NCBI GenBank assembly: GCA_030407085.1
Contig: CM059582.1
Coordinates: 55,436,001-55,500,000 of the forward strand
DNA from: Trichopria drosophilae
Taxonomy: Eukaryota > Arthropoda > Insecta > Hymenoptera > Diapriidae
DNA: 64,000 bases
Reading direction: 5' to 3'
Each line of letters begins with the position of its first letter. The stretch's first letter is position 1. Under the pieces are notes generated by a model, which saw only the letters and a program-made list of their open reading frames with translations, searched no databases and had not been told where the DNA came from. Both the position numbers and the translations under genes were made by a program. Positions 1 through 64,000 of the stretch are shown piece by piece.

Positions 1-204
1 TTAGATTTTTCTACTCTCAGCATCTCCCTCGTCCCTTCTTCAGTCTCTGCTATCACACTATATCATCTGCATAATCTAGTGACCATATTTTTTCTTTACC
101 TATTGTAACTCCCCAACTGCTTTTTCTCAACTCATCTTCTATATTAAATTTAAAAAGAAAGTCCATGTTTTCTTCCCTTTCACTAGTCTATTTCCTAATA
201 CATG
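1..204 (-). pseudogene. Decayed LINE RT, downstream fragment
   Basis: Read on the minus strand this gives a short stretch ending in the RT catalytic box DYADDIV, followed at once by stops. Before it lie LGNRLVKGKKTWTFF-like residues and then a frame change, so part of the palm is already deleted. It continues the RT reading frame that ends at 21780 on the other side of the LTR element: the last codons before the insertion and the first here meet across the CATG duplication. This is an APE-type LINE common in insect genomes; the clade is not assigned. It is cut off by the window edge. Confidence 0.75.
201..204. repeat. Target-site duplication CATG (left)
   Basis: CATG stands immediately before the LTR start TGTTACG and again at 21776-21779 immediately after the second LTR. 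A 4-bp duplication is usual for Gypsy-type integrases. Confidence 0.85.
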
Positions 205-698
205 TGTTACGTCCTACGTAACGGGCTTAGATTAGCTATTTTCGAATTGTCGTAATTGCAGATTCCGTTTATTGTAAACCAGCATCAATGAACATTATTT
301 ATTAGCTAGCACTTAACGCATGACGCACAAACACGTTTTTATTTTTCAATTTCACCAATCTCTTATGTTTGATTTCATTATTCGAAACGAGAACAACAAG
401 GCGTTTGTCCATAACTCTTAGGGCCACGTCACCGAACATTTCGACACCGATCTTTCCCAGTTTCTAAAATTTCCACGAAGTGCTTCTTATTATCAGACAA
501 AGTAAACATCTATTTTTTCATTCGTATCCGCGTCGGACTCATCAGAAAGAATCCAATTCTCACGTGCACCTTATCACATTCTAAACTATGAACCTTCACA
601 TCCACGCCCACTCCCAAAATACCAGCGAGTATTTCGTCATCGATTCAACTGCTACAATTTCCACGTGGGACAATATCTACACACCAATACATAAAGAG

Positions 699-767
699 AT
701 AAAAAATAAGATGATCTCTCTCGAAGAGCACAGTCAGTTCTCCTTCAGCAGCGGTGTCGGATAGACC
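699..767 (+). promoter_or_regulatory. LTR core promoter: A/T box, Inr and DPE
   Basis: TCAGTT at 734-739 matches the arthropod initiator. Taking its A (736) as +1, AGACC at 763-767 falls at +28 to +32 and matches the downstream promoter element consensus RGWYV at its canonical spacing. A GATAAAAAAT box lies about 35 bp upstream. The same arrangement is present in the second LTR (TCAGTT 20457-20462, AGACC 20486-20490). Many insect Gypsy elements use TATA-less Inr/DPE promoters. Confidence 0.6.
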
Positions 768-958
768 CCGACAAAATTTGGATAGTGTGTGTTCTTCCAG
801 AAGTGGTATCGGATAGACCCCGACTAAGTTCCGACAATCGCGACTCGACCCGACGTCATTGGACTGATGGTCAACGAATTCTCATAAGGAACGACATCGC
901 GAAGTCAGCATAAGAGCAGTCACAAGTGTTCGGGAAGCGACATCGGTCATCGGACATG

Positions 959-1624
959 GTAAGCAATCCGCTTTATATATCAAAAATATTCCTTAATTAA
1001 CTTTCCTTAATTAACATTCCTTAATCCCCCCCCCCCCAGGAGGCTATAATTAACCGTAAAAGCCTCATTTTTATTTTTATATTTTGTTATTTTTATTGAG
1101 ACGAATGTGTTGATTACCTTTTAATTTTTTTTCTCTTTATTTTAAACAAAAGGAACAACACCTTAGGGGAAATATTTTTTTTATTAGTGATACTAGTGAC
1201 TCGATTCGGCGTCGTTCTTTGAACGAAGAGCCGATCGAGCCACAAGCATCAATAGGGACTGTTAGGTTTCAATCCAGTAATATTACTATGTTTTATTATT
1301 TTATTCTTTCGCTTGTAATATACACCCAGAAAACCCAATATGTATTTTCCTCAAATTATTAACTATTAACAATATCTAATGCATTAAATACTCGGGAATA
1401 TTTAGTTTCTTGAAAACGCGAATTAAAAATCAAATATGTAATTTATTTAAAAGTACATGTAAAATTTCAACTTTTAATTTTCATTTATCGATATATTACT
1501 TTTTATTTCAATAAGTTTTGTAATTCTTTAAATTGTTTTTGTTTAAACAAATAGTTATTCTTATCTAAACTACAAATTTATAATACTCATAATTTATAAT
1601 ATAATATTTTTTTTCTGATTCTAG
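959..1624 (+). other. Candidate intron inside the LTR
   Basis: GTAAGC follows an ATG directly (ATG 956-958, donor at 959). A strong pyrimidine tract ending TTCTAG provides an acceptor at 1624. The signals are conserved in both LTRs. If used, a 666-bp intron would be removed from the leader. This is inferred from signals only. Confidence 0.3.
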
Positions 1625-2052
1625 GAAAAATACACAAAGAAGTTGGACACCGGAGAATCCTCGAAATTATCGCATCCCTAATTCCTTCCAACCCTTCCTT
1701 ATTTTTATCTTTCTAAATAAATGAAATTGTTTACTTTGAGTTTGACTTTTATTTAAATCCAACCTTTATTCTTGTTCTTTTGTATTAGCAGCAGCCCCCA
1801 CAAAATTTCGAACTCAGAATCGACTCTTCCAGTCGATTCCGTCTTTTCGTGGTTGTGTTGAGGTGAAGGTATTTGCAAACATTTCATTGCAAAACGCTTC
1901 CCCACCGGCCATAACAAGTGGTGACAGCGGTGCTCGTGGGAAAACTGTTAATGCAGAGGAACAAATAAAGGTCTAGACTATTTCAACAAAAAAATATATT
2001 AAAAAAATAATAATAATTTTTGCAAAAACACTTCCTTCGCTGCCATACCAAG

Positions 2053-2070
2053 TGGTGACAGCGGTGCTTG
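2053..2070 (+). other. Primer-binding site
   Basis: Two bases after the LTR end comes TGGTGACAGCGGTGCTTG, starting with the TGG that pairs with a tRNA CCA tail. The matching tRNA would end AGCACCGCTGTCACCA; I do not assign the isoacceptor. The same sequence occurs once inside the LTR, at about 1921. Confidence 0.6.
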
Positions 2071-4152
2071 TGGGAAAACTGTCAATGCAAAAGAAGGACT
2101 AGACAATTTCAACAAAAATATATTAATAATTTTTGTAAAAACACTCCCTTCTCGGCCATACCAACTGGTGACGCACTATTATAAAGAAAGAATAATGGAC
2201 TAGCAAGTTTAAAAAACAACAATATTTTTTATCTTTTTAAATAAAAGTAATGGAAAATAGTAAGTTTTCAGAAACTTATAGTAAATCAAAATAGTAGCAA
2301 CCATATGAACAGTAATACTAATAGTTCAATTCTAATATAAATATTATAATATTTATTCATGTTTTTTACTTCCTCAGACATTCCAATTTTTCCTTTACTT
2401 CGGTGTTCGACTTCATAGTGGCTTAGCAATAACTACCTGTTGTGTATTAGTCATCCTTTATTTTCAGGCACTTAAAAACATTTATTTTTCAATTTATGAA
2501 AAAAATCATAATATAATCAATATAAATAGAAAAATTTAATCAATTTCTAATATAGTATACAAATTTTTAACATTCCATTAAAACCTTTCCAAACTCTTTG
2601 ACGAATATATTAAAAAAATATTGAATACTTACACGAAGTTTAATATTATATATATAATATAATATATTTTATAATATATAATATAATATATTTTTGACAC
2701 CTTAGCAACATTTTTAACAACATTTTTGTTTTGATATTAAGAAAAAGTTCAATACATTATTAATAATTTTTATACAGATTTAAAACTTTACTGGTTATTT
2801 TATTTATTAATCAAAAAGAAAACAGAATTATATCAGATATCTTTTGACAAAAAACAAACAATAACATTTTTCCAAAAAAAATACTTCTTTTTGAATTAGT
2901 ATTACAATTGTATTACACTTTCGATATCTTTTTATCAATTTTATTGAAACAAAACAGGGGAGACAAATTTATTAATCATTTAAATTTGTCCAATTTGGAA
3001 TATTTTTTAGACAATTTCCTTGTGACTCTAAGCAATTTTTTCGAATGTAAAGTAACATTTGTAAAATTAAATACACATTAACCTTAAAATTAACCTTATT
3101 TTATTTTAAGCTATAAACAATATTTTGTTTAGATTATATAATCCGTTCATTTTCACTTACAGCTTACGTTTAAAATACAGACGATTTCTAACATAATCTT
3201 TATTTTCGCTCCTGACAAATTTTTATGTTCAAATATGTTTTAAAAACTTACAACATTTGTTAAACGAGTTTTTATTTAAAAAAAAAAAAAAAAAAACTTT
3301 GAAGGTCCACTTTTACATAAGTTCAAATTATAATTAATTTATTTTTTTAAATGGTCTCGTTAATCTCGTTCAAGGTTATTTTTTGCGAATCTTACTAATT
3401 TCCAGCAATTTTGAATTTATAAACAGGTTTTAAAAAGTTATTATTAGCCCAAAACAATTATTAAACACTATCTTTTTGTGCGTATTATTGCATACAATCT
3501 TTCAATTGAATACGACTTTTAAAATAGATTTTTTAAATTATAAATAATTTTGTATTTATAAGTAGTCTTTTTCGTAAACATAATTTCTTCCTAAACAATT
3601 TTCTGTTAAAAATTCTTTTCAGAAAATGTACTGCAAACAAAAAACGCAATAAGTAAATAAATCGAATATAATTTTAATAAATCATCAACGAATTCTCCTT
3701 ATATTATTAATAATTTTCAGAATTTTCGACAATATTTAAACACGTTGTTTTAAAGCAATTGTAAAAGTAATAAATTTCGATGGTAATAATCTTTTAATAA
3801 AATGTATCAACAATAAACAACAAAAAGTCATTACGGAGGATCTATACGAATTATTACAAAAATTTGTGTGAGTTTGTCAGAAATAAAACATAGTTATATA
3901 CACGGTATATTAGCAGTAAAACAGAATTAATTATTCATAAGAAAAGTAAAGAAAATCATTAATAAATAACATCAAAGTGCGTAGAAAAATCCGTAACAAA
4001 ACAAATAAATAGTTATTCAAATGCGTAAGTTGCCTACAACTATACTTAATAAATACCAAGTTATAAAAGCAATCAACGAAATGTATTTCTATATCCTGAA
4101 TTGAAAGAATTTGAAACAAAATTACTAAGCTCCGACACTCCAAAATAAGAAA
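2071..4152 (+). other. Non-coding leader of the LTR element
   Basis: This is about 2.1 kb of very AT-rich DNA with no open frame of note on either strand. It contains a third, degraded primer-site unit near 2155, an A-run near 3281 and a TATA-rich stretch near 2641-2690. No function is seen beyond an untranslated leader. Confidence 0.6.
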
Positions 4153-4960
4153 ATGCACAAATTTCAAACCATGCAAACGCAAAATTTTCACGCAGTACCT
4201 TGGAACTATAATGAATGTCAACCACAAAATTATGAATATTTTCAAGTTCGAAATAAAAAAACACACAATTACAAAAAATTACCTTGGAACTATCAACAAG
4301 ATCAACGCCATACGCATAATTTCCAAACTTCGAATTTCGAAAATTTGCAAGCAGTATCATGGAACTACGAAGAAAACCAACCGCAAAACAGAAAAAAAAT
4401 TCAACAGTTTAACTTAAAGTCGCGAAATTATCAGGATAGTTTCAAATACGACCAACCAAACAATCGTCAAAATAATCGAATTCAATTTCAATGTGCAGAA
4501 TTTCATCAACAAAGTTATATACAAAATAGATCAAGACAAATAAGAATCAAATGTACGCATTGCAAACGTATAGGACATATCTGGCGAGAATGTAACAAAT
4601 TTAAGTAAGAAATAATCTCCGAAGTAGTACACGAATTTAACAGTATAAAGCTATCAAGACGGGAAAACGGGAAAATCACAGACGGAAATTTGGAACAAAC
4701 TGAACATAAAAATCCTAAATATGTACAGAATTATGAAGAGGAAAATAAAACAAACCAGTATTATAATACTAAAAACGAAACCAAAAACAATCGTAAAAAT
4801 AAAACTGACAAAAATTATGAAAGCAAGAACGATACAGGCAATGAATTCGTAACCGAAAACAATACTGACGACGATGATGAATTCGAGAATGATACTGATA
4901 ATGAATATACCATAATTGAGAACGATACTGGTAATGATTACAAAACCAAAACGGACAAAA
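4153..4960 (+). pseudogene. Gag-like protein, N-terminal part (CCHC knuckle)
   Basis: The frame opens at ATG 4153 and shows repeats of a PWNY/SWNY motif (VPWNYNE, LPWNYQQ, VSWNYEE), each spaced by Gln/Asn-rich sequence. A nucleocapsid-type zinc knuckle, CTHCKRIGHIWREC (CX2CX4HX4C), follows near 4552-4593. TAA at 4606-4608 then stops it, but the same frame stays open afterwards to 4960 (EIISEVVHEFN, then an Asp/Asn/Lys-rich tract). That segment aligns with EIASEILQEFN after the second knuckle further on, so the TAA looks like a mutation inside one long ancestral frame. The frame is then cut by the DNA transposon at 4961. The putative role is RNA packaging/capsid for the LTR element. Confidence 0.7.
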
Positions 4961-5602
4961 TAGTCCAGTCATTATGTACATTTAAAAAAGTAATAATTTG
5001 AAGCAGCAATTTTATTTTTGGGGCATGTTGGGGGAGTCAAGAAAAGCTTAACTTCAAGTTTTCGACCTCTGAGGTGGCTTGCTTTTTTTTATAACCTAAA
5101 AAATGTAATAAAATCGTATTTTTTAAATAACTCGGCTTCTAATGAAGTTAGAAGGTTCACTTAGGGCTCATTTTAAAGATTTTTTTGCGCTTTACAACTT
5201 TTTCTAAGAAAATTGTTTTATCCGATCGATAGTTTTCGATATATCGAAGGATAAATGAAAAAAAGACGTACTTTATTTAGTTTTTTGCTTTTTACGTGGA
5301 ATTGGAAACGGAAAATAAAAAAGTAATGTAAGACAAAGTTGTAGAGAATTAAATAACGAACAATTTCTTTTTTTAATCGTTTCGTTTCGATGAAAATTGC
5401 GCCTTGTAGAGCGTCACAAAGTAGACAGTCGGCGTCAGCGTGTAAGCAGCGAGTTGTTCATATCGATATGCTGCGACGGAGCGTTTTCGCTGAAATAAAA
5501 GACTTTATTCAAGCATAATTATTATGTAATATGTATTTTTTGAAGGTTTTTTTGTGAGCTACACGTTACAAAAAAAGGAAAAATAAAAATTGAGCAGTTT
5601 AG
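4961..5602 (+). repeat. Left terminal inverted repeat (~640 bp)
   Basis: It matches the reverse complement of about 8614-9265, including the segments TTTTTGGGGCATGTTGGGGG and GAGCGTTTTCGCTGAAATAA. Homology ends near AAATTGAGCAGTTT. The right copy carries a short insertion next to its tip (TTTGGGAT). Confidence 0.85.
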
Positions 5603-5812
5603 TACATGCGTTTAAAATAAAACGGGAAAGGCAATAAAATAGTTATTTAGAAAGTACGTTTTGCACGTAAGTAATATTATTTAACGATGGAAGATTATTT
5701 GTTAAGTACAAGGTGTGCGAATGAAAACATTTTATATGAAAAAGTGATATTTATTTTTGTCGACATTTATTTTTACATTTTCTCGTTTTTCATTAAAAAA
5801 TGGATTAAAAAA

Positions 5813-7258
5813 TTAAATCTTTCTTGAACGCTTTGCTTGTGGTTCATGTTCGTAGTCGTCATCTTCGCAGAATACGCCATTGTTGGCCTCTCGCGTGTCA
5901 AGTAGATCGTCGGAATCGTCATCCATGTCGTCATCTAATTCGTCGTTTTGCAAAATTTCTGCTGGCGTTGTAGAATTAAGACACGTTTGTCCAGAACAGA
6001 ATTGCGAAAACCCGTTGTTCAAAACGTTGTCTTTTTTTCCTTGTATGCTGGAGTTCTCGAAAGATAATACTTCCCCGTACGACGCGCTGAATCCCATTTT
6101 CGATAAGATGTTAATGAGCGTTTTAGATGCAAATTTCTTATACAAAAACGCCCCTACGCCAATTTGAAGAGGCGAGAGAAATGAACGCGGTCGTACGGCT
6201 GCGATGATAGCGTGCGCAATGGAGATGACTTTTCTCTCCCAAGGAATCAGCAAACCACGTTTATCTTTTAAAATAATTTCAGACAAAAACACTTGCAGTG
6301 TTTCAGGCACGGCAGATTTTACGTCTTTTACGAAATCGTCGGATGGTGGATACGTATCTGTTTCGTAAACTTCGGAGCGAATATCACGACGAAGTATAGC
6401 CGCGGCTTCGCGTAAAACTCTCAGCTTTTCTTCTGTGGGGTCTGTTCTTTTCTTTCGGTACCAATTATCTTCAAGTAATTTGTAGCCAATATTTCGAAAG
6501 CAAATCATAGTACCGCGCTTTTGCCTTTCGACTATTATGATGTCATCGCCGTACTTTTCGAGTAGTCGCGCTTTTATGGTTTTCAGGTGAGGAATGTGGT
6601 CTGTTTTTACTTGTTCCAGTAAGAATTCCAGTGAAAATTGACATTCATTGGAATTCTCCTCGAGATATGCATAAATTTGCGACATACCTTCATCGATGAC
6701 GTTAGAAAATGGTCTTCCGGTTTGAACGTGCGTTACCTCTCTAACCACGTGTTTATAACATTTTCTGTGGTAGCGAGCTTTCGCGGCAACCAGATCCGTA
6801 ACGCGATTCATGCGGTTCTTTATTGCAACAGCAATTTCATCTTTTCGACCACCAAGTTTGGTCACAATTTCTTGTTTCGATGAAGCGTGCTGAATCAATG
6901 AAATTCTGGATCGGTATTTCTGAGGAACTTTCGAGGAAGATTCTTTAGCTTCTTCGCCGCAGAACAGGCATTTTTTTTCAAAATCGAAATCTGGATGACG
7001 CTGAACTTCTCGTGATGTTGATGGCGATTCGACATTGCTACTTCGTCGAGAAGCTACAGCAGCTAATCGTTTATTGGAATAATTTTTATAACATGCACCG
7101 TGTAAAGTAACTTCAGTCAATGCCTGCAACTGTGTTTTCTTTTCCGTGTCTCCTCTTGACTCGCACACAGATAAAAGAGATTTAATGCCTCTCGATTTTA
7201 CCACTACAATGTCTTGAACCATAGATTGCTCACATATCAAACACTTAGAGTCACTCAT
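5813..7258 (-). CDS. Zinc-binding transposon protein, 481 aa
   Basis: This is the only gene of the long-TIR element. Two Cys/His modules mark the N-terminal half: CLICEQS (about residues 7-13) with HGACYKNY (about 53-60), and CLFCGEE (about 96-102) with YHRKCYKHV (about 163-171). A folded region without a motif known to me follows, including SPLQIGVGAFLYKKF near residue 370. The C-terminus is acidic (DELDDDMDDDSDD) and ends in a basic PQAKRSRKI, likely a nuclear signal. I have seen this N-terminal architecture in much longer proteins of arthropod and marine invertebrate repeats that carry further C-terminal sequence, so this may be the DNA-binding half only. No DDE triad can be pointed to. 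The frame is open with no stops; the start is the Met before the first Cys pair. Confidence 0.75.
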   Translation of the reverse strand: MSDSKCLICEQSMVQDIVVVKSRGIKSLLSVCESRGDTEKKTQLQALTEVTLHGACYKNYSNKRLAAVASRRSSNVESPSTSREVQRHPDFDFEKKCLFCGEEAKESSSKVPQKYRSRISLIQHASSKQEIVTKLGGRKDEIAVAIKNRMNRVTDLVAAKARYHRKCYKHVVREVTHVQTGRPFSNVIDEGMSQIYAYLEENSNECQFSLEFLLEQVKTDHIPHLKTIKARLLEKYGDDIIIVERQKRGTMICFRNIGYKLLEDNWYRKKRTDPTEEKLRVLREAAAILRRDIRSEVYETDTYPPSDDFVKDVKSAVPETLQVFLSEIILKDKRGLLIPWERKVISIAHAIIAAVRPRSFLSPLQIGVGAFLYKKFASKTLINILSKMGFSASYGEVLSFENSSIQGKKDNVLNNGFSQFCSGQTCLNSTTPAEILQNDELDDDMDDDSDDLLDTREANNGVFCEDDDYEHEPQAKRSRKI

Positions 7259-8613
7259 TGTCCCGTTAAGTATATTAAAATGTATCCTGATATTGTAAAA
7301 TGTTCACTTCACTTCTATATTAAAACGCATCCATTCATTGCGATACACACAGCATAACTGACAAGTGTGTTAAGCATAATTTTCCAGCCGACAGATGTTT
7401 GCTACGTCCCGGAATTTCTATGACCCTCGAATTCCAATACCACATTGTCTTCCGCCGCCCGGGTCGTTTTTCAGGTTTCAGGTAGAAGAGTGTTTGTTGG
7501 AAAGGTACAGAAACATCACGGTCACTGCAACTGAAAAATATTTGAAATGTTAATGTTAGCCTGCGTTTATTTTTATTATTATTTTTATCATTAATATTAT
7601 CATTGTCGTAATTATTATTATTATCATAACCCGGAAAAAAACCAAGACTCAATATTGAGTATTAATATTGCACAAATTAAATGTAAATTAAATAGGATTT
7701 AATTAAATTAGGCTCACAAAAATTTCGAATATTTAATTATTTAAATAAAAAATTCATATTTAATTGAAAACAAATTTAAAATAATATTAATTTCATCACA
7801 ATACGTATCATACATTTCCGAATAACTTCTTAATTTATGTAGAATTTAAAGTTTATTTTATATTTTCTGCAAATTATTCTTCAGTATAAACCTAGTTTTA
7901 ATTTTAATTAAATAGGTTTCAAATGAATAGCAACTGATTATCATTACTATTATTATTATTATTATTCTTACGGCATCGTATATCAACGTGATCAATTCAT
8001 TGTTGACGGTACACTCTACTTTTTCATATGAATAACCGATTTTAAACTCGTAATTGTTGAGTGCATTGAAATTAATATATTAGTTTATTTTTAGATTTTC
8101 TGTCGACCATTCGTCTATTTTACTTACTTTATAACAAACACTTAAGTGTATTAACTTCGAGTCAACAAAATAAAATTTTGAGGTTAGAAAATCTAAAATT
8201 GCAATTCATACCGTTTACGAAAGAGAAAGTATCGATAATTACACTTACCGAAGTTGAAGATTTTGATGTAAACGAAATGAACGTTCGTTGCAAAGTACGA
8301 CACACTTTTTTCACTGATTATTCGTTAAAACTTGAACACGTGCACGCTCGTACAGTGAAAGAATCGCGTCTACCACGTTCCCGCGGCTTCTCGGGCCGAA
8401 GACAGCTGTTCGGTCGTCATTTGGCAACGCAGCAAAGCAAAGGTTTTGGCAATACAGGAATTCCATCCGAACACCACAATTATTTATCATTACAATTACT
8501 ACTGTAAGTATCAAAATTTACTATTAAATTTTACTATTTATATTGCTATTTAAGTTTTATTTCAATCACATGTACAGTCTTATGAAAAAATTTATAAAAC
8601 AGAAAAAACGAAT
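7259..8613. other. Transposon interior without a recognised gene
   Basis: AT-rich, with ATT/TTA microsatellite patches near 7570-7630 and 7945-7970. A plus-strand open frame at 8178-8507 has no recognisable domain and is probably chance. Confidence 0.5.
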
Positions 8614-9265
8614 AAAATTGCTCAATTTTTATTTTTCCTTTTTTTGTAACGTGTAGCTCACAAAAAAAACCTTCAAAAAATACATATTACATAATAATTA
8701 TGCTTGAATAAAGTCTTTTATTTCAGCGAAAACGCTCCGTCGCAGCATATCGATATGAACAACTCGCTGCTTACACGCTGACGCCGACTGTCTACTTTGT
8801 GACGCTCTACAAGGCGCAATTTTCATCGAAACGAAACGATTAAAAAAAGAAATTGTTCGTTATTTAATTCTCTACAACTTTGTCTTACATTACTTTTTTA
8901 TTTTCCGTTTCCAATTCCACGTAAAAAGCAAAAAACTATATAAAGTACGTCTTTTTTTTCATTTATCCTTCGATATATCGAAAACTATCGATCGGATAAA
9001 AAAATTTTCTGAAAAAAAGTTGTAAAGCGCAAAAAAATCTTTAAAATGAGCCCTAAGTGAACCTTCTAACTTCATTAGAGGCCGAGTTATTTAAAAAATA
9101 CGATTTTATTACATTTTTTAGGTTATAAAAAAAAGCAAGCCACCTCAGAGGTCGAAAACTTGAAGTTAAGCTTTTCTTGACTCCCCCAACATGCCCCAAA
9201 AATAAAATTGCTGCTTCAAATTATTACTTTTTTATCCCAAATTTTTGTACATAATGACCGGACTA
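8614..9265 (-). repeat. Right terminal inverted repeat (~650 bp)
   Basis: Inverse copy of 4961-5602, ending GGACTA. AAA at 9266-9268 is the duplicated target. Confidence 0.85.
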
Positions 9266-10456
9266 AAAATTCACAAACTGTTCAACAAAATTACACCCAA
9301 TATAAATCAAACCGAAAAAGAATCTATTGTACACATTGCACAAATATAGGACATAACTGGCAACAATGCAAGAAATTTAGAGATGAGATAGCCTCAGAAA
9401 TATTACAAGAATTTAACAGCCAAAACAAGCTAGAAAAAGAACATGACTGTGAATCAGGTAATGAAAACCGTAATGATCATGAAATAGAGAGTATAACCGA
9501 TGACGACCATGAAACCATGAACATGCCCAACGACAATTATAATACTGAGAGCTACATCGACAATGATAATAAAACGACGCACAAAATTAATATCAATTAC
9601 GAAGATAGACACCACACTGCGAACGATGATGAAATAGAAAATAAAACCAACTATTATGAAATTGGGAATGAAATCATTCATGATTCTGAATGTGCGAATA
9701 TAATCGACAACACTTATTTAGCCAAGCACTACACCGACATCAGTCATGAAATTAAAAAGAAAACCAACAAAGATTATAAAACTGAAAACTATGAAAACCT
9801 TCAAGCAGCAATGAAGAAACTTAAACGTTCCCAAAAATGGAAATCCCAAAATTACAATGCTGTACCTTGGAACTATGAAGATAACCATGAAAATCAAGAA
9901 CAACAAAGAATATTCTGTGAAAAAGAATCTCCCTACGATTATCAACATTTTTACCTATATCGTAGCAAGAGACAAGTTTACGAAAATAAGAGTCAAGATC
10001 TCAAAACGAGTATTTATCAAAACGAGTATGAAACCATCAAGGACAATGAACATGAAGCATATAACGAATACAATGAATGCCATGAAAATAGTGAAAACAA
10101 TGAAAGTAATAAAAATAATAAAAACAATGAAAATGAAAATAATGAAATTAATGAAAATAATGAAAATAATAAAAACAACGTACATAATAAAAATAATAAA
10201 TATATTCAAATTAATCAAAATAATCAAAATAATCAAAATAATGAGAATTATGAAAATATTAAAACTAACCAAAATAATGAAAATAATGAAAACAATGAAA
10301 ATACTGAAAATAATAAAAACAACGTACATAATAAGAATAATAAATATAATCAAAATAATAAAAATAATGAATATAATGAGAATTATGAAAATATTAAAAC
10401 TAACAAAAATAAAGAAAATACTGAAAATAAAGAAAATAATGAAAATAATGAAAATA
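9266..10456 (+). pseudogene. Gag-like protein, middle part (left copy)
   Basis: Continuation of the gag-like frame after the DNA transposon; the open frame actually starts inside the inverted repeat at 9208. It carries the second knuckle CTHCTNIGHNWQQC (CX2CX4HX4C) and EIASEILQEFN. An acidic Asp/Asn/His-rich tract and another PWNYED motif follow, then the beginning of the Asn-Asn-Glu repeat. It is cut by the LINE after 10456, where the frame runs into the LINE tail and stops. The frame is unbroken through the position (about 9488) where the right copy has lost two bases. Confidence 0.7.
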
Positions 10457-10587
10457 GATAGATAGATATTTATTACTCTTGTAAAGGGATAGATGTCCCG
10501 TAGAGATGGAGTCCCGTAATCGGGCATTACATAGTGTTACAAAGATATTTACAAAGTATTTCTTAAGCTAAACTAATCTAAACTAAG
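10457..10587 (-). other. LINE 3' UTR and (TCTA)n tail
   Basis: Short 3' region after the ORF2 stop, ending in ATCTATCTATC next to the target. Simple tetranucleotide tails replace poly(A) in several LINE clades. Confidence 0.7.
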
Positions 10588-13500
10588 CTAATCGCCTAAC
10601 ATAAAAGCCCGGCGCCTGAAACATGCTTTCACAAAAAAGTATAGAGTTTTCGCTGAAGTAACGTCGTTGGCGCAGATAAGACTTATGATAATATTTTCCG
10701 GCGACGTGGACAAGACATTTTTAGCGAGGGAAAGATTTTCTCGTAGAACATGATAAAGAGGACAATCAAAAAGAATATGCATAAGATTTTCATTAGTGCG
10801 GAGATTACATAGCGAGCAGAGAGCCGTCGGATCGTATGCGAAACGCTGTCCAGATATTAGCAAAGATCTAGAATGAATCGTGGATACTCTAAGTTGGATT
10901 CTTAGTTTCAAATGATCAGGAGGAAGACGGACCGGATAATGCATGGAATATGAGTCATTATAATTTCGGTAAATGGGTAATTGCGGAGAGTTGGCGTTGC
11001 AGTAATGTTCGAAATCACTTTTCCTGCTTAGTTTGGCAAACTGATCTACTATTGTTAGCCTTTTCCGCTCCCAGAAATCTGCATCAAAATTCGCCCATAG
11101 TTCGTTGTCCCCCAATTTGTCGGTAAAAGGTTTAACTTGTGACAGCCAGTTAAAAGAGTCACTCGAATTGGCCTGAAGTAAGTCCCTTAAGCGCGTCAGA
11201 AGTATTTTTGGAAGCCTAAAGTCGGGTAGGCGTAAGACTTTAACAACCCATTTCATAGCACGATTAAGTACCTCTACAGCTATAGAATGAAGGCCGAACT
11301 CCAGCCGAATTAAATATGATGGTGTATTTACCGGGAGGTTGAAGATGCGCTTGAAAAAAGTGATCTGAGCGGACTCTAGGTAAGAGGTATATCTAAGACC
11401 CCACAGTTGAGCGGCATAAAGCAGGATGGAAGTAATGCTCGCTCCATATAGTTTCCAAATTGCCTCCCAAGAATCTATTTTAGCGTTGGCTATAATTGAT
11501 GCGATTGCGGCAGACGCGGCTTTGGTTTTTATGGTGGTTTCCTTACAGGCTAATAAACCCTGCGCGGAGGAGGAAAAGATAACTCCCAAATACCGATAAC
11601 TATTGACGACCTCAACCGGACTACCGTTAAATGCAAAATGTCTCGAGTTAGAGTCTAAATGTCCGCCCCTTCTGAAGCACATAATTTTGGTTTTTTCGAC
11701 ATTAACCATAAGGCCGTTACACTCCGAGTACTCCGAAAGTAGCCGCAACTTCTCGCGTAAGTCCGCCGGTGAATAGGCGAAAATCGTAAGATCGTCGGCG
11801 TAGATTAGCATGAGCAGATCAAATGAAGTTGTTAAATCAACACCTCTGACCCCCCTTCCCCTGAAGAAGTCTGTCAAGTCAGCTAAATAGAGTAGGAAAA
11901 GATGAGGGCTTAAAATTTCACCTTGTAGCACTCCTATGGTCACGTCCGCTTCTATCAAGTGTCCGTTCGCCATTTTGACTGATAAGGATGCCGTTTCATA
12001 GATGGCTCTTAAAATCCTTATGAATTTGGCGCTGACACCTAAACCCGCCAGTTTCTTCCAGAGCAGTGCGTGTGGAACCGTGTCGAATGCTCTTTTGAAA
12101 TCTACAAATATGCTATAGATTTTGGATTTCTTCCGCCGGAGGGCTATCTGTACAGCGGCGAGAAGGCAAAAGATGTTCTCCTCCGTACCTCTTCCGCAAC
12201 GAAATCCTGCTTGTTCTTCTTGTATAATATTCCTACGTGTTGTCCAGTCTATAAGTCGTTTATTCAAAATCTGTGAGAATATTTTAGATATGGCGTTTGT
12301 TATCGCAATTAATCTGTGGCTAAAAGGATCATCTCTTAAGCCTTTCTTAAAGATGGTAAAAACAGTCGCCCGGGCCCAGTCACTGGGAAATTCTTCTCGC
12401 TCAAAAAACGCGTTAAAAATATCTAATAAACGAAAAGTTGAAGAGTTGTCAAGTAGTTTGAAAACTTCTGCAGGTAGACTATCCGGACCAACTGCCTTAC
12501 CGGCCTTGAGTGAGTTAATGCTCGCCAATAATTCATTATGGGTTAAAGGAGAATCGAGTGAAGGATCGTGGATATTGGGAAGCAGAAGTAAAGGATTGGT
12601 AGTTTGGGGAAAAACTGTAGAAAAAAAGTTTCTCCACGCTTCCTCCGAAATCAATGATCCAACAGACGGTTTCTTAGAGAAAAGACGGACCGTTTTCCAA
12701 AAGTCGCAGGCATTCTTAGTCGCAGCAAAGGTATCGGTTAATTTGGAAATATGAACTAGCTTCTTATTTGCAATTAATTTCGTATATGATTTTTTAGCTA
12801 TTTTATATTCCTGAACTGTGAGCTCGCTATAATCATTTCGCCGCATTACATATAAACAGCGCTTTGTTTGTTTTCTCGCTGCAGCACAGTCTCGATCAAA
12901 CCACAAGTTACGCTGAAAATTGGTAAAACTAACACTACGATGATAGGTCGCCACTAATATGTTAGATTCTAAAGCGAGTTCTTTGAGCTTCCTGCAAAAA
13001 CTTACGTAATTCGCGGTAGGATCTGCACTTGCGGGATCTTCCCAAGTTCTCGATTTTTTTAAGGCTGCTACAAAATTATCATACCCATCTTTCGACCTCA
13101 CAACTCTCACTCCGGGTACACTAGCTGAAAGAGCGTGAGAATCTGCCTGAATTGCGCGTTCGGAACGTAAAAATAGAGATAAAAATACCGGTAAATGATC
13201 GGACCCGTGGAGATCGTCGCCTAATTTGAGATCGTGCACAAAAGGTAAATGAGTGTCGGAAACCCACACTAGATCGACTATACTGAAGCCATTGCTGCCA
13301 AGAAAAGTAAAGTGGGCCGGAGTGTCACTAAGTGACCTGCCATTGATTAAAACGAAATTGTTGGAACGCATGAACTCCAGTAGAGCCGAGCCGTGCTTAT
13401 TGTGCACCGCCTCGTGGGATACTCGCATCGATGAGACATTAGAGTTTTCAAATATTTGATCAATGTCGTAATTGTCGTTCAATGTCTCAATCCTGCAATT

Positions 13501-14112
13501 AAAATCGCCACCAAGTACAAACATACAGTCCAAAAACTGGGTTTTAAGAGCATCGAGAACATTATTTAAATTTAAAAAAATTATAGACAGATCTGCGTTT
13601 GGAGGAATATAAAAAGAGCCGATAATAACTTTAATAGGTAATGTGTTGAGTGAATAAAAAATCCAATTTGGTGAAACGTCGAGAATTTCGTGAGCAAAAT
13701 CAGGATTTATCATAGATAAAAGCCCTCCACTGAAACGTCCAATGGAGGCTGCACGAGTGGCTGCAGAAAAAATCGTACCCGAGTTAGACTTTAGTTCGCG
13801 AATCTTATTTTCGACGTTGCACCAAGTTTCTGAAAAATTAACAATACTTTGTGTTGATGAGAAAGAATTATTTTTAATATTTAAAAAACCGCGGGCGTTC
13901 CAAAAAACAATACGGGTTACTTTACACTTTTGCGCATCAAATACAGTGTTTCCATGTGTCGATGAGTCCGTTGAACTTTTTGCCTTAGATACCGGAGATG
14001 TTGATGACGAAGAAGAGAGATGGGTAGCCTTTAAAAATTTTGTTGATCTTGAGACGTCGATTTGGGTAAAATGCCTTCCATAGGACCCGTTAGGGCTTCT
14101 CCAGAAGCACAA
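10588..14112 (-). CDS. LINE ORF2: endonuclease-reverse transcriptase
   Basis: This 1174-residue protein nicks target DNA and copies the LINE RNA in place. The apurinic-type endonuclease occupies about residues 60-330, with FWNARGF, SETWC, GGDFNCR and SDHLPVF boxes in the family order. The reverse transcriptase (about 500-800) shows KAGKAVGPDSLPAEVF, EEQAGFRCGRGT, FVDFKRAFDTV, GVLQGEILSP and the catalytic IYADDLTIF. Near the C-terminus a CX2CX9HX4C zinc motif (CSLC...HILFDC, about residue 1095) is usual for APE LINEs. The first Met is at 14112, 82 bp inside ORF1. Translation by reinitiation or frameshifting is inferred from the overlap. No stop or frameshift is present. Confidence 0.93.
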   Translation of the reverse strand: MCFWRSPNGSYGRHFTQIDVSRSTKFLKATHLSSSSSTSPVSKAKSSTDSSTHGNTVFDAQKCKVTRIVFWNARGFLNIKNNSFSSTQSIVNFSETWCNVENKIRELKSNSGTIFSAATRAASIGRFSGGLLSMINPDFAHEILDVSPNWIFYSLNTLPIKVIIGSFYIPPNADLSIIFLNLNNVLDALKTQFLDCMFVLGGDFNCRIETLNDNYDIDQIFENSNVSSMRVSHEAVHNKHGSALLEFMRSNNFVLINGRSLSDTPAHFTFLGSNGFSIVDLVWVSDTHLPFVHDLKLGDDLHGSDHLPVFLSLFLRSERAIQADSHALSASVPGVRVVRSKDGYDNFVAALKKSRTWEDPASADPTANYVSFCRKLKELALESNILVATYHRSVSFTNFQRNLWFDRDCAAARKQTKRCLYVMRRNDYSELTVQEYKIAKKSYTKLIANKKLVHISKLTDTFAATKNACDFWKTVRLFSKKPSVGSLISEEAWRNFFSTVFPQTTNPLLLLPNIHDPSLDSPLTHNELLASINSLKAGKAVGPDSLPAEVFKLLDNSSTFRLLDIFNAFFEREEFPSDWARATVFTIFKKGLRDDPFSHRLIAITNAISKIFSQILNKRLIDWTTRRNIIQEEQAGFRCGRGTEENIFCLLAAVQIALRRKKSKIYSIFVDFKRAFDTVPHALLWKKLAGLGVSAKFIRILRAIYETASLSVKMANGHLIEADVTIGVLQGEILSPHLFLLYLADLTDFFRGRGVRGVDLTTSFDLLMLIYADDLTIFAYSPADLREKLRLLSEYSECNGLMVNVEKTKIMCFRRGGHLDSNSRHFAFNGSPVEVVNSYRYLGVIFSSSAQGLLACKETTIKTKAASAAIASIIANAKIDSWEAIWKLYGASITSILLYAAQLWGLRYTSYLESAQITFFKRIFNLPVNTPSYLIRLEFGLHSIAVEVLNRAMKWVVKVLRLPDFRLPKILLTRLRDLLQANSSDSFNWLSQVKPFTDKLGDNELWANFDADFWERKRLTIVDQFAKLSRKSDFEHYCNANSPQLPIYRNYNDSYSMHYPVRLPPDHLKLRIQLRVSTIHSRSLLISGQRFAYDPTALCSLCNLRTNENLMHILFDCPLYHVLRENLSLAKNVLSTSPENIIISLICANDVTSAKTLYFFVKACFRRRAFMLGD

Positions 14113-15182
14113 GACATGTCTTGGGTTTCATGTTCTGCGAGATTTGACAGGGCAACAAATTCTTGTAGTTCGTCGGACCAGGATAATCGTTTGTTGCCCA
14201 GAAAAACACTTCTACCTCGTCTAGAGAACGAGATGTTGTCTGCCGTTGCTTTGCGGCGTGCCTCACGAACCTTATATTCGAATAGACGTTCGTTGTCTGT
14301 AAGGTCGTTCGAAATAAAGATATTGGTATTTCGCAACACTTTTCTTTTTTCTGTCAAGATTTTCGATTTCTGGTCAGCCGATGTTAATTCCGCTAATAAA
14401 GTCGGTGGATTGGCTTTTAATGTTGTGACTGAGGCAACAGCATTCTCAAGCGAAAACTTATCCGCAAGAAAAGCATCTACATCCTGTTTCGACGAATCCT
14501 TATTATTATTTCGAAGGCCGGTAATAATAATATTTTTCCGCTTAAGTTGTCTTTCCAGGGATTCAACTTTCGCTTTGAGTTGCTCATTTGTACTCGCGTT
14601 TTCTTCAACTTTCTTTTCGAGGGCGGTAATGCGCGCTGAGAACTCATTCCTCTGGTCAAGAACTATTTGTGTCAAGCCAGCGACGTCGCGCCTAATTTCC
14701 TCACTATTGGCATTTACGGAAACGGCGACAGCTGAAATCGACGCTTGCAGCGCAGCTTGCATTTTGCTAAGTGCTGCTTCGGAAGCCATATCGTTTAAGT
14801 CCGTTAATATTTCTGGATCAGATTCGTCAAGTTGATTTATTTTTTTTTTTGAAGTCCTATTGTCGTCACTTTTGCTAGTGTTCGATTCCGGCGACAAGAT
14901 GTTTTGTCCTTTTTCGCTTATTAATAACGTAGGAGTCGAGCGTGCCACAGCTGTTCGAGCGTAAGTCTTTCCACCGGGCGGCAGTGGGAGGCCGACCCGA
15001 GAGAAGGGATGGTCGAATGAGCGGTGCGAGTCGCACCTCCTTCTTCCCCGAAGATTGACTGGGGGGAGTGACTGACTGGCCGCTACAGCTGGGAGGCGAA
15101 CCTTTCTCCGACGTGTAAGGTAGACTGCACGGCTGGAAAGTGCTGTCGCCTGGTGAGATATAGTGGAAGGAGAACGTGGCAA
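14031..15182 (-). CDS. LINE ORF1: RNA-binding coiled-coil protein
   Basis: This 383-residue protein has a basic, low-complexity N-terminus and a heptad-rich coiled coil at about residues 165-220 (ITALEKKVEENASTNEQLKA). Directly after comes an RRM-like segment beginning KRKNIIITGLRNN (about 220-300). The C-terminal module ends RRGRSVFLGNKRLSWSDEL. This order resembles L1-type ORF1 proteins, which trimerise and coat the element RNA. The first Met (15182) gives an Arg/Ser-rich start; a later Met is possible. The related fragment at 60196-60570 conserves the same C-terminal module. Confidence 0.82.
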   Translation of the reverse strand: MPRSPSTISHQATALSSRAVYLTRRRKVRLPAVAASQSLPPVNLRGRRRCDSHRSFDHPFSRVGLPLPPGGKTYARTAVARSTPTLLISEKGQNILSPESNTSKSDDNRTSKKKINQLDESDPEILTDLNDMASEAALSKMQAALQASISAVAVSVNANSEEIRRDVAGLTQIVLDQRNEFSARITALEKKVEENASTNEQLKAKVESLERQLKRKNIIITGLRNNNKDSSKQDVDAFLADKFSLENAVASVTTLKANPPTLLAELTSADQKSKILTEKRKVLRNTNIFISNDLTDNERLFEYKVREARRKATADNISFSRRGRSVFLGNKRLSWSDELQEFVALSNLAEHETQDMSCASGEALTGPMEGILPKSTSQDQQNF

Positions 15183-15451
15183 GAGGAGCAGATACGTCTA
15201 GCTGAAGATTCCGCCTGATTAGCGTAGTCACGGCAGAGATCAATTTCGAGCCTGCGCAGTTCTAACGGCAGGAGCACATGTACCCCTTCGTCTTGATGCC
15301 AGATGGAAGATTGAGGTTAGAATACCCCTCAAATGAGTCAATCAGTGCTCAAAAATGTCCAAAAAAATAAGCTCCCTTGAGCGCTTTCACCACTGACACA
15401 CTGTCAAGCGAAAAGAACACCACTGCACGACAAAAATGATAACTTTTATGC
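15183..15451 (-). other. LINE 5' untranslated region
   Basis: About 270 bp between the element start and ORF1. No promoter element is assigned. It ends exactly where the duplicated gag sequence resumes. Confidence 0.6.
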
Positions 15452-16820
15452 AAACCAAAAACAATCGTAAAAATAAAACTGACAAAAATTATGAAAGCAA
15501 GAACGATACAGGCAATGAATTCGTAACCGAAAACAATACTGACGACGATGATGAATTCGAGAATGATACTGATAATGAATATACCATAATTGAGAACGAT
15601 ACTGGTAATGATTACAAAACCAAAACGGACAAAAATTCACAAACTGTTCAACAAAATTACACCCAATATAAATCAAACCGAAAAAGAATCTATTGTACAC
15701 ATTGCACAAATATAGGACATAACTGGCAACAATGCAAGAAATTTAGAGATGAGATAGCCTCAGAAATATTACAAGAATTTAACAGCCAAAACAAGCTAGA
15801 AAAAGAACATGACTGTGAATCAGGTAATGAAAACCGTAATGATCATGAAATAGAGTATAACCGATGACGACCATGAAACCATGAACATGCCCAACGACAA
15901 TTGTAATACTGAGAGCTACATCGACAATGATAATAAAACGACGCACAAAATTAATATCAATTACGAAGATAGACACCACACTGCGAACGATGATGAAATA
16001 GAAAATAAAACCAACTATTATGAAGTTGGGAATGAAATCATTCATGATTCTGAATGTGCGAATATAATCGACAACACTTATTTAGCCAAGCACTACACCG
16101 ACATCAGTCATGAAATTAAAAAGAAAACCAACAAAGATTATAAAACTGAAAACTATGAAAACCTTCAAGCAGCAATGAAGAAACTTAAACGTTCCCAAAA
16201 ATGGAAATCCCAAAATTACAATGCTGTACCTTGGAACTATGAAGATAACCATGAAAATCAAGAACAACAAAGAATATTCTGTGAAAAAGAATCTCCCTAC
16301 GATTATCAACATTTTTACCTATATCGTAGCAAGAGACAAGTTTACGAAAATAAGAGTCAAGATCTCAAAACGAGTATTTATCAAAACGAGTATGAAACCA
16401 TCAAGGACAATGAACATGAAGCATATAACGAATACAATGAATGCCATGAAAATAGTGAAAACAATGAAAGTAATGAAAATAATAAAAACAATGAAAATGA
16501 AAATAATGAAATTAATGAAAATAATGAAAATAATAAAAACAACGTACATAATAAAAATAATAAATATATTCAAATTAATCAAAATAATCAAAATAATCAA
16601 AATAATGAGAATTATGAAAATATTAAAACTAACCAAAATAATGAAAATAATGAAAACAATGAAAATACTGAAAATAATAAAAACAACGTACATAATAAGA
16701 ATAATAAATATAATAAAAATAATAAAAATAATGAATATAATGAGAAATATGAAAATATTAAAACTAACAAAAATAAAGAAAATACTGAAAATAAAGAAAA
16801 TAATGAAAATAATGAAAATA
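15452..16820 (+). repeat. 1.37-kb direct duplication, right copy
   Basis: Uninterrupted copy of 4778-4960 + 9269-10456. Differences I can see are few: a G for A at about 15903, a two-base deletion at about 15853, and GAA for AAA in the repeat tract near 16473. It preserves the empty target of the DNA transposon. Confidence 0.88.
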
Positions 16821-17157
16821 ATAGAAACAATGAATATAATGAAAATAATGAAAATATTGAAAATAATAAAAACAATGAAAATGAGAATAATGAAAATAAT
16901 GAGAATAATGAAAATAATGAAAATAATGAAAACAATGAAAACAATGAAAATGAAAATAATGAAAATAATGAAAATAATAAAAACAATGAATATAATAAAA
17001 ATAATGAAAATAATGAAAATAATGAAAATAATGAAAATAATGAAAATAATGAAAATAATAAAAACAATGAATATAATAAAAACAATGAATATAATAAAAA
17101 TAATGAAAATAATGAAAATAACGAAAATAATAATGATGAGAATAATGAATATAATTC
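16447..17157 (+). repeat. AATAATGAA minisatellite coding Asn-Asn-Glu
   Basis: About 700 bp of a 9-bp unit with variants (AATAATAAA, AATATAATG) stays open in all three plus-strand frames and two or more minus frames. The alternative open frames here are therefore artefacts of composition. The left copy of the duplication contains only the first part. Confidence 0.9.
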
Positions 17158-17158
17158 T

Positions 17159-17305
17159 GATCAAGACTTGATAGATAAGTCCTCTCGATCACCAAGATTA
17201 AATAAAATAAAAAGGGATCAAGACTTGATAGATAAATCCTCTCGATCACCAATATTGAAGAAAACAAAAAGGGATCAAGACTTGAAAGATAAGTCCTCTC
17301 GATCT
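17159..17305 (+). repeat. 57-bp tandem repeat, three units
   Basis: The units start at 17159, 17216 and 17273 and code DQDLIDKSSRSP followed by a basic KR-ending linker; the third is partial. They lie in the gag-like reading frame. Confidence 0.85.
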
Positions 17306-17656
17306 AATACGATTTTTCAAATCACAAATTGCAATGGCAAAGATTTCGAACCTGCTGAAAATGAAAACACTCAAAGTATAAATACATATCTCACATCAAA
17401 TGTCGAAAGAAACAATGAGTCATGTAACGAATACTCTGGGTTTTCCGAGAATTACTATAAAATAATGAATATTAAATTTGTTTTAAATAAATCCGGTAAA
17501 TGTCATGTCAAGGACAATGCCAAGAGTACAAATTCTACATTCCACAAGTTAATTCAGAATATTTCAAACAGAAGTTATCAATTAGGAAGAAAAGGATTTC
17601 AACGAATTCCATATGACAGAGGCAAATTTATTCAGAAATATCTCTTAGCTTTTTAA

Positions 17657-19915
17657 TTTGTTTTAATTTTTCTATATTTTTGCTAAAAATAATATTCAGA
17701 AATTACATTAAGCATAAAATGATTATAAGTAAACATTACATGACATAATACATAAGTAAAAACAAATTCACATATTGTTATTAAAAGCACATGAAAGTGA
17801 CAGCAAAACAAAAAAAAAACGAAATTGAAATTATTATTACTGATAATAGTTGAACATGTTATCAGAAACCAACGAAATCGAACTCACAAGCAAAGTAAAT
17901 AATTATTACAATTAGAATCAACAAAATGAAAAAGGGTCGGAAATAATTAAAAATATTATAAATGAAATTGAAACTATAATTTAAATCATTCATATAATGA
18001 AAAATAAATTTAAAAATCTTATTAAAAAAGAATATTATTCAGATTTTCCGATGTGTTTTAGATATGAATATGAATCCAAACCTTAAAATTAAATTTTTAG
18101 ATAGACGAAATATGTTCCAAATCTTTTGACAAAATTGAACAAACCACATCATGATTATCTTAAGTCTAGTTTATATGAAGCACTATCACTTACGTTAAAT
18201 CATATAATATAAATAATAATGCACTTTTGCATATACAAATATACATGTGTAATCCCGTTATCTAATCAGAGAAATGTGGAAACATGCATATATGTATATG
18301 AATATTTCTTTTTTCAGGACCAACATTCGCACACGGAGCAAGATAAAAATAAAAAATTATTTTCTCTTCTCGAACTTTATATCTCTTTAATAATTTTCTT
18401 TTCATTCCTAACAACCATTTTCAAGAGGCTGGAATAACGCTTAAAACAAATTTTTCTTTATTAATAATTCTTTTCTGTTTTCTAGACACTATTCAGATTT
18501 TCTCATAAATCCAACAAGCTAAAAGTAATATCAAATGAAACAATATTATTCAACCAGCATGTATACATTACAAACAATTAACAAAACTAATGAATACTAA
18601 CCTTCACGATTAGCAATAGAATTAAAATGAAACAGTACGGATAGACAATAAAGTCAAATATAATAATGCACGAACTTCTCCAGTGAAAGAAAAAAAAATA
18701 ACAAAAAGAATTGCGAATTGCGTAAATGCATGATCAAAGTAATCGACACAAAATGAGGACAAATGTGAGAAATGCGAAAATGTTAATTTTAAATGATTAC
18801 AATGAATCAAATAAAAGAAAATAAATTGAATCTCAGAAAAGGACTAACCTGGTTTAAGTTAGGCTTGCCACAAATTGGTGGAGTACGAGAGTTACGAAAC
18901 AAAATGGGATCAGTGAAAACTGTTAGAGTTAATGTTATCTCGCCGTTAAGTTAGTCTTGCCACAATTTGGTGGAGTGCGAAATAATATATGCTAATTAAG
19001 ATCAATGTAATTTCAAATTCAAAGTGATAGAAAAACTCGCCGTTAAGTTAGGCTTGCCACGATTTGGTGGAGAGCGAGGTATCATTGACTTAGCAAAAGT
19101 TAATATTTTGGTATTCGTTTCATTTGAACCTCATTGAATATTACGATATTGCAATTGCCAACAAAATAATAAAAATATTTTTATAATAATAACAGCAACT
19201 ATAGTAAAGAGTAATAACTTCCCTAAAACTAACAATTACCATATACTAACCAAAATCATTCAAAAAAATTTGGAGTCGGAAATACGCGAAAAAAATATTT
19301 ATCTTTTTCTCACAACTTGTCGACAGATGCGAAAAGAATGATCAAAGTACCCTATAACTTTGTGTGATCGAATATATCAGTACCATTAATACATCGCTCG
19401 AACTTAAAACTTTTATACATTGAAATAAATTGTTATCAAATTACTAAACGTTATGAATCGAAATCAACATATACATTGTTTATTTGCTACTATTATTAAT
19501 GAAATTAAGAAACAATACCATTCACATATCGCGACAAATTGTACTCGAAATATATTATTACCGCAAATTAAAATGTAAACACATACTGTATCATTCTACA
19601 ACAATTTAACAGATTTGTGAACAAGATAAAACTCAATGTAACTCAACGCCAAAATGTAATACCCTCGAATGCGAATGTATACTACTTACAATAACATTGT
19701 ACCAAAAAAGTTCAAAACTACCAACATATTGGAATACAAAATGCAGATGTATGTAACGTCGCAATAATGGACCAAGTCATAGCGATTGTAACAATGCGAA
19801 TCCTCATGCGTTTTAGATAAAATGTATTAGAGCCACAGATATAGAGAAAGCATTAATGAACAATATTCGCAAACTATCTACTTCTTCTACTAAAGTTGGA
19901 GAACCAACTTTTAAC
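17657..19915 (+). other. Non-coding 3' interior of the LTR element
   Basis: About 2.3 kb with no credible gene; small open frames at 18219 and 18622 have no family. It holds three spaced ~37-bp repeats (18852-19078), listed separately. Otherwise it is AT-rich and featureless. Confidence 0.6.
18852..19078 (+). repeat. Three ~37-bp spaced repeats
   Basis: Copies at about 18852-18888, 18944-18980 and 19041-19078 share GTTAAGTTAGGCTTGCCAC, then RATTTGGTGGAG and GCGAG, and lie 92-97 bp apart. The regular spacing and conservation inside otherwise neutral DNA suggest a cis-acting signal of the element (packaging, insulator or enhancer). The function is unknown. Confidence 0.7.
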
Positions 19916-19927
19916 TAAGAGGGGGGG
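19916..19927 (+). other. Polypurine tract
   Basis: AAGAGGGGGGG abuts the second LTR and would prime plus-strand synthesis. Confidence 0.8.
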
Positions 19928-21775
19928 TGTTACGTCCTACGTAACGGGCTTAGATTAGCTATTTTCGAATTGTCGTAATTGCAGATTCCGTTTATTGTAA
20001 ACCAGCATCAATGAACATTATTTATTAGCTAGCACTTAACGCATGACGCACAAACACGTTTTTATTTTTCAATTTCACCAATCTCTTATGTTTGATTTCA
20101 TTATTCGAAACGAGAACAACAAGGCGTTTGTCCATAACTCTTAGGGCCACGTCACCGAACATTTCGACACCGATCTTTCCCAGTTTCTAGAATTTCCACG
20201 AAGTGCTTCTTATTATCAGACAAAGTAAACATCTATTTTTTCATTCGTATCCGCGTCGGACTCATCAGAAAGAATCCAATTCTCACGTGCACCTTATCAC
20301 ATTCTAAACTATGAACCTTCACATCCACGCCCACTCCCAAAATACCAGCGAGTATTTCGTCATCGATTCAACTGCTACAATTTCAACGTGGGACAATATC
20401 TACACACCAATACATAAAGAGATAAAAAATAAGATGATCTCTCTCGAAGAGCCCAGTCAGTTCTCCTTCAGCAGCGGTGTCGGATAGACCCCGACAAAAT
20501 TTGGATAGTGTGTGTTCTTCCAGAAGTGGTATCGGATAGACCCCGACTAAGTTCCGACAATCGCGACTCGACCCGACGTCATTGGACTGATGGTCAACGA
20601 ATTCTCATAAGGAACGACATCGCGAAGTCAGCATAAGAGCAGTCAGAAGTGCTCGGGAAGCGACATCGGTCATCGGACATGGTAAGCAATCCGCTTTATA
20701 TATCAAAAATATTCCTTAATTAACTTTCCTTAATTAACATTCCTTAATCCCCCCCCCCCACAGGAGGCGATAATTAACCGTAAAAGCCTCATTTTTATTT
20801 TTATATTTTGTTATTTTTATTGAGACGAATGTGTTGATTACCTATTAATTTTTTTTTCTCTTTATTTTAAATAAAAGGAACAACACCTTAGGGGAAATAT
20901 TTTTTTTATTAGTGATACTAGTGACTCGATTCGGCGTCGTTCTTTGAACGAAGAGCCGATTGAGCCACAAGCATCAATAGGGACTGTTAGGTTTCAATCC
21001 AGTAATATTACCATGTTTTATTATTTTATTCTTTCGCTTGTAATATACACCCAGAAAACCCAATATGTATTTTCCTCAAATTATTAACTATTAACAATAT
21101 CTAATGCATTAAATACTCGGGAACATTTAGTTTCTTGAAAACGCGAATTAAAAATCAAATATGTAATTTATTTAAAAGTACATGTAAAATTTCAACTTTT
21201 AATTTTCATTTATCGATATATTACTTTTTATTTTAATAAGTTTTGTAATTCTTTAAATTGTTTTTGTTTAAACAAATAGTTATTCTTATCTAAACTACAA
21301 ATTTATAATACTCATAATTTATAATATAATATTTTTTTTCTGATTCTAGGAAAAATACACAAAGAAGTTGGACACCGGAGAATCCTCGAAATTATCGCAT
21401 CCCTAATTCCTTCCAACCCTTCCTTATTTTTATCTTTCTAAATAAATGAAATTGTTTACTTTGAGTTTGACTTTTATTTAAATCCAACCTTTATTCTTGT
21501 TCTTTTGTATTAGCAGCAGCCCCCACAAAATTTCGAACTCAGAATCGACTCTTCCAGTCGATTCCGTCTTTTCGTGGTTGTGTTGAGGTGAAGGTATTTG
21601 CAAACATTTCATTGCAAAACGCTTCCCCACCGGCCATAACAAGTGGTGACAGCGGTGCTCGTGGGAAAACTGTTAATGCAGAGGAACAAATAAAGGTCTA
21701 GAATATTTCAACAAAAAAATATATTAAAAAAATAATAATAATTTTTGCAAAAACACTTCCTTCGCTGCCATAACA
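19928..21775 (+). repeat. 3' LTR
   Basis: This 1848-bp LTR is nearly identical to 205-2050 and ends CATAACA, followed by CATG. It carries the same Inr/DPE pair and candidate splice signals as the first LTR. Confidence 0.92.
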
Positions 21776-21779
21776 CATG
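21776..21779. repeat. Target-site duplication CATG (right)
   Basis: Matches 201-204. Confidence 0.85.
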
Positions 21780-22100
21780 CTTCAGTATTATCACATTTTC
21801 AATTGTCTCTCTCCCACTTCTAATACCTGCCTGCGTTCGTCTCCACCCATCTTTTTTATTATTCCTTATTATTAACTCATTTATTATTCCTTCATTTAAT
21901 ATACTCGCATACATTTTATACGTAGTACTCGTTAAAGTGATGCCTCTACAATTTCGATCGTCCTTTGTCTCTCCTTTCTTCCATATGGGTATCACTGGCC
22001 CTACTTTTCAGCCCTCTGGGTCTTTCTACCCCCGTATATCTACACTTCATTCTTTATACTATCCACAATTGCTGCCTTCTACCCCTTGGCGCATAATATA
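21780..22100 (-). pseudogene. Decayed LINE RT, upstream fragment
   Basis: The minus-strand frame shows IPIWKKGE, NCRGITLTSTTYKMYASIL and QAGIRSGRETIENV. These are the RT blocks that normally precede the DYADD box, which is found across the LTR element at 1-204. The reading frame reaches the CATG and is cut there; its apparent continuation to 21708 runs into LTR sequence. Upstream of about 22000 the frame is lost. Confidence 0.8.
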
Positions 22101-22454
22101 CTATTTATATACTATTTGTACTACAATCTAGAACCTGTACCTAGGACGAGCGAGGAATTAAATCTATTATGTATCAACGCAAAATTTTCCTCCGTTTTAA
22201 ATCTACTGTTAAGAATAGAGATATCTATTACAAAAATTCAAGATATCCTTGCAATAAGTTTTAAATTTCTACTCTGAATTAAATTTAAGACTACCATCAG
22301 AAGACACTCCATTAACCTCTTAAGCTAATCTTGTATATCCGTAACCTACAGAATGGTCAATATAGTCAATAAAAGAAGCATACAATTTTGAGTAAAATTA
22401 AAATTTTTTTTTAATAAAGTTTTTAATTTATTGCTTACTTTCGACTAATTTTCT

Positions 22455-22667
22455 TTTTTTGGGGGATAACTCCGTTCGCCATTCATTTTCCGGCTTCCCT
22501 TTGTTTGCTCTGGCTGCGTCCAAACACTTCGTCTTAAGGACCTCCTTTCCCTAAACAATCTCAGCGAGGTTTCGCACAAACGCGAAATCTTTCTGTCTGT
22601 TGATTTTCTCCCACGTATCGACGTGCACTGTTATGTCTTCATTTAAATGAATCTGTGATGGAAAAAT
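22455..22667 (-). pseudogene. BEN-domain exon with in-frame stop
   Basis: The minus strand reads VDTWEKINRQKDFAFVRNLA, then a TAG (22551-22553) where the family usually has Trp. GKEVLKTKCLDAARA and WRTELSPKK follow in the same frame. This pattern (W..I, FVRNLA, G...L, a closing LSP/K) fits the BEN DNA-binding domain of insulator/repressor proteins. A splice acceptor (TTTTCCATCACAG) lies just upstream at about 22655, so it may be one exon of a host gene or of a BEN-bearing repeat. A single stop makes a pseudogene likely, but a sequencing error cannot be excluded. No neighbouring exon was found. Confidence 0.5.
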
Positions 22668-22758
22668 AAATGCAAGTTCTAAATTATAGAGTATCTTTGT
22701 ATCTTCTTACGCATCTTCCAAGGAAGAAACGTATAGATAATATATGGACTCAGAGATA

Positions 22759-22952
22759 CAGTAAAACCCCTGTACTTTGAATAGGGGCGTGCCAGGTAAC
22801 CCCTTCACATTGAGCATAGATTTCTAATGAAATATGTTCAATTAAACGAGGTTTAACGAAAAAATTTTGTGGCTATCCCATTGCTATACCGTTCAATCTG
22901 GCGCTGTGGGATGTTCAATCTAGCGGGAGTTCAATCTAGAGGGATTTTACTG
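22759..22952. mobile_element. Small TA-flanked MITE
   Basis: 194 bp bounded by TA and starting CAGTAAAACCCC, ending GGGATTTTACTG. It has no coding capacity. The CAG tip and TA duplication fit a Tc1/pogo-type non-autonomous element. Confidence 0.7.
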
Positions 22953-23137
22953 TACTATAAACAAAAAAATTTAAACTTCATGACATCATAACCATTTTGA
23001 TAACAAATTTCATAACAAAATTTCTATTTATTGACAAAAAACGATCGATAACTGGTAAACGTCTACCATAAAGTTATGGCTATAAGTAGAGCAATTTACG
23101 GACTTTGCCAAAGGAATATTAATCCCTGTTGAAAATT

Positions 23138-23466
23138 TCGACGTCGGAACCGACGTCGCAAACGAAGTCGGAAACGACGTCGAATTCGACGTCGGAAATG
23201 AAGCCGGATTTTGGGATCGAAACCAACATCTCATCTGACGTCGTTTCCGACGTCTTATTCAGTGTCGTGTTCGACGTCTATTTCGACGTCTATTTAGGCA
23301 TAATTTTCGACGTCGGTGTTGACGTCGTTTCCGACTTCGTTTATGTTTGTATGAGTCCCCATTCATTTTTTCGTCGTAGTATTCGACATCGCTATCGATG
23401 TAGTTTCCGACGCCGTTTTCGATGTCGTTTTCGATGCCGTTTCCGACGTCGTTTTCCACGTCGTTT
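23138..23466. repeat. Inverted GACGTC-rich array
   Basis: About twenty GACGTC or one-off hexamers sit in a 12-bp rhythm. In the first part (to about 23210) the spacer reads GGAAAC/GAA; in the second part it reads TTTCC/TTC, so the two parts are inverse and could fold back. Open frames across it code only Ser/Asp/Val or Arg-rich simple repeats and are not taken as genes. Confidence 0.75.
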
Positions 23467-23510
23467 TTTCCCCAAAATTCGCTTTTTTGACATCAGTTCC
23501 AACAAATTTA

Positions 23511-23757
23511 TTGTTATTGTTATTATTATTATTATTTCAATAATAACTTTAACAACAACATTGCTTTCTTATGTCGCTCAATCTGTACGAAAAGTGAGAA
23601 TTTTTTGCTCAAATCTCTACCATATCAGCGTGAAATGTCACTGCAACCACGCCCCAAACCATGAGGTAGGTGATTGCAGTGTCGGTACTGAGTTCAATTC
23701 AACGCGCAGAAAATTGTCTACACGGGGACTCGAACCCAGAACCTTCGGAAACGTGCA
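23511..23757 (-). mobile_element. tRNA-type SINE, copy with B box
   Basis: On the minus strand GGTTCGAGTCCCC (about 23723-23735) matches the RNA polymerase III B box. A body shared with 27715-27885 follows, ending in an (AAT)n tail (23510-23535). No A box is visible upstream because the LINE insertion lies there. The tRNA origin is inferred from the B box alone. Confidence 0.55.
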
Positions 23758-24041
23758 ATTGCTATTTTTTTTTTTTTTTTTTGTTTTTTATTGACGGAGG
23801 GGGGAAATGCGTTGGGTACCATAGGCGGTTGAAGATGTTGGTTAACCCTCCATGTGTCGGACTCCCTTTCCGTTCGGGGCAAGGTTTACCGACTAAAACC
23901 CTAACCTCCATTGACCCTCCATAATCCACTTGTGCAGTCTGCAGCAGAAAAATGGCTCCGATATCCATCTCTTCCGCTGCAGACTGCACCGGGCCATTTC
24001 TTTTGGAACTGTAACCTCTCACTCTACCATCGGGTAAGTGG

Positions 24042-24527
24042 TTACAGGATCTCGTGTGACCTCAGTAGACGGAGAGATCCCAGCAGCACTGCTTTCTGCA
24101 TTCGGCCTGCAATGGAATTTGCATGTTCTCGACAGGCCGGAATGCTTTTGATGTTTTGGAGGAAAGTTGGTCTCATTCCTCTCAGCACTCCAATTATCAG
24201 CACGACGAGCTTGATTTTGAATCCTCGATACAGCTTGCGAATCCCGAACCGGAGTTCCTGATATTTCATCCGTTTTTCGTCCTCTTTGCTGACTATATTT
24301 GTTTCTGCTGGTGTAGAAAACTCGATGACGAAGATGGATTTGTCATCGAAGTCAACAAGGACGATGTCAGGCTTATTGGCTGATATTTGCCTGCTCGTCG
24401 GGAATGAGTAATTCTAGTATATTCGGCACGATTCATTCCCGACTACGGATTCAATATCAGTGGGGACGTACGGCAAAACTGGGGTTGCATCAATACCATA
24501 AGTGCTGCGAAGATGGTAATACAGCAC
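24042..24527 (-). pseudogene. R4-type LINE: C-terminal endonuclease part
   Basis: In frame with the RT after a TGA (about 24526) and a later TAG. KPDIVLVDF (about 24358-24384), then VIEFSTP and KRMKYQELRFGIRKLY, fit the PD-x(n)-E core of the restriction-like nuclease that R2/R4-type LINEs use to nick their target. The frame continues to 24042. The stops mean this copy is inactive unless they are read through. Confidence 0.7.
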
Positions 24528-26534
24528 TCAAAGAGCCGCATTGTGACGTTCGATGTATGCTGAAACTGCATATATTGGACATGCTGCCAAAAGATGCATT
24601 AGTGTCTCAGCATGACATCTACACAATCTACAAAGCGTACTCTGTACCGCCTGGTGCAAGATGTTCTGGCGATACGCTAAGGTATTGATGACCTCATCCT
24701 GGCATGCGATGATAAAACCCTCGGTCTCGGATTTCAAGCCGGCTGATCTTAAGAACGAGAAGGTCATCTCTGCCGACAAGCCAAGTTGTTGGACATTTCG
24801 AAAGAATTGTCCATGCAATGGCTTGTCGATATGCCTTCCCTCCAACATACGGAGTTGTTCCTTCCGTATGTTAGCCCTGAGACGCACTTTGAACAGATTG
24901 ATGACTGATTCAGCCTCCTGTGCACCACTACGTCCCACGTTGAAAACCAGACCGAGGTTTCGCGCCGCTCGTTCCGCCGCGTTGTACAAAAACGCCCCCT
25001 TCCCCTGAATTTCATGCTGATGAACTAACATCATCAGGGGATCCTCGGTTCGATTAATCACGTCGCAAGCTGTCTCGAGGACCAATCGGTCATGCATACA
25101 CTCCAGGCTTAAAAGGCCACGACCTCCCATATTTCGGGGCAAATACAATCGTTCCACGGAAGATCTTGGATGCAAACTGCGTTGCATATAAATCATCTTC
25201 CGTGTGCTACGGTCAAGATCCCTTAGCTCGTCAACGTTCCACTTCAGTGCTCCAAAAGAATAGAGCACTGGTGATACGGCCAACATATTCGTGGCTGCCA
25301 CCTTATTTCTCCCGGTCAATTCTGATGACCAGATCTGACGGAGAATGCGCCGGTATTTCTTAATGATGGTGATTTTAGCAGCCTGCACATCCTGGACATG
25401 CCTTTGAGGTACGCCCAGGTATGTGTAGGCTTCTTCGGCGCTAAGGTGGCGGATTACATTTCCGTTGACGAGCTCCATATTGTTGTTATGGGAGCCTGAC
25501 CTTCCTCTGTGCAAATGAACGACTGCACACTTGTCTAATCCGAATTCCATGCCGATATCTCTCGAGTATGTGAGGGCGATGTTCAGAGATCGATGTAATT
25601 GATCCTCGCCTGATGCGTGTAATTTAAGATCATCCATATAGAAAAGATGGGTGATCTTATGTACACGTTCACCAGACGGTCCACACATGTAGCCTTGAGA
25701 TTTCCGGAGAGCAACGGATAGAGGCAATAGTGAGATGCAGAAGAGCAGAGGACTCAGAGCATCTCCCTGATAGACACCTCTTTGGAATTGAACCAGTCTA
25801 GACATGGTTCGACGCTTGCCCGATGTCATGACAAAGCGTGTTTTCCAAAGAGGCATCAGGTCTTCTACAATTCTCACTACGTTTGGGTGGACATGGAGGC
25901 GTTTGAGCGACAAGCTTAAAAGCTCGTGCGATGTTGAGTCATACGCCTTCATGTAATCCAGCCAGGCTATCAACAGGTTACGCTTGTACTGGACTGCGTC
26001 CTGACAAACACACCTGTCGATAAGCAAGTTGTCCTTGCAGCCGGATACACCCATTTTGCAGCCTCGTTGTTCTTCTATTAGTTGCCACACCGGTTTCACG
26101 GATTTCTCAATACGTTCGTTCAAGATGTTAGTGAACAATTTGTATAACGTATTGAGACACGTGATCGGTCTATGGTTTCTCGGATCGGACAAGTCTCCCG
26201 ATTTTGGAATCCGTGTCGTTCGGCCCTCCACCAGCCAGTGCGGAATGGGTTGGTCTTCATTTATATAAGAGGTGAATATCCGGGCTAGGTGTTGATGGAC
26301 AGAAGTGAACTTCTTCCACCAATAATTGTTAATTCCATCCCAGCCCGGCGAGGAGAAATTCCTCGCTCCTGTGATGGCATTTTTCACCTCTAATGCACTG
26401 ACGGGTGGGCAATCTTCACTTTGTTGTGTGACTTCGTCGCACAACTCGGTAAAGATTTCAATACCTGGAGTGTCTGCATTAAGCATAGATGTTTTCTCGT
26501 AGATGCTCCCCCAGAATTCCTCAACTGCGGCCAT
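24528..26534 (-). pseudogene. R4-type LINE: reverse transcriptase part
   Basis: This 668-residue open segment has RT boxes in order: SSPGWDGINNYWWK, RTTRIPKSGD, NHRPITCLNTLYKLF, EEQRGCKMGVSGCKD, AWLDYMKAYDS, GVYQGDALSPLLF and the catalytic HLFYMDDLKLHASG (about 25611-25652). Near the end is a CX2CX8HX4C zinc motif (CRLC...HLLAAC). The YMDD variant and the C-terminal zinc motif are features of R2/R4/NeSL-type LINEs. The N-terminal part is in another frame (shift near 26535); the nuclease follows after a stop. Confidence 0.85.
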
Positions 26535-27310
26535 CGACGGAAACTCGCTTGAGGCTGTGTTACTTCTTCCCGTCTTTGCAGCCTCTTTTTGGCATCGGCC
26601 AAAACCCGAATTTTATCCGCTAAACGTTGCTTGATGTTGAGCAACTTCAGCTTGTTCAGTGTGTGATAGTACGTCCGCAGCTGTTGTGCGAACTTCTTGA
26701 CTTTAGCCGTAAATGAACGGCCAGATGTTAAATAGTCGATCACACACTGAATTCGGGAAGCGAGTTTCCGTGTCAGTCGAATCTTACTGTTCAATTGAGA
26801 CATGCGTTTTGTAATCTACCGACTCCCCGATATCTGTGTCAGATTTCGCGGAGTCACCATATCACTTGCAGCCTCGTAAACGGCACAATTGACTTGCCAC
26901 AGGTCGCAGTTATCTGGAAGAGCATCCAGAAGTAGGCTATTTACTCTGTCTATTTCTCGTTGCTTAGGCAAAATTTTTGTTGTCAAAATTCCCCTAAACA
27001 CGAGTGTCGTGCTTTCATAATGTGGAGCATCTCTCCCAGCACCGCGTACGGGCTCAGTTGTTATTGCCCGCACATCCGGTACCGGTTGACAGCTGGGAAC
27101 AACGAAAGCTATCCGCCTCAGATAGGCTACATAATCTCTCAGTTGTTGGTGAGTAAAGCGATCTGCTAGTTCGGGATGCATTATTGCAAACCGACTATGC
27201 ATTCGCGCCATGTAGCCTCGCTGTTGCGGACCTCCTCGTAGCAGCGCATCAGATCTTGCCTGAGATCCTCCGTCCACTGAAATCGTCCGTGGGCATTCGT
27301 TGGTTGTTGT
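26535..27310 (-). pseudogene. R4-type LINE: N-terminal part
   Basis: Two open pieces in one frame (27277-26819 and 26803-26535) are separated by a single TAG at 26816-26818. Upstream the matching frame is the alternative one reading FQWTEDLRQDLMRCYEEV (about 27290-27237), so a further shift lies near 27220 just before YMARMHSRF. The segment is helical and basic with no zinc finger seen. R4-type elements have N-terminal DNA-binding domains; I cannot point to one here. Confidence 0.65.
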
Positions 27311-27679
27311 CCCGGGACACCTGTTTCGGCTCCTCCACCTCGGGACTGGGCTGCATCCGAAGCAGCCCGATGGTCAGGAGCCCTGCGCGTACTTCTTCTA
27401 ACCGCAAATACAGGGAGTAGGGTGGTTAGCCCTACTCCCCGTTGTTATGCCTCTCTCGTTTGTCTCTTACCTCGCCATCCACTGGGGTTGGTTACCCAAT
27501 CTCTGGCAAGGTTGCTAAGAGTCCAGGGCCCGGCTTTAATAAGCACACGTGGAGGTGAGAGTAGGCCATTTGGGAAGATGGGCTAAGATGCAGCTTTTTG
27601 CATAGCCGCATTGTGTTACGCATCATTCCCTTTGGGCCCCTACTTGTACGCCTTAGCCATCGTAACCATCTCGCCCCCT
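27311..27679 (-). other. R4-type LINE 5' region
   Basis: GC-richer than its surroundings, no clear domain, ending precisely at the target duplication. Confidence 0.55.
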
Positions 27680-27714
27680 ATTGCTATTATTATTATTATT
27701 ATTATTATGTTTTT

Positions 27715-27885
27715 TGTTATTGTTGTTGTTATTGTTATTATTATTATTTTAATAATAACTTTAACAACATTGGTTTCTTATTTCGCTCAATCTGTACGAA
27801 AAGTGAAAATTTTTTGCTCAAATCTCTACCAGATCAGCGTGAAATATCACTGCAACCACGCCCCAAACCATGAGGTAGGTGATTT
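27715..27885 (-). mobile_element. SINE, 5'-truncated copy
   Basis: About 170 bp closely matching 23511-23675 in the same orientation (TTTTTTGCTCAAATCTCTACC, GTGAAATRTCACTGCAACCACG on the plus strand; first listed in part). It lacks the B box. Its AAT/AAC tail joins the microsatellite where the LINE landed. Confidence 0.6.
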
Positions 27886-27889
27886 TCCT

Positions 27890-29640
27890 TGAACATCTCG
27901 AAGTCATTCTACATCAACATAAAATTATCCTCTAGTATCCATTTGTAGGCAATACCACATGATATTAAATGTATTAACATTATTTAGGCTGGAATTTTTA
28001 GTGGCGACTCAGACTCAAGTCTCAAGTTTTTTACAGACAAATAAACATAAAAGATTCGAGTGTTCAATTTTAATTTTGAATCGACTCTAAAGAACGTTGA
28101 ATTTTGACATTATTTTTAAATGAAAAAAAAATGTTCATTTCTTCTGTGCCAATTTCAAAAGAACAATGGTTTAAAATCAGTATTACGTGATATCTTGTTT
28201 ATATCTATTCCACAAATAACAATATAAACATTTTACATTTGAAGGAAAAAGAACTTTCTGGATGAATTTTGCATCTTTGTTAATAATCATTTTGTACATA
28301 AATATAACCATTTAAATAATTTGAGAGATAGCAACCTTTGAAGTCTGTTATTTCTTTCAAATTTGATAAAAATATGTTATTACCTCTACCATTTTTCGAA
28401 AGATTTAATGTTTTACCAATTTTGTGGAAAGTATTGCGGCTGAAATTCAAGATTTTCAAAGGAAAAGAATGTAATACCAAAATCATTTTATTTTAATTAT
28501 TATACAAAGATAATGAAATTAAATATACTACATATTTTCGTTTGAATCTTGCTTTTAATTTACAAAACATGCCATAAACATATTGAAGACATCATATGTG
28601 TAAGGCCCGTGCTAGTTTGGGACCTGCTATCGAACATAAAGCAACGGTTGACGTGAACGACGAATAAATTGCGGTACTGATTAATTTAATTTTTTACTAA
28701 CACATTCAATTTAATTTAATTAACATTCAATGAATACAATGAACTATTTGAAATAAGAGGCTGAAATTTTATAAACAGGTATTGTGTAGGCGGATGATAT
28801 ATTAGTGACGTAAATACATTCATTAATTCAATCTTTAACATATGCGGAGAAATAACAAGAGAACGATCATTAATGCTGGTCCGACATACTTTTGATTAGA
28901 GTTCTGTTCCTATCTTGAACATGGCCCTGTTGAAAATTAAAAAAGGCTGATTGGCGCGACGACGAACAACAATAGTGTATATAAATAAGCCAGATTCACG
29001 ATACATTGCTTATTCTCCATTTGGTCTTCGGAGCGGGAACATCCCCTGAATGAGCGGCTAACTGATGCCTTCGATTTGGTCAACGAGGCGACCCATTCGA
29101 CGAGAACTTTGAAGTCCGTTACAGTACGACGAAGGTAGATGCAGCGGCTTATTCTCCGTTTACATTGGCATCCACGACATCCAAAAAGACGACTTCTCGT
29201 CATTAGCGGAAATCTTCGAGACTCTACAACCGGCGCGCAAGGCCGAGTCCTGATTGGAACTAGGAACTCGGAATTAACTTAAATAGTCCTTTTCAGGACT
29301 CGAATTTGACATGAAATATTTCCTTTCCTTCTCCTATCCAAATTTATTTCAGCATCCACAAGTCGAGAAGAGTCGTATATCGGTATGCCCAGGAGTTGTT
29401 CCAGCCATCCAATCAGAAGGACGTCTTCGATGTTAGCAGTTTGCTAATTGCTAGCATTGAAAATTTTCGGTAGGGCCAGTATACCCCGACTTTATCATTA
29501 TATGAAATGCATCGTGTAGGTAAGCTTAGTTACTGATTATTAGCTTTACTAGGGTAGTTTAATGTAGATATGTTTGTATGTCTGGATTTTAGCGCTAAGA
29601 GGGTTGGGGAGGAGGGGGTTGTATCTGATAAATTTGTACT
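27890..29640. other. No gene recognised
   Basis: 1.75 kb of AT-rich DNA, with a GC-richer island at about 28920-29260. A minus-strand open frame at 28937-29203 has no recognisable domain. No repeat ends found. Confidence 0.5.
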
Positions 29641-29649
29641 TTTCGGTCC

Positions 29650-30225
29650 TAGGCCGTAAAGTTGAATTTTACAGGCGAGGAGCGAACACTATTTTTTGAT
29701 ACACTGTTCGTAAAGCACACAAGTCCGTAAAATCGTACTTTACGGACTAAAATCAGTCCCTAAAGTGCCTACTATATGAACACGTGTACCACAAAATATT
29801 TTTCGTCATTCCGGTCGTAAAGTCATACTTACAACTTTACTGGACCGCTCATGACGAAAAAATAGTACTTTTCGATACAAGTGCGTGTGTGCAAAGAACT
29901 TTATTCGCAATATTGTTTTTGTAATTGCGTGCGGAAAGTTCATGCGTAAAGTACTTTTGATGCCTACTTTTCGCGCGTAAAGTAAACTTTTACGCACTCC
30001 CGCCGACGACATTCGTAAAATGACCGGTCGTGCGTAAAGTATAATTTTACGCACTCAAACAGGCACCAAAGCTTTACGCACTCACTTTACGCACGCAAAA
30101 TACAAAAAATGGGATACCTAACATGTAGGTATGTAAAGTATAACTGTTACGCAGGGGTCGGGAACTTTACACATCACTCGGAGCCTCGTGTGTGCAGTTT
30201 CCGTCCCCTGCGTAAAAGTATATGG
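29650..30225. repeat. Cluster of CGTAAAGT / ACTTTACG hairpins
   Basis: At least fifteen CGTAAA(A/G)T or inverse motifs occur in 575 bp, several as tight palindromes such as GCGTAAAGTATAATTTTACG (about 30032-30051) and TCCGTAAAATCGTACTTTACG (about 29725; 21 bases with its first T). The spacing is irregular, unlike a simple tandem repeat. No element ends are recognised. Confidence 0.7.
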
Positions 30226-31709
30226 TTGTACAGACACATTATTAATGGAATCTTCGCTAAGTTGGGTCTTCCAAACGTTGATAAGCGTCCAGTTTCTCGT
30301 AGTCGTTAGGATTATCATTGCCAATACTTTGACGTTTTCGTTGACCATACTTGGCCCCATTCCCCATATTTCGTCATCGGGAGGTCCAGCGACTACGCTA
30401 TTGAGATAATTTCCCTCCTGGATCAAATATCAAGATTTGTTTTCATGTCGATTCAATTCTTCGTCGCTTTTGTTCCGACATTTGTCGGAAAATTGTTATG
30501 TGTTTAGTTGTGGGATATTCTTCTTTAGGAAGATCATCAAAATTGTGATACAGTTTTCCATCACCGGCTAAAATTTGTTGACACAGTCGATCTCTCACAA
30601 ATGAATATATTACCCATTCTTCTTCATTTTCAGTTTCAGGCTCTGATGATGAATCTCCATCATTCACTTTATATCTAGGAAGATTTTCCAATGATGAACA
30701 AGTGAGAATATATTAATTATTAATTAATAATAATAATAACTTTCGTGTCCGAAAATTCGTTATACAAACGAAGACGATCCCGTTATCGTCCTATACGCTT
30801 TGTATTTCGGGTATCAGGCGACCTGACCTCGATATCGTGCTTCTGCTTTTGTTCATGTTGTATATGTATTTCTCGCATTTAAATGTTTAAGGTCTTTGTC
30901 TATACTTTGCATATTCGACGGTGGCTCCTATTACACAGCTTAGACATAGGCAGTCCTAAATGTACCATCATAGACAGCGGATCGCGTCACTCGCGATTTC
31001 CGGCGTGCCGCACCGAACACATTTCACGCTTCTAATAATTTTACTTTAATAAATGCACTGTGACAATTAAAGTGATTTATTATTCAATAACCATTTAACA
31101 GTTCACATGCGCTAATTTTGATTAAGTTTTGTGATGGATTAAAGTGCACCAATAAAGTGAAACTGCAGAATGACTTTGCCTTTTGGAAATTTCTCGAACC
31201 TTACTGCACCCAAAATCCGATCCTTTTCGAGTGCCGGCCCTGAACCTATATTTCTATCTACAAAGATTTCATTTGTTCATAAGTTAAATTTTTCCAGTCA
31301 TTGTTTTATTAATAAAATTTTGAGTTTGTACTGTCGAAACCGAGACAGCAATAGCATTGAAAAATGCTTCTCGGATTTCTGATAATGACAGTGGTTTAGC
31401 ACCAGGTGAGCTTTCATATATACGAATTACATCTTCGAATTTCTCACAAAACTCGGCTGCTTTAAATTTGCCTATAATATATTTTATATTATGCAATTGT
31501 TTCCTGGTAGAATGAGATGGTATACTAAATTGAGACAAACTTTTGAATCGGTGAGTGACTGACACCTATTTCGTGCGCTCCGTTATTATTTAAATTTTCT
31601 AATTGTTTTTCTGTTTGCCCGAGTGCTACTTTTTTAGAGGAATTACTGTGGTATCGACTCTGTTCGGCCTGCAAATTTTGGAGGTGCAATATTATCACAG
31701 AGTCGATAA
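30226..31709. other. Unassigned DNA with small open frames
   Basis: A minus-strand frame at 30443-30691 codes an acidic peptide (SSSEPETENEEEW). Another at 31284-31565 (minus) reads like structured protein (KFKAAEFCEKFEDVIRIYES, SLSEIREAFFNAI), but I do not recognise a family and it is broken upstream. Both could be remnants of transposon genes. An ATT/TAATAA patch lies near 30712-30740. Confidence 0.4.
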
Positions 31710-31844
31710 GTGCAGAAAATAAAAATTGGTTTTGGATTGGCAACGTGTCGAAGAAACATAAAGTCCCGTGAACTGTACAGTGACACTCATTCCAGTGAAT
31801 ATCGAAGTGCGAAGTTTGAATGGAGTGTATACCACAACTTCCGA

Positions 31845-32873
31845 ATGTCTGACGCTATCTGCTATCACTGTAAATTGACCATCAAGAGAAAGAAGCTTGT
31901 CTGTGATAGGTGTCAAAGTATATTTCATCCCGGTTGTGCTAGAGTATACACTCGATCTAAAAGCACAAAACGTCCATCAGATTGCTGCGTTCGCACATTT
32001 TCGTCCTATTTGGCAACGGGGGAATTTGACGATTCGGACGGAGAGCTGCTGTCTACCCCTTCTCTGGAATCATCTTCTTCCTTGTACGTAGATCAAGTAT
32101 TTACAAACATGTCAGGTACTACGCCTACTATTAGTGCCATCCCCACCGTACCTGGCCAACAATCAACCGAAGTACTTGCCCCTCTCCCGTCTGACTGGCA
32201 AAATCTTTCTGCGGCGGAACAATCCGGACTAATATTTCGACACATACTCACTAATGGGCAGAAACTCGACATATTAAATCAAACTGTCGCGCGACACAGT
32301 ACACTACTCGAGCAACATTCGAATGACATATGCCGTCTAAATAGTAATTTTCAAGCTTTGCAAAGTGCTGTTTTAGCTTCGGAAAATTTGGAGATCTTGG
32401 TTACAGGTGTCCCAGCAGCAGTTGATACTCCATATCTCGATGTTATGAAACGTATTCTGAACAAGCTAAATCTTTCACACCTAGAAACTGACATTCTCTC
32501 GACTCGGGAATTTATCGTACCGAAACGTCAGGCCCTTAATGCCACCCCCACTCTTTCTCAGTCTCGTCTCTATACTGCTTTCATTGTGCGATTTAAATCC
32601 CAAGGAATTCGTGATTTTATAATTGAAACTAAGCGAAAATTCGGTACAATCACATCCGCTGATATATTTCCTGGGACAGGAGCGTCCTCAATTTATGTAA
32701 ACGACAGTCTACCGCATCATATTTATGTCCTGCTGCGTAAAACCAAAGCAATAGCGAAGAATTTGAACTATAAATACGTCTGGCATCGTGCCGGAAAAAT
32801 TTTAGTACGCAAAATCGATGGTGGCGAGATTATATGTATTGAATCCGAGAATGATCTTGTCAAATTAACTTGA
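31845..32873 (+). CDS. LINE ORF1 with PHD-type zinc finger
   Basis: ATG 31845 starts MSDAICYHCKLTIKRKKLVC. The Cys/His pattern CYHC, CDRC, FHPGC and DCC in the first ~45 residues is a PHD-like finger as found in CR1-group ORF1 proteins. A Ser/Thr-rich linker follows, then a helical stretch (about 125-190, QKLDILNQTVARHSTLLEQH). An RRM-like half begins ENLEILVTGVP, and the C-terminus (YVNDSLP, IAKNLNYKYVWHRAGKILVR) matches the closing module of these proteins. The role is RNA binding and chaperone for the LINE RNA. The frame is open upstream to 31710 from a GTG, but ATG 31845 places the finger correctly at the N-terminus. Confidence 0.82.
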   Translation: MSDAICYHCKLTIKRKKLVCDRCQSIFHPGCARVYTRSKSTKRPSDCCVRTFSSYLATGEFDDSDGELLSTPSLESSSSLYVDQVFTNMSGTTPTISAIPTVPGQQSTEVLAPLPSDWQNLSAAEQSGLIFRHILTNGQKLDILNQTVARHSTLLEQHSNDICRLNSNFQALQSAVLASENLEILVTGVPAAVDTPYLDVMKRILNKLNLSHLETDILSTREFIVPKRQALNATPTLSQSRLYTAFIVRFKSQGIRDFIIETKRKFGTITSADIFPGTGASSIYVNDSLPHHIYVLLRKTKAIAKNLNYKYVWHRAGKILVRKIDGGEIICIESENDLVKLT

Positions 32874-32879
32874 CTACCT

Positions 32880-34551
32880 TTGCCTAGTATACATTCAGGC
32901 TCTGCAGTTTTACCCTGTTCTTTGCGTGTTGTGCATGCCAATGTTAATTCATTGCTTGGTCATATTGATGATGTTAAATCACTCCAGATAGCATTAAATT
33001 TTGATATTCTTGGTGTTACTGAAACTTGGGCTAACTCGAATATTTCGTCCACATTGTTAAATATTCCTGGCTACAGCATCATTCGTAATGATCGAAATCT
33101 GGTTCATTCTAATGGTCAGTTGGTTAGAGGTGGCGGAGTAGCGTGCTATGTTCGAGAAACCTTTCGTTGCACTATAATCGAAACCCCACAAGTTGAAGAT
33201 ATTAACGATCCGGAATTTATAATTGTTGATGTTAAGCTGTCTGAAAAATCTAATGTGTTGATTATTGTAATATATCGCCGTCCTGAAGGTCATGTTTTGA
33301 ATAAATTTGTAGAGAAATTTCGTAGTGTTATACATCTTTATAAAAACTTTATTATAATGGGTGATCTCAACTATAATCTACTAAATCACACAAAATCCAG
33401 AAATTTACAATCATTTATAGATGAGTATTCACTTTATTTGGTTCCGCATGGTGCTACACATCATGATGGAACAGGCGCTCAATCGCAAATTGATGTGATG
33501 TTAATCGATTCGTCTGATAAACGGCTACACCATGAAAAATCTGATGTACCATTCATCGCGGGGCACGATTTCATTTTAGTCGATTACAAAATTACAGTTA
33601 CTAAGCCCAGCCCTAAGACAATCAAATTTCGTGATTTTAGTTGCACATCTCCGGAAGCTCTAAACAAAATTCTGCTTGGAAAACTTAGTAAACATGATTT
33701 TGGATGTAGCGATATCGAGAATGATGTAAATTTTTTATACTGTTGTATATTTAGTACTCTTGACCAGTGCGCGCCTTATCGAAATAGGGAAGTGTCAAAG
33801 CCTTCCATACCCTGGTTAACAACGGATCTAAAAAATAAGATTAAGATGAGAAATAATGTATATAAACGCGCCCGCCGATATAATAGTTTTGTCTTACTTC
33901 AGGAATACAAATGCCTGCGTAAAAGCCTCCGTGCTGAATTCAAATTGGCAAGGGAAAAATATTTTGCTAGCACGATAAATAATGCTACCAACCCATATAA
34001 AATATGGTCTGCATTAAAAACTAGTGGATTCACGAATTCCAAAGAAAATTCTCCGCTGCTTCATTTTACTCCATCTGAGCTTAACACATACTACTCTTCC
34101 GTCGCCAGCAAACATCCCCCGTGCACCCTGGATAATTTGAATCAAATCCTATCAACACCCACAGTATATAAATATCCCCCATTCTCTTTCAACTCTTTAG
34201 ACAATATGCAAGTATATCAAGCTCTGAATTCATTTTTCGTAAAATCTCGTGGCCGAAGTCCTGACGGGTTGCCCTTTTCTCATATCAAACATATTATGCC
34301 CACGATTTTGCCTTTCATTACGGCTGTTTACAATGCTTCTCTTGAAACCTGAATTTACCCCTCTGTTTGGAAACAGTCTCATATCATCCCATTAAATAAG
34401 TCATCATGCCCTGGTTCTCCATCTGAGACCAGGCCCATTTCGAATGTATGTCATTTAGCCAAACCCTTTGATTCTCTGGTAGTCAAACAAATGACTCAGT
34501 ATCTCGAGGTAAATAATCTCTTGAGTCCTTCTCAATCAGAAAGAGATTGGT
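32880..34551 (+). pseudogene. LINE ORF2, endonuclease and RT start
   Basis: Apurinic-type endonuclease boxes are seen in order: VVHANVNSLLGHID, VTETW, GGGVACYVRE, IYRRPEG, MGDLNYN, and AGHDFI in place of SDH. The following domain ends with SRGRSPDGLPFSHIKH, which opens the RT. A TGA (34350-34352) interrupts it. The frame then continues with YPSVWKQSHIIPLNK and RPISNVCHLAKPF to a TAG near 34555, just where sequence is missing. ORF1 ends 10 bp upstream. Confidence 0.82.
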
Positions 34552-34555
34552 TTTA

Positions 34556-35589
34556 GTAATTCCGTCATACAATGGGTATTTTCATATATTACTGGCAGAA
34601 CTCAAAAAGTAGTAAACCTTGAAGGCATTCCTTCAGTTAGTCTGCCAAGTACATCTGGTGTACCACAAGGTTCTAACCCTGGTCCTATATTTTTTATTAT
34701 TTTTATCGACTCCATTCTTAAAACGCTCACGTTCTGTAAAAATAAGGCTTTGATGTTTGCTGATGATTTACAAATTTTCCAAACAAGCTCATTAGAGGAA
34801 TTAAATGCTACCATTACTAAACTATGTCATGACTGGCAAGCTATAGCTGATTGGACTGAGTTAAATGGTCTAACCTTAAATGAAGGTAAAATGCAAGCGA
34901 TCATTTTCGGCTCTCCGCATAGTCTTTCAAAGTTAAAAAATTATCCTATTACACCGTTAGTTATCAATGCCACTGTAATACCATTTTCTGATTCAGTCAA
35001 AGATCTAGGAGTTATTATGTCATCAGATTTCACTTGGAACAACCGTGTAGCTAAAATATCTCGTACAGTGTATGGTACCTTACATGCACTGAAATTGCGT
35101 GGTAACCTACTTTCTCCTAACATCAAAAAACTGCTAGTGGAATCGTTAATCATACCCCATATTGATTACGCTTGTTTGGTTTACGATGATGCGTCCGAAT
35201 ATCTGAATGTTAAATTACAACGTCTCTCAAATAGTACCATTCGATTTATTTTTTCTCTTAAGCGTAATGCTCATATTACACCTTATCGTAATAAGTTAAA
35301 TTGGATGACCATTAAGATGCGTCGGACTTATTTTCTAGGCACTTTAGCATACAAAATTTTTTCCACTAATACGCCAGGCTATTTACGCGAATTATTTCTC
35401 GATGTAAATGAAGACTTACGTAGGTCTTCGCGTCTTCATTCTTCTGGTTTCCATATTCCACGCTGCCGAACTGTGACACGCGAAAAATCATTTACATTCT
35501 CGGTCATACAATTGTGGAACCTATTACCAGAAGATATTAAACAAATTTACGTACTTATTCTTTGTTTGTCACGAATATGCTTTATCTAA
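34556..35589 (+). pseudogene. LINE ORF2, RT core and C-terminus
   Basis: It resumes after a deletion at SVIQWVFSYITGR, then GVPQGSNPGP, the catalytic MFADDLQIFQ (34753-34782), LNEGKMQAIIFG, VKDLGVIMSSDFTW and a C-terminal domain ending YVLILCLSRICF at 35589. The palm block with the first catalytic Asp (F.DFSKAFD in the family) is absent, so this copy cannot encode an active RT. No C-terminal zinc motif, as in CR1 types. Confidence 0.85.
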
Positions 35590-35690
35590 TGTATTGTACT
35601 TTGTAATCTATAGCCATTATAATTTTGTTGTATATTACCACAAGACTAATTAGTCATGGTATAATAAAGACATACATACATACAACTTTA
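35590..35690 (+). other. LINE 3' UTR with ACAT tail
   Basis: About 100 bp, ending AATAAAGACATACATACATAC, which includes a polyadenylation hexamer. Confidence 0.65.
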
Positions 35691-36065
35691 TTTTTTTGAT
35701 TGTATTTAACATTTCTTTTGGATCATTAATATATGTAATTTTCGCGTGGTAATACGTATCTATTCTGTTAATAATGACGTCTCTTATTTTGAATTTATGT
35801 TCCGTTAATATATTTTCATCATAAAATCCCGACTATGCATTAATTTCTATCACTTGTAATAAAGTGCAAGAATGTAATTCCGAATTTAAACTATTGTAAA
35901 ATAATGCGTATTTCATATTAAAATTTAATTTGTAATCTCTCCGCGTGTTTATATTGTAACACGAATGTGTCACAGTCACCGTCGATACTTACCTGGATAC
36001 GAAGCGGCACCTGAAATATAAAAGAAGTATTAGAAGACATCATAAGCGTCCCTGGTAAATGTACT

Positions 36066-36470
36066 TTGCATTTAAGTGTCCAGGCGAGAGAATCTAGATG
36101 GGCGATAATCGTTTCTAAAGGGCTGAAAACTGATGAAAAAGAAAAATTAATACTACAATATCTTTACAAAAAAGAAGTTCCTTTTCAGCATCCGGTATTA
36201 AATGACGAATTGAAAGTAGTAATTACCTATACTGCAAAGAAGAGGGATTCCTATTTTTATTCATTTGATTATCAAATTTCTTCCGCTATGGTTGCATTAG
36301 GATTGTCAATTACGCTAGTTTTAAACGAAAGGGAAGAAGAAGTAGATCAAAAACTACTTCTTCAATATTTATGCGATTCGGGGAAGATGATGGCAGACCT
36401 TCGCAGGCAAGAAACAATAAGTAAGGCAAGAAACAATAACACGAAGTTTCCTGTTGCCAGTAGTAGATGA
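36066..36470 (+). pseudogene. Gag-like remnant
   Basis: An open frame with RWAIIVSKGLKTDEKEKLI, PVLNDELK, YQISSAMVALGLSI and LLQYLCDSGKMMADLRRQE. The pattern of a VLN/KLN box, then Q..I..AL..LG, then L.DAGK...DL....S resembles the gag-like ORFs of insect tyrosine-recombinase retroelements (DIRS type). Only this ~130-residue piece is present. The assignment comes from memory of the family pattern and is tentative. A tyrosine recombinase lies 8-14 kb away but on the other strand, so linkage is unlikely. Confidence 0.4.
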
Positions 36471-37178
36471 CGTCTCTACGCTGAACTCTTAAAAGGTTCA
36501 TATTTACGCTTTAAATACTCTTTTTGACCTTTCCGGGAAGCGGAATGTACGTTTCTTGAACGTTTCCCAAACGTGATTTTCAGGCTTCATGCACGCTTTA
36601 TGGACGCTCCTATTTTTGGCAGGGAACTGTGACGATAATTCCTTCGATAAAGTCGATATCGTAAGTTCTCTACTTTACCGACATGGATGAACTGTATACA
36701 TAGTTCGGTTATGCGTATAACTCAACGGTTGGGTTATATTTTCTTTTAAAAATTTGTTGTTCACTGCATCCCTAACAGTAAGTTTGTATAATGTACGTAT
36801 CATTATATGAAGCGTTGGGTGAAAAAACAACCTAACCCGGGTTAGTTGTTTTTTTCCGCAAATCACATTTTCGTCATCAGTAAACCCCAATTAGTTAATA
36901 TACAACCTCAAACTAATATAAAAATAAGTATAGTTTTCATAAATCGCGCGATACTTGAGTAGCGCCGGTGAGTCGCGCCCGTCGTGCCTCGAGTTGCGCG
37001 CGCAGCTCCCGCTTTCCGCTCTCGCTCAAATGTGCAAAGTATTACATGTATTCCGTGCATCTGGCTAATTTGTGATGTTTTCATTCTGAATATTTATAAA
37101 TTAAAATGAATTATTTGAGTACAGACACTTCGTCCATATCTACGATAAGTTTACCAAAAGGTTCTAAAAAAGTGTAAG

Positions 37179-37631
37179 ATGCCGGAAAGGGGAACAAAAT
37201 CGAAGAAAAAGACGTCAACAAGGGAAAGGCTACGTTACAACAAAAAAAGACAGGTTAATGTTTCGGCGAAAAAATTTGTTCGTGTTACTCATTGCTGTAG
37301 AAACGAGTGTCATAAAGTTATGAATATTGTATTTCAAAAGGCTCAATTTAAATCGTTTTATAAATTGAATAAAGAAGAACAAGATACTTTTTTAATGGGT
37401 AACACTGAAAAAGTTGAGATTAAAGATGCCTCTAAGAATCCAAAAACTAAGAATAGGAATTGTTCTTGGCGTTATTATGTTTTGCAAAACGGAAAGAAAG
37501 AAAGAGTTTGCAAGAGTTTTCTACGGGAACTTTTTCAAGTAACCGATGAAAGAATGAAAACTGTTCTACGGTTTTGCAATCCAGGTTCGTTAGAAATTCA
37601 ACGTAATAATTTTTTCAAAAAATTGCTATAA
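37179..37631 (+). pseudogene. DUF7869-type transposon protein, N-terminal part
   Basis: 150 residues beginning with a Lys/Arg-rich tract (KSKKKTSTRERLRYNKKRQ). HCCRNECHKVM comes next, then a helical FKSFYKLNKEEQDTF block and WRYYVLQNGKKERVCKSFLR. In related proteins this N-terminal Cys-containing region precedes a long middle and the RNase-H-like domain. The frame stops at 37631 after FCNPGSLEIQ. A donor-like CCAG/GTTCGT occurs inside it and an acceptor-like TTTTTAG at about 37704, but splicing these does not restore the next frame, so deletion is more likely than a working intron. Confidence 0.6.
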
Positions 37632-37717
37632 TTTCATTGAATTCTTTCACTATACACATCAACTGTAAATAATTCTGAGTATTTTATTTTAAATATAATT
37701 TTTAGGGGCTTTAGTTG

Positions 37718-38842
37718 CGAGTGAAAAACGTGGTAAATGTATCTGATTTTTGTACAAAGTGTTCAGTGAAACTGATAGCTAATCCAGATGATGAATGTAA
37801 AGCTGATTTAGAAGATCATTTGAAAAAAGTAGGTCAATACAAACAATTAAAAAATAAATATGTTTTTGAAAGAAATAAAAATAAAATAAGTGAAGAAGAA
37901 AACATTTATGAAGATACTCTGGTTTTAGAATTTGACTATGCTCAAAACTTGACACTTCCGAGACTTAATATTAATTCGAACTATTATAAAAGAATTTTAA
38001 ATCTGTACGTTTTCAATATTCATTGCTTCAACGACAAAGATAGCAAAATGTTTTGTTTCTTAGAAAGTGAAAGAAAAAAAGACTCGAATTCAGTTTGCAG
38101 TTTCCTAGAAGATTTCATTAAAAAAAAGTTATTTGAAAACGCTAACATCAAGAAAGTAGTTCCTTTCTCCGACTCGGCAGGAGGTCAGAACAAAAATTCG
38201 ACTATGGTTAAATTTTTTACGTGGCTTTCACAAATTTACAATGTTGTGATAACTCACATATTTCTAGTTCGTGGTCACAGCTACTGCCAGTGCGACCGTA
38301 ATTTCGGTATTTATGGAAGCGTATTAAAAAGGAAAGATAGAGTTGAAAGTCCAGAGAAATACATAAACGTTATGAGAGGCGCAAGAAGTAATCCAAAACC
38401 TTTTGAAGCTGAGTTGAGTAGTGATTTACTTAAAGATTGGGCCAAAAGTTTAGGTGTTATGTACAAAAATACTCCAAAATTGAAAAAACATAATTTTTCT
38501 ATACAAAAATATGTCATGATACAGTATAAACTAAGCAGTGAAGTTCTTACGTACTCTGGATACGAGAGTGATTATCTCAGATTTGACAATTCGCCTAAGA
38601 CAACCGCCAAATTACAACTTTTGCCGATTTCAATACCAGGAATAACTAAAGACAAAATAAAAGATCTGAAATTTTTTTTGCCATTTTTACAGCCAGGAAA
38701 TCAAGACTGTTTAGCAGCTATCACAATGATAGGAGAAAAAATCTGGAATCTGATGAGTTCATGTCAGATGAGCAGTCTGAAGATGAAGACTGAAAATTTT
38801 AATTTTTGTAACTTGTATAGTGTTTTTCAGATATATGTATAA
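37718..38842 (+). pseudogene. DUF7869-type transposon protein, catalytic-like part
   Basis: About 370 residues. FCTKCSVKL (a CX2C pair) lies near the start. The family hallmarks are VLEFDYAQNLTLPRL, VVPFSDSAGGQNKNSTMVKF (about 38156-38215) and IFLVRGHSYCQCDRNFG (about 38258-38308). These Asp-containing blocks (D in FSDS, D in QCDRNFG) look like the acidic residues of an RNase-H-fold transposase; that is inference. The open frame begins without ATG, consistent with a lost upstream part. The last ~60 residues are diverged. Confidence 0.72.
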
Positions 38843-39178
38843 CAATGTTACATTATGTTAATAAAAACTGATATCAGTTTGAATCATTGAAAAATGCTTA
38901 AAACTTAACATTAATAAAAACTTATATCTATTATAGTCGCCGGATGGAAAAACACCCTAACTCTTTGTGTTTATTTTTAATTATGTAGATAATTTGAAAA
39001 AAAAAAATATTTTCTCAACAGGATTTCACTTATAGATAGTAATACTTTATGTGCTTAAAAGAATTTATGTAAAAATTAACATTTCCTTAGTTGTATAACA
39101 GTTTAAAATCTTTAAATCGCTGTAACTCAATTCACGATTTTCTGAGTTAGGTTGTTTTTTAACCCAACGCCTCATATA

Positions 39179-40640
39179 TGTATGTACAAATATATGATTC
39201 ATAGAAATACGTAATTACATTTTCACCTTTGTAATCATGCTGTACATGTATGTAAGATCATGCGTACCTTTGCCCCGGCACCCAGGGCAAAGACACTATT
39301 TTGTACGTGCCAAACAAATATTTCATTTTAAATGTATCGATTTGAAAAAAGACATTTCAATGGCGGAAACATGTCCCCCGATCTCCCAGGTACAATATTT
39401 TTAAAAAATTGTGACTTTAGATGTTAAAAGGTGTAAATTTTAAAGCATGAATGTTAACTTAACGGGGTTGCCCCGGTCTCCCCTACAATATTTTTACCTG
39501 AATCGTCATGTTTGTACGTTTGCATTTCAATTAATAGCCTTTCTATTTCTGTTTGTAAATTATTTGTTTTCTCACCTGAGTATGACCTCACCTGATACTG
39601 CTAATCTTTCATTATCTACTCTTACCTGTTTTTCCTTCAACTCGAGTTTCTCTCCTTTTTCTATTTTCTAGCCCTTTTTCTCATCTGTTACGTATTGCAA
39701 GGTAGTAAAACTACTTTTTCCGACTTCGCGAAGATACTTTCCGGAATCCGTAAACCACACCGAGCCGAAGCAAAACATTGCACACGACACGCCTGTCGCC
39801 TCTTTCACCCACGAGTCGCTAAAAAATGCCGCAGCGAATGAAAAAACTTTCCTTTGTACGGATTCCCGACTTTTCTAGCGAACACACGATCAAACCAATC
39901 TTACCGGTTTCCCGTTGTAAACGCGAAAATAATGCTTCCCTGACGCTGTGATTCGCTTTTCCGATAACTTCGAAACCGCACACACTTTTATATTTCTTTC
40001 GTAACTTACCCTCATCGCTGTTTTCGCCAAAAAGATGTCGATTCACCATTTTTGTTTTTCCCGTTTTCGGACCTTCGTTTCCTTGCGCTGTGGAACGTGC
40101 GGCTGCACTACCTCTTGGACCTGATGGAGATATGGATCGTGGGTGCAAGAAGTCAAAAGAACAATCAGATTTGCAATCACTCCTGTTATTATTTATCAAA
40201 AATACAAAGGACACACAGACCTCGTCCAGAATACGCCAGATGGTGTGACGGTAAGGGGGATAAGTAGAGAGGCGCAGTGCAAACGCCTATATTCCAACAA
40301 AAGATATTATGTGCTTAACTTTACACTTTTTTCTTGGCTCTGTACTGCTACTGGGACTCCTATTCTAAATTTTGAATAGTATCGAATTGTATAGAATAGT
40401 ATTTGATATTTTTTTCCCGTATATACTTTTTTTCCATGATATTGGTAAACTTCGAATTCGGCCAGTGAATTATCCTTTTTTAAACTAAGATACGCTCAGG
40501 CCACGGAATATTAAAATTAGTATCATTGTAATGTGTAGATATAAATGCTTGTTGCATGTGTATTTGTATCGCGTAATTTTTGTTGCATTTTGCATTCCCA
40601 TGCATTCTTCCGTAATACAAAATTTGTAAAAAATTGTAGG
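39179..40640. other. No gene recognised
   Basis: About 1.4 kb. A minus-strand open frame at 39819-40214 (basic, MVNRHLFGENSDEGKLRKKY) has no family known to me and may be a repeat remnant. Confidence 0.45.
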
Positions 40641-40675
40641 TCAATGAGAAATTTGATGAGTGCATCTTCGATGCC

Positions 40676-41361
40676 ATGAATAACGAAGAAATTGATTACG
40701 ATATTGATGCAGACGGGACAGATGAATCCCCTGTCGATAGTTTGCCTTTCCGGTCTCTCGATGACCTAATCAAGAATGAAAATTATCGGAAAAGAATCAC
40801 CACCCCCGTTAATAGAAGTATTGGTGAAGTGATTTCGATGATAATTAAATATGCTCTAATTTATTCGTTATCCCTGTCAGGCATACAAGATTTATTCCGC
40901 CTCATTAATTGTATCTTCGCCGAACCAGTCCTTCCGAATACTAAATATTTCATTGAACAAATATTTTTCCCGAATAACTGCATGAAGTTACGTGGAATAT
41001 GCAGTAATTGCGATGTATATATTGGAGAATTCGATCGTAAAGACCGTTCAATAACGTGTACAAATTGTGGTACACAATTTCAGGTCAAGCATCGCACATT
41101 TAAAAATTTTTTTATTACTATGGATCCGTCAGCGCAAATTTCAAAACTAATCGAATCGAATTCCGAATATTACAATCATGTTGTGAGCGAGCGAATGTAC
41201 GATGGTACTGTTCGGGACATTTACCATGGAAAGTTATATAGAAAATTCGTGAACATCTTAAATGAAAATGATAAGAGAAACTACGCCACATTAACATTTA
41301 ATACTGATGGAGCACCATTGTTCAAAAGTTCATCATATGACCAATATGGCCAATATACTTA
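40676..41361 (+). pseudogene. CACTA/EnSpm-like transposase, N-terminal part
   Basis: 228 residues from ATG 40676. It has an acidic start, helical NRSIGEVISMIIKYALIYSL, and a zinc-ribbon-like CSNCDVYIGEF / CTNCGTQF. It ends in LTFNTDGAPLFKSSSYDQYG, the first Asp-bearing block of Tnp2-type (CACTA) transposases. A stop at 41360 follows, but homology continues at once in the same frame, so this is one broken gene with the next pieces. Confidence 0.72.
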
Positions 41362-42290
41362 ATGGTGAATGAATTACCGTTTCATGTTAGAAATAAAGAG
41401 TTACTTTTAGTAGGCTTGTGGTTTGGAAAAAATAAACCTGACATGAATATTTTCCTTGCCCCGCTTATCAAAACTGTAACTACACTTTCATCAAAAGGAA
41501 TACCATGTTTCATAAATGGCGCGGAAAGAGTTGTCAAAATATTCCTATTGGTTTGTTGCGTGGACGCTGTAGCTCGAGCACCAGTGCAAGGGTTTCTGCA
41601 GTTTAATGGTGCATACGGTTGTGGGCATTGACTACATCCCGAGAGTACATTAGGATGGATCCCGATAAAAGGTCTGGATGTATGAAATATCCACTACAGA
41701 GTGATATACCGTAGCAGAGAAATATGAAAGACACGATCAAACACATGAAGCAGGCTTCGCGTTTGCGTCCTAAACGTAATGCTAATGTGTTGGGAGTAAA
41801 ACCTCAATTACCATTACAAGATCTGCCAAAATTCGACCTTATTAAGGGTTGCGTCCCAGACCCTATGCATCTGTGTTCTGGTGTTGCCAAACAATTCGCG
41901 ATACCGTTTTTGGGAAATAAACAAAAAGTAGGAATGATTCCGAGGAATATCATTGAAGATATCAATCATATAATGACAAATTTTAAAGTCCCAACCCAAA
42001 TAGCCAGGTTTGCTCGGTCATTAAAGGACAAAGAATTTTGGAAAGCTCGAGAATGGGATAATTGGATTTTATATTATAGCTTACCGATCCTTTCTGTATT
42101 CTTGTCTGAATCGAATGTGAACCACTGGGCTTTATTGGTCGAAGCTATATATGGGCATTGTTCTAGAACTATTAAACTTTATGTTGTCGCTCATTATGAT
42201 ACCATAAAAATTTTAAATATAACTTTGTAACACTACAGATCAACAAATTTTTGTTCGATTTACATGTAATTAGTGTTTATTACTAATTAC
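41362..42290 (+). pseudogene. CACTA/EnSpm-like transposase, central part
   Basis: The first segment (41362-41631) reads NELPFHVRNKELLLVGLWFG and CCVDAVARAPVQGFLQFNGAYGCG (shown in pieces), the second acidic block and a Cys-rich turn. About 90 bp with stops follow. The second segment (41724-42230) has FDLIKGCVPDPMHLCSGVAK, the family's conserved D..H block. The frame closes near 42230. Several stops make it inactive. Confidence 0.75.
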
Positions 42291-43413
42291 AGATATCTAG
42301 AAAACAACGAGAGTAAATAAAAGTAGTGAATTTGCCTGTTTTTGGTGCGCGACACTCACTACATTTTTTCAGTTTTAACACTGAAACTTTTTGCACCTTT
42401 TTTTTATGGTCTGTGGTTTTTTGTGGAAGTATTTGGGGATGTAAATAAATGAAAAATCCTTAACTTAATGATGTGCCTCACTGAGGAATAAAATTATATA
42501 CCTTCAAACTTGCGAGATAACTTTTTTTAATAGTTGACAATTTAGCAATCAACCTTAGATAATTTTGTTCACTTTGGTTTTTAAGAAACCACACAACAGG
42601 GGTATATTACCTATATGATAAGAAGTAATTTGAGCCTTTGTCCGAATGTGTGCCACCTATACATAAAAAATGCGACCACGTCAAACTTTAAATTTCCAAG
42701 CGAAACTCACTTTGAACAATCAAATTATTTAATGGCACATCTACCATTTAGCTTCTAAGTACTTTGGAATCATTGTGATCTTTTCTCCTATGTTATTAAA
42801 GTATTTATAAATTTTGTGTTTTCTTAATACAACAAAAAACACAATTTTTGACAATAATAAAATGATTATTCTTTACAAATCGTTTTAATTTTTTGGTATC
42901 CTTAATGTTAAATCATGTATTTGGATTTCAAATTTTAATGAAAACTGACTTTGGATTTGTAATCAGTGGCCTCAAAAACCCTAACATATCAAATTTTATA
43001 AAAATCAAAGAAATTTTGTAAAAATAGTCCGCCATATTTAATCCATTATTTTAAATTTGAACTATTAACTAGACGTTTAATTTTATATACTAGCTTCTAA
43101 AAATTAGGCCATAAGCAAAAGAACTGAATTTTTTATGTATATTAAACGTTACAAAACTAAAAACTAATTTTACGAGTAACGTAACATATGTTACATTAAA
43201 AAAAAAATACATTGTGTACAAATGAGTCACGCAAGGTTTTTCCTGTCATTTGATCAATTCTAAAGGCAATAAAATTAATTTCATGAATGTGCCTAAAAAA
43301 AAAATGCAATTTTCTTCAACCTCAAAGTTTAAAAGTTCTAGAACAATGCCCATATATATTGTCGAAAGAAGTAATCGAAATTCAAGAGATAAACAAAGTT
43401 GTTTTTTTTTGCA
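42291..43413 (+). other. Probable intron of the CACTA-like gene
   Basis: No coding sequence for 1.1 kb between two adjacent parts of the same protein family. The downstream part starts right after TTTTTTTTTGCAG (acceptor at 43413). The donor is not certain. It could also contain an insertion; no ends seen. Confidence 0.45.
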
Positions 43414-43872
43414 GAATGCGAAATTCTATACTCGAAGGTTTTTATGACATTCAACATACATTCCCTTTTGCATTTAGCAAAGAGCGTGTATTACTGGGGA
43501 TCAGTTTGGTCGCACACCGCCTATGCGTTTGAATCTGGCAATGGTCAATTACTGAAAGCAATCCATGCTGCGAAAGGAGTCAATTATCAAGTATGTCGTC
43601 GGGTAAGTCTTCAATACTCATACGCATCCTTAGGAGTCCATTTATCTCCTGAGACTGTGCGCCATTTTTGTACTTCATTGGGAATGACACAAGTTCAAAA
43701 AACTCTGCAAGTCGTACGAGGAATTAGGTATTTCGGAACTTCCTCTGTAATAAACGATACGTGTACAAACATGATAAATGCGACGTCTAATCAAGTAAGA
43801 GTATACACTAAAATGGTTAAAATTAAGGACCAGAATGGTTTAGTTCCGAGTTGCATACGATATTTTATGTAA
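43414..43872 (+). pseudogene. CACTA/EnSpm-like transposase, DUF4218-like part
   Basis: Coding starts after the acceptor with ECEILYSKVFMTFNIHSLLHL, then SVYYWGSVWSHTAYAFESGNGQLLK (shown in part) and an end NQVRVYTKMV. This is the block that follows the catalytic region in CACTA transposases (DUF4218-type, N.H.L.HL...G....HS.F.FE..NG.L). It stops at 43872. I did not find CACTA-type terminal repeats on either side. Confidence 0.72.
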
Positions 43873-44299
43873 CAGAAGTATGGATTCCGAGGTTAGTTAG
43901 GGGGGAAGAGCGGGGGTTCAATCAATAAAAGAAAGTACATTATGATAAGTCATATTAAATGATATCCTAACCTCACATTTTAATATCTTGCAGTCTGACT
44001 TTCGTTTGAAAGTAATTCGCGTCGATGAAAGTAATCTTTATTTGTAAGTGTCTATTTATATGAAATGTGGACAACCTGTATAAACCAACAAATAGTTTTA
44101 TTTCAATTTAGAAACTTTCTTATTACAATACATTTTTATAGTTTAATTTCTTAGATAATGTAAATCACCGATTAATAAAATCACAGAGGCACTTTACTTT
44201 TAAAACTTTGTTTTAAGATTTATAAGTGTTATGAAAATTAACAACACAGTTGTTCAAAATTATGCCAGCGGGTAAAAAACTTGTTGATTACTGTACGGG

Positions 44300-44581
44300 T
44301 TAGGAACTTGACATTACATTCATAGTGTCAGAACGATTTTCATCGTTGTTGTTAGTTGACATTACTGCTTCGTTATCGATCTTTGACTTCACCGCTGAAG
44401 CTAAAACCCTCCGTATTTTTGTCTTATTCTTGACGGAGTTTTGGACATAACCTAACGCAACCGCATCAGACTTCCACCCACCTAATTCTTTTAAGACAAT
44501 TATGTTACCATTTTCATTTGCAAACATTGTAGCAGCTGTACGACGATAACAGTGGCCTGTATACTCGTTGACATTTGGAAG
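44300..44581 (-). pseudogene. Crypton-like tyrosine recombinase, C-terminal part
   Basis: On the minus strand NEYTGHCYRRTAATMFANEN gives the H-x-x-R catalytic pair. ELGGWKSDAVALGYVQNS follows with the conserved G-W-S and the nucleophilic Tyr in GYVQNS. After that comes a basic/polar tail to 44300. The upstream catalytic half is found at 50182-50887; the gene is split exactly by the BEL element, with GGAAG duplicated. Such recombinases drive Crypton transposons and have been domesticated in several animals. Confidence 0.85.
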
Positions 44582-44829
44582 TGTTCGGTTCTTAATGACG
44601 ATTCTTGTAACGAGGAAAGGGGAAACGCGAAGCACCGCACGCGTGAAATTATTAACGAAAGTTAGTGTTTAAAATCGCGAGCTCGACCGCTCAACTAGTG
44701 GCATATAACCGGCAATTTATACAAGAAAATAAATTTGAAGATCGTCTGTCTCGATCTAGTGCAACAGTAAAAACTCTCTTTTTTGCCTTGCACCAAACGC
44801 GAAGCACATATACGGCACAATTCTTTACA
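44582..44829 (+). repeat. BEL 5' LTR
   Basis: 248 bp, TGTTCGGTTC...TTCTTTACA. It is followed at 44830 by TGGTCCTTTCGATCCGAG, which starts with TGG as a tRNA primer site should. Confidence 0.9.
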
Positions 44830-45276
44830 TGGTCCTTTCGATCCGAGTGCGCATCGAAAATTTTATAATATTTCGCAACGTGGATCGCCATATTGGAACC
44901 TTCCAAATCGCAGCCACGTGTTTCGAAGAAGCCACGATTGTTAAGGTCAACTCTCCTCCTTCAAGGCCTGGAACATTTCTTACGGAACCTATCAATTATT
45001 AATTTTGACGTCGTCTTCTTGGGATCGAAAGCAAATCTGCAATTTTCAACAAAATCGTAAGCAACTTTGAAGCAACCCTTGGAGCAACAAGAAACGAAGC
45101 GTTCTCCGCCATCATTGAAAACTCAGGTTATGTGCTTCCTTTCTATTTCTCATAAATTCAAATCCTTATTGACAGATTTCGCCTCAATATTTTATTTATT
45201 ATAAACTTTTATTTTTACTCTCGTTTTATACATTTGCTAACACTTGAATTGCTAAATTAGAATATCAAAAATAGAA

Positions 45277-45830
45277 ATGGCTCTCACTTTAGAAGCATTG
45301 AAAAATAAACGAAAAGCCAAAAAGTCGGCTTTGACGCGTTTTAGAAATTATTTAGCGAACTTTAATAAGGAAATTGACGAAGTCGAGGAACTAAAAGCTC
45401 GACTAACGTATATTAATGATGCATTAGATGATTTTTTGTCGTTAGAAAATGAAATAGAAGTAATCGTAGGGGAAGAGGAATATACCACTGATGAGGTGGA
45501 AGCCTTCAAGAGTTTCTTTTTTGCAACCATCGGTATGGCTGAAAAATGATCAAAGACATAGAGGTACCCCATACTGCTCCGAATTAAACTTTTGCTAACG
45601 CCAACGAACTAGCAGTTTCGCGCTCGGCCACGTTTTCTACGTCGCGTATGAGGAAAGTCAAGTTGCCTGAAATTAAAATTCCGGAATTTTCTGGAGCATA
45701 CGAACAATGGCTGCATTTCCGGGATACATACACATCGTTAATTCACGATAATGTGGAATTATCAAAAATTCAAAAATTTCATTATCTTTGTTAGACACTT
45801 GGTGGCGAAGCAGCTGACCAAATTCAATCT
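45277..45830 (+). pseudogene. BEL gag, N-terminal part
   Basis: ATG 45277 opens a 90-residue Lys-rich helical segment (MALTLEALKNKRKAKKSALT). A stop at 45547-45549 ends it, but the family sequence continues downstream: VKLPEIKIPEFSGAYEQWLH, FRDTYTSLIHDN and an in-frame TAG near 45795 before LGGEAADQIQSL. This is the DUF1759-type capsid region of BEL/Pao elements. Confidence 0.75.
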
Positions 45831-47498
45831 TTGGACACTACAGAAGTGAATTACGATGTGGCGTGGGATTTATTGCAGGAACGCTACGAGAATAGAAATT
45901 TTATAATAACTAGTCATTTAGAAGCTATTTTTGAAATCCCTTCTCTTCAGCATGAATCGTATTCGGGTCTTCGGCAGTTGTACGCGAGTTTTGAAAAACA
46001 TTTACGTTCTCTAAGGGTTTTAGAACTGCCTGTGGAACATTGGGATGCAATAATTATTTTTATGATTGCATCTAAATTAGACATGGTAACTCTTCAGGAT
46101 TGGAAGGGGACGAAATACGCGGGAAAGACGCCGACAATGAAAGAAATGTCTACATTTCTTAACGAAAGATGTCAGATTCTCCAAAGCATTAAAACGGACA
46201 ATTTCAAATTAAACAAGAACACGGGTGGTGTTTCTACGCGTGCGCGACAATCGTCGAAAGCTCTGCTTGCAACCGACAATCAAAACTGTACATATTGCAA
46301 AGGCACGCATTTTATCAAATCTTGTCCCAATTTTTTGAAGCTTTCCATAAATGCGCGCATTCAAGAAGCAAGAAAACGACTTTTGTGTCTTAATTGCCTT
46401 AAAAAGGGACATCGCACGCGTGATTGTCGAAGTAACATTATGTGTAATATCTGCAATAAACGGCATCACACAATATTACATTTAGAATCGGTTGAAAATA
46501 AGGGTCCTGATGCCGCCGCTGAAAATTCATTTTCCAATGTTATTGTCGCTTGCAGTTCCAATGATTTTTGTAAAAAAATTCTATTGGCAACTGCCATCGT
46601 AAAAATTATTGATGGAAATGGTAATTTTCAATCGTGTCGCGCATTACTGGACTCGGGATCGCAATCAAATTTTATTTCGCAGCAATTTTGCAATAAATTA
46701 AATTTGGTAACAAAGCCTACATTTTTTAATGTTTCGGGAATCGGACAAGGAATAGCGAAAATAAACAAGCGTGTAAACATTGCAATTCAATCGCGTTTGA
46801 ATTCTTACAAAGCCAGTTTATCGTGTCTTGTGTTATCGAAAATTACGGATAATATTCCAGGAAGTTCATTTGACGTTAATAATATGAATATTCCCGATGA
46901 TCTATTTCTCGCCGATCCGAATTTTAACGAGTCTTCGGAAATTGACTTGCCCATTGGAGCGTCATTATTTTGGGAGTTGTTGTGCCAAGGACAAATTCGT
47001 CTAGGATCAGGTCTTCCTTTTATGCAAAAAACGCATTTCGGCTGGATAGTCTCGGGACCTGTTCTTCTACCCAAGTGCGATTCGATGAATGCGTTGTGTT
47101 ATTTTAGTTCAAACCAAAACATTGACGATCAACTGCAAAAATTTTGGGAACTTGAAGAAAGGTTCTCGGAGACTAGACCAATGTCGTTATCTGAAAAGGC
47201 ATGTGAGGATCATTTCTCGAAAACCGTGGAACGCGCGTCAAATGGGCAGTTTATTGTTTCCATTCCTTTTGAATCGTTTAGTAGCAATATGTTAGGGGAT
47301 TCTCGAGATATGGCATTAAATAGATTTCGTGCAATGGAAAGAAAATTAATTAAAGATGATAATTTGAGATTACAATATAATAATTTTATGCGCGAATATT
47401 TAATATTGGGCCATATGTCTGAGGTCAAGGACATTGACGACAGAAATCCCTGCTACTACCTGCCGCATCATCCAGTTATATTAAGCCGTCGTCATTGA
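45831..47498 (+). pseudogene. BEL gag-protease-RT start
   Basis: A long open frame. The capsid remainder (YDVAWDLLQERYENRNFII) is followed by zinc knuckles CTYCKGTHFIKSC, CLNCLKKGHRTRDC and CNICNKRHH (46289-46480). The aspartic protease of DUF1758 type has CRALLDSGSQSNFIS (46639-46683) carrying the active DSG. A BEL-specific linker contains GWIVSGPV and LWELEE-like residues. The frame ends at YYLPHHPVILS, the lead-in to the RT, where a -1 shift near 47495 moves the rest to another frame. Confidence 0.85.
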
Positions 47499-47935
47499 CA
47501 ACGAAGCTTCGTGTCGTTTTCGACGCTTCGGCCAAAACGACAAATGGCAAATCTCTTCATGATGTGCAGTTAGTGGGGCCTACGATACAAAATTACATAT
47601 TCTCTATTCTGGTCGCATTTAGGCGTCATAGGTATGCGGTCACTGCAGATATTGCTAAAATGTACCGTATGGTGCTCGTTAAGAAGGAGCATCGTTCATT
47701 ACAGCGCATTTTTTGGCGTTTTAAGCCATCTGAGCCGATTAAGAGTTACGAGCTCAACACGGTTACGTATGGTACGGCATCCGCCTCGTTCTTGGCAATT
47801 CGATGCCTGTGCGAGCTGGCTCGGATTCATAAGAAAGAATGTCCGCTGATTAGTTACATAATTCAAAATCGTTTTTCTGTTGACGATTTATTGGCTGGCG
47901 CCGACAGCCTGGATGAATTAATGTATTCAACGTAA
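47495..47935 (+). pseudogene. BEL reverse transcriptase part
   Basis: LRVVFDASAKTTNGKSLHD, VTADIAKMYRMVLV (first catalytic Asp block) and FSVDDLLAGA (47874-47903), where the usual YVDD has become SVDD. A frame change at about 47932 leads to the next segment. Loss of the Tyr and the frameshifts indicate inactivity. Confidence 0.82.
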
Positions 47936-47945
47936 TCTTTCCGGT

Positions 47946-48890
47946 ATTTTGTTGTCCGCTGGTTTCGAGCTGCGCAAATGGTCGTCGAATTGCAGCAAAT
48001 TTCTAGAAAATATTCAACACAATAAGCTTTCCGAGGATGACAATTACGTAATAGGCTTGGCGGATGCTGGTAAAGCCCTCGGACTATCTTGGGATCGATC
48101 CGCAGATATACTATTTTTTAATTTAAATTTGGTGTCGATGGGTTCGCGAGTTACCAAACGGCGAATTCTTTCCTATGTTGCGCAAATTTTTGATCTGCTA
48201 GGGTTAATAACGCCGATCACAACGAAAGTGAAAGGGATCCTGCAACGTCTTTGGGAGTTGAAACTATCATGGGATGAATCAATACCACTTGATCTTCACA
48301 CACAATGGGTCGTGCTGAGAGATAGCTTCAACTTGCTCAATGAGGTTCGGGTGAATCGTCACGCAATATGCGTAAAACCCTCTCGCATCGAGCTGCATGC
48401 CTTTTGTGATGCCTCCGAGATCGCATACGGCGCTTGTATTTATATTCGCTCGACCGATCAATCCAGAAATTATACAGTTCGTCTTTTATCATCGAAAGGT
48501 CGTGTGGCACCATTGAAAAAATTGTCGATTCCGAGGCTTGAATTGTGTGCTGTAGTAGTCCTATCCCAACTTGTAATAAAAGTTAAAAACGCACTAGACC
48601 TTCCCTTCGATGACTATTACTTCTGGTCAGACAGTACGATAGCCCTAGCTTGGATTAAGGGCTGCCCGAATAAATGGAAAACATTTGTTGGAAATAGGGT
48701 TGCCGAAATCCAAGATAATACTGAAATCCAAAACTGGCATCATGTTAGCAGCAAGGAAAACCCTGCTGATCTTTTATCTCGCGGAGTGGATGCAGTTAGC
48801 TTCGTAAATTGTGATCTATGGTGGCAGAGTCCGTCGTGGTTGTCTGCCCCTATGGAAAGTTGGCCTCTGAACGAATACAGAGCGTCGTAG
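47946..48890 (+). pseudogene. BEL RT thumb and RNase H part
   Basis: Continues with LSAGFELRKWSSNCSKFLEN, GLSWDRSADILFF, RRILSYVAQIFDLLGLITPI (Peptidase_A17-type block of BEL pol) and an RNase H-like domain. The domain carries ELHAFCDASEIAYGACIYIR and YYFWSDSTIALAWI, and then HHVSSKENPADLLSRG. It closes with a stop after WPLNEYRAS. Confidence 0.85.
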
Positions 48891-48920
48891 ATTCTTATTC
48901 CGGAACAAAAAACTGTAACG

Positions 48921-49755
48921 TTGACAACTGTTACTCAGAACAAGTGTTTCTTATTTGAGAAATTCTCGAAATTTTCGAAGTTGCGTCGTGTAGTGGCATA
49001 TTGTTTAAAATTCATAAAGAATGCTCGTAACGGCTGTATGAAATCTAAGCTGCAAGAAACCGTTGATTCGTTAACTTCGAAGGAAATTGCCGAGTCTACG
49101 TTTAGACTTATTAAAATCGCACAAGAAGAGTGTTTCTGGAATGAGATATCTTGCTTAATTCAGTTGAACTAATTTTGTTGGCGCGGAAAAGGAGCTTTCT
49201 GAGCTATTTAGATTCATAAGATCCAACGAAACGTCAATTGTGGAACAGGTGAATGATATAGGTATGCAATGCTCACGTATAAAGAATACAATACAATATT
49301 GATTCAGATAGAAGACTGTCTAAATTCACGTCCATTAAGCCCCCTATCTGCTGACCCGAATGATCTTGAGCCTCTCACTCGGCAACTGACCACGATTCCG
49401 GATCCAGATTTGACTACCATCGCTGAGAACAGTCTATCAAGATTTCAAAGGATGCAGCAGTTAACCCAACATTTTTGGAAAAGATGGAGCTCTGAATATC
49501 TGACGGGCTTGCAATCTCGACCCAAGTGGAGAACGAAGCGGCATTCACTGATCAAGATCAATACTCTTGTGATCCTGAAAGATGACAGTCTTGCACCAGC
49601 TCACTGAAAGCTTGGACGCGTCGTAGAGCTTTATCCTGGAAGTGACGGCGTCGTTAGAATATGCACTGTGCGCACGTGTTCAGGAAATTTCAAGCGTGCA
49701 GTAACCAGGTTGTGTCCACTGCCTTTCGAAGAAGATGACGCCAAAGAAGAGTGAA
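48921..49755 (+). pseudogene. BEL integrase remnant and DUF5641
   Basis: The integrase N-terminal region (RVVAYCLKFIKNARN, FRLIKIAQEECFWNEI) breaks at about 49170. After ~90 bp the frame resumes at TYKEYNTILIQIEDCLNSRP, which in the family lies at the end of the integrase core. The catalytic D,D-35-E region is therefore missing. DUF5641 follows (LTQHFWKRWSSEYLTGLQSR and, after a TGA at 49605, KLGRVVELYPGSDGVVRICT). Confidence 0.82.
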
Positions 49756-49924
49756 GATCGTTATTTATGTCGGTTTTAGTTGTTTGTAAAATGCGTATCT
49801 AATAGCTTATTATCAATGTATCATTTTGGAGTTATGCCGGTTCGGTTTTGTTATCGCACGTTTTAGCTGACTAGTATTATTTAATTTTGCTCATTGATAC
49901 CTAATTGTATCAATGGGGGCGGTA

Positions 49925-50176
49925 TGTTCGGTTCTTAATGACGATTCTTGTAACGAGGGAAGGGGAAACGCGAAGCACCGCACGCGTGAAATTATTAACG
50001 AAAGTTAGTGTATAAAATCGGGAGCTCGACCGCTCAACTAGTGGTCTATATAACCGGCAATTTATACAAGAAAATAAATTTGAAGATCGTCTGTCTCGAT
50101 CTAGTGCAACAGTAAAAATTATCTTTTTTTTGCCTTGCACCAAACGCGAAGCACATATACGGCATAATTCTTTACA
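49925..50176 (+). repeat. BEL 3' LTR
   Basis: 252 bp, preceded by the G-rich tract ATGGGGGCGGTA that serves as polypurine tract. Followed by GGAAG. Confidence 0.9.
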
Positions 50177-50181
50177 GGAAG

Positions 50182-50887
50182 ATTTAAAAACTTTGCAACA
50201 TCTTTAGGCACTGATGCGATTTTGTGTGTACCTACCACCTGTATGATACATTTTCCTTGGCGGTAAGTGATAAAAAATCTGTCCGTAAATATTGTTGTAG
50301 TTCGCAAATTTTTATACTTTTTGACATTATCAAAAATTTCTCGTTTATAATAAAAGATCGAGATTTGTAGGTCTATGTCTTTGGAAGAACAATTACGAGC
50401 AATCGACCTTCTTCTCGTATATCTTGTATTTTTATGTCGGTTAGCTCCTGGCTTCGACATGCTCCCATAATACCAACCACTAATGCGACCTGAAACGAAA
50501 GTATCCAGAAAATCAGTTATTGTTACACGATTGTCGTTGGCAAAGGTATATATATATGAATAATGAACTTACCTTATGAAAAAGATAATTTATATCTGAT
50601 GCTTCAGAAAGAAATGGACGAACGTCTGAGGTACCCAAAACAGCAGATATTTTGGATTCGAATCCAACAGACCTTCTTTTTAGAAATGCTATCAACATTG
50701 CATACGAATCGATGTTCGTATTGTGGTTCAGTTTAATTGTACTTTTCAGCAATGAATACGTGGAACATAATGTCGATAGTGCTTTGCCATTTTCTCTAAT
50801 AATTGTCACTGAATAACCATTTTCAAACCGTAACGATTGTAGGAAACTCCCCAGGTGGAAAAGTCTGTAATTTGCCGGACCTGACAA
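50182..50887 (-). pseudogene. Crypton-like tyrosine recombinase, N-terminal part
   Basis: Exon 1 (about 50800-50573) reads STLCSTYSLLKSTIKLNHNT and FLKRRSVGFESKISAVLG, the family's SAM-like region, and ends ...INYLFHK at a donor GTAAGT (50572-50567). Exon 2 starts at 50489 after TTTCAG with VALVVGIMGACRSQELTDIK, holding the first catalytic Arg (box I). A TAG follows in VLPKT-stop, and then a frame change before FFITYRQGKCIIQVVGTHKI and AKFLNL, where the BEL element cuts the gene. The 83-bp intron is phase 0 and restores the family sequence exactly, so the gene was once spliced. Confidence 0.82.
50490..50572 (-). other. Intron of the recombinase gene (83 bp)
   Basis: Donor GTAAGT and acceptor TTTCAG on the minus strand. 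Joining the flanks keeps frame and family homology. Confidence 0.75.
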
Positions 50888-50899
50888 ACTGCACGGTAC

Positions 50900-51000
50900 C
50901 GCGGCGGTAATAAATCATGTACAACACCAGTACTGGTGGTCAGTACCGTGCCAGCAGCTGGCATAGTACTGGTTCAGTACTGGCTGAATACCTGGGCAGT
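50900..51000. repeat. CAGTACTGG palindrome cluster
   Basis: Four CAGTACTGG/CAGTACYG copies and CCAGCAGCTGG lie within 100 bp next to the transposon tip. Confidence 0.5.
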
Positions 51001-51299
51001 AGGGTGGGACGAAAATGGCAAATTTTCGAAAATCGACATCGCCTAGTGCGGAACATTTGCAGGAGCACAATTGAAATTCACCTGAATTTTTTCAGATTTT
51101 TCAAATGCTATTTTCCGATCGCGTAATGACCTTAAAATTTAACGTTATTTTTAAATGAAAAAAAATTTTTTTTTCAATTTTTTTCGTATAACTTTTTTGA
51201 AAAAAATGTTAATCATTTCTAAATCAGCATGATTTTTCTTAACACTATTCCTCGAGAAATGGCATATCTCTAATACCAAAAGAAAATTTTTCGACAGAG

Positions 51300-51812
51300 C
51301 TATTACGTACTGAATATCAGTCAATTTTTACTCAAAAATGAAAAATTTGAAAATTGTCCTCTTCATGCCACAGTAACTTTGTTCAAGCACGTTTTAAAAT
51401 TTTCACCCAAGAAATTTTGGATAGATGAAGGCTTTCCACGTAAAATGCCCCCTCATTGATTACAATATTATGAAGTGAATGTGAAGCACAAAACTTTAAA
51501 TACAGAAGTTATTTTCAAGAAAAATTACATAAGATAACAACCTTTTTGAATTATCATCTACAACTTTTACGGAGAAAATCAAACGACCTTGTACAGTATA
51601 GCATCGTATTTTCCACCTCTTTTCGATCGTATTCAAGTACGATTTGAATCGAGATTTTATCAGAATTTAAAAAAATCCATATTTTCTTAGCTATCGATCC
51701 CCGTCCACAAATATATTGTACATTTGTCTCTTGGATGTATCTCAGTATTCGGAAATAAAAGTATCGTTGAAAAATAGGACTCGTTTATGTACAAATTCTT
51801 GTAGAAATTGCA
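51300..51812 (+). repeat. Left inverted repeat arm
   Basis: Inverse of 55665-56235: for example TACTGAATATCAGTC, AAATGCCCCCTCATTGATTA and AAAAAGGTTGTTATCTTATG appear on opposite strands in the two arms. Confidence 0.82.
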
Positions 51813-52235
51813 ATCTAGACATGGATTTGCGGTTTTCTTTCTGTTTTCTATTTCTATTTCCCTTCAGGTTACTCTGTTCTACAGACAATTGAGACTGATC
51901 TTAATAGATCTAACGCTTACTGCCCTGCACACAGCAGAGTAGGTTATCCTACAACAATCGAATCCAACCTAACCTAACCTTCACAGGGAGATTAGTAGGC
52001 GCAAACTTAATCTGTCCTACAGAAGAGGAAGGAGAATGACCTCGATATTTTTGGTGTTCAATGTGTGTCAAAATTTGAAAAAAATGCAGCTCTTCGCTAG
52101 TTATCACTCGTAGGTAATAAAAAATGTGATAACTACTCAGAACTCACCTCGGGAAGGTAGCTGCACGTCGAGTTCCACTGCCGCCGTACCCATCCAACCA
52201 ACCATTCGCAAGACGAGCAAGTTCTCCTGGAATTT
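51813..52235. other. Transposon 3' flank, no gene
   Basis: Contains a short CCAACCTAACCTAACCTTC run (51962-51980), like insect telomeric TTAGG on the minus strand but only two to three units. Confidence 0.5.
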
Positions 52236-54573
52236 TCATGTCTGAAATTGATGTTTCGTGTCAAACACGGGCAATTGAGAACGGGACAGAAGTGTACTTC
52301 TTATGTATCCATCCCTGTTTTTAGATCCACACACTTTGCCTGCTGCTTCGGTAACTAACTTCACGCAGCGTTCTACAGCTTGCGTATGACATGGTAATTT
52401 ATCGAAGCCAATACATTGTTTTTGGTTCACTACATCTTTAAGAATATCTGGAGTGAACTTTGCCAACAGTGGAGGGGGTGTAACTGTGACAGATTCCCAG
52501 TCGATCAGAACAGTATAATCGGTCGCATAAAAGTTAATGTGTGGAATTTGGAAGACACGTGGAGTATCATTTTTACTATTTTCTTTTTGTGCTTTTAAAA
52601 TTTTCTCTAATGCGTTCTCTTTCATCCATTATCATTGAAAGCAAGAGATTTTCCGGATGTGCAAAAAATGCATTTCTTTGGATAACGGGATCAACTACTG
52701 CTTTCAAACTATTTGGCAAGTATCGTGAGGAATTAATAATTTCAAATACATGCCTTGGACCATCGACTATTGAAGATTTCGACTTAACTGCGAACCAGAA
52801 TGGTGAGTAGACTTTCAATATATATGTTACAATCTGAAGTAAACTTGCGGCGGGTTCGCTTGATAAAACATATAATCTCAAAATTCTATTTGCGGTGGTC
52901 AACCACCTAGCATGTGATAAAGGTCCAGGATCACGATTGGCAACATTAGGCGAACAAACACCTGAATGAATGCATTGGCAAATGTCATACAGATACTTCT
53001 GATCAGTACTGAGGTTGCTAGAATTAATTTCAGGAAGTATACACTCAATACACTGAAAGTTTACTATAGGTAAGTTTTCACATTTCTGAAGTTTCTTACC
53101 TATATCTCCATTGTAGGATTTGGGACCATCAGTTTTACCATCCAGGCGTTCGAACAAATGTCTTAAAGGTAATTCGTTGAAGTGCAAAAGGCAAATACTC
53201 CATTGCAATGGTCTATTGAGAATGAGCTCTATGTTGCGTATTGCTCCAGATTTCCATCCTGTATTAACGACTGTCCCGTCCGCACTAATAACGTTTAAGA
53301 TTAAATGATCGATGGAATTGTCATTAAGATAAGATATGATACTCTGTGCAATGCCGTTTCCACTGCCTAAGGTAGGAACAAGGTGACCTATGTAAGTAGA
53401 ATTCGGTTCACCAATAAGAGAGTAATGTTCTTCTTTAAACACTTTCCGAATTCGCTTATCGCCAATTTCTTGCATAAGTAGAGTGTTATCTTTTCTGCCG
53501 TCAAAGTATAATCCCTGAAACTCATGACATGTATGATTTTTAGAATGTTGTAATTCATCTCTTAACTTTTGTTTCTCACGACGTATTTTATTTTTATCAA
53601 CAATAAGTGTTTTGTTGTTTTCATTTACGATCCCAAGGTCGCTTAGAATACTAGAAACTAAAGCAGAAGTTGCACGATCTGATACTCTATATCTGTCGCT
53701 AGTAGCAGCTGTTCGTGGTAAATGAAGTCTCATTTGTGAGGTACAAGGTAATTGGACTGTAACCGATGTGGTCGCTGCAGTATAGTCGGTAACTTTATAA
53801 TCTTCACTTAAGGACTCGAGTGTATTGCATATTAGTGATTCAGATTCGTCATCAAAAATTTCTTCATCGGAAGAAACACAAACTTCATGCCCTGAGGGAT
53901 CTATAACTTCACGTGAACCGTGCGAAGAGTCTTCAAATCCACGTTTTCTTTCTCTTCTTTTATCCAATTCCTCACTTTCGGTTCTCATCATCTCAATTCT
54001 GGATGTTCTTTGATCATATAAAAACTTTCTCTGAATCGAAGGAATTTTCTTCTCTTTTTCACAATGGCAGTACATGGTAATCGGACAAACGCATCTTTCC
54101 GGTGACATATCACAGGAACAGTTAATGGTCATGACACATTTGCAAGCTGCCACATCGAAGAGTTTTTGTTTTGCATCTTCCACAAAATCGTTGTAGTTTC
54201 TTTTCAGGTGAGCCTTTTCTTTGTCTCTATTAAATGATTTTCTTTTAGTGTAATACGTATCATGAAATGTCTTTATCATTTTGACAATTCTTTGTAGAGA
54301 TAATGTAGGAATCGAAGCTTTCAGGTATAAAGTCTTCAACTGATTAGCAACATTTTCTGCAATGTCAGAGAAGCTTACTTTTTTGGAAGGTGCATTTGAC
54401 TCCATTGCCATTTCATATCGCACATGAAAACAACATTGAAGGACATCAGCATACGTTGGTAAAAAGTTGGAGTTGAATTCTTTCGGTGACCCAAATAAAG
54501 GGCAAGTAAAGTCTGATGAGCGGGTTACTATAGAAGAACAAGGTTTTCGCAATTGTACCTTTCCAGCATCCAT
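52236..54573 (-). pseudogene. Transposase-like protein of unplaced family (~780 aa)
   Basis: ATG 54573 starts MDAGKVQLRKPCSSIVTRSS. The N-terminal ~250 residues are Lys/Cys-rich with a cluster CKCVMTINCSCDM / CVCPITMYCHC (about residues 150-180), likely zinc-binding, followed by an acidic linker. The conserved half has NVISADGTVVNTGWKSGAIR, PLQWSICLLHFNELPLRHLF, LSTDQKYLYDIC, LSHARWLTTANRILRLYV and RNAFFAHPENLLLSMI. After a frameshift near 52590 it continues with NFYATDYTVLIDWES and PCHTQAVERCVKLV. I know these blocks from uncharacterised repeat proteins of many invertebrates. SADGT, C-x2-H and ARW resemble hAT/RNase-H-fold signatures, but I cannot name the superfamily. One frameshift makes it inactive; the upstream frame to 54702 is not needed. 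Confidence 0.72.
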
Positions 54574-55054
54574 GACAATGGAATAGATATATATTACAAG
54601 GAAATAAGGAAGATAAGATAAAGCGGTCTCACAGTAAATCACATTTGTGCAAAATTTTGTTGGCTGAGGGAATATACTATAGCAGTGCTGTATATAAAAC
54701 ACAGTACACGCAAAGCAAGTAAATAACGAAACTTTAAATAATATTTCACGTTATAAGTTATAGATATCAGTTCCAGCGACCTTTTAATGTACACAGGGAA
54801 ATCAATTTCTACAACGATAACGGTAGAGCCGCAGTCATAGCCGTGGCGATCTAGCGGCAATGATAGTAATTACATCGCAGATCTAAGTTAAATGTGCTGC
54901 TTAATGTTGCCGTCATTGAATCTCTCGACTCTTTTTCGCTTTCGTTGAAAATATGGATTTCTATTTATTGACCCTTTGAAAATGTATTTAATGCAATCAT
55001 AAACTATGACAGTTTATGTAATGAATCATTTTGTGAATAACTTTATGCTGAATA
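54574..55054. other. Upstream region of the transposon gene
   Basis: No coding signal; presumed promoter side of the minus-strand gene. Confidence 0.4.
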
Positions 55055-55389
55055 CAGTAGAGCCTCGATATATTTGCCCGATCGGTTCGTCGCTTTCCCC
55101 TCGCGCCTCGTTCTATTTACCAAACGCAGGGGAGCGTCGCTTCTCCCACACCAGTCAATCACGTGACGAGCTTCGCTTTCATTGGCTCGTGGAAAGACCG
55201 CGGCGGCGTCGAATTTAATCGCGGCGGCCGCGGATTCGCCCTGAGCAGACGTAGACACGCCCTTACTGAGACGGCAGCCCGCATGGTGGAGAAAAAGGAA
55301 AGCGACCACAGGCAAATATAACGGGGCGAAAGCGGGCAAATATGCTGGGACGCAAATATACCGGGGGCAAATATACCGGGGCTCTACTG
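55055..55389. mobile_element. TA-flanked MITE with GCAAATATA subrepeats
   Basis: 335 bp between TA dinucleotides, starting CAGTAGAGCCTCG and ending CGGGGCTCTACTG. Near the right end GCAAATATA with a CCGGGG-type spacer repeats four times (about 55310-55378); near the left end the same words appear inverted once. It has no gene. It lies in the upstream region of the long-TIR transposon gene. Confidence 0.75.
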
Positions 55390-55664
55390 TACACCGTTAT
55401 TTGATAAACGTTTTCAAAAATGTTAGTGAAATGTCTGTAATAGTAACGATATAAATTCAATTACGAGCAGTAATATTTATCTTTCACGAATGCAAAGCGA
55501 TATTGGTTAAAAACGAAAAAGATATGTCACTAAATCAAGAAGATATTAATACATATCAATAATGAAATAGATGTGTCAGAAACAAATGAACGTGGATGAA
55601 TATTTGATAGGTTTTAAACTTTCCTACGGTATAAATAAAATATATATGCCAAATACAATTTTCA

Positions 55665-56235
55665 GAAGAATTTGTACATAAACGAATATTTTTTTTTCGA
55701 CAATAGTTTTTTTTCCGAATACTGAAATATATCCGAGGGATCGATAGTTAAGAAAATATGGATTTTTTAAGAATTCTAATAAACATGTGCGATATTCAAT
55801 GGGCTGTCAGTGAACAAAAAAAATTTCGTTTTTTGTACAAGCTATATTGTACAAAGTCGTATGATTTTGTCCGTAAAAATTGTAGATGATAATTCAAAAA
55901 GGTTGTTATCTTATGTAATTTTTCTTGAAAATAACTTCTAGAAGTTATTTTTTTAATTAAATATTATTAAAATTTTTTTATTAATTTATTAAATATTATT
56001 AAAATTAAAATTTATTAAATTATTAAATACAGAATTCTCTATTTAAAGTTTTGGGCTTCAGATTCACTTCCTAATACTGTAATCAATGAGGGGGCATTTT
56101 ACGTGGAAAGCCTTCTTCTGTCCAAAATTTCTTGGGCGAAAATTTTAAGATGTGCTTGAACAAAGTTACTGTGACATGAAGAGGACAATTTTCAAATTTT
56201 TCATTTTTGAGTAAAAATAGACTGATATTCAGTAC
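55665..56235 (-). repeat. Right inverted repeat arm
   Basis: See left arm. The outer end is lost at the junction with the LINE. Confidence 0.8.
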
Positions 56236-57076
56236 ATAATTAAGTTGAACAGGGTCAAGGTGGCCAGCCACGAGTCTACGCCTGCAGTTCTAAGTATAGA
56301 TTGTACAGCGGCCGAGGCCCTCGTTGCTCTGTCTACCGCGTCCTTAACCACTAATCTGCCGACTGTCGAAGCAGGTACAATGATACCTAGATACCTAACA
56401 CTGGGAATGACTGCTATAGGCATGTGCCTATAATAAAACCCGGTATCGCTCGAACTTGTACGGCCCGCCCGTTTAAATATAACAATTTGAGTTTTTTCCG
56501 TATGCACCGTAAAGCCGTTAATTTCACAATAGCGAGATAGTATCGTCAGTTTCTTACGCAGATCCGCTGGAGAGTACGCAAATAGGATCATGTCGTCCGC
56601 ATACAGGAGCATGAGTAGATCGTATCTCAGGGCGAGATCTACTCCTCTGCAGCCGTTTTGTCTAAAAAAGGTCACAATGTCCGAAAGATATAATATGAAC
56701 AGCAGAGGACTGAGGATCTCGCCCTGGAGAACCCCCTCAGATACCCCCACCTCCTCCGAAGAACCCGGTTGCCACATCATATAGCGCTTTCACAAGTCTT
56801 ATCAACTTGGGGCTGACTCCTAGCTATTATTAGCAATAGCCAGTCACTGGTTAAAGCTCGGTAAAATTCTCCTGAAATGCCATCGTGACCCGGTGTCTTT
56901 TTTAAGCGGAGGTTTCGGACAACTCTTGAAAGTTCGTCGTAAGTAAAGGATGCATCCAAAGCAGGATCGAGCATACCGTAAAATGTTAATTGGATAGGAA
57001 TCTTAGGTGGATACACATCTCGGAGGAAAGCACCCCATCTGCTTGTGGAAATGTCCTCCGCGTGTTCAGCCCTCAC
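56236..57076 (-). pseudogene. LINE RT fragment
   Basis: One frame (57076-56777) has LTFYGMLDPALDASFTYDEL and LRLKKTPGHDGISGEFYRAL, the opening RT block. The next (56780-56236) has GVSEGVLQGEILSPLLFILY, the catalytic LYADDMILFAYSPADLRKKL and TEKTQIVIFKRAGR, ending at LTLFN. The segment between (fingers with QAGFR.GRG and the first Asp block) is missing, so it is inactive. Confidence 0.82.
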
Positions 57077-57404
57077 TCTGTACCTTCTAACAGTCTTTCA
57101 TGCACGCACATGAGGCCGCCGCATATACAGGGTGCGAGGGTACGATCCGAACATAGGGCATGCCATGTTAAAGGTAGAGCGTTCCTGATTGGCCAGTTCC
57201 TGCCCGTACGGTTCTCCCATTGGCCGCGAGAGAGCATGGAATGACTGAACCTCGAGATGAGATATGGGGTCCGAATTTGCAAAAGTTCTCTCGGATTCTC
57301 TTGTGACCAATATCTATAATTCTGCCGATTTGACGACGACTTGGCAAAAAAAGTGCCAATTAATTTAATTTAATTTTGGACCCAATATCCCATAAAAGTT
57401 AATG

Positions 57405-57986
57405 TTTGATTGGGAATTGTTGGTTCGACAATCATCGGACCTGTCTTCATTTTAGACAATCTGAATGGCGAAATGTATGTAGAGATGTTGGTAGAAGTTG
57501 TCACACCAACGCTTAAACGCATGGAACAAATGAGTACCATATGTTTCTAATTGTATTTATTTTTATGTAGAGAGATCTTATAGCTGTTTATTATTTTAAA
57601 TAAGTAACTAAATAAATTGAACAAACTCCAGGAGGGTCAGCAGATATGGTTCCAGCAGGATGGTGCCCCTCCTCATCGGATTAGAGCGGTGACGGAGCAT
57701 CTTAATGCAAATTTTCCAGGACGTTGGATAGGCCGCCATGGACCGGTGCAATGGCCAGCAAGATCGCCAGATCTGACACCGCTGGATTTTTTTATGGGGG
57801 GTTGTTGAAGACGAACTGTACAAGAGATCTCCTGTCAATGCAGCCCAAGAATTGCAGGAAACAATAATAGAGATAGTACAGACTATTACAGCCAATATGC
57901 TTTTAAGGGTTCAAGATGAATTTAAAGATCGCCTTGCACACTGTACAGCTGTTGCCGGTGGCCATTTTGAGCATTTCTTAAATTAA
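57405..57986 (+). pseudogene. Tc1/mariner transposase remnant
   Basis: It starts within the catalytic domain: GIVGSTIIGPVFILDNLNGE (about 57415-57475) is the block after the first catalytic Asp. A break of ~70 bp follows. Then IWFQQDGAPPHRIRAVTEHL with the second Asp (57645-57705) and WPARSPDLTPLDFF with the third acidic residue about 36 positions on. A single-base shift at about 57800 separates this from VEDELYKRSPVNAAQELQET and GGHFEHFLN at 57986. The N-terminal HTH DNA-binding region is missing. The copy is non-autonomous, but its TIRs could still be mobilised. Confidence 0.8.
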
Positions 57987-59132
57987 TTTTATTAAAAAAA
58001 CATACCGAGTTATTTTTAAAATATTTTATTTTTGTTAAATAGTAATAAAAGACAGTTCATCATACATAGTACACTTGAGTTATTTTATTACCCAAATTCC
58101 AATTGTACAAAATTTTATTGAGTGCAAAACAAAATTCAGAATTCAGAATTCAGAAATACAGAATACATGCTTTACTCAAAGAGGACGTATGTTCTAAAAT
58201 ATACGATTTAATATGTACTTCGAATATCCACAATCTGAAAAAATACGTTACACAAATTCGAATATAAAACGGTTCAAGTAACATTTATCACAGACTAAAC
58301 AGCGTAAAAATATTCTACATTACAGTTATATATTGCACCCGTTATTAAAATTTGCTACCAAGGTTACTAAAGAAACAAACTGTGAAGAATTGTAAACAGC
58401 ACGATAGTAAGAGGTTATGTACCATACATTCACATTTTCAGTTCAATAATGACGCTTATAAAAGGCAGATCCCAGACGAAAAACAAGCATGTGTCAAAAT
58501 GTTAGTGCACTCACATTTACATCAACAGGTACTTTGGTAAGCATATCTAAACGGATACTTAGAAATCGCAAACTTGCAGGTCAGAGCACTTGAGACGATT
58601 CAAAGTAATAAAAACCACATTTAAATCCTGTAACATTGCTTAACTTCAGGTTCACTGTCGACAAATAGAATACAAATATTCCGCTGAGTGAATGTTTCTT
58701 GAAAATTTGTCGAATCCATTTTTTACAATAAACAGCCATCTAGTATTGACATCATTGACAGAAACGATGGCAACTTTCCGAATCAGTTGACTGTTCCTCT
58801 TTAAATCTAATACAATGGAAAAACAGCCCACAAAGTATCGCATTCTTAAATATTATTTTTTCAAGACAGAATAAATCACAGTTTCGATACTTATCTAACT
58901 AGATGACAATGAGCGGCACCCAGTAATAATTGACCACAGCAGGAAATTACGAACGGTGAATGATGGATAAAAACTTGCCAGGTTAAATAGAAGTATCGAT
59001 GCCGAATTTTTCTAAACAAAAATTCGCTTAGAATCAATCAATGTTTACTTCACGAACGAAGTTTCGTGACTTCTAGTCCTTCAAGTTGAATTATTGAATT
59101 TAACTACTGAACAGTGAAGGCAGTACTCGCAT
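57987..59132. other. Mariner interior without gene
   Basis: AT-rich; the plus frame at 58352-58540 and minus frame at 58652-58843 have no recognised domain. Confidence 0.45.
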
Positions 59133-59307
59133 CTCTAGTTTCAGTCATTCCATGCTCTCTCGCGGCCAATGGGAGACCGTACGGTCTGGAACTGGCCAAT
59201 CAGGAACGCTCTACCTTTAACATGGCATCCCCTATGTTCGAATCGCACGCACGCACCCTGTATAGTGTCACGTAACCACACTGAGATGCTAGTAGTCGAG
59301 TTAGCGT

Positions 59308-60109
59308 CTACGGTAGAGGGGAGGATCGGCGTTGGACCCAGCAATTCACGTAATAAGGTGGCTTTATCCTGACGCCAGCGTAACCTATCGTATTCGTGAG
59401 GTTGTTAAGTGTATCTATCGGGACGCTGGCGTCATTGATTAAGTGTAGAAAATTGCTGGAAACCAACACCAGATCCACACAACTAAACCCGTTCGAGTCT
59501 AGAAAAGTGTGGTTAGCCGGGTAGTCTCCCGGCGCACGGCCATTGATTACAACCAGACCATTTGCAGTTATAAAGTCTCGTAGTTGCGAGCCCCGTGGCG
59601 ATAAAAACAAGTCATACGAGGCGCGTCGTGGGTAGAGATTCGTTCCATCCAGGACGTCAGGATCAATATTATCTGCATCACCGATTCTAGCATTGAAATC
59701 GCCGCCTAGAACATTTGACTATTTTGCTTCGTCGATAACATTGTATCCAGGACGTCTTGGAGGCCCGTCAAGTCCGAATTTATGTTTGCTGTTGGACTAA
59801 AGTGTACATTAAAAACAATCACATTCACAGGTTTACATTTAAGTTTAAGTAGATTAAAATTCGGCGATATATTAATCGTCGCTCAGACAAATCGGCATGA
59901 ACAGCAGTGAAGGGGCCGCCAGAGGCGCGGTCCACTCGATGTTGTCTTACAGCAGAAGCCGAAGTGATTGAGTAACTCTTTAGTGAGCTTGGCAAACATT
60001 GCGATGATGGATTAAGTGCCCAAGTTTCAGTGTCGCATAACGTTGAAGGTAGATTCGCTGACTGAATATTACCGAGATACGATAATCCATGAAGGTTCCA
60101 AAATACCAT
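59308..60109 (-). pseudogene. LINE endonuclease fragment
   Basis: VFWNLHGLSYLGNI starts the domain and DTETWALN is the Glu box. After frame breaks, LRDFITANGLVVINGRAPGD and FLDSNGFSCVDLVLVSSNFL match the same blocks in the intact LINE (MRSNNFVLINGRSLSD, FLGSNGFSIVDLVWVS). The SDH end of the domain is lost towards the mariner. Confidence 0.75.
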
Positions 60110-60195
60110 GTTGGTAGGCGGTGTGAAATACTTCGGGTCAGGCTGGACGGATCATTGACTTAGAGGTGTCCCCCTAGCTTTCGCATTGCCTTGGG

Positions 60196-60570
60196 CTAAT
60201 GCTGCCCATTTTTTGACTCCCAGGAGGTTGTCGGTTCGGTCTCCATCAAAGATGAGACGGTGACATGGCCTTTCCCAGGTCCGGTGGTAGGGACAAAGGC
60301 CTTGGATGAGTCATCCAATCTGTGCCATTTTCCGTCTATCGAATACTTAAGGTGTCCTATCTTGACTCGTTTGCCTTCCTTCCGCAGATTCCGAGCGATG
60401 GTCCTGAGTTCGTGTGGTCCGTTGAATGAGTCTTGGTTGGTTCTTTTCCTATTGGTGGCGAAGTAGGTTTTTATAGAGGTGCCTGAATCCGGCGTATGTC
60501 GCTGCCAGGTTTGCGCCTTCGGACACCTGCCGGGTTTCTGACCCTTATCAGAATTCACCTGCTCCGTCAC
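60196..60570 (-). pseudogene. LINE ORF1 C-terminal fragment
   Basis: A basic frame with ELRTIARNLRKEGKRVKIGH and DGKWHRLDDSSKAF. It aligns by pattern with the C-terminal module of the intact LINE's ORF1 (REARRKA...RRGRSVFLGNKRLSWSDELQEF, compared in pieces) and lies just upstream of the endonuclease fragment in the expected order. No coiled coil remains. Confidence 0.55.
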
Positions 60571-60760
60571 ACGTCAGCAGCAGAAAAAACAGAGGAAGAA
60601 GATCCAAAGAGCTTGGGATCTTTATCCTGAAATCGCCTCGTATTTCGAGTTCGCCCCTGGTTTGTGTGCCAGGATTAAAGATTACTAGGACGAACACGTT
60701 CGCCCCTGGTTTGTGTCTAAGGTGTGCGGTTTGTAAGAGCGACAAGTAGATGGCGTCCTG

Positions 60761-60787
60761 TATATATATATATATATATATATATAT
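60761..60787. repeat. (TA)n microsatellite
   Basis: About 13 TA units, ending ATCTATG. Confidence 0.9.
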
Positions 60788-62640
60788 CTATGTTTCCCAC
60801 TACTCACTATTTGTCCCTAGATTGAACTTTGCCCCTTGCTGCTAGGCTCGATCTAATTGCCGAGTTTGTCCCCCCGCAGGAGACTTGTGGAAGAGAGCGG
60901 AGCGGGTAACTCCGTCCGCAATGGAAGAGGGAGGGGTCGAAGTGCCCGAACTCGAAGAGGAGCAATGCTTTTGAAAGATCCGCTTCTCTTAGCAAGTTTT
61001 GAGAATTGACGAACTCACGGACCAGCTCGTTCGGCGATGTCAAGCCCCTGCCGGCGGATTCTACACGGGGGAGCGTTACGACGTGCTGTGTCCGTCCGGT
61101 AGTAACCGCAATGAGGGTTGGCCTCTAGCGGGCCGTGGCAACGTTAGAAAGGTTCTCTGAACCAACAGAAGCATCAAGGCAGGCAGCTTGTTGCTAATGA
61201 TTTTGGGAGCTGTATTGTTGTATATCTTTTTAAAGTGTGCACAACCAGCGGTGCTGGCGCATCACTCAAATTTGGCCCCATCCCCCGTGGGGGGGGGGGG
61301 TGCCGCCTTGAACCCGCAAGGGAGGGAAGGTACCTTAAATAAACATATTCGACTGCCGAGTTTGTCCCTGGTTCATGTCCACGTAATGACGTTTGCGGAG
61401 ACCGCCAGTAGATTGCAGCGCGGAACTGTTCCAAAATAAGTTGTCGCCGTAGCCACTGGGAAACGGCTCACGGATTACCTTAGAGATGTCGCCACGAATA
61501 TCAATTCTTCAATTATGATTAGCACGTGTGCAAGAATGTTCTCGAAGTAAAATAAATAACTGTCATGTTGCTCAGAATTATTCCAAAAGACACTACAGAA
61601 CTGCACGCACAATTAACAAAGTATATGAGCCGTGCGAAAAAAAGTAGCCGTGTCACTATTCGCCTGAGATTTTCCACTTTTTTTTTACTAGTCGTCTGCA
61701 AAACGATAATTATTTGGCTAACCGATAACTGCGAAATTAGCATAATACTGGTAGAAACACGTGTGTTCACAACGAACGCCAAAAGCGCACTATATGTTCT
61801 CATGGTTCCCAACTCGAGCTTCTACGTCGAGCTACTAGGTTCGTGGATTGAACGAACTACTGTCTGCGTAAAAGAAATTAATACCAAAAACCATACAAAA
61901 AAAATTCAAATACCCGGGATTGTTCCGAACACGATATCAACCGTGTTCGATGCAAGTGGACGTGCAATAAAAAAAATGGAGTTCTAGCTTCCACGCACCG
62001 AACCCTATGGTTCCGTAAATAAACAACCAAAAAAAAGTCAACTCGGAATAATCCAAATCCAAAATTTTATACTTCAAATAACATCGAAAATTATCTGTAA
62101 TATTCGATAAGGAATTGACGGATACACTTTTGCAAACCGAAAAAGATACGGGGGCGTAGGTAGCAACGGGGAAATAAAACGTTATTTTCACTCGAAAATT
62201 GTTCGAGTCGCTTCACTGGTACCTGCAACGTACGAAAAATACCACTTCTACATATTATGAGAACATATGTCATATATTTATGAGCTGTCACCATAACTCT
62301 TACATGCTAATTGAGGACCATAATCCGCAGAATGGGTCTCGGGACTCTACACCGTCGGTACCTGCGCCTTCCCGGCCTGGTGCTGTCTCGTTCAAAACGC
62401 GGGATGTACCACAGCCACGACAGGCAGGTACACTCGACCCGCACAATCGTGATGATTTATTTTCGCGACAGTTGGACCCCTCCCGCCCGATAGTGACCGG
62501 TCAACGTCCCTCTCGTCGCTCTAATGCGTATAGCTTGCACGTCCACTTTCCGGCCAATTTGACGTATAACATGTCCCTTCTTCAACCCCCCTATAACAGT
62601 ACACGGCTTGGCTACACCACTCCTCGCACCGAGCGGACGG
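60788..62640. other. Region upstream of the Gypsy gag, no firm gene
   Basis: Holds a G-run (61289-61300) and an open plus frame at 61565-61987 with a hydrophobic stretch (FSTFFLLVVCKTIIIWL) but no family. The Gypsy LTR and leader are expected here, but with one end in view I cannot place the LTR. The frame from 62199 is proline/arginine-rich and may be the start of gag. Confidence 0.4.
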
Positions 62641-63022
62641 TAATGTGTCAACGGCTGGTGGGTCATTTAACACCAGCCTCTCGATTTCTGGTATCCGATG
62701 GCATAAAGCTGCCATTGAACATTGGAGGACACATGGCCCACGCTATTCTGGCGAAGTGGGGGAAGACGCGGACGAGTTTCTCATCAAACTTATTGAGTAC
62801 GTCACCAGTCAAGATTTGACGGAGGAGGACCTCCTGCGCGCTCTACCTGAGGCGTTTAAGGCATCGGCCCTCAACTGGTACAGAGTTGAGAAATCGAGCT
62901 GGAATACATATCCAGGTTTCGTTCGTTATTTCCGCGACGCGTTTGGTCAGCGCCATCGGGAGGCCAGTATCAAGAGGGAGATCACCTTGCGCACTCAAGG
63001 GAGCCCATTCGAGAATTTTTAG
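62641..63022 (+). pseudogene. Gypsy gag (Retrotrans_gag-type) fragment
   Basis: After a frame switch near 62740 the plus strand reads EVGEDADEFLIKLIEYVTSQ, LLRALPEAFKASALNWYR and WNTYPGFVRYFRDAFGQRHR. The ALNWYR and W..F...F..F pattern is the capsid signature of Gypsy gag. A stop at 63020 precedes about 130 bp with no frame. Confidence 0.8.
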
Positions 63023-63149
63023 TATTCCTGCGTAGCCTCTTTAATTTTTTGACGTTTCCCCCGCCCCGTTTGCGAACGTAAAAGGTCGGGAAACTGTTAG
63101 AGGAGGGAAGGGAACCCCTAGACCCCCGCAGAACCTCCATCCTCGACTC

Positions 63150-63600
63150 CCACTCCGTTGCGTTGTGCGGTTAATGGAGGTGACTATAAAGAGTCCGCTT
63201 CTACATGGCATAAGCCCTTTGTGTCAAGTAAATCGTTCCAGTTAATCGATTCCTGCGATTCCGACCAGTGGACATTAGATTCGGATCCCCGTCCCCACGG
63301 CCGCCTAGTTTTGAACGGAAAAGTTATTAGGGTTCTCGTTGATACTGGAGCCTCACGGTCGTATTTAGGTCTCGCGTGTTACGAGGTCGTTTCATACTTT
63401 ATGAGGTCAAGAGCAAGTTAGAGTCGCGAACGGCGCGCTAATTCACCTAGATAGTGTCGTTACTCTTGCAATTACAGTCGACAGTCAAACTAAGAATTTT
63501 GAGATAAGAGTTGCTCCCCTCCACTATGCATGCGTGTTGGGGATGGACTTCACGCGCTTATTCGGTCTTAAGATAGATACAGATAATAATGCGTGGTTTA
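63150..63600 (+). pseudogene. Gypsy aspartic protease
   Basis: GRLVLNGKVIRVLVDTGASR (63298-63357) holds the active VDTGAS. A stop at 63419 is followed, in another frame, by YACVLGMDFTRLFGLKID (63526-63579), the closing GMDF block of retropepsins. Confidence 0.82.
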
Positions 63601-63739
63601 GCCGCGAAGGCACTCTACATTCGCTAAACGACGCTAGTATTTCGGTTACCGCCTACGCAGTACATGACTGCGCTGGCTTGTTTGCCCCCACCCAGGAAGC
63701 CGCCCCACGATTAAGGAAGCTTCTCGATCAGTTTTATCC

Positions 63740-64000
63740 CGCGGATAGGACCCGTACGTCTGACGCAGCATACCATCGACGTACAGGGTCACCCCCTGAT
63801 TCGCCAAAAGGCTCGTTTACTCTCCTCTTACATGCTGAAGATAGCGCAGGACGCGATCGATGAAATGCTGAGCAGTGGCATCATCGAACGCTCCGCGAGC
63901 CCCTGGATGAGTAACCCCGTTATTGTCCGAAGGTCGAATGTGATTTTACGTCGACTTCCGAGACGTAAACAAAATAACGAAGAAGGATGCGTACCCTCTC
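63740..64000 (+). pseudogene. Gypsy RT start, cut by window end
   Basis: HPLIRQKARLLSSYMLKIAQ, DAIDEMLSSGIIERSASPWM and NPVIVRRSN form the RT lead-in. After a frame change at about 63940, FYVDFRDVNKITKKDAYPL reaches the window end; it carries the first catalytic Asp block region. The remainder lies outside. Confidence 0.85.

Follow-up and report, generated by a model that had tools for sequence, protein, structure and literature searches.

Long target duplications at described retrotransposon insertions

L1 insertions in human cells deficient in nucleotide-excision repair are flanked by target-site duplications (TSDs) that range from 5 bp to 5.3 kb (median, 1495 bp), and a distal unrelated second nick is proposed as the source of the kilobase TSDs, as set out in Servant et al. 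(PMC5223499). The zebrafish LINE ZfL2-2 is described as producing a 1228-bp TSD in 1/25 inserts in wild-type chicken DT40 cells (PMC2666801). In tumours, an L1-mediated tandem duplication is ascribed to sister-chromatid bridging (PMC7058536). Target duplications of 111 and 250 bp are given for HERV-K (HML-2) sites, with a recombination "pseudo-TSD" discussed there as the rival explanation (PMC5488345).

The 64-kb window (the whole stretch of DNA analysed here) contains one LINE between two direct copies of a 1.37-kb block of target sequence, designated D. It has in common with the L1 inserts described in PMC5223499 the form of a TPRT insertion, a direct target duplication adjoining both ends, an overlapping duplication size and a 5' truncation. 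Those L1 elements were engineered and placed in cultured human cells; the LINE here is a naturally occurring member of a different family, ends in a (TATC)n tail, sits within an LTR retrotransposon and lacks just 57 nt at its 5' end. The ZfL2-2 report (PMC2666801) likewise describes a lone kilobase TSD among short target changes, 1/25 there and 1/26 here when the window copy is included, although that case is a de novo event in cell culture and the present one comes from a genomic survey. The tumour case, as presented in PMC7058536, also features one LINE between direct target copies and a proposed joining of the cDNA to a distant end, but that duplication is somatic and spans 22.6 Mb, whereas the present one measures 1.37 kb and was read from a genome assembly. 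The HERV-K (HML-2) sites of PMC5488345 share the unusually long target duplication and recombination as its rival, but represent retroviral integration with a shorter duplication. Kilobase-long TSDs of LINEs have been published before, and the window LINE is one more case and not a new process.

Architecture of the locus

Both copies of D, the LINE and a DNA transposon are located inside one LTR retrotransposon with the TSD CATG. The features are as follows:

205–2050, plus strand: 5' LTR of the host retrotransposon, a 99.1% direct repeat with 19927–21775, with TG...CA ends and the TSD CATG at 201–204
4778–4960, plus strand: left copy of D, first part, identical to 15452–15634
4961–9265, no strand assigned: DNA transposon with inverted repeats of approximately 650 bp, for which the right copy of D is the empty site
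9269–10456, plus strand: left copy of D, second part, ending at the LINE 3' insertion point
10457–15451, minus strand: LINE of 4995 bp, running opposite to the gag-like ORF, with the (TATC)n 3' tail at 10457 and a truncated 5' end at 15451
10588–14112, minus strand: LINE ORF2 frame of 1174 aa, endonuclease and reverse transcriptase
14031–15182, minus strand: LINE ORF1 frame of 383 aa, with a CASP_C Pfam match below the curated cut-off (20.7 bits vs 28)
15452–16820, plus strand: right copy of D, 1369 bp, adjoining the LINE 5' side, in the form that is single and uninterrupted in 6/6 paralogous loci
19928–21775, plus strand: 3' LTR of the host retrotransposon, with the TSD CATG at 21776–21779

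The two LTRs differ by 14 substitutions and two single-base indels, and the purine run AGAGGGGGGG precedes the 3' LTR. The term gag-like is based on a by-eye reading of CCHC-type motifs, and a Pfam search of the gag-like frames did not find a family. The LINE 3' insertion point falls inside a 9-nt repeat array of the gag-like ORF. This array and a 60% match at 4489–4713 are older internal repeats of the region.

The ORF2 product of the LINE exhibits Pfam matches to PF00078 (RVT_1, 9.7e-31) and PF14529 (Exo_endo_phos_2, 8.1e-10), and a protein search with the LINE returned only distant, mostly unnamed relatives. The (TATC)n tail is common to the window LINE and its sister copies. The sister copies extend 57 nt further in the 5' direction, so the window LINE is slightly 5'-truncated. 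Its 5' junction contains a 3-nt TTT microhomology, which is weak evidence; at least 3 nt are expected at 5.4% of random junctions.

Pairwise alignment confirmed to the base the repeat that the first-pass annotation had read by inspection: the left copy of D (4778–4960 plus 9269–10456, 1371 bp) recurs as the right copy (15452–16820, 1369 bp). The few differences that it had mentioned are five substitutions and one 2-bp indel, giving 99.6% identity over ungapped columns (5 differences/1369), and a match of 1.37 kb at this identity rules out a chance repeat as the origin of the pair. Identity between the copies ceases at each outer edge. The left one terminates in GAAAATA followed by GATAGATAG, the LINE tail, while the right copy continues from the same GAAAATA into ATAGAAAC. 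At the other junction, the LINE 5' side TTTTATGC is directly followed by the AAACC that starts the right copy, while the left flank there reads AAAAACG before AAACC. D therefore adjoins the LINE directly at both ends, with zero target sequence between them in the alignment. The block had been described as ending at the LINE tail and at the LINE 5' end; the former is correct (10457), but 15451 is the point of the 57-nt truncation and not the true 5' end.

An assembly or haplotype-joining artefact, in which the LINE-bearing haplotype was misjoined to an empty haplotype at the junction of the LINE 5' end and D, would require just one novel junction. The window has zero N and is located within a 218.7-Mb contig, the D copies differ distinctly, the DNA transposon is present in the left copy only, and the join exhibits microhomology and lies close to the 5' end of the LINE, like genuine 5' junctions; such an artefact is judged quite improbable.

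The DNA transposon has a minus-strand ORF of 481 aa and is flanked by a 3-bp target duplication, AAA, as judged by eye against the unoccupied site of the right copy. Its entry into the left copy would be later than the LINE insertion. The earlier proposal that the duplication is older than this transposon holds for the order of events only if the D copies do not derive from two alleles.

Empty sites and origin of the second copy

D occurs once and continues colinearly across both junctions in 6/6 paralogous host-element loci compared (approximately 4.3 kb each); these empty sites lie at paralogous copies of the LTR element and are not allelic. The layout of a target-site duplication, recognised in the first-pass annotation, is exact at both LINE ends and is backed by single D in all six paralogues. 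A duplication lacking the LINE in other copies of the LTR element, which that annotation had named as contrary to an insertion origin, was not seen among these six.

The closest of eight paralogues, L075, covers positions 1–1171 of D with 14–15 mismatches and 9–11 gap bases and is equally distant from both window copies, which differ from each other by three substitutions over the same positions. Since the closest paralogue is more diverged than the window copies are from each other, the second copy of D is, by this comparison, a product of the window locus and not of any of the eight paralogues compared. The equal distance of L075 from both copies rules out a paralogous template among the eight loci compared. 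Among the matches listed (40/224 candidates scored), the best by score of the places covering all of D is at 95%.

A prior tandem duplication of D, such as one made while the LTR element was being reverse-transcribed, followed by a LINE insertion exactly at the boundary between the copies, would suit a region that already contains older internal repeats. It requires the LINE to have hit a single specific base out of 1.37 kb and to have made no TSD of its own. Among the matches listed (40/224 scored), the only other D pair within 20 kb on one strand is L062/L063, which is 90% alike and has a different boundary from the window D. This order of events is considered extremely unlikely.

Sister insertions of the LINE

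A search with the LINE 3' end identified at least 30 distinct places at 93% identity or above, the window LINE included, in 936 Mb (40/63 candidates scored). Both ends were read in twenty-five sister copies, and the copy number of the family may be larger. The TSD was taken as the longest shared string adjoining both ends, with L019, L025 and L027/L030 read by eye. A long flanking duplication could be detected to approximately 3–5 kb at most copies; at L071 this limit was approximately 2.7 kb and at L027/L030 approximately 1.9 kb. The 25 do not include L017 (3' end missing), four places without the end of the LINE 3' tail, matches that are parts of counted copies, and weak matches of 64–76%.

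This survey for long flanking duplications, suggested in the first-pass annotation, found a short TSD of 9–27 bp at 19/25 copies, none recognised at 6/25 and a long one at 0/25. Ordinary TPRT insertions are the rule in the family of the window LINE because of these counts, and kilobase TSDs as a habit of the family are ruled out. The window LINE has the structural features of the published class of insertions with a long TSD (L-TSD, >20 bp), being an endonuclease/reverse transcriptase LINE with its 3' tail joined at the first-nick side, and its duplication would have arisen in the insertion itself; the control that the family otherwise makes ordinary TPRT insertions was added here and lies outside that definition. 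The 9-bp TSD of L021 is weak, and 17–38 nt separate the TSD from the LINE 5' edge in L011, L030 and L068. The 5' edge is at least 29 nt inside the LINE 5' end in 11/26 other copies with a located edge.

Several flank matches were rejected as long TSDs. In L070 the match comes from a tandem satellite array on either side of a normal 19-bp TSD, and in L015 from the 9-nt array that surrounds a 27-bp TSD. The 141-bp match between the flanks of L018 is inverted and not direct, L030/L027 have only a 47-bp match at 79% away from the ends, and L031/L016 reflect a separate 431-bp duplication that includes the LINE 5' end. L071, L073 and L074 are without a TSD, and a long TSD was not found within their flanks; by eye, the flanks of L071 (reverse transcriptase-like sequence and an array) look like a target deletion.

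The Drosophila Bar duplication arose by recombination between transposon copies and, like the locus described here, has an element precisely where the two tandem copies meet. A comparable exchange here would involve two LINEs of the same subfamily and orientation, 1.37 kb apart on different alleles, with a crossover within the LINE. It predicts exactly D-LINE-D with both short TSDs concealed inside D, and L015 and L071 sit in repeat-array elements similar to that of the window, so such elements may be above-chance targets. Bar needs two element copies, however, and the window shows no evidence of a second. With at least 30 LINE places in 936 Mb, two same-orientation insertions within 1.4 kb are improbable. 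At 32 diagnostic sites (positions 869–4858), the window LINE groups with L010–L013 against L014, L015, L016 and L028, with no subfamily mosaic found; judged from these sites it is of one subfamily along its length, although two young copies would look alike and be indistinguishable. Recombination of this kind is very unlikely.

Divergence and timing

The divergences of the LTR pair (14/1847) and the D pair (5/1369) are compatible in order. The LTR rate predicts 10.4 differences in the D pair compared to the five observed (p = 0.054). The private changes of the window LINE predict 13.8 (Poisson p = 0.006), or 11.6 when CpG sites are omitted (p = 0.026). Given fewer differences than expected, D could have been duplicated after the arrival of the LINE, a reading weakened by the fact that private LINE changes also take in source changes and copying errors.

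This excess likeness of the D copies would be expected if an ordinary insertion with a short TSD at 10456 was followed by illegitimate joining of the LINE 5' end to 4778 in an unequal exchange with an empty allele or sister chromatid, losing the first 57 nt and leaving D on both sides. Such an exchange yields an identical final structure and accounts for the missing 57 nt and the microhomology, but it requires two events and a break no more than 57 nt from the LINE 5' end (approximately 1% of its length), and truncated 5' ends are frequent in the family in any case, as the 11/26 copies above indicate. It is regarded as unlikely.

Of the six differences between the D copies, four or five are derived in the right copy and one in the left, with site 16715 ambiguous; a 5:1 split has a binomial p of 0.22. 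This distribution would fit the right copy being newly made, as expected if the LINE reverse transcriptase jumped to the target 1.37 kb upstream and copied D as a DNA template without a nearby second-strand nick, a route that is possible but doubtful.

Proposed insertion and its significance

The D-LINE-D arrangement was probably produced, to judge from the sequence evidence, by one target-primed LINE insertion that was completed 1.37 kb from the first nick. What the sequence shows is the anatomy of the locus, the empty sites at paralogues, the derivation of both D copies from this locus, the 57-nt truncation and the TTT microhomology; we infer that the arrangement arose in a single event. The LINE endonuclease would have nicked the plus strand within the 9-nt array of the gag-like ORF, at present position 10456 (equivalent to 16820 in the right copy), and the new 3' end would have served as primer for reverse transcription from the (TATC)n tail. 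Synthesis of cDNA would have halted 57 nt before the 5' end of the RNA, the cDNA would have been joined through the TTT microhomology to the target 1369 bp upstream of the first nick, and fill-in would have left one copy of D on each side of the LINE. The 57-nt truncation and TTT microhomology fit the annealing type of LINE 5' joining as described in PMC4245944. For the far joint, a distal second-strand nick is slightly favoured; the alternative would be that the end of the cDNA jumped to, or invaded, the opposite strand or the sister chromatid. Both mechanisms suggested in the first-pass annotation, nicks over a kilobase apart and repair copying the target, correspond to published models.

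The way in which LINEs complete the second half of their integration is poorly understood to date, and the kilobase-scale duplications by LINEs that were found in print are those described from cell culture and tumours (PMC7058536, PMC2666801, PMC5223499). Insertion of a LINE is probably enough on its own to duplicate a kilobase of target in tandem. The window LINE is a natural example resolved to the base and controlled by empty-site paralogues and 25 sister insertions, and it indicates that products of this kind can survive in a genome.

Structure of the duplication and its host element

The LINE is nested in a host LTR retrotransposon with CATG flanking both sides, and a DNA transposon lies in the left copy of the duplicated target block D. 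The elements in the window are as follows.

205-2050: 5' LTR of the host LTR retrotransposon
4961-9265: DNA transposon, with inverted repeats of about 650 bp (TAGTCC...GGACTA)
10457-15451, minus strand: LINE
19928-21775: 3' LTR of the host element, with a purine run ahead of it

The first-pass annotation described a 1.37-kb direct duplication flanking the LINE exactly, and alignment bears this out. The left copy of D (4778-4960 and 9269-10456) aligns end to end with the right copy (15452-16820) with five substitutions and one 2-bp indel, and identity breaks off exactly at the two LINE junctions, the tail for the left copy and the 5' side for the right copy. That second edge does abut the LINE but is not the full 5' end of the family; the window copy is 5'-truncated, judging from sister copies that reach 57 nt further. 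The joint there has 3 nt of microhomology, between TTTT at the end of the sister upstream sequence and GGTTT at the end of the target flank. Because 5.4% of random junctions would be expected to share 3 nt or more, the support from this is weak.

The LINE encodes an EN-RT frame of 1174 aa, with a second frame of 383 aa upstream. The DNA transposon is flanked by a 3-bp target duplication (AAA) and carries a 481-aa ORF that has no Pfam match at E 0.001. The LTRs of the host element (1.85 kb) are 99.1% alike, with 14 substitutions over 1847 sites and 2 indels. Its interior (element span 205-21775) contains frames termed gag-like because of CCHC-type motifs read in them by eye; a Pfam search with these frames returned no family. 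The element also contains a 9-nt repeat array, and Asn/Glu 9-nt repeats are abundant in its gag-like ORF. The element is probably non-autonomous because no pol frame of its own was found among ORFs of at least 150 aa.

Other copies of the LINE

Genome searches with the 5' kilobase of the LINE gave 25 matches from 22 candidates, and those with the 3' kilobase gave 42 matches, with 40 of 63 candidates scored. Both ends were read in 25 copies besides that of the window, and 19 of these have short target-site duplications (TSDs).

TSD length (bp) in other copies of the LINE
L010 13; L011 11; L012 13; L013 20; L014 13; L015 27
L016 12; L020 10; L021 9; L023 16; L029 15
L025 about 9-13; L028 about 14
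L027/L030 13 and L019 13 (both by eye)
L067 12; L068 15; L070 19; L072 27

In the remaining six (L018, L022 and L033, for which the flanks were extended, and L071, L073 and L074) a TSD was not recognised, so insertion in this family may also end differently, for example with a target deletion. The flanks of L071, as judged by eye, point to loss of target sequence between an RT-like region and the array. The survey proposed in the first-pass annotation found no long direct flanking duplication in the 25 copies, array sequence at L015 and L070 aside, leaving the window LINE as the one such case among 26.

Several of these copies have features of their own. In L011, L068 and L030 extra nucleotides separate the short TSD from the LINE 5' edge, and in L011 LINE 5' sequence is present among them a second time; they are of the same sort as the 5' extra nucleotides described for LINEs (PMC4245944). 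L070 lies within a satellite array (repeat shift about 163 bp) and has an ordinary TSD. L015 and L071 both sit in related 9-nt-array elements, which may therefore be targeted above chance. At L031/L041/L016 (G000:C1:63312238-63321797), a 431-bp segment made up of flank and about 190 nt from the LINE 5' end recurs 5.57 kb upstream at 95.6% identity, a second, different duplication in which this end of the LINE takes part.

Origin and age of the duplication

The 936-Mb genome was searched with D (40 of 224 candidates scored), and eight loci were fetched, two being the window's own. The first-pass annotation had named the same duplication without the LINE, in other LTR-element copies, as evidence against its reading; in 6/6 of the other loci D is single within 4.3 kb and the alignment is continuous across both LINE junctions. 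Both window copies were compared with these six and with two further paralogues, L075 and L076. The closest, L075, differs from either over D 1-1171 by 14-15 mismatches and 9-11 gap bases (98.7-98.8% over ungapped columns), the others being 93-98% identical, whereas the window copies differ from each other there by three substitutions and the 2-bp indel. On this sequence comparison, D was duplicated at the window locus and not brought in from any of the eight.

The D pair differs at 5/1369 sites and the LTR pair at 14/1847 (Fisher p = 0.17), values compatible with a duplication younger than the LTR element. Over 4960 sites compared in five young copies, 25 changes are private to the window LINE (22-31 for each of the others). 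At that rate 13.8 differences would be expected in D against 5 observed (p = 0.006), and at the LTR rate 10.4 (p = 0.054). This shortfall counts against a single insertion. The LINE rate is probably an overestimate, because private changes take in source changes and copying errors, and because it is higher than the per-copy rate of the LTRs, whose insertion ought to be older than the LINE. Later unequal exchange, Bar-type recombination or misassembly would each give a sequence identical to that of a single insertion, and all three are ranked below it. With the paralogues used to set polarity, the right copy carries four of the derived states (the 2-bp indel, 15903, 16025 and 16747) and the left copy carries one (16475; window 10111). 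The change at 16715 is probably derived in the right copy, ambiguously so because paralogues carry both bases; the resulting 5:1 split has a binomial p of 0.22.

Proposed mechanism

For a single insertion, the strand arrangement of the LINE and D fits target-primed reverse transcription. The plus strand would be nicked after 10456, the nick end priming cDNA synthesis from the LINE tail; joining 1369 bp upstream would then leave D on both sides. The far joint could arise from a distal second-strand nick, or from a jump of the cDNA end onto either the other strand or the sister chromatid, with an identical D-LINE-D product. The size of D is within the range of kilobase precedents in two reports: a TSD of 1228 bp in one of 25 wild-type DT40 insertions (PMC2666801), and TSDs with a median of 1495 bp in human cells deficient in repair, for which a distal-nick model is given (PMC5223499). 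A tandem-duplication version of 22.6 Mb is described for a tumour L1 insertion (PMC7058536). The D-LINE-D structure is real and clean, a rare product of a process already known and not a new kind of system, and the value of the locus lies in its being a natural example backed by good internal controls.
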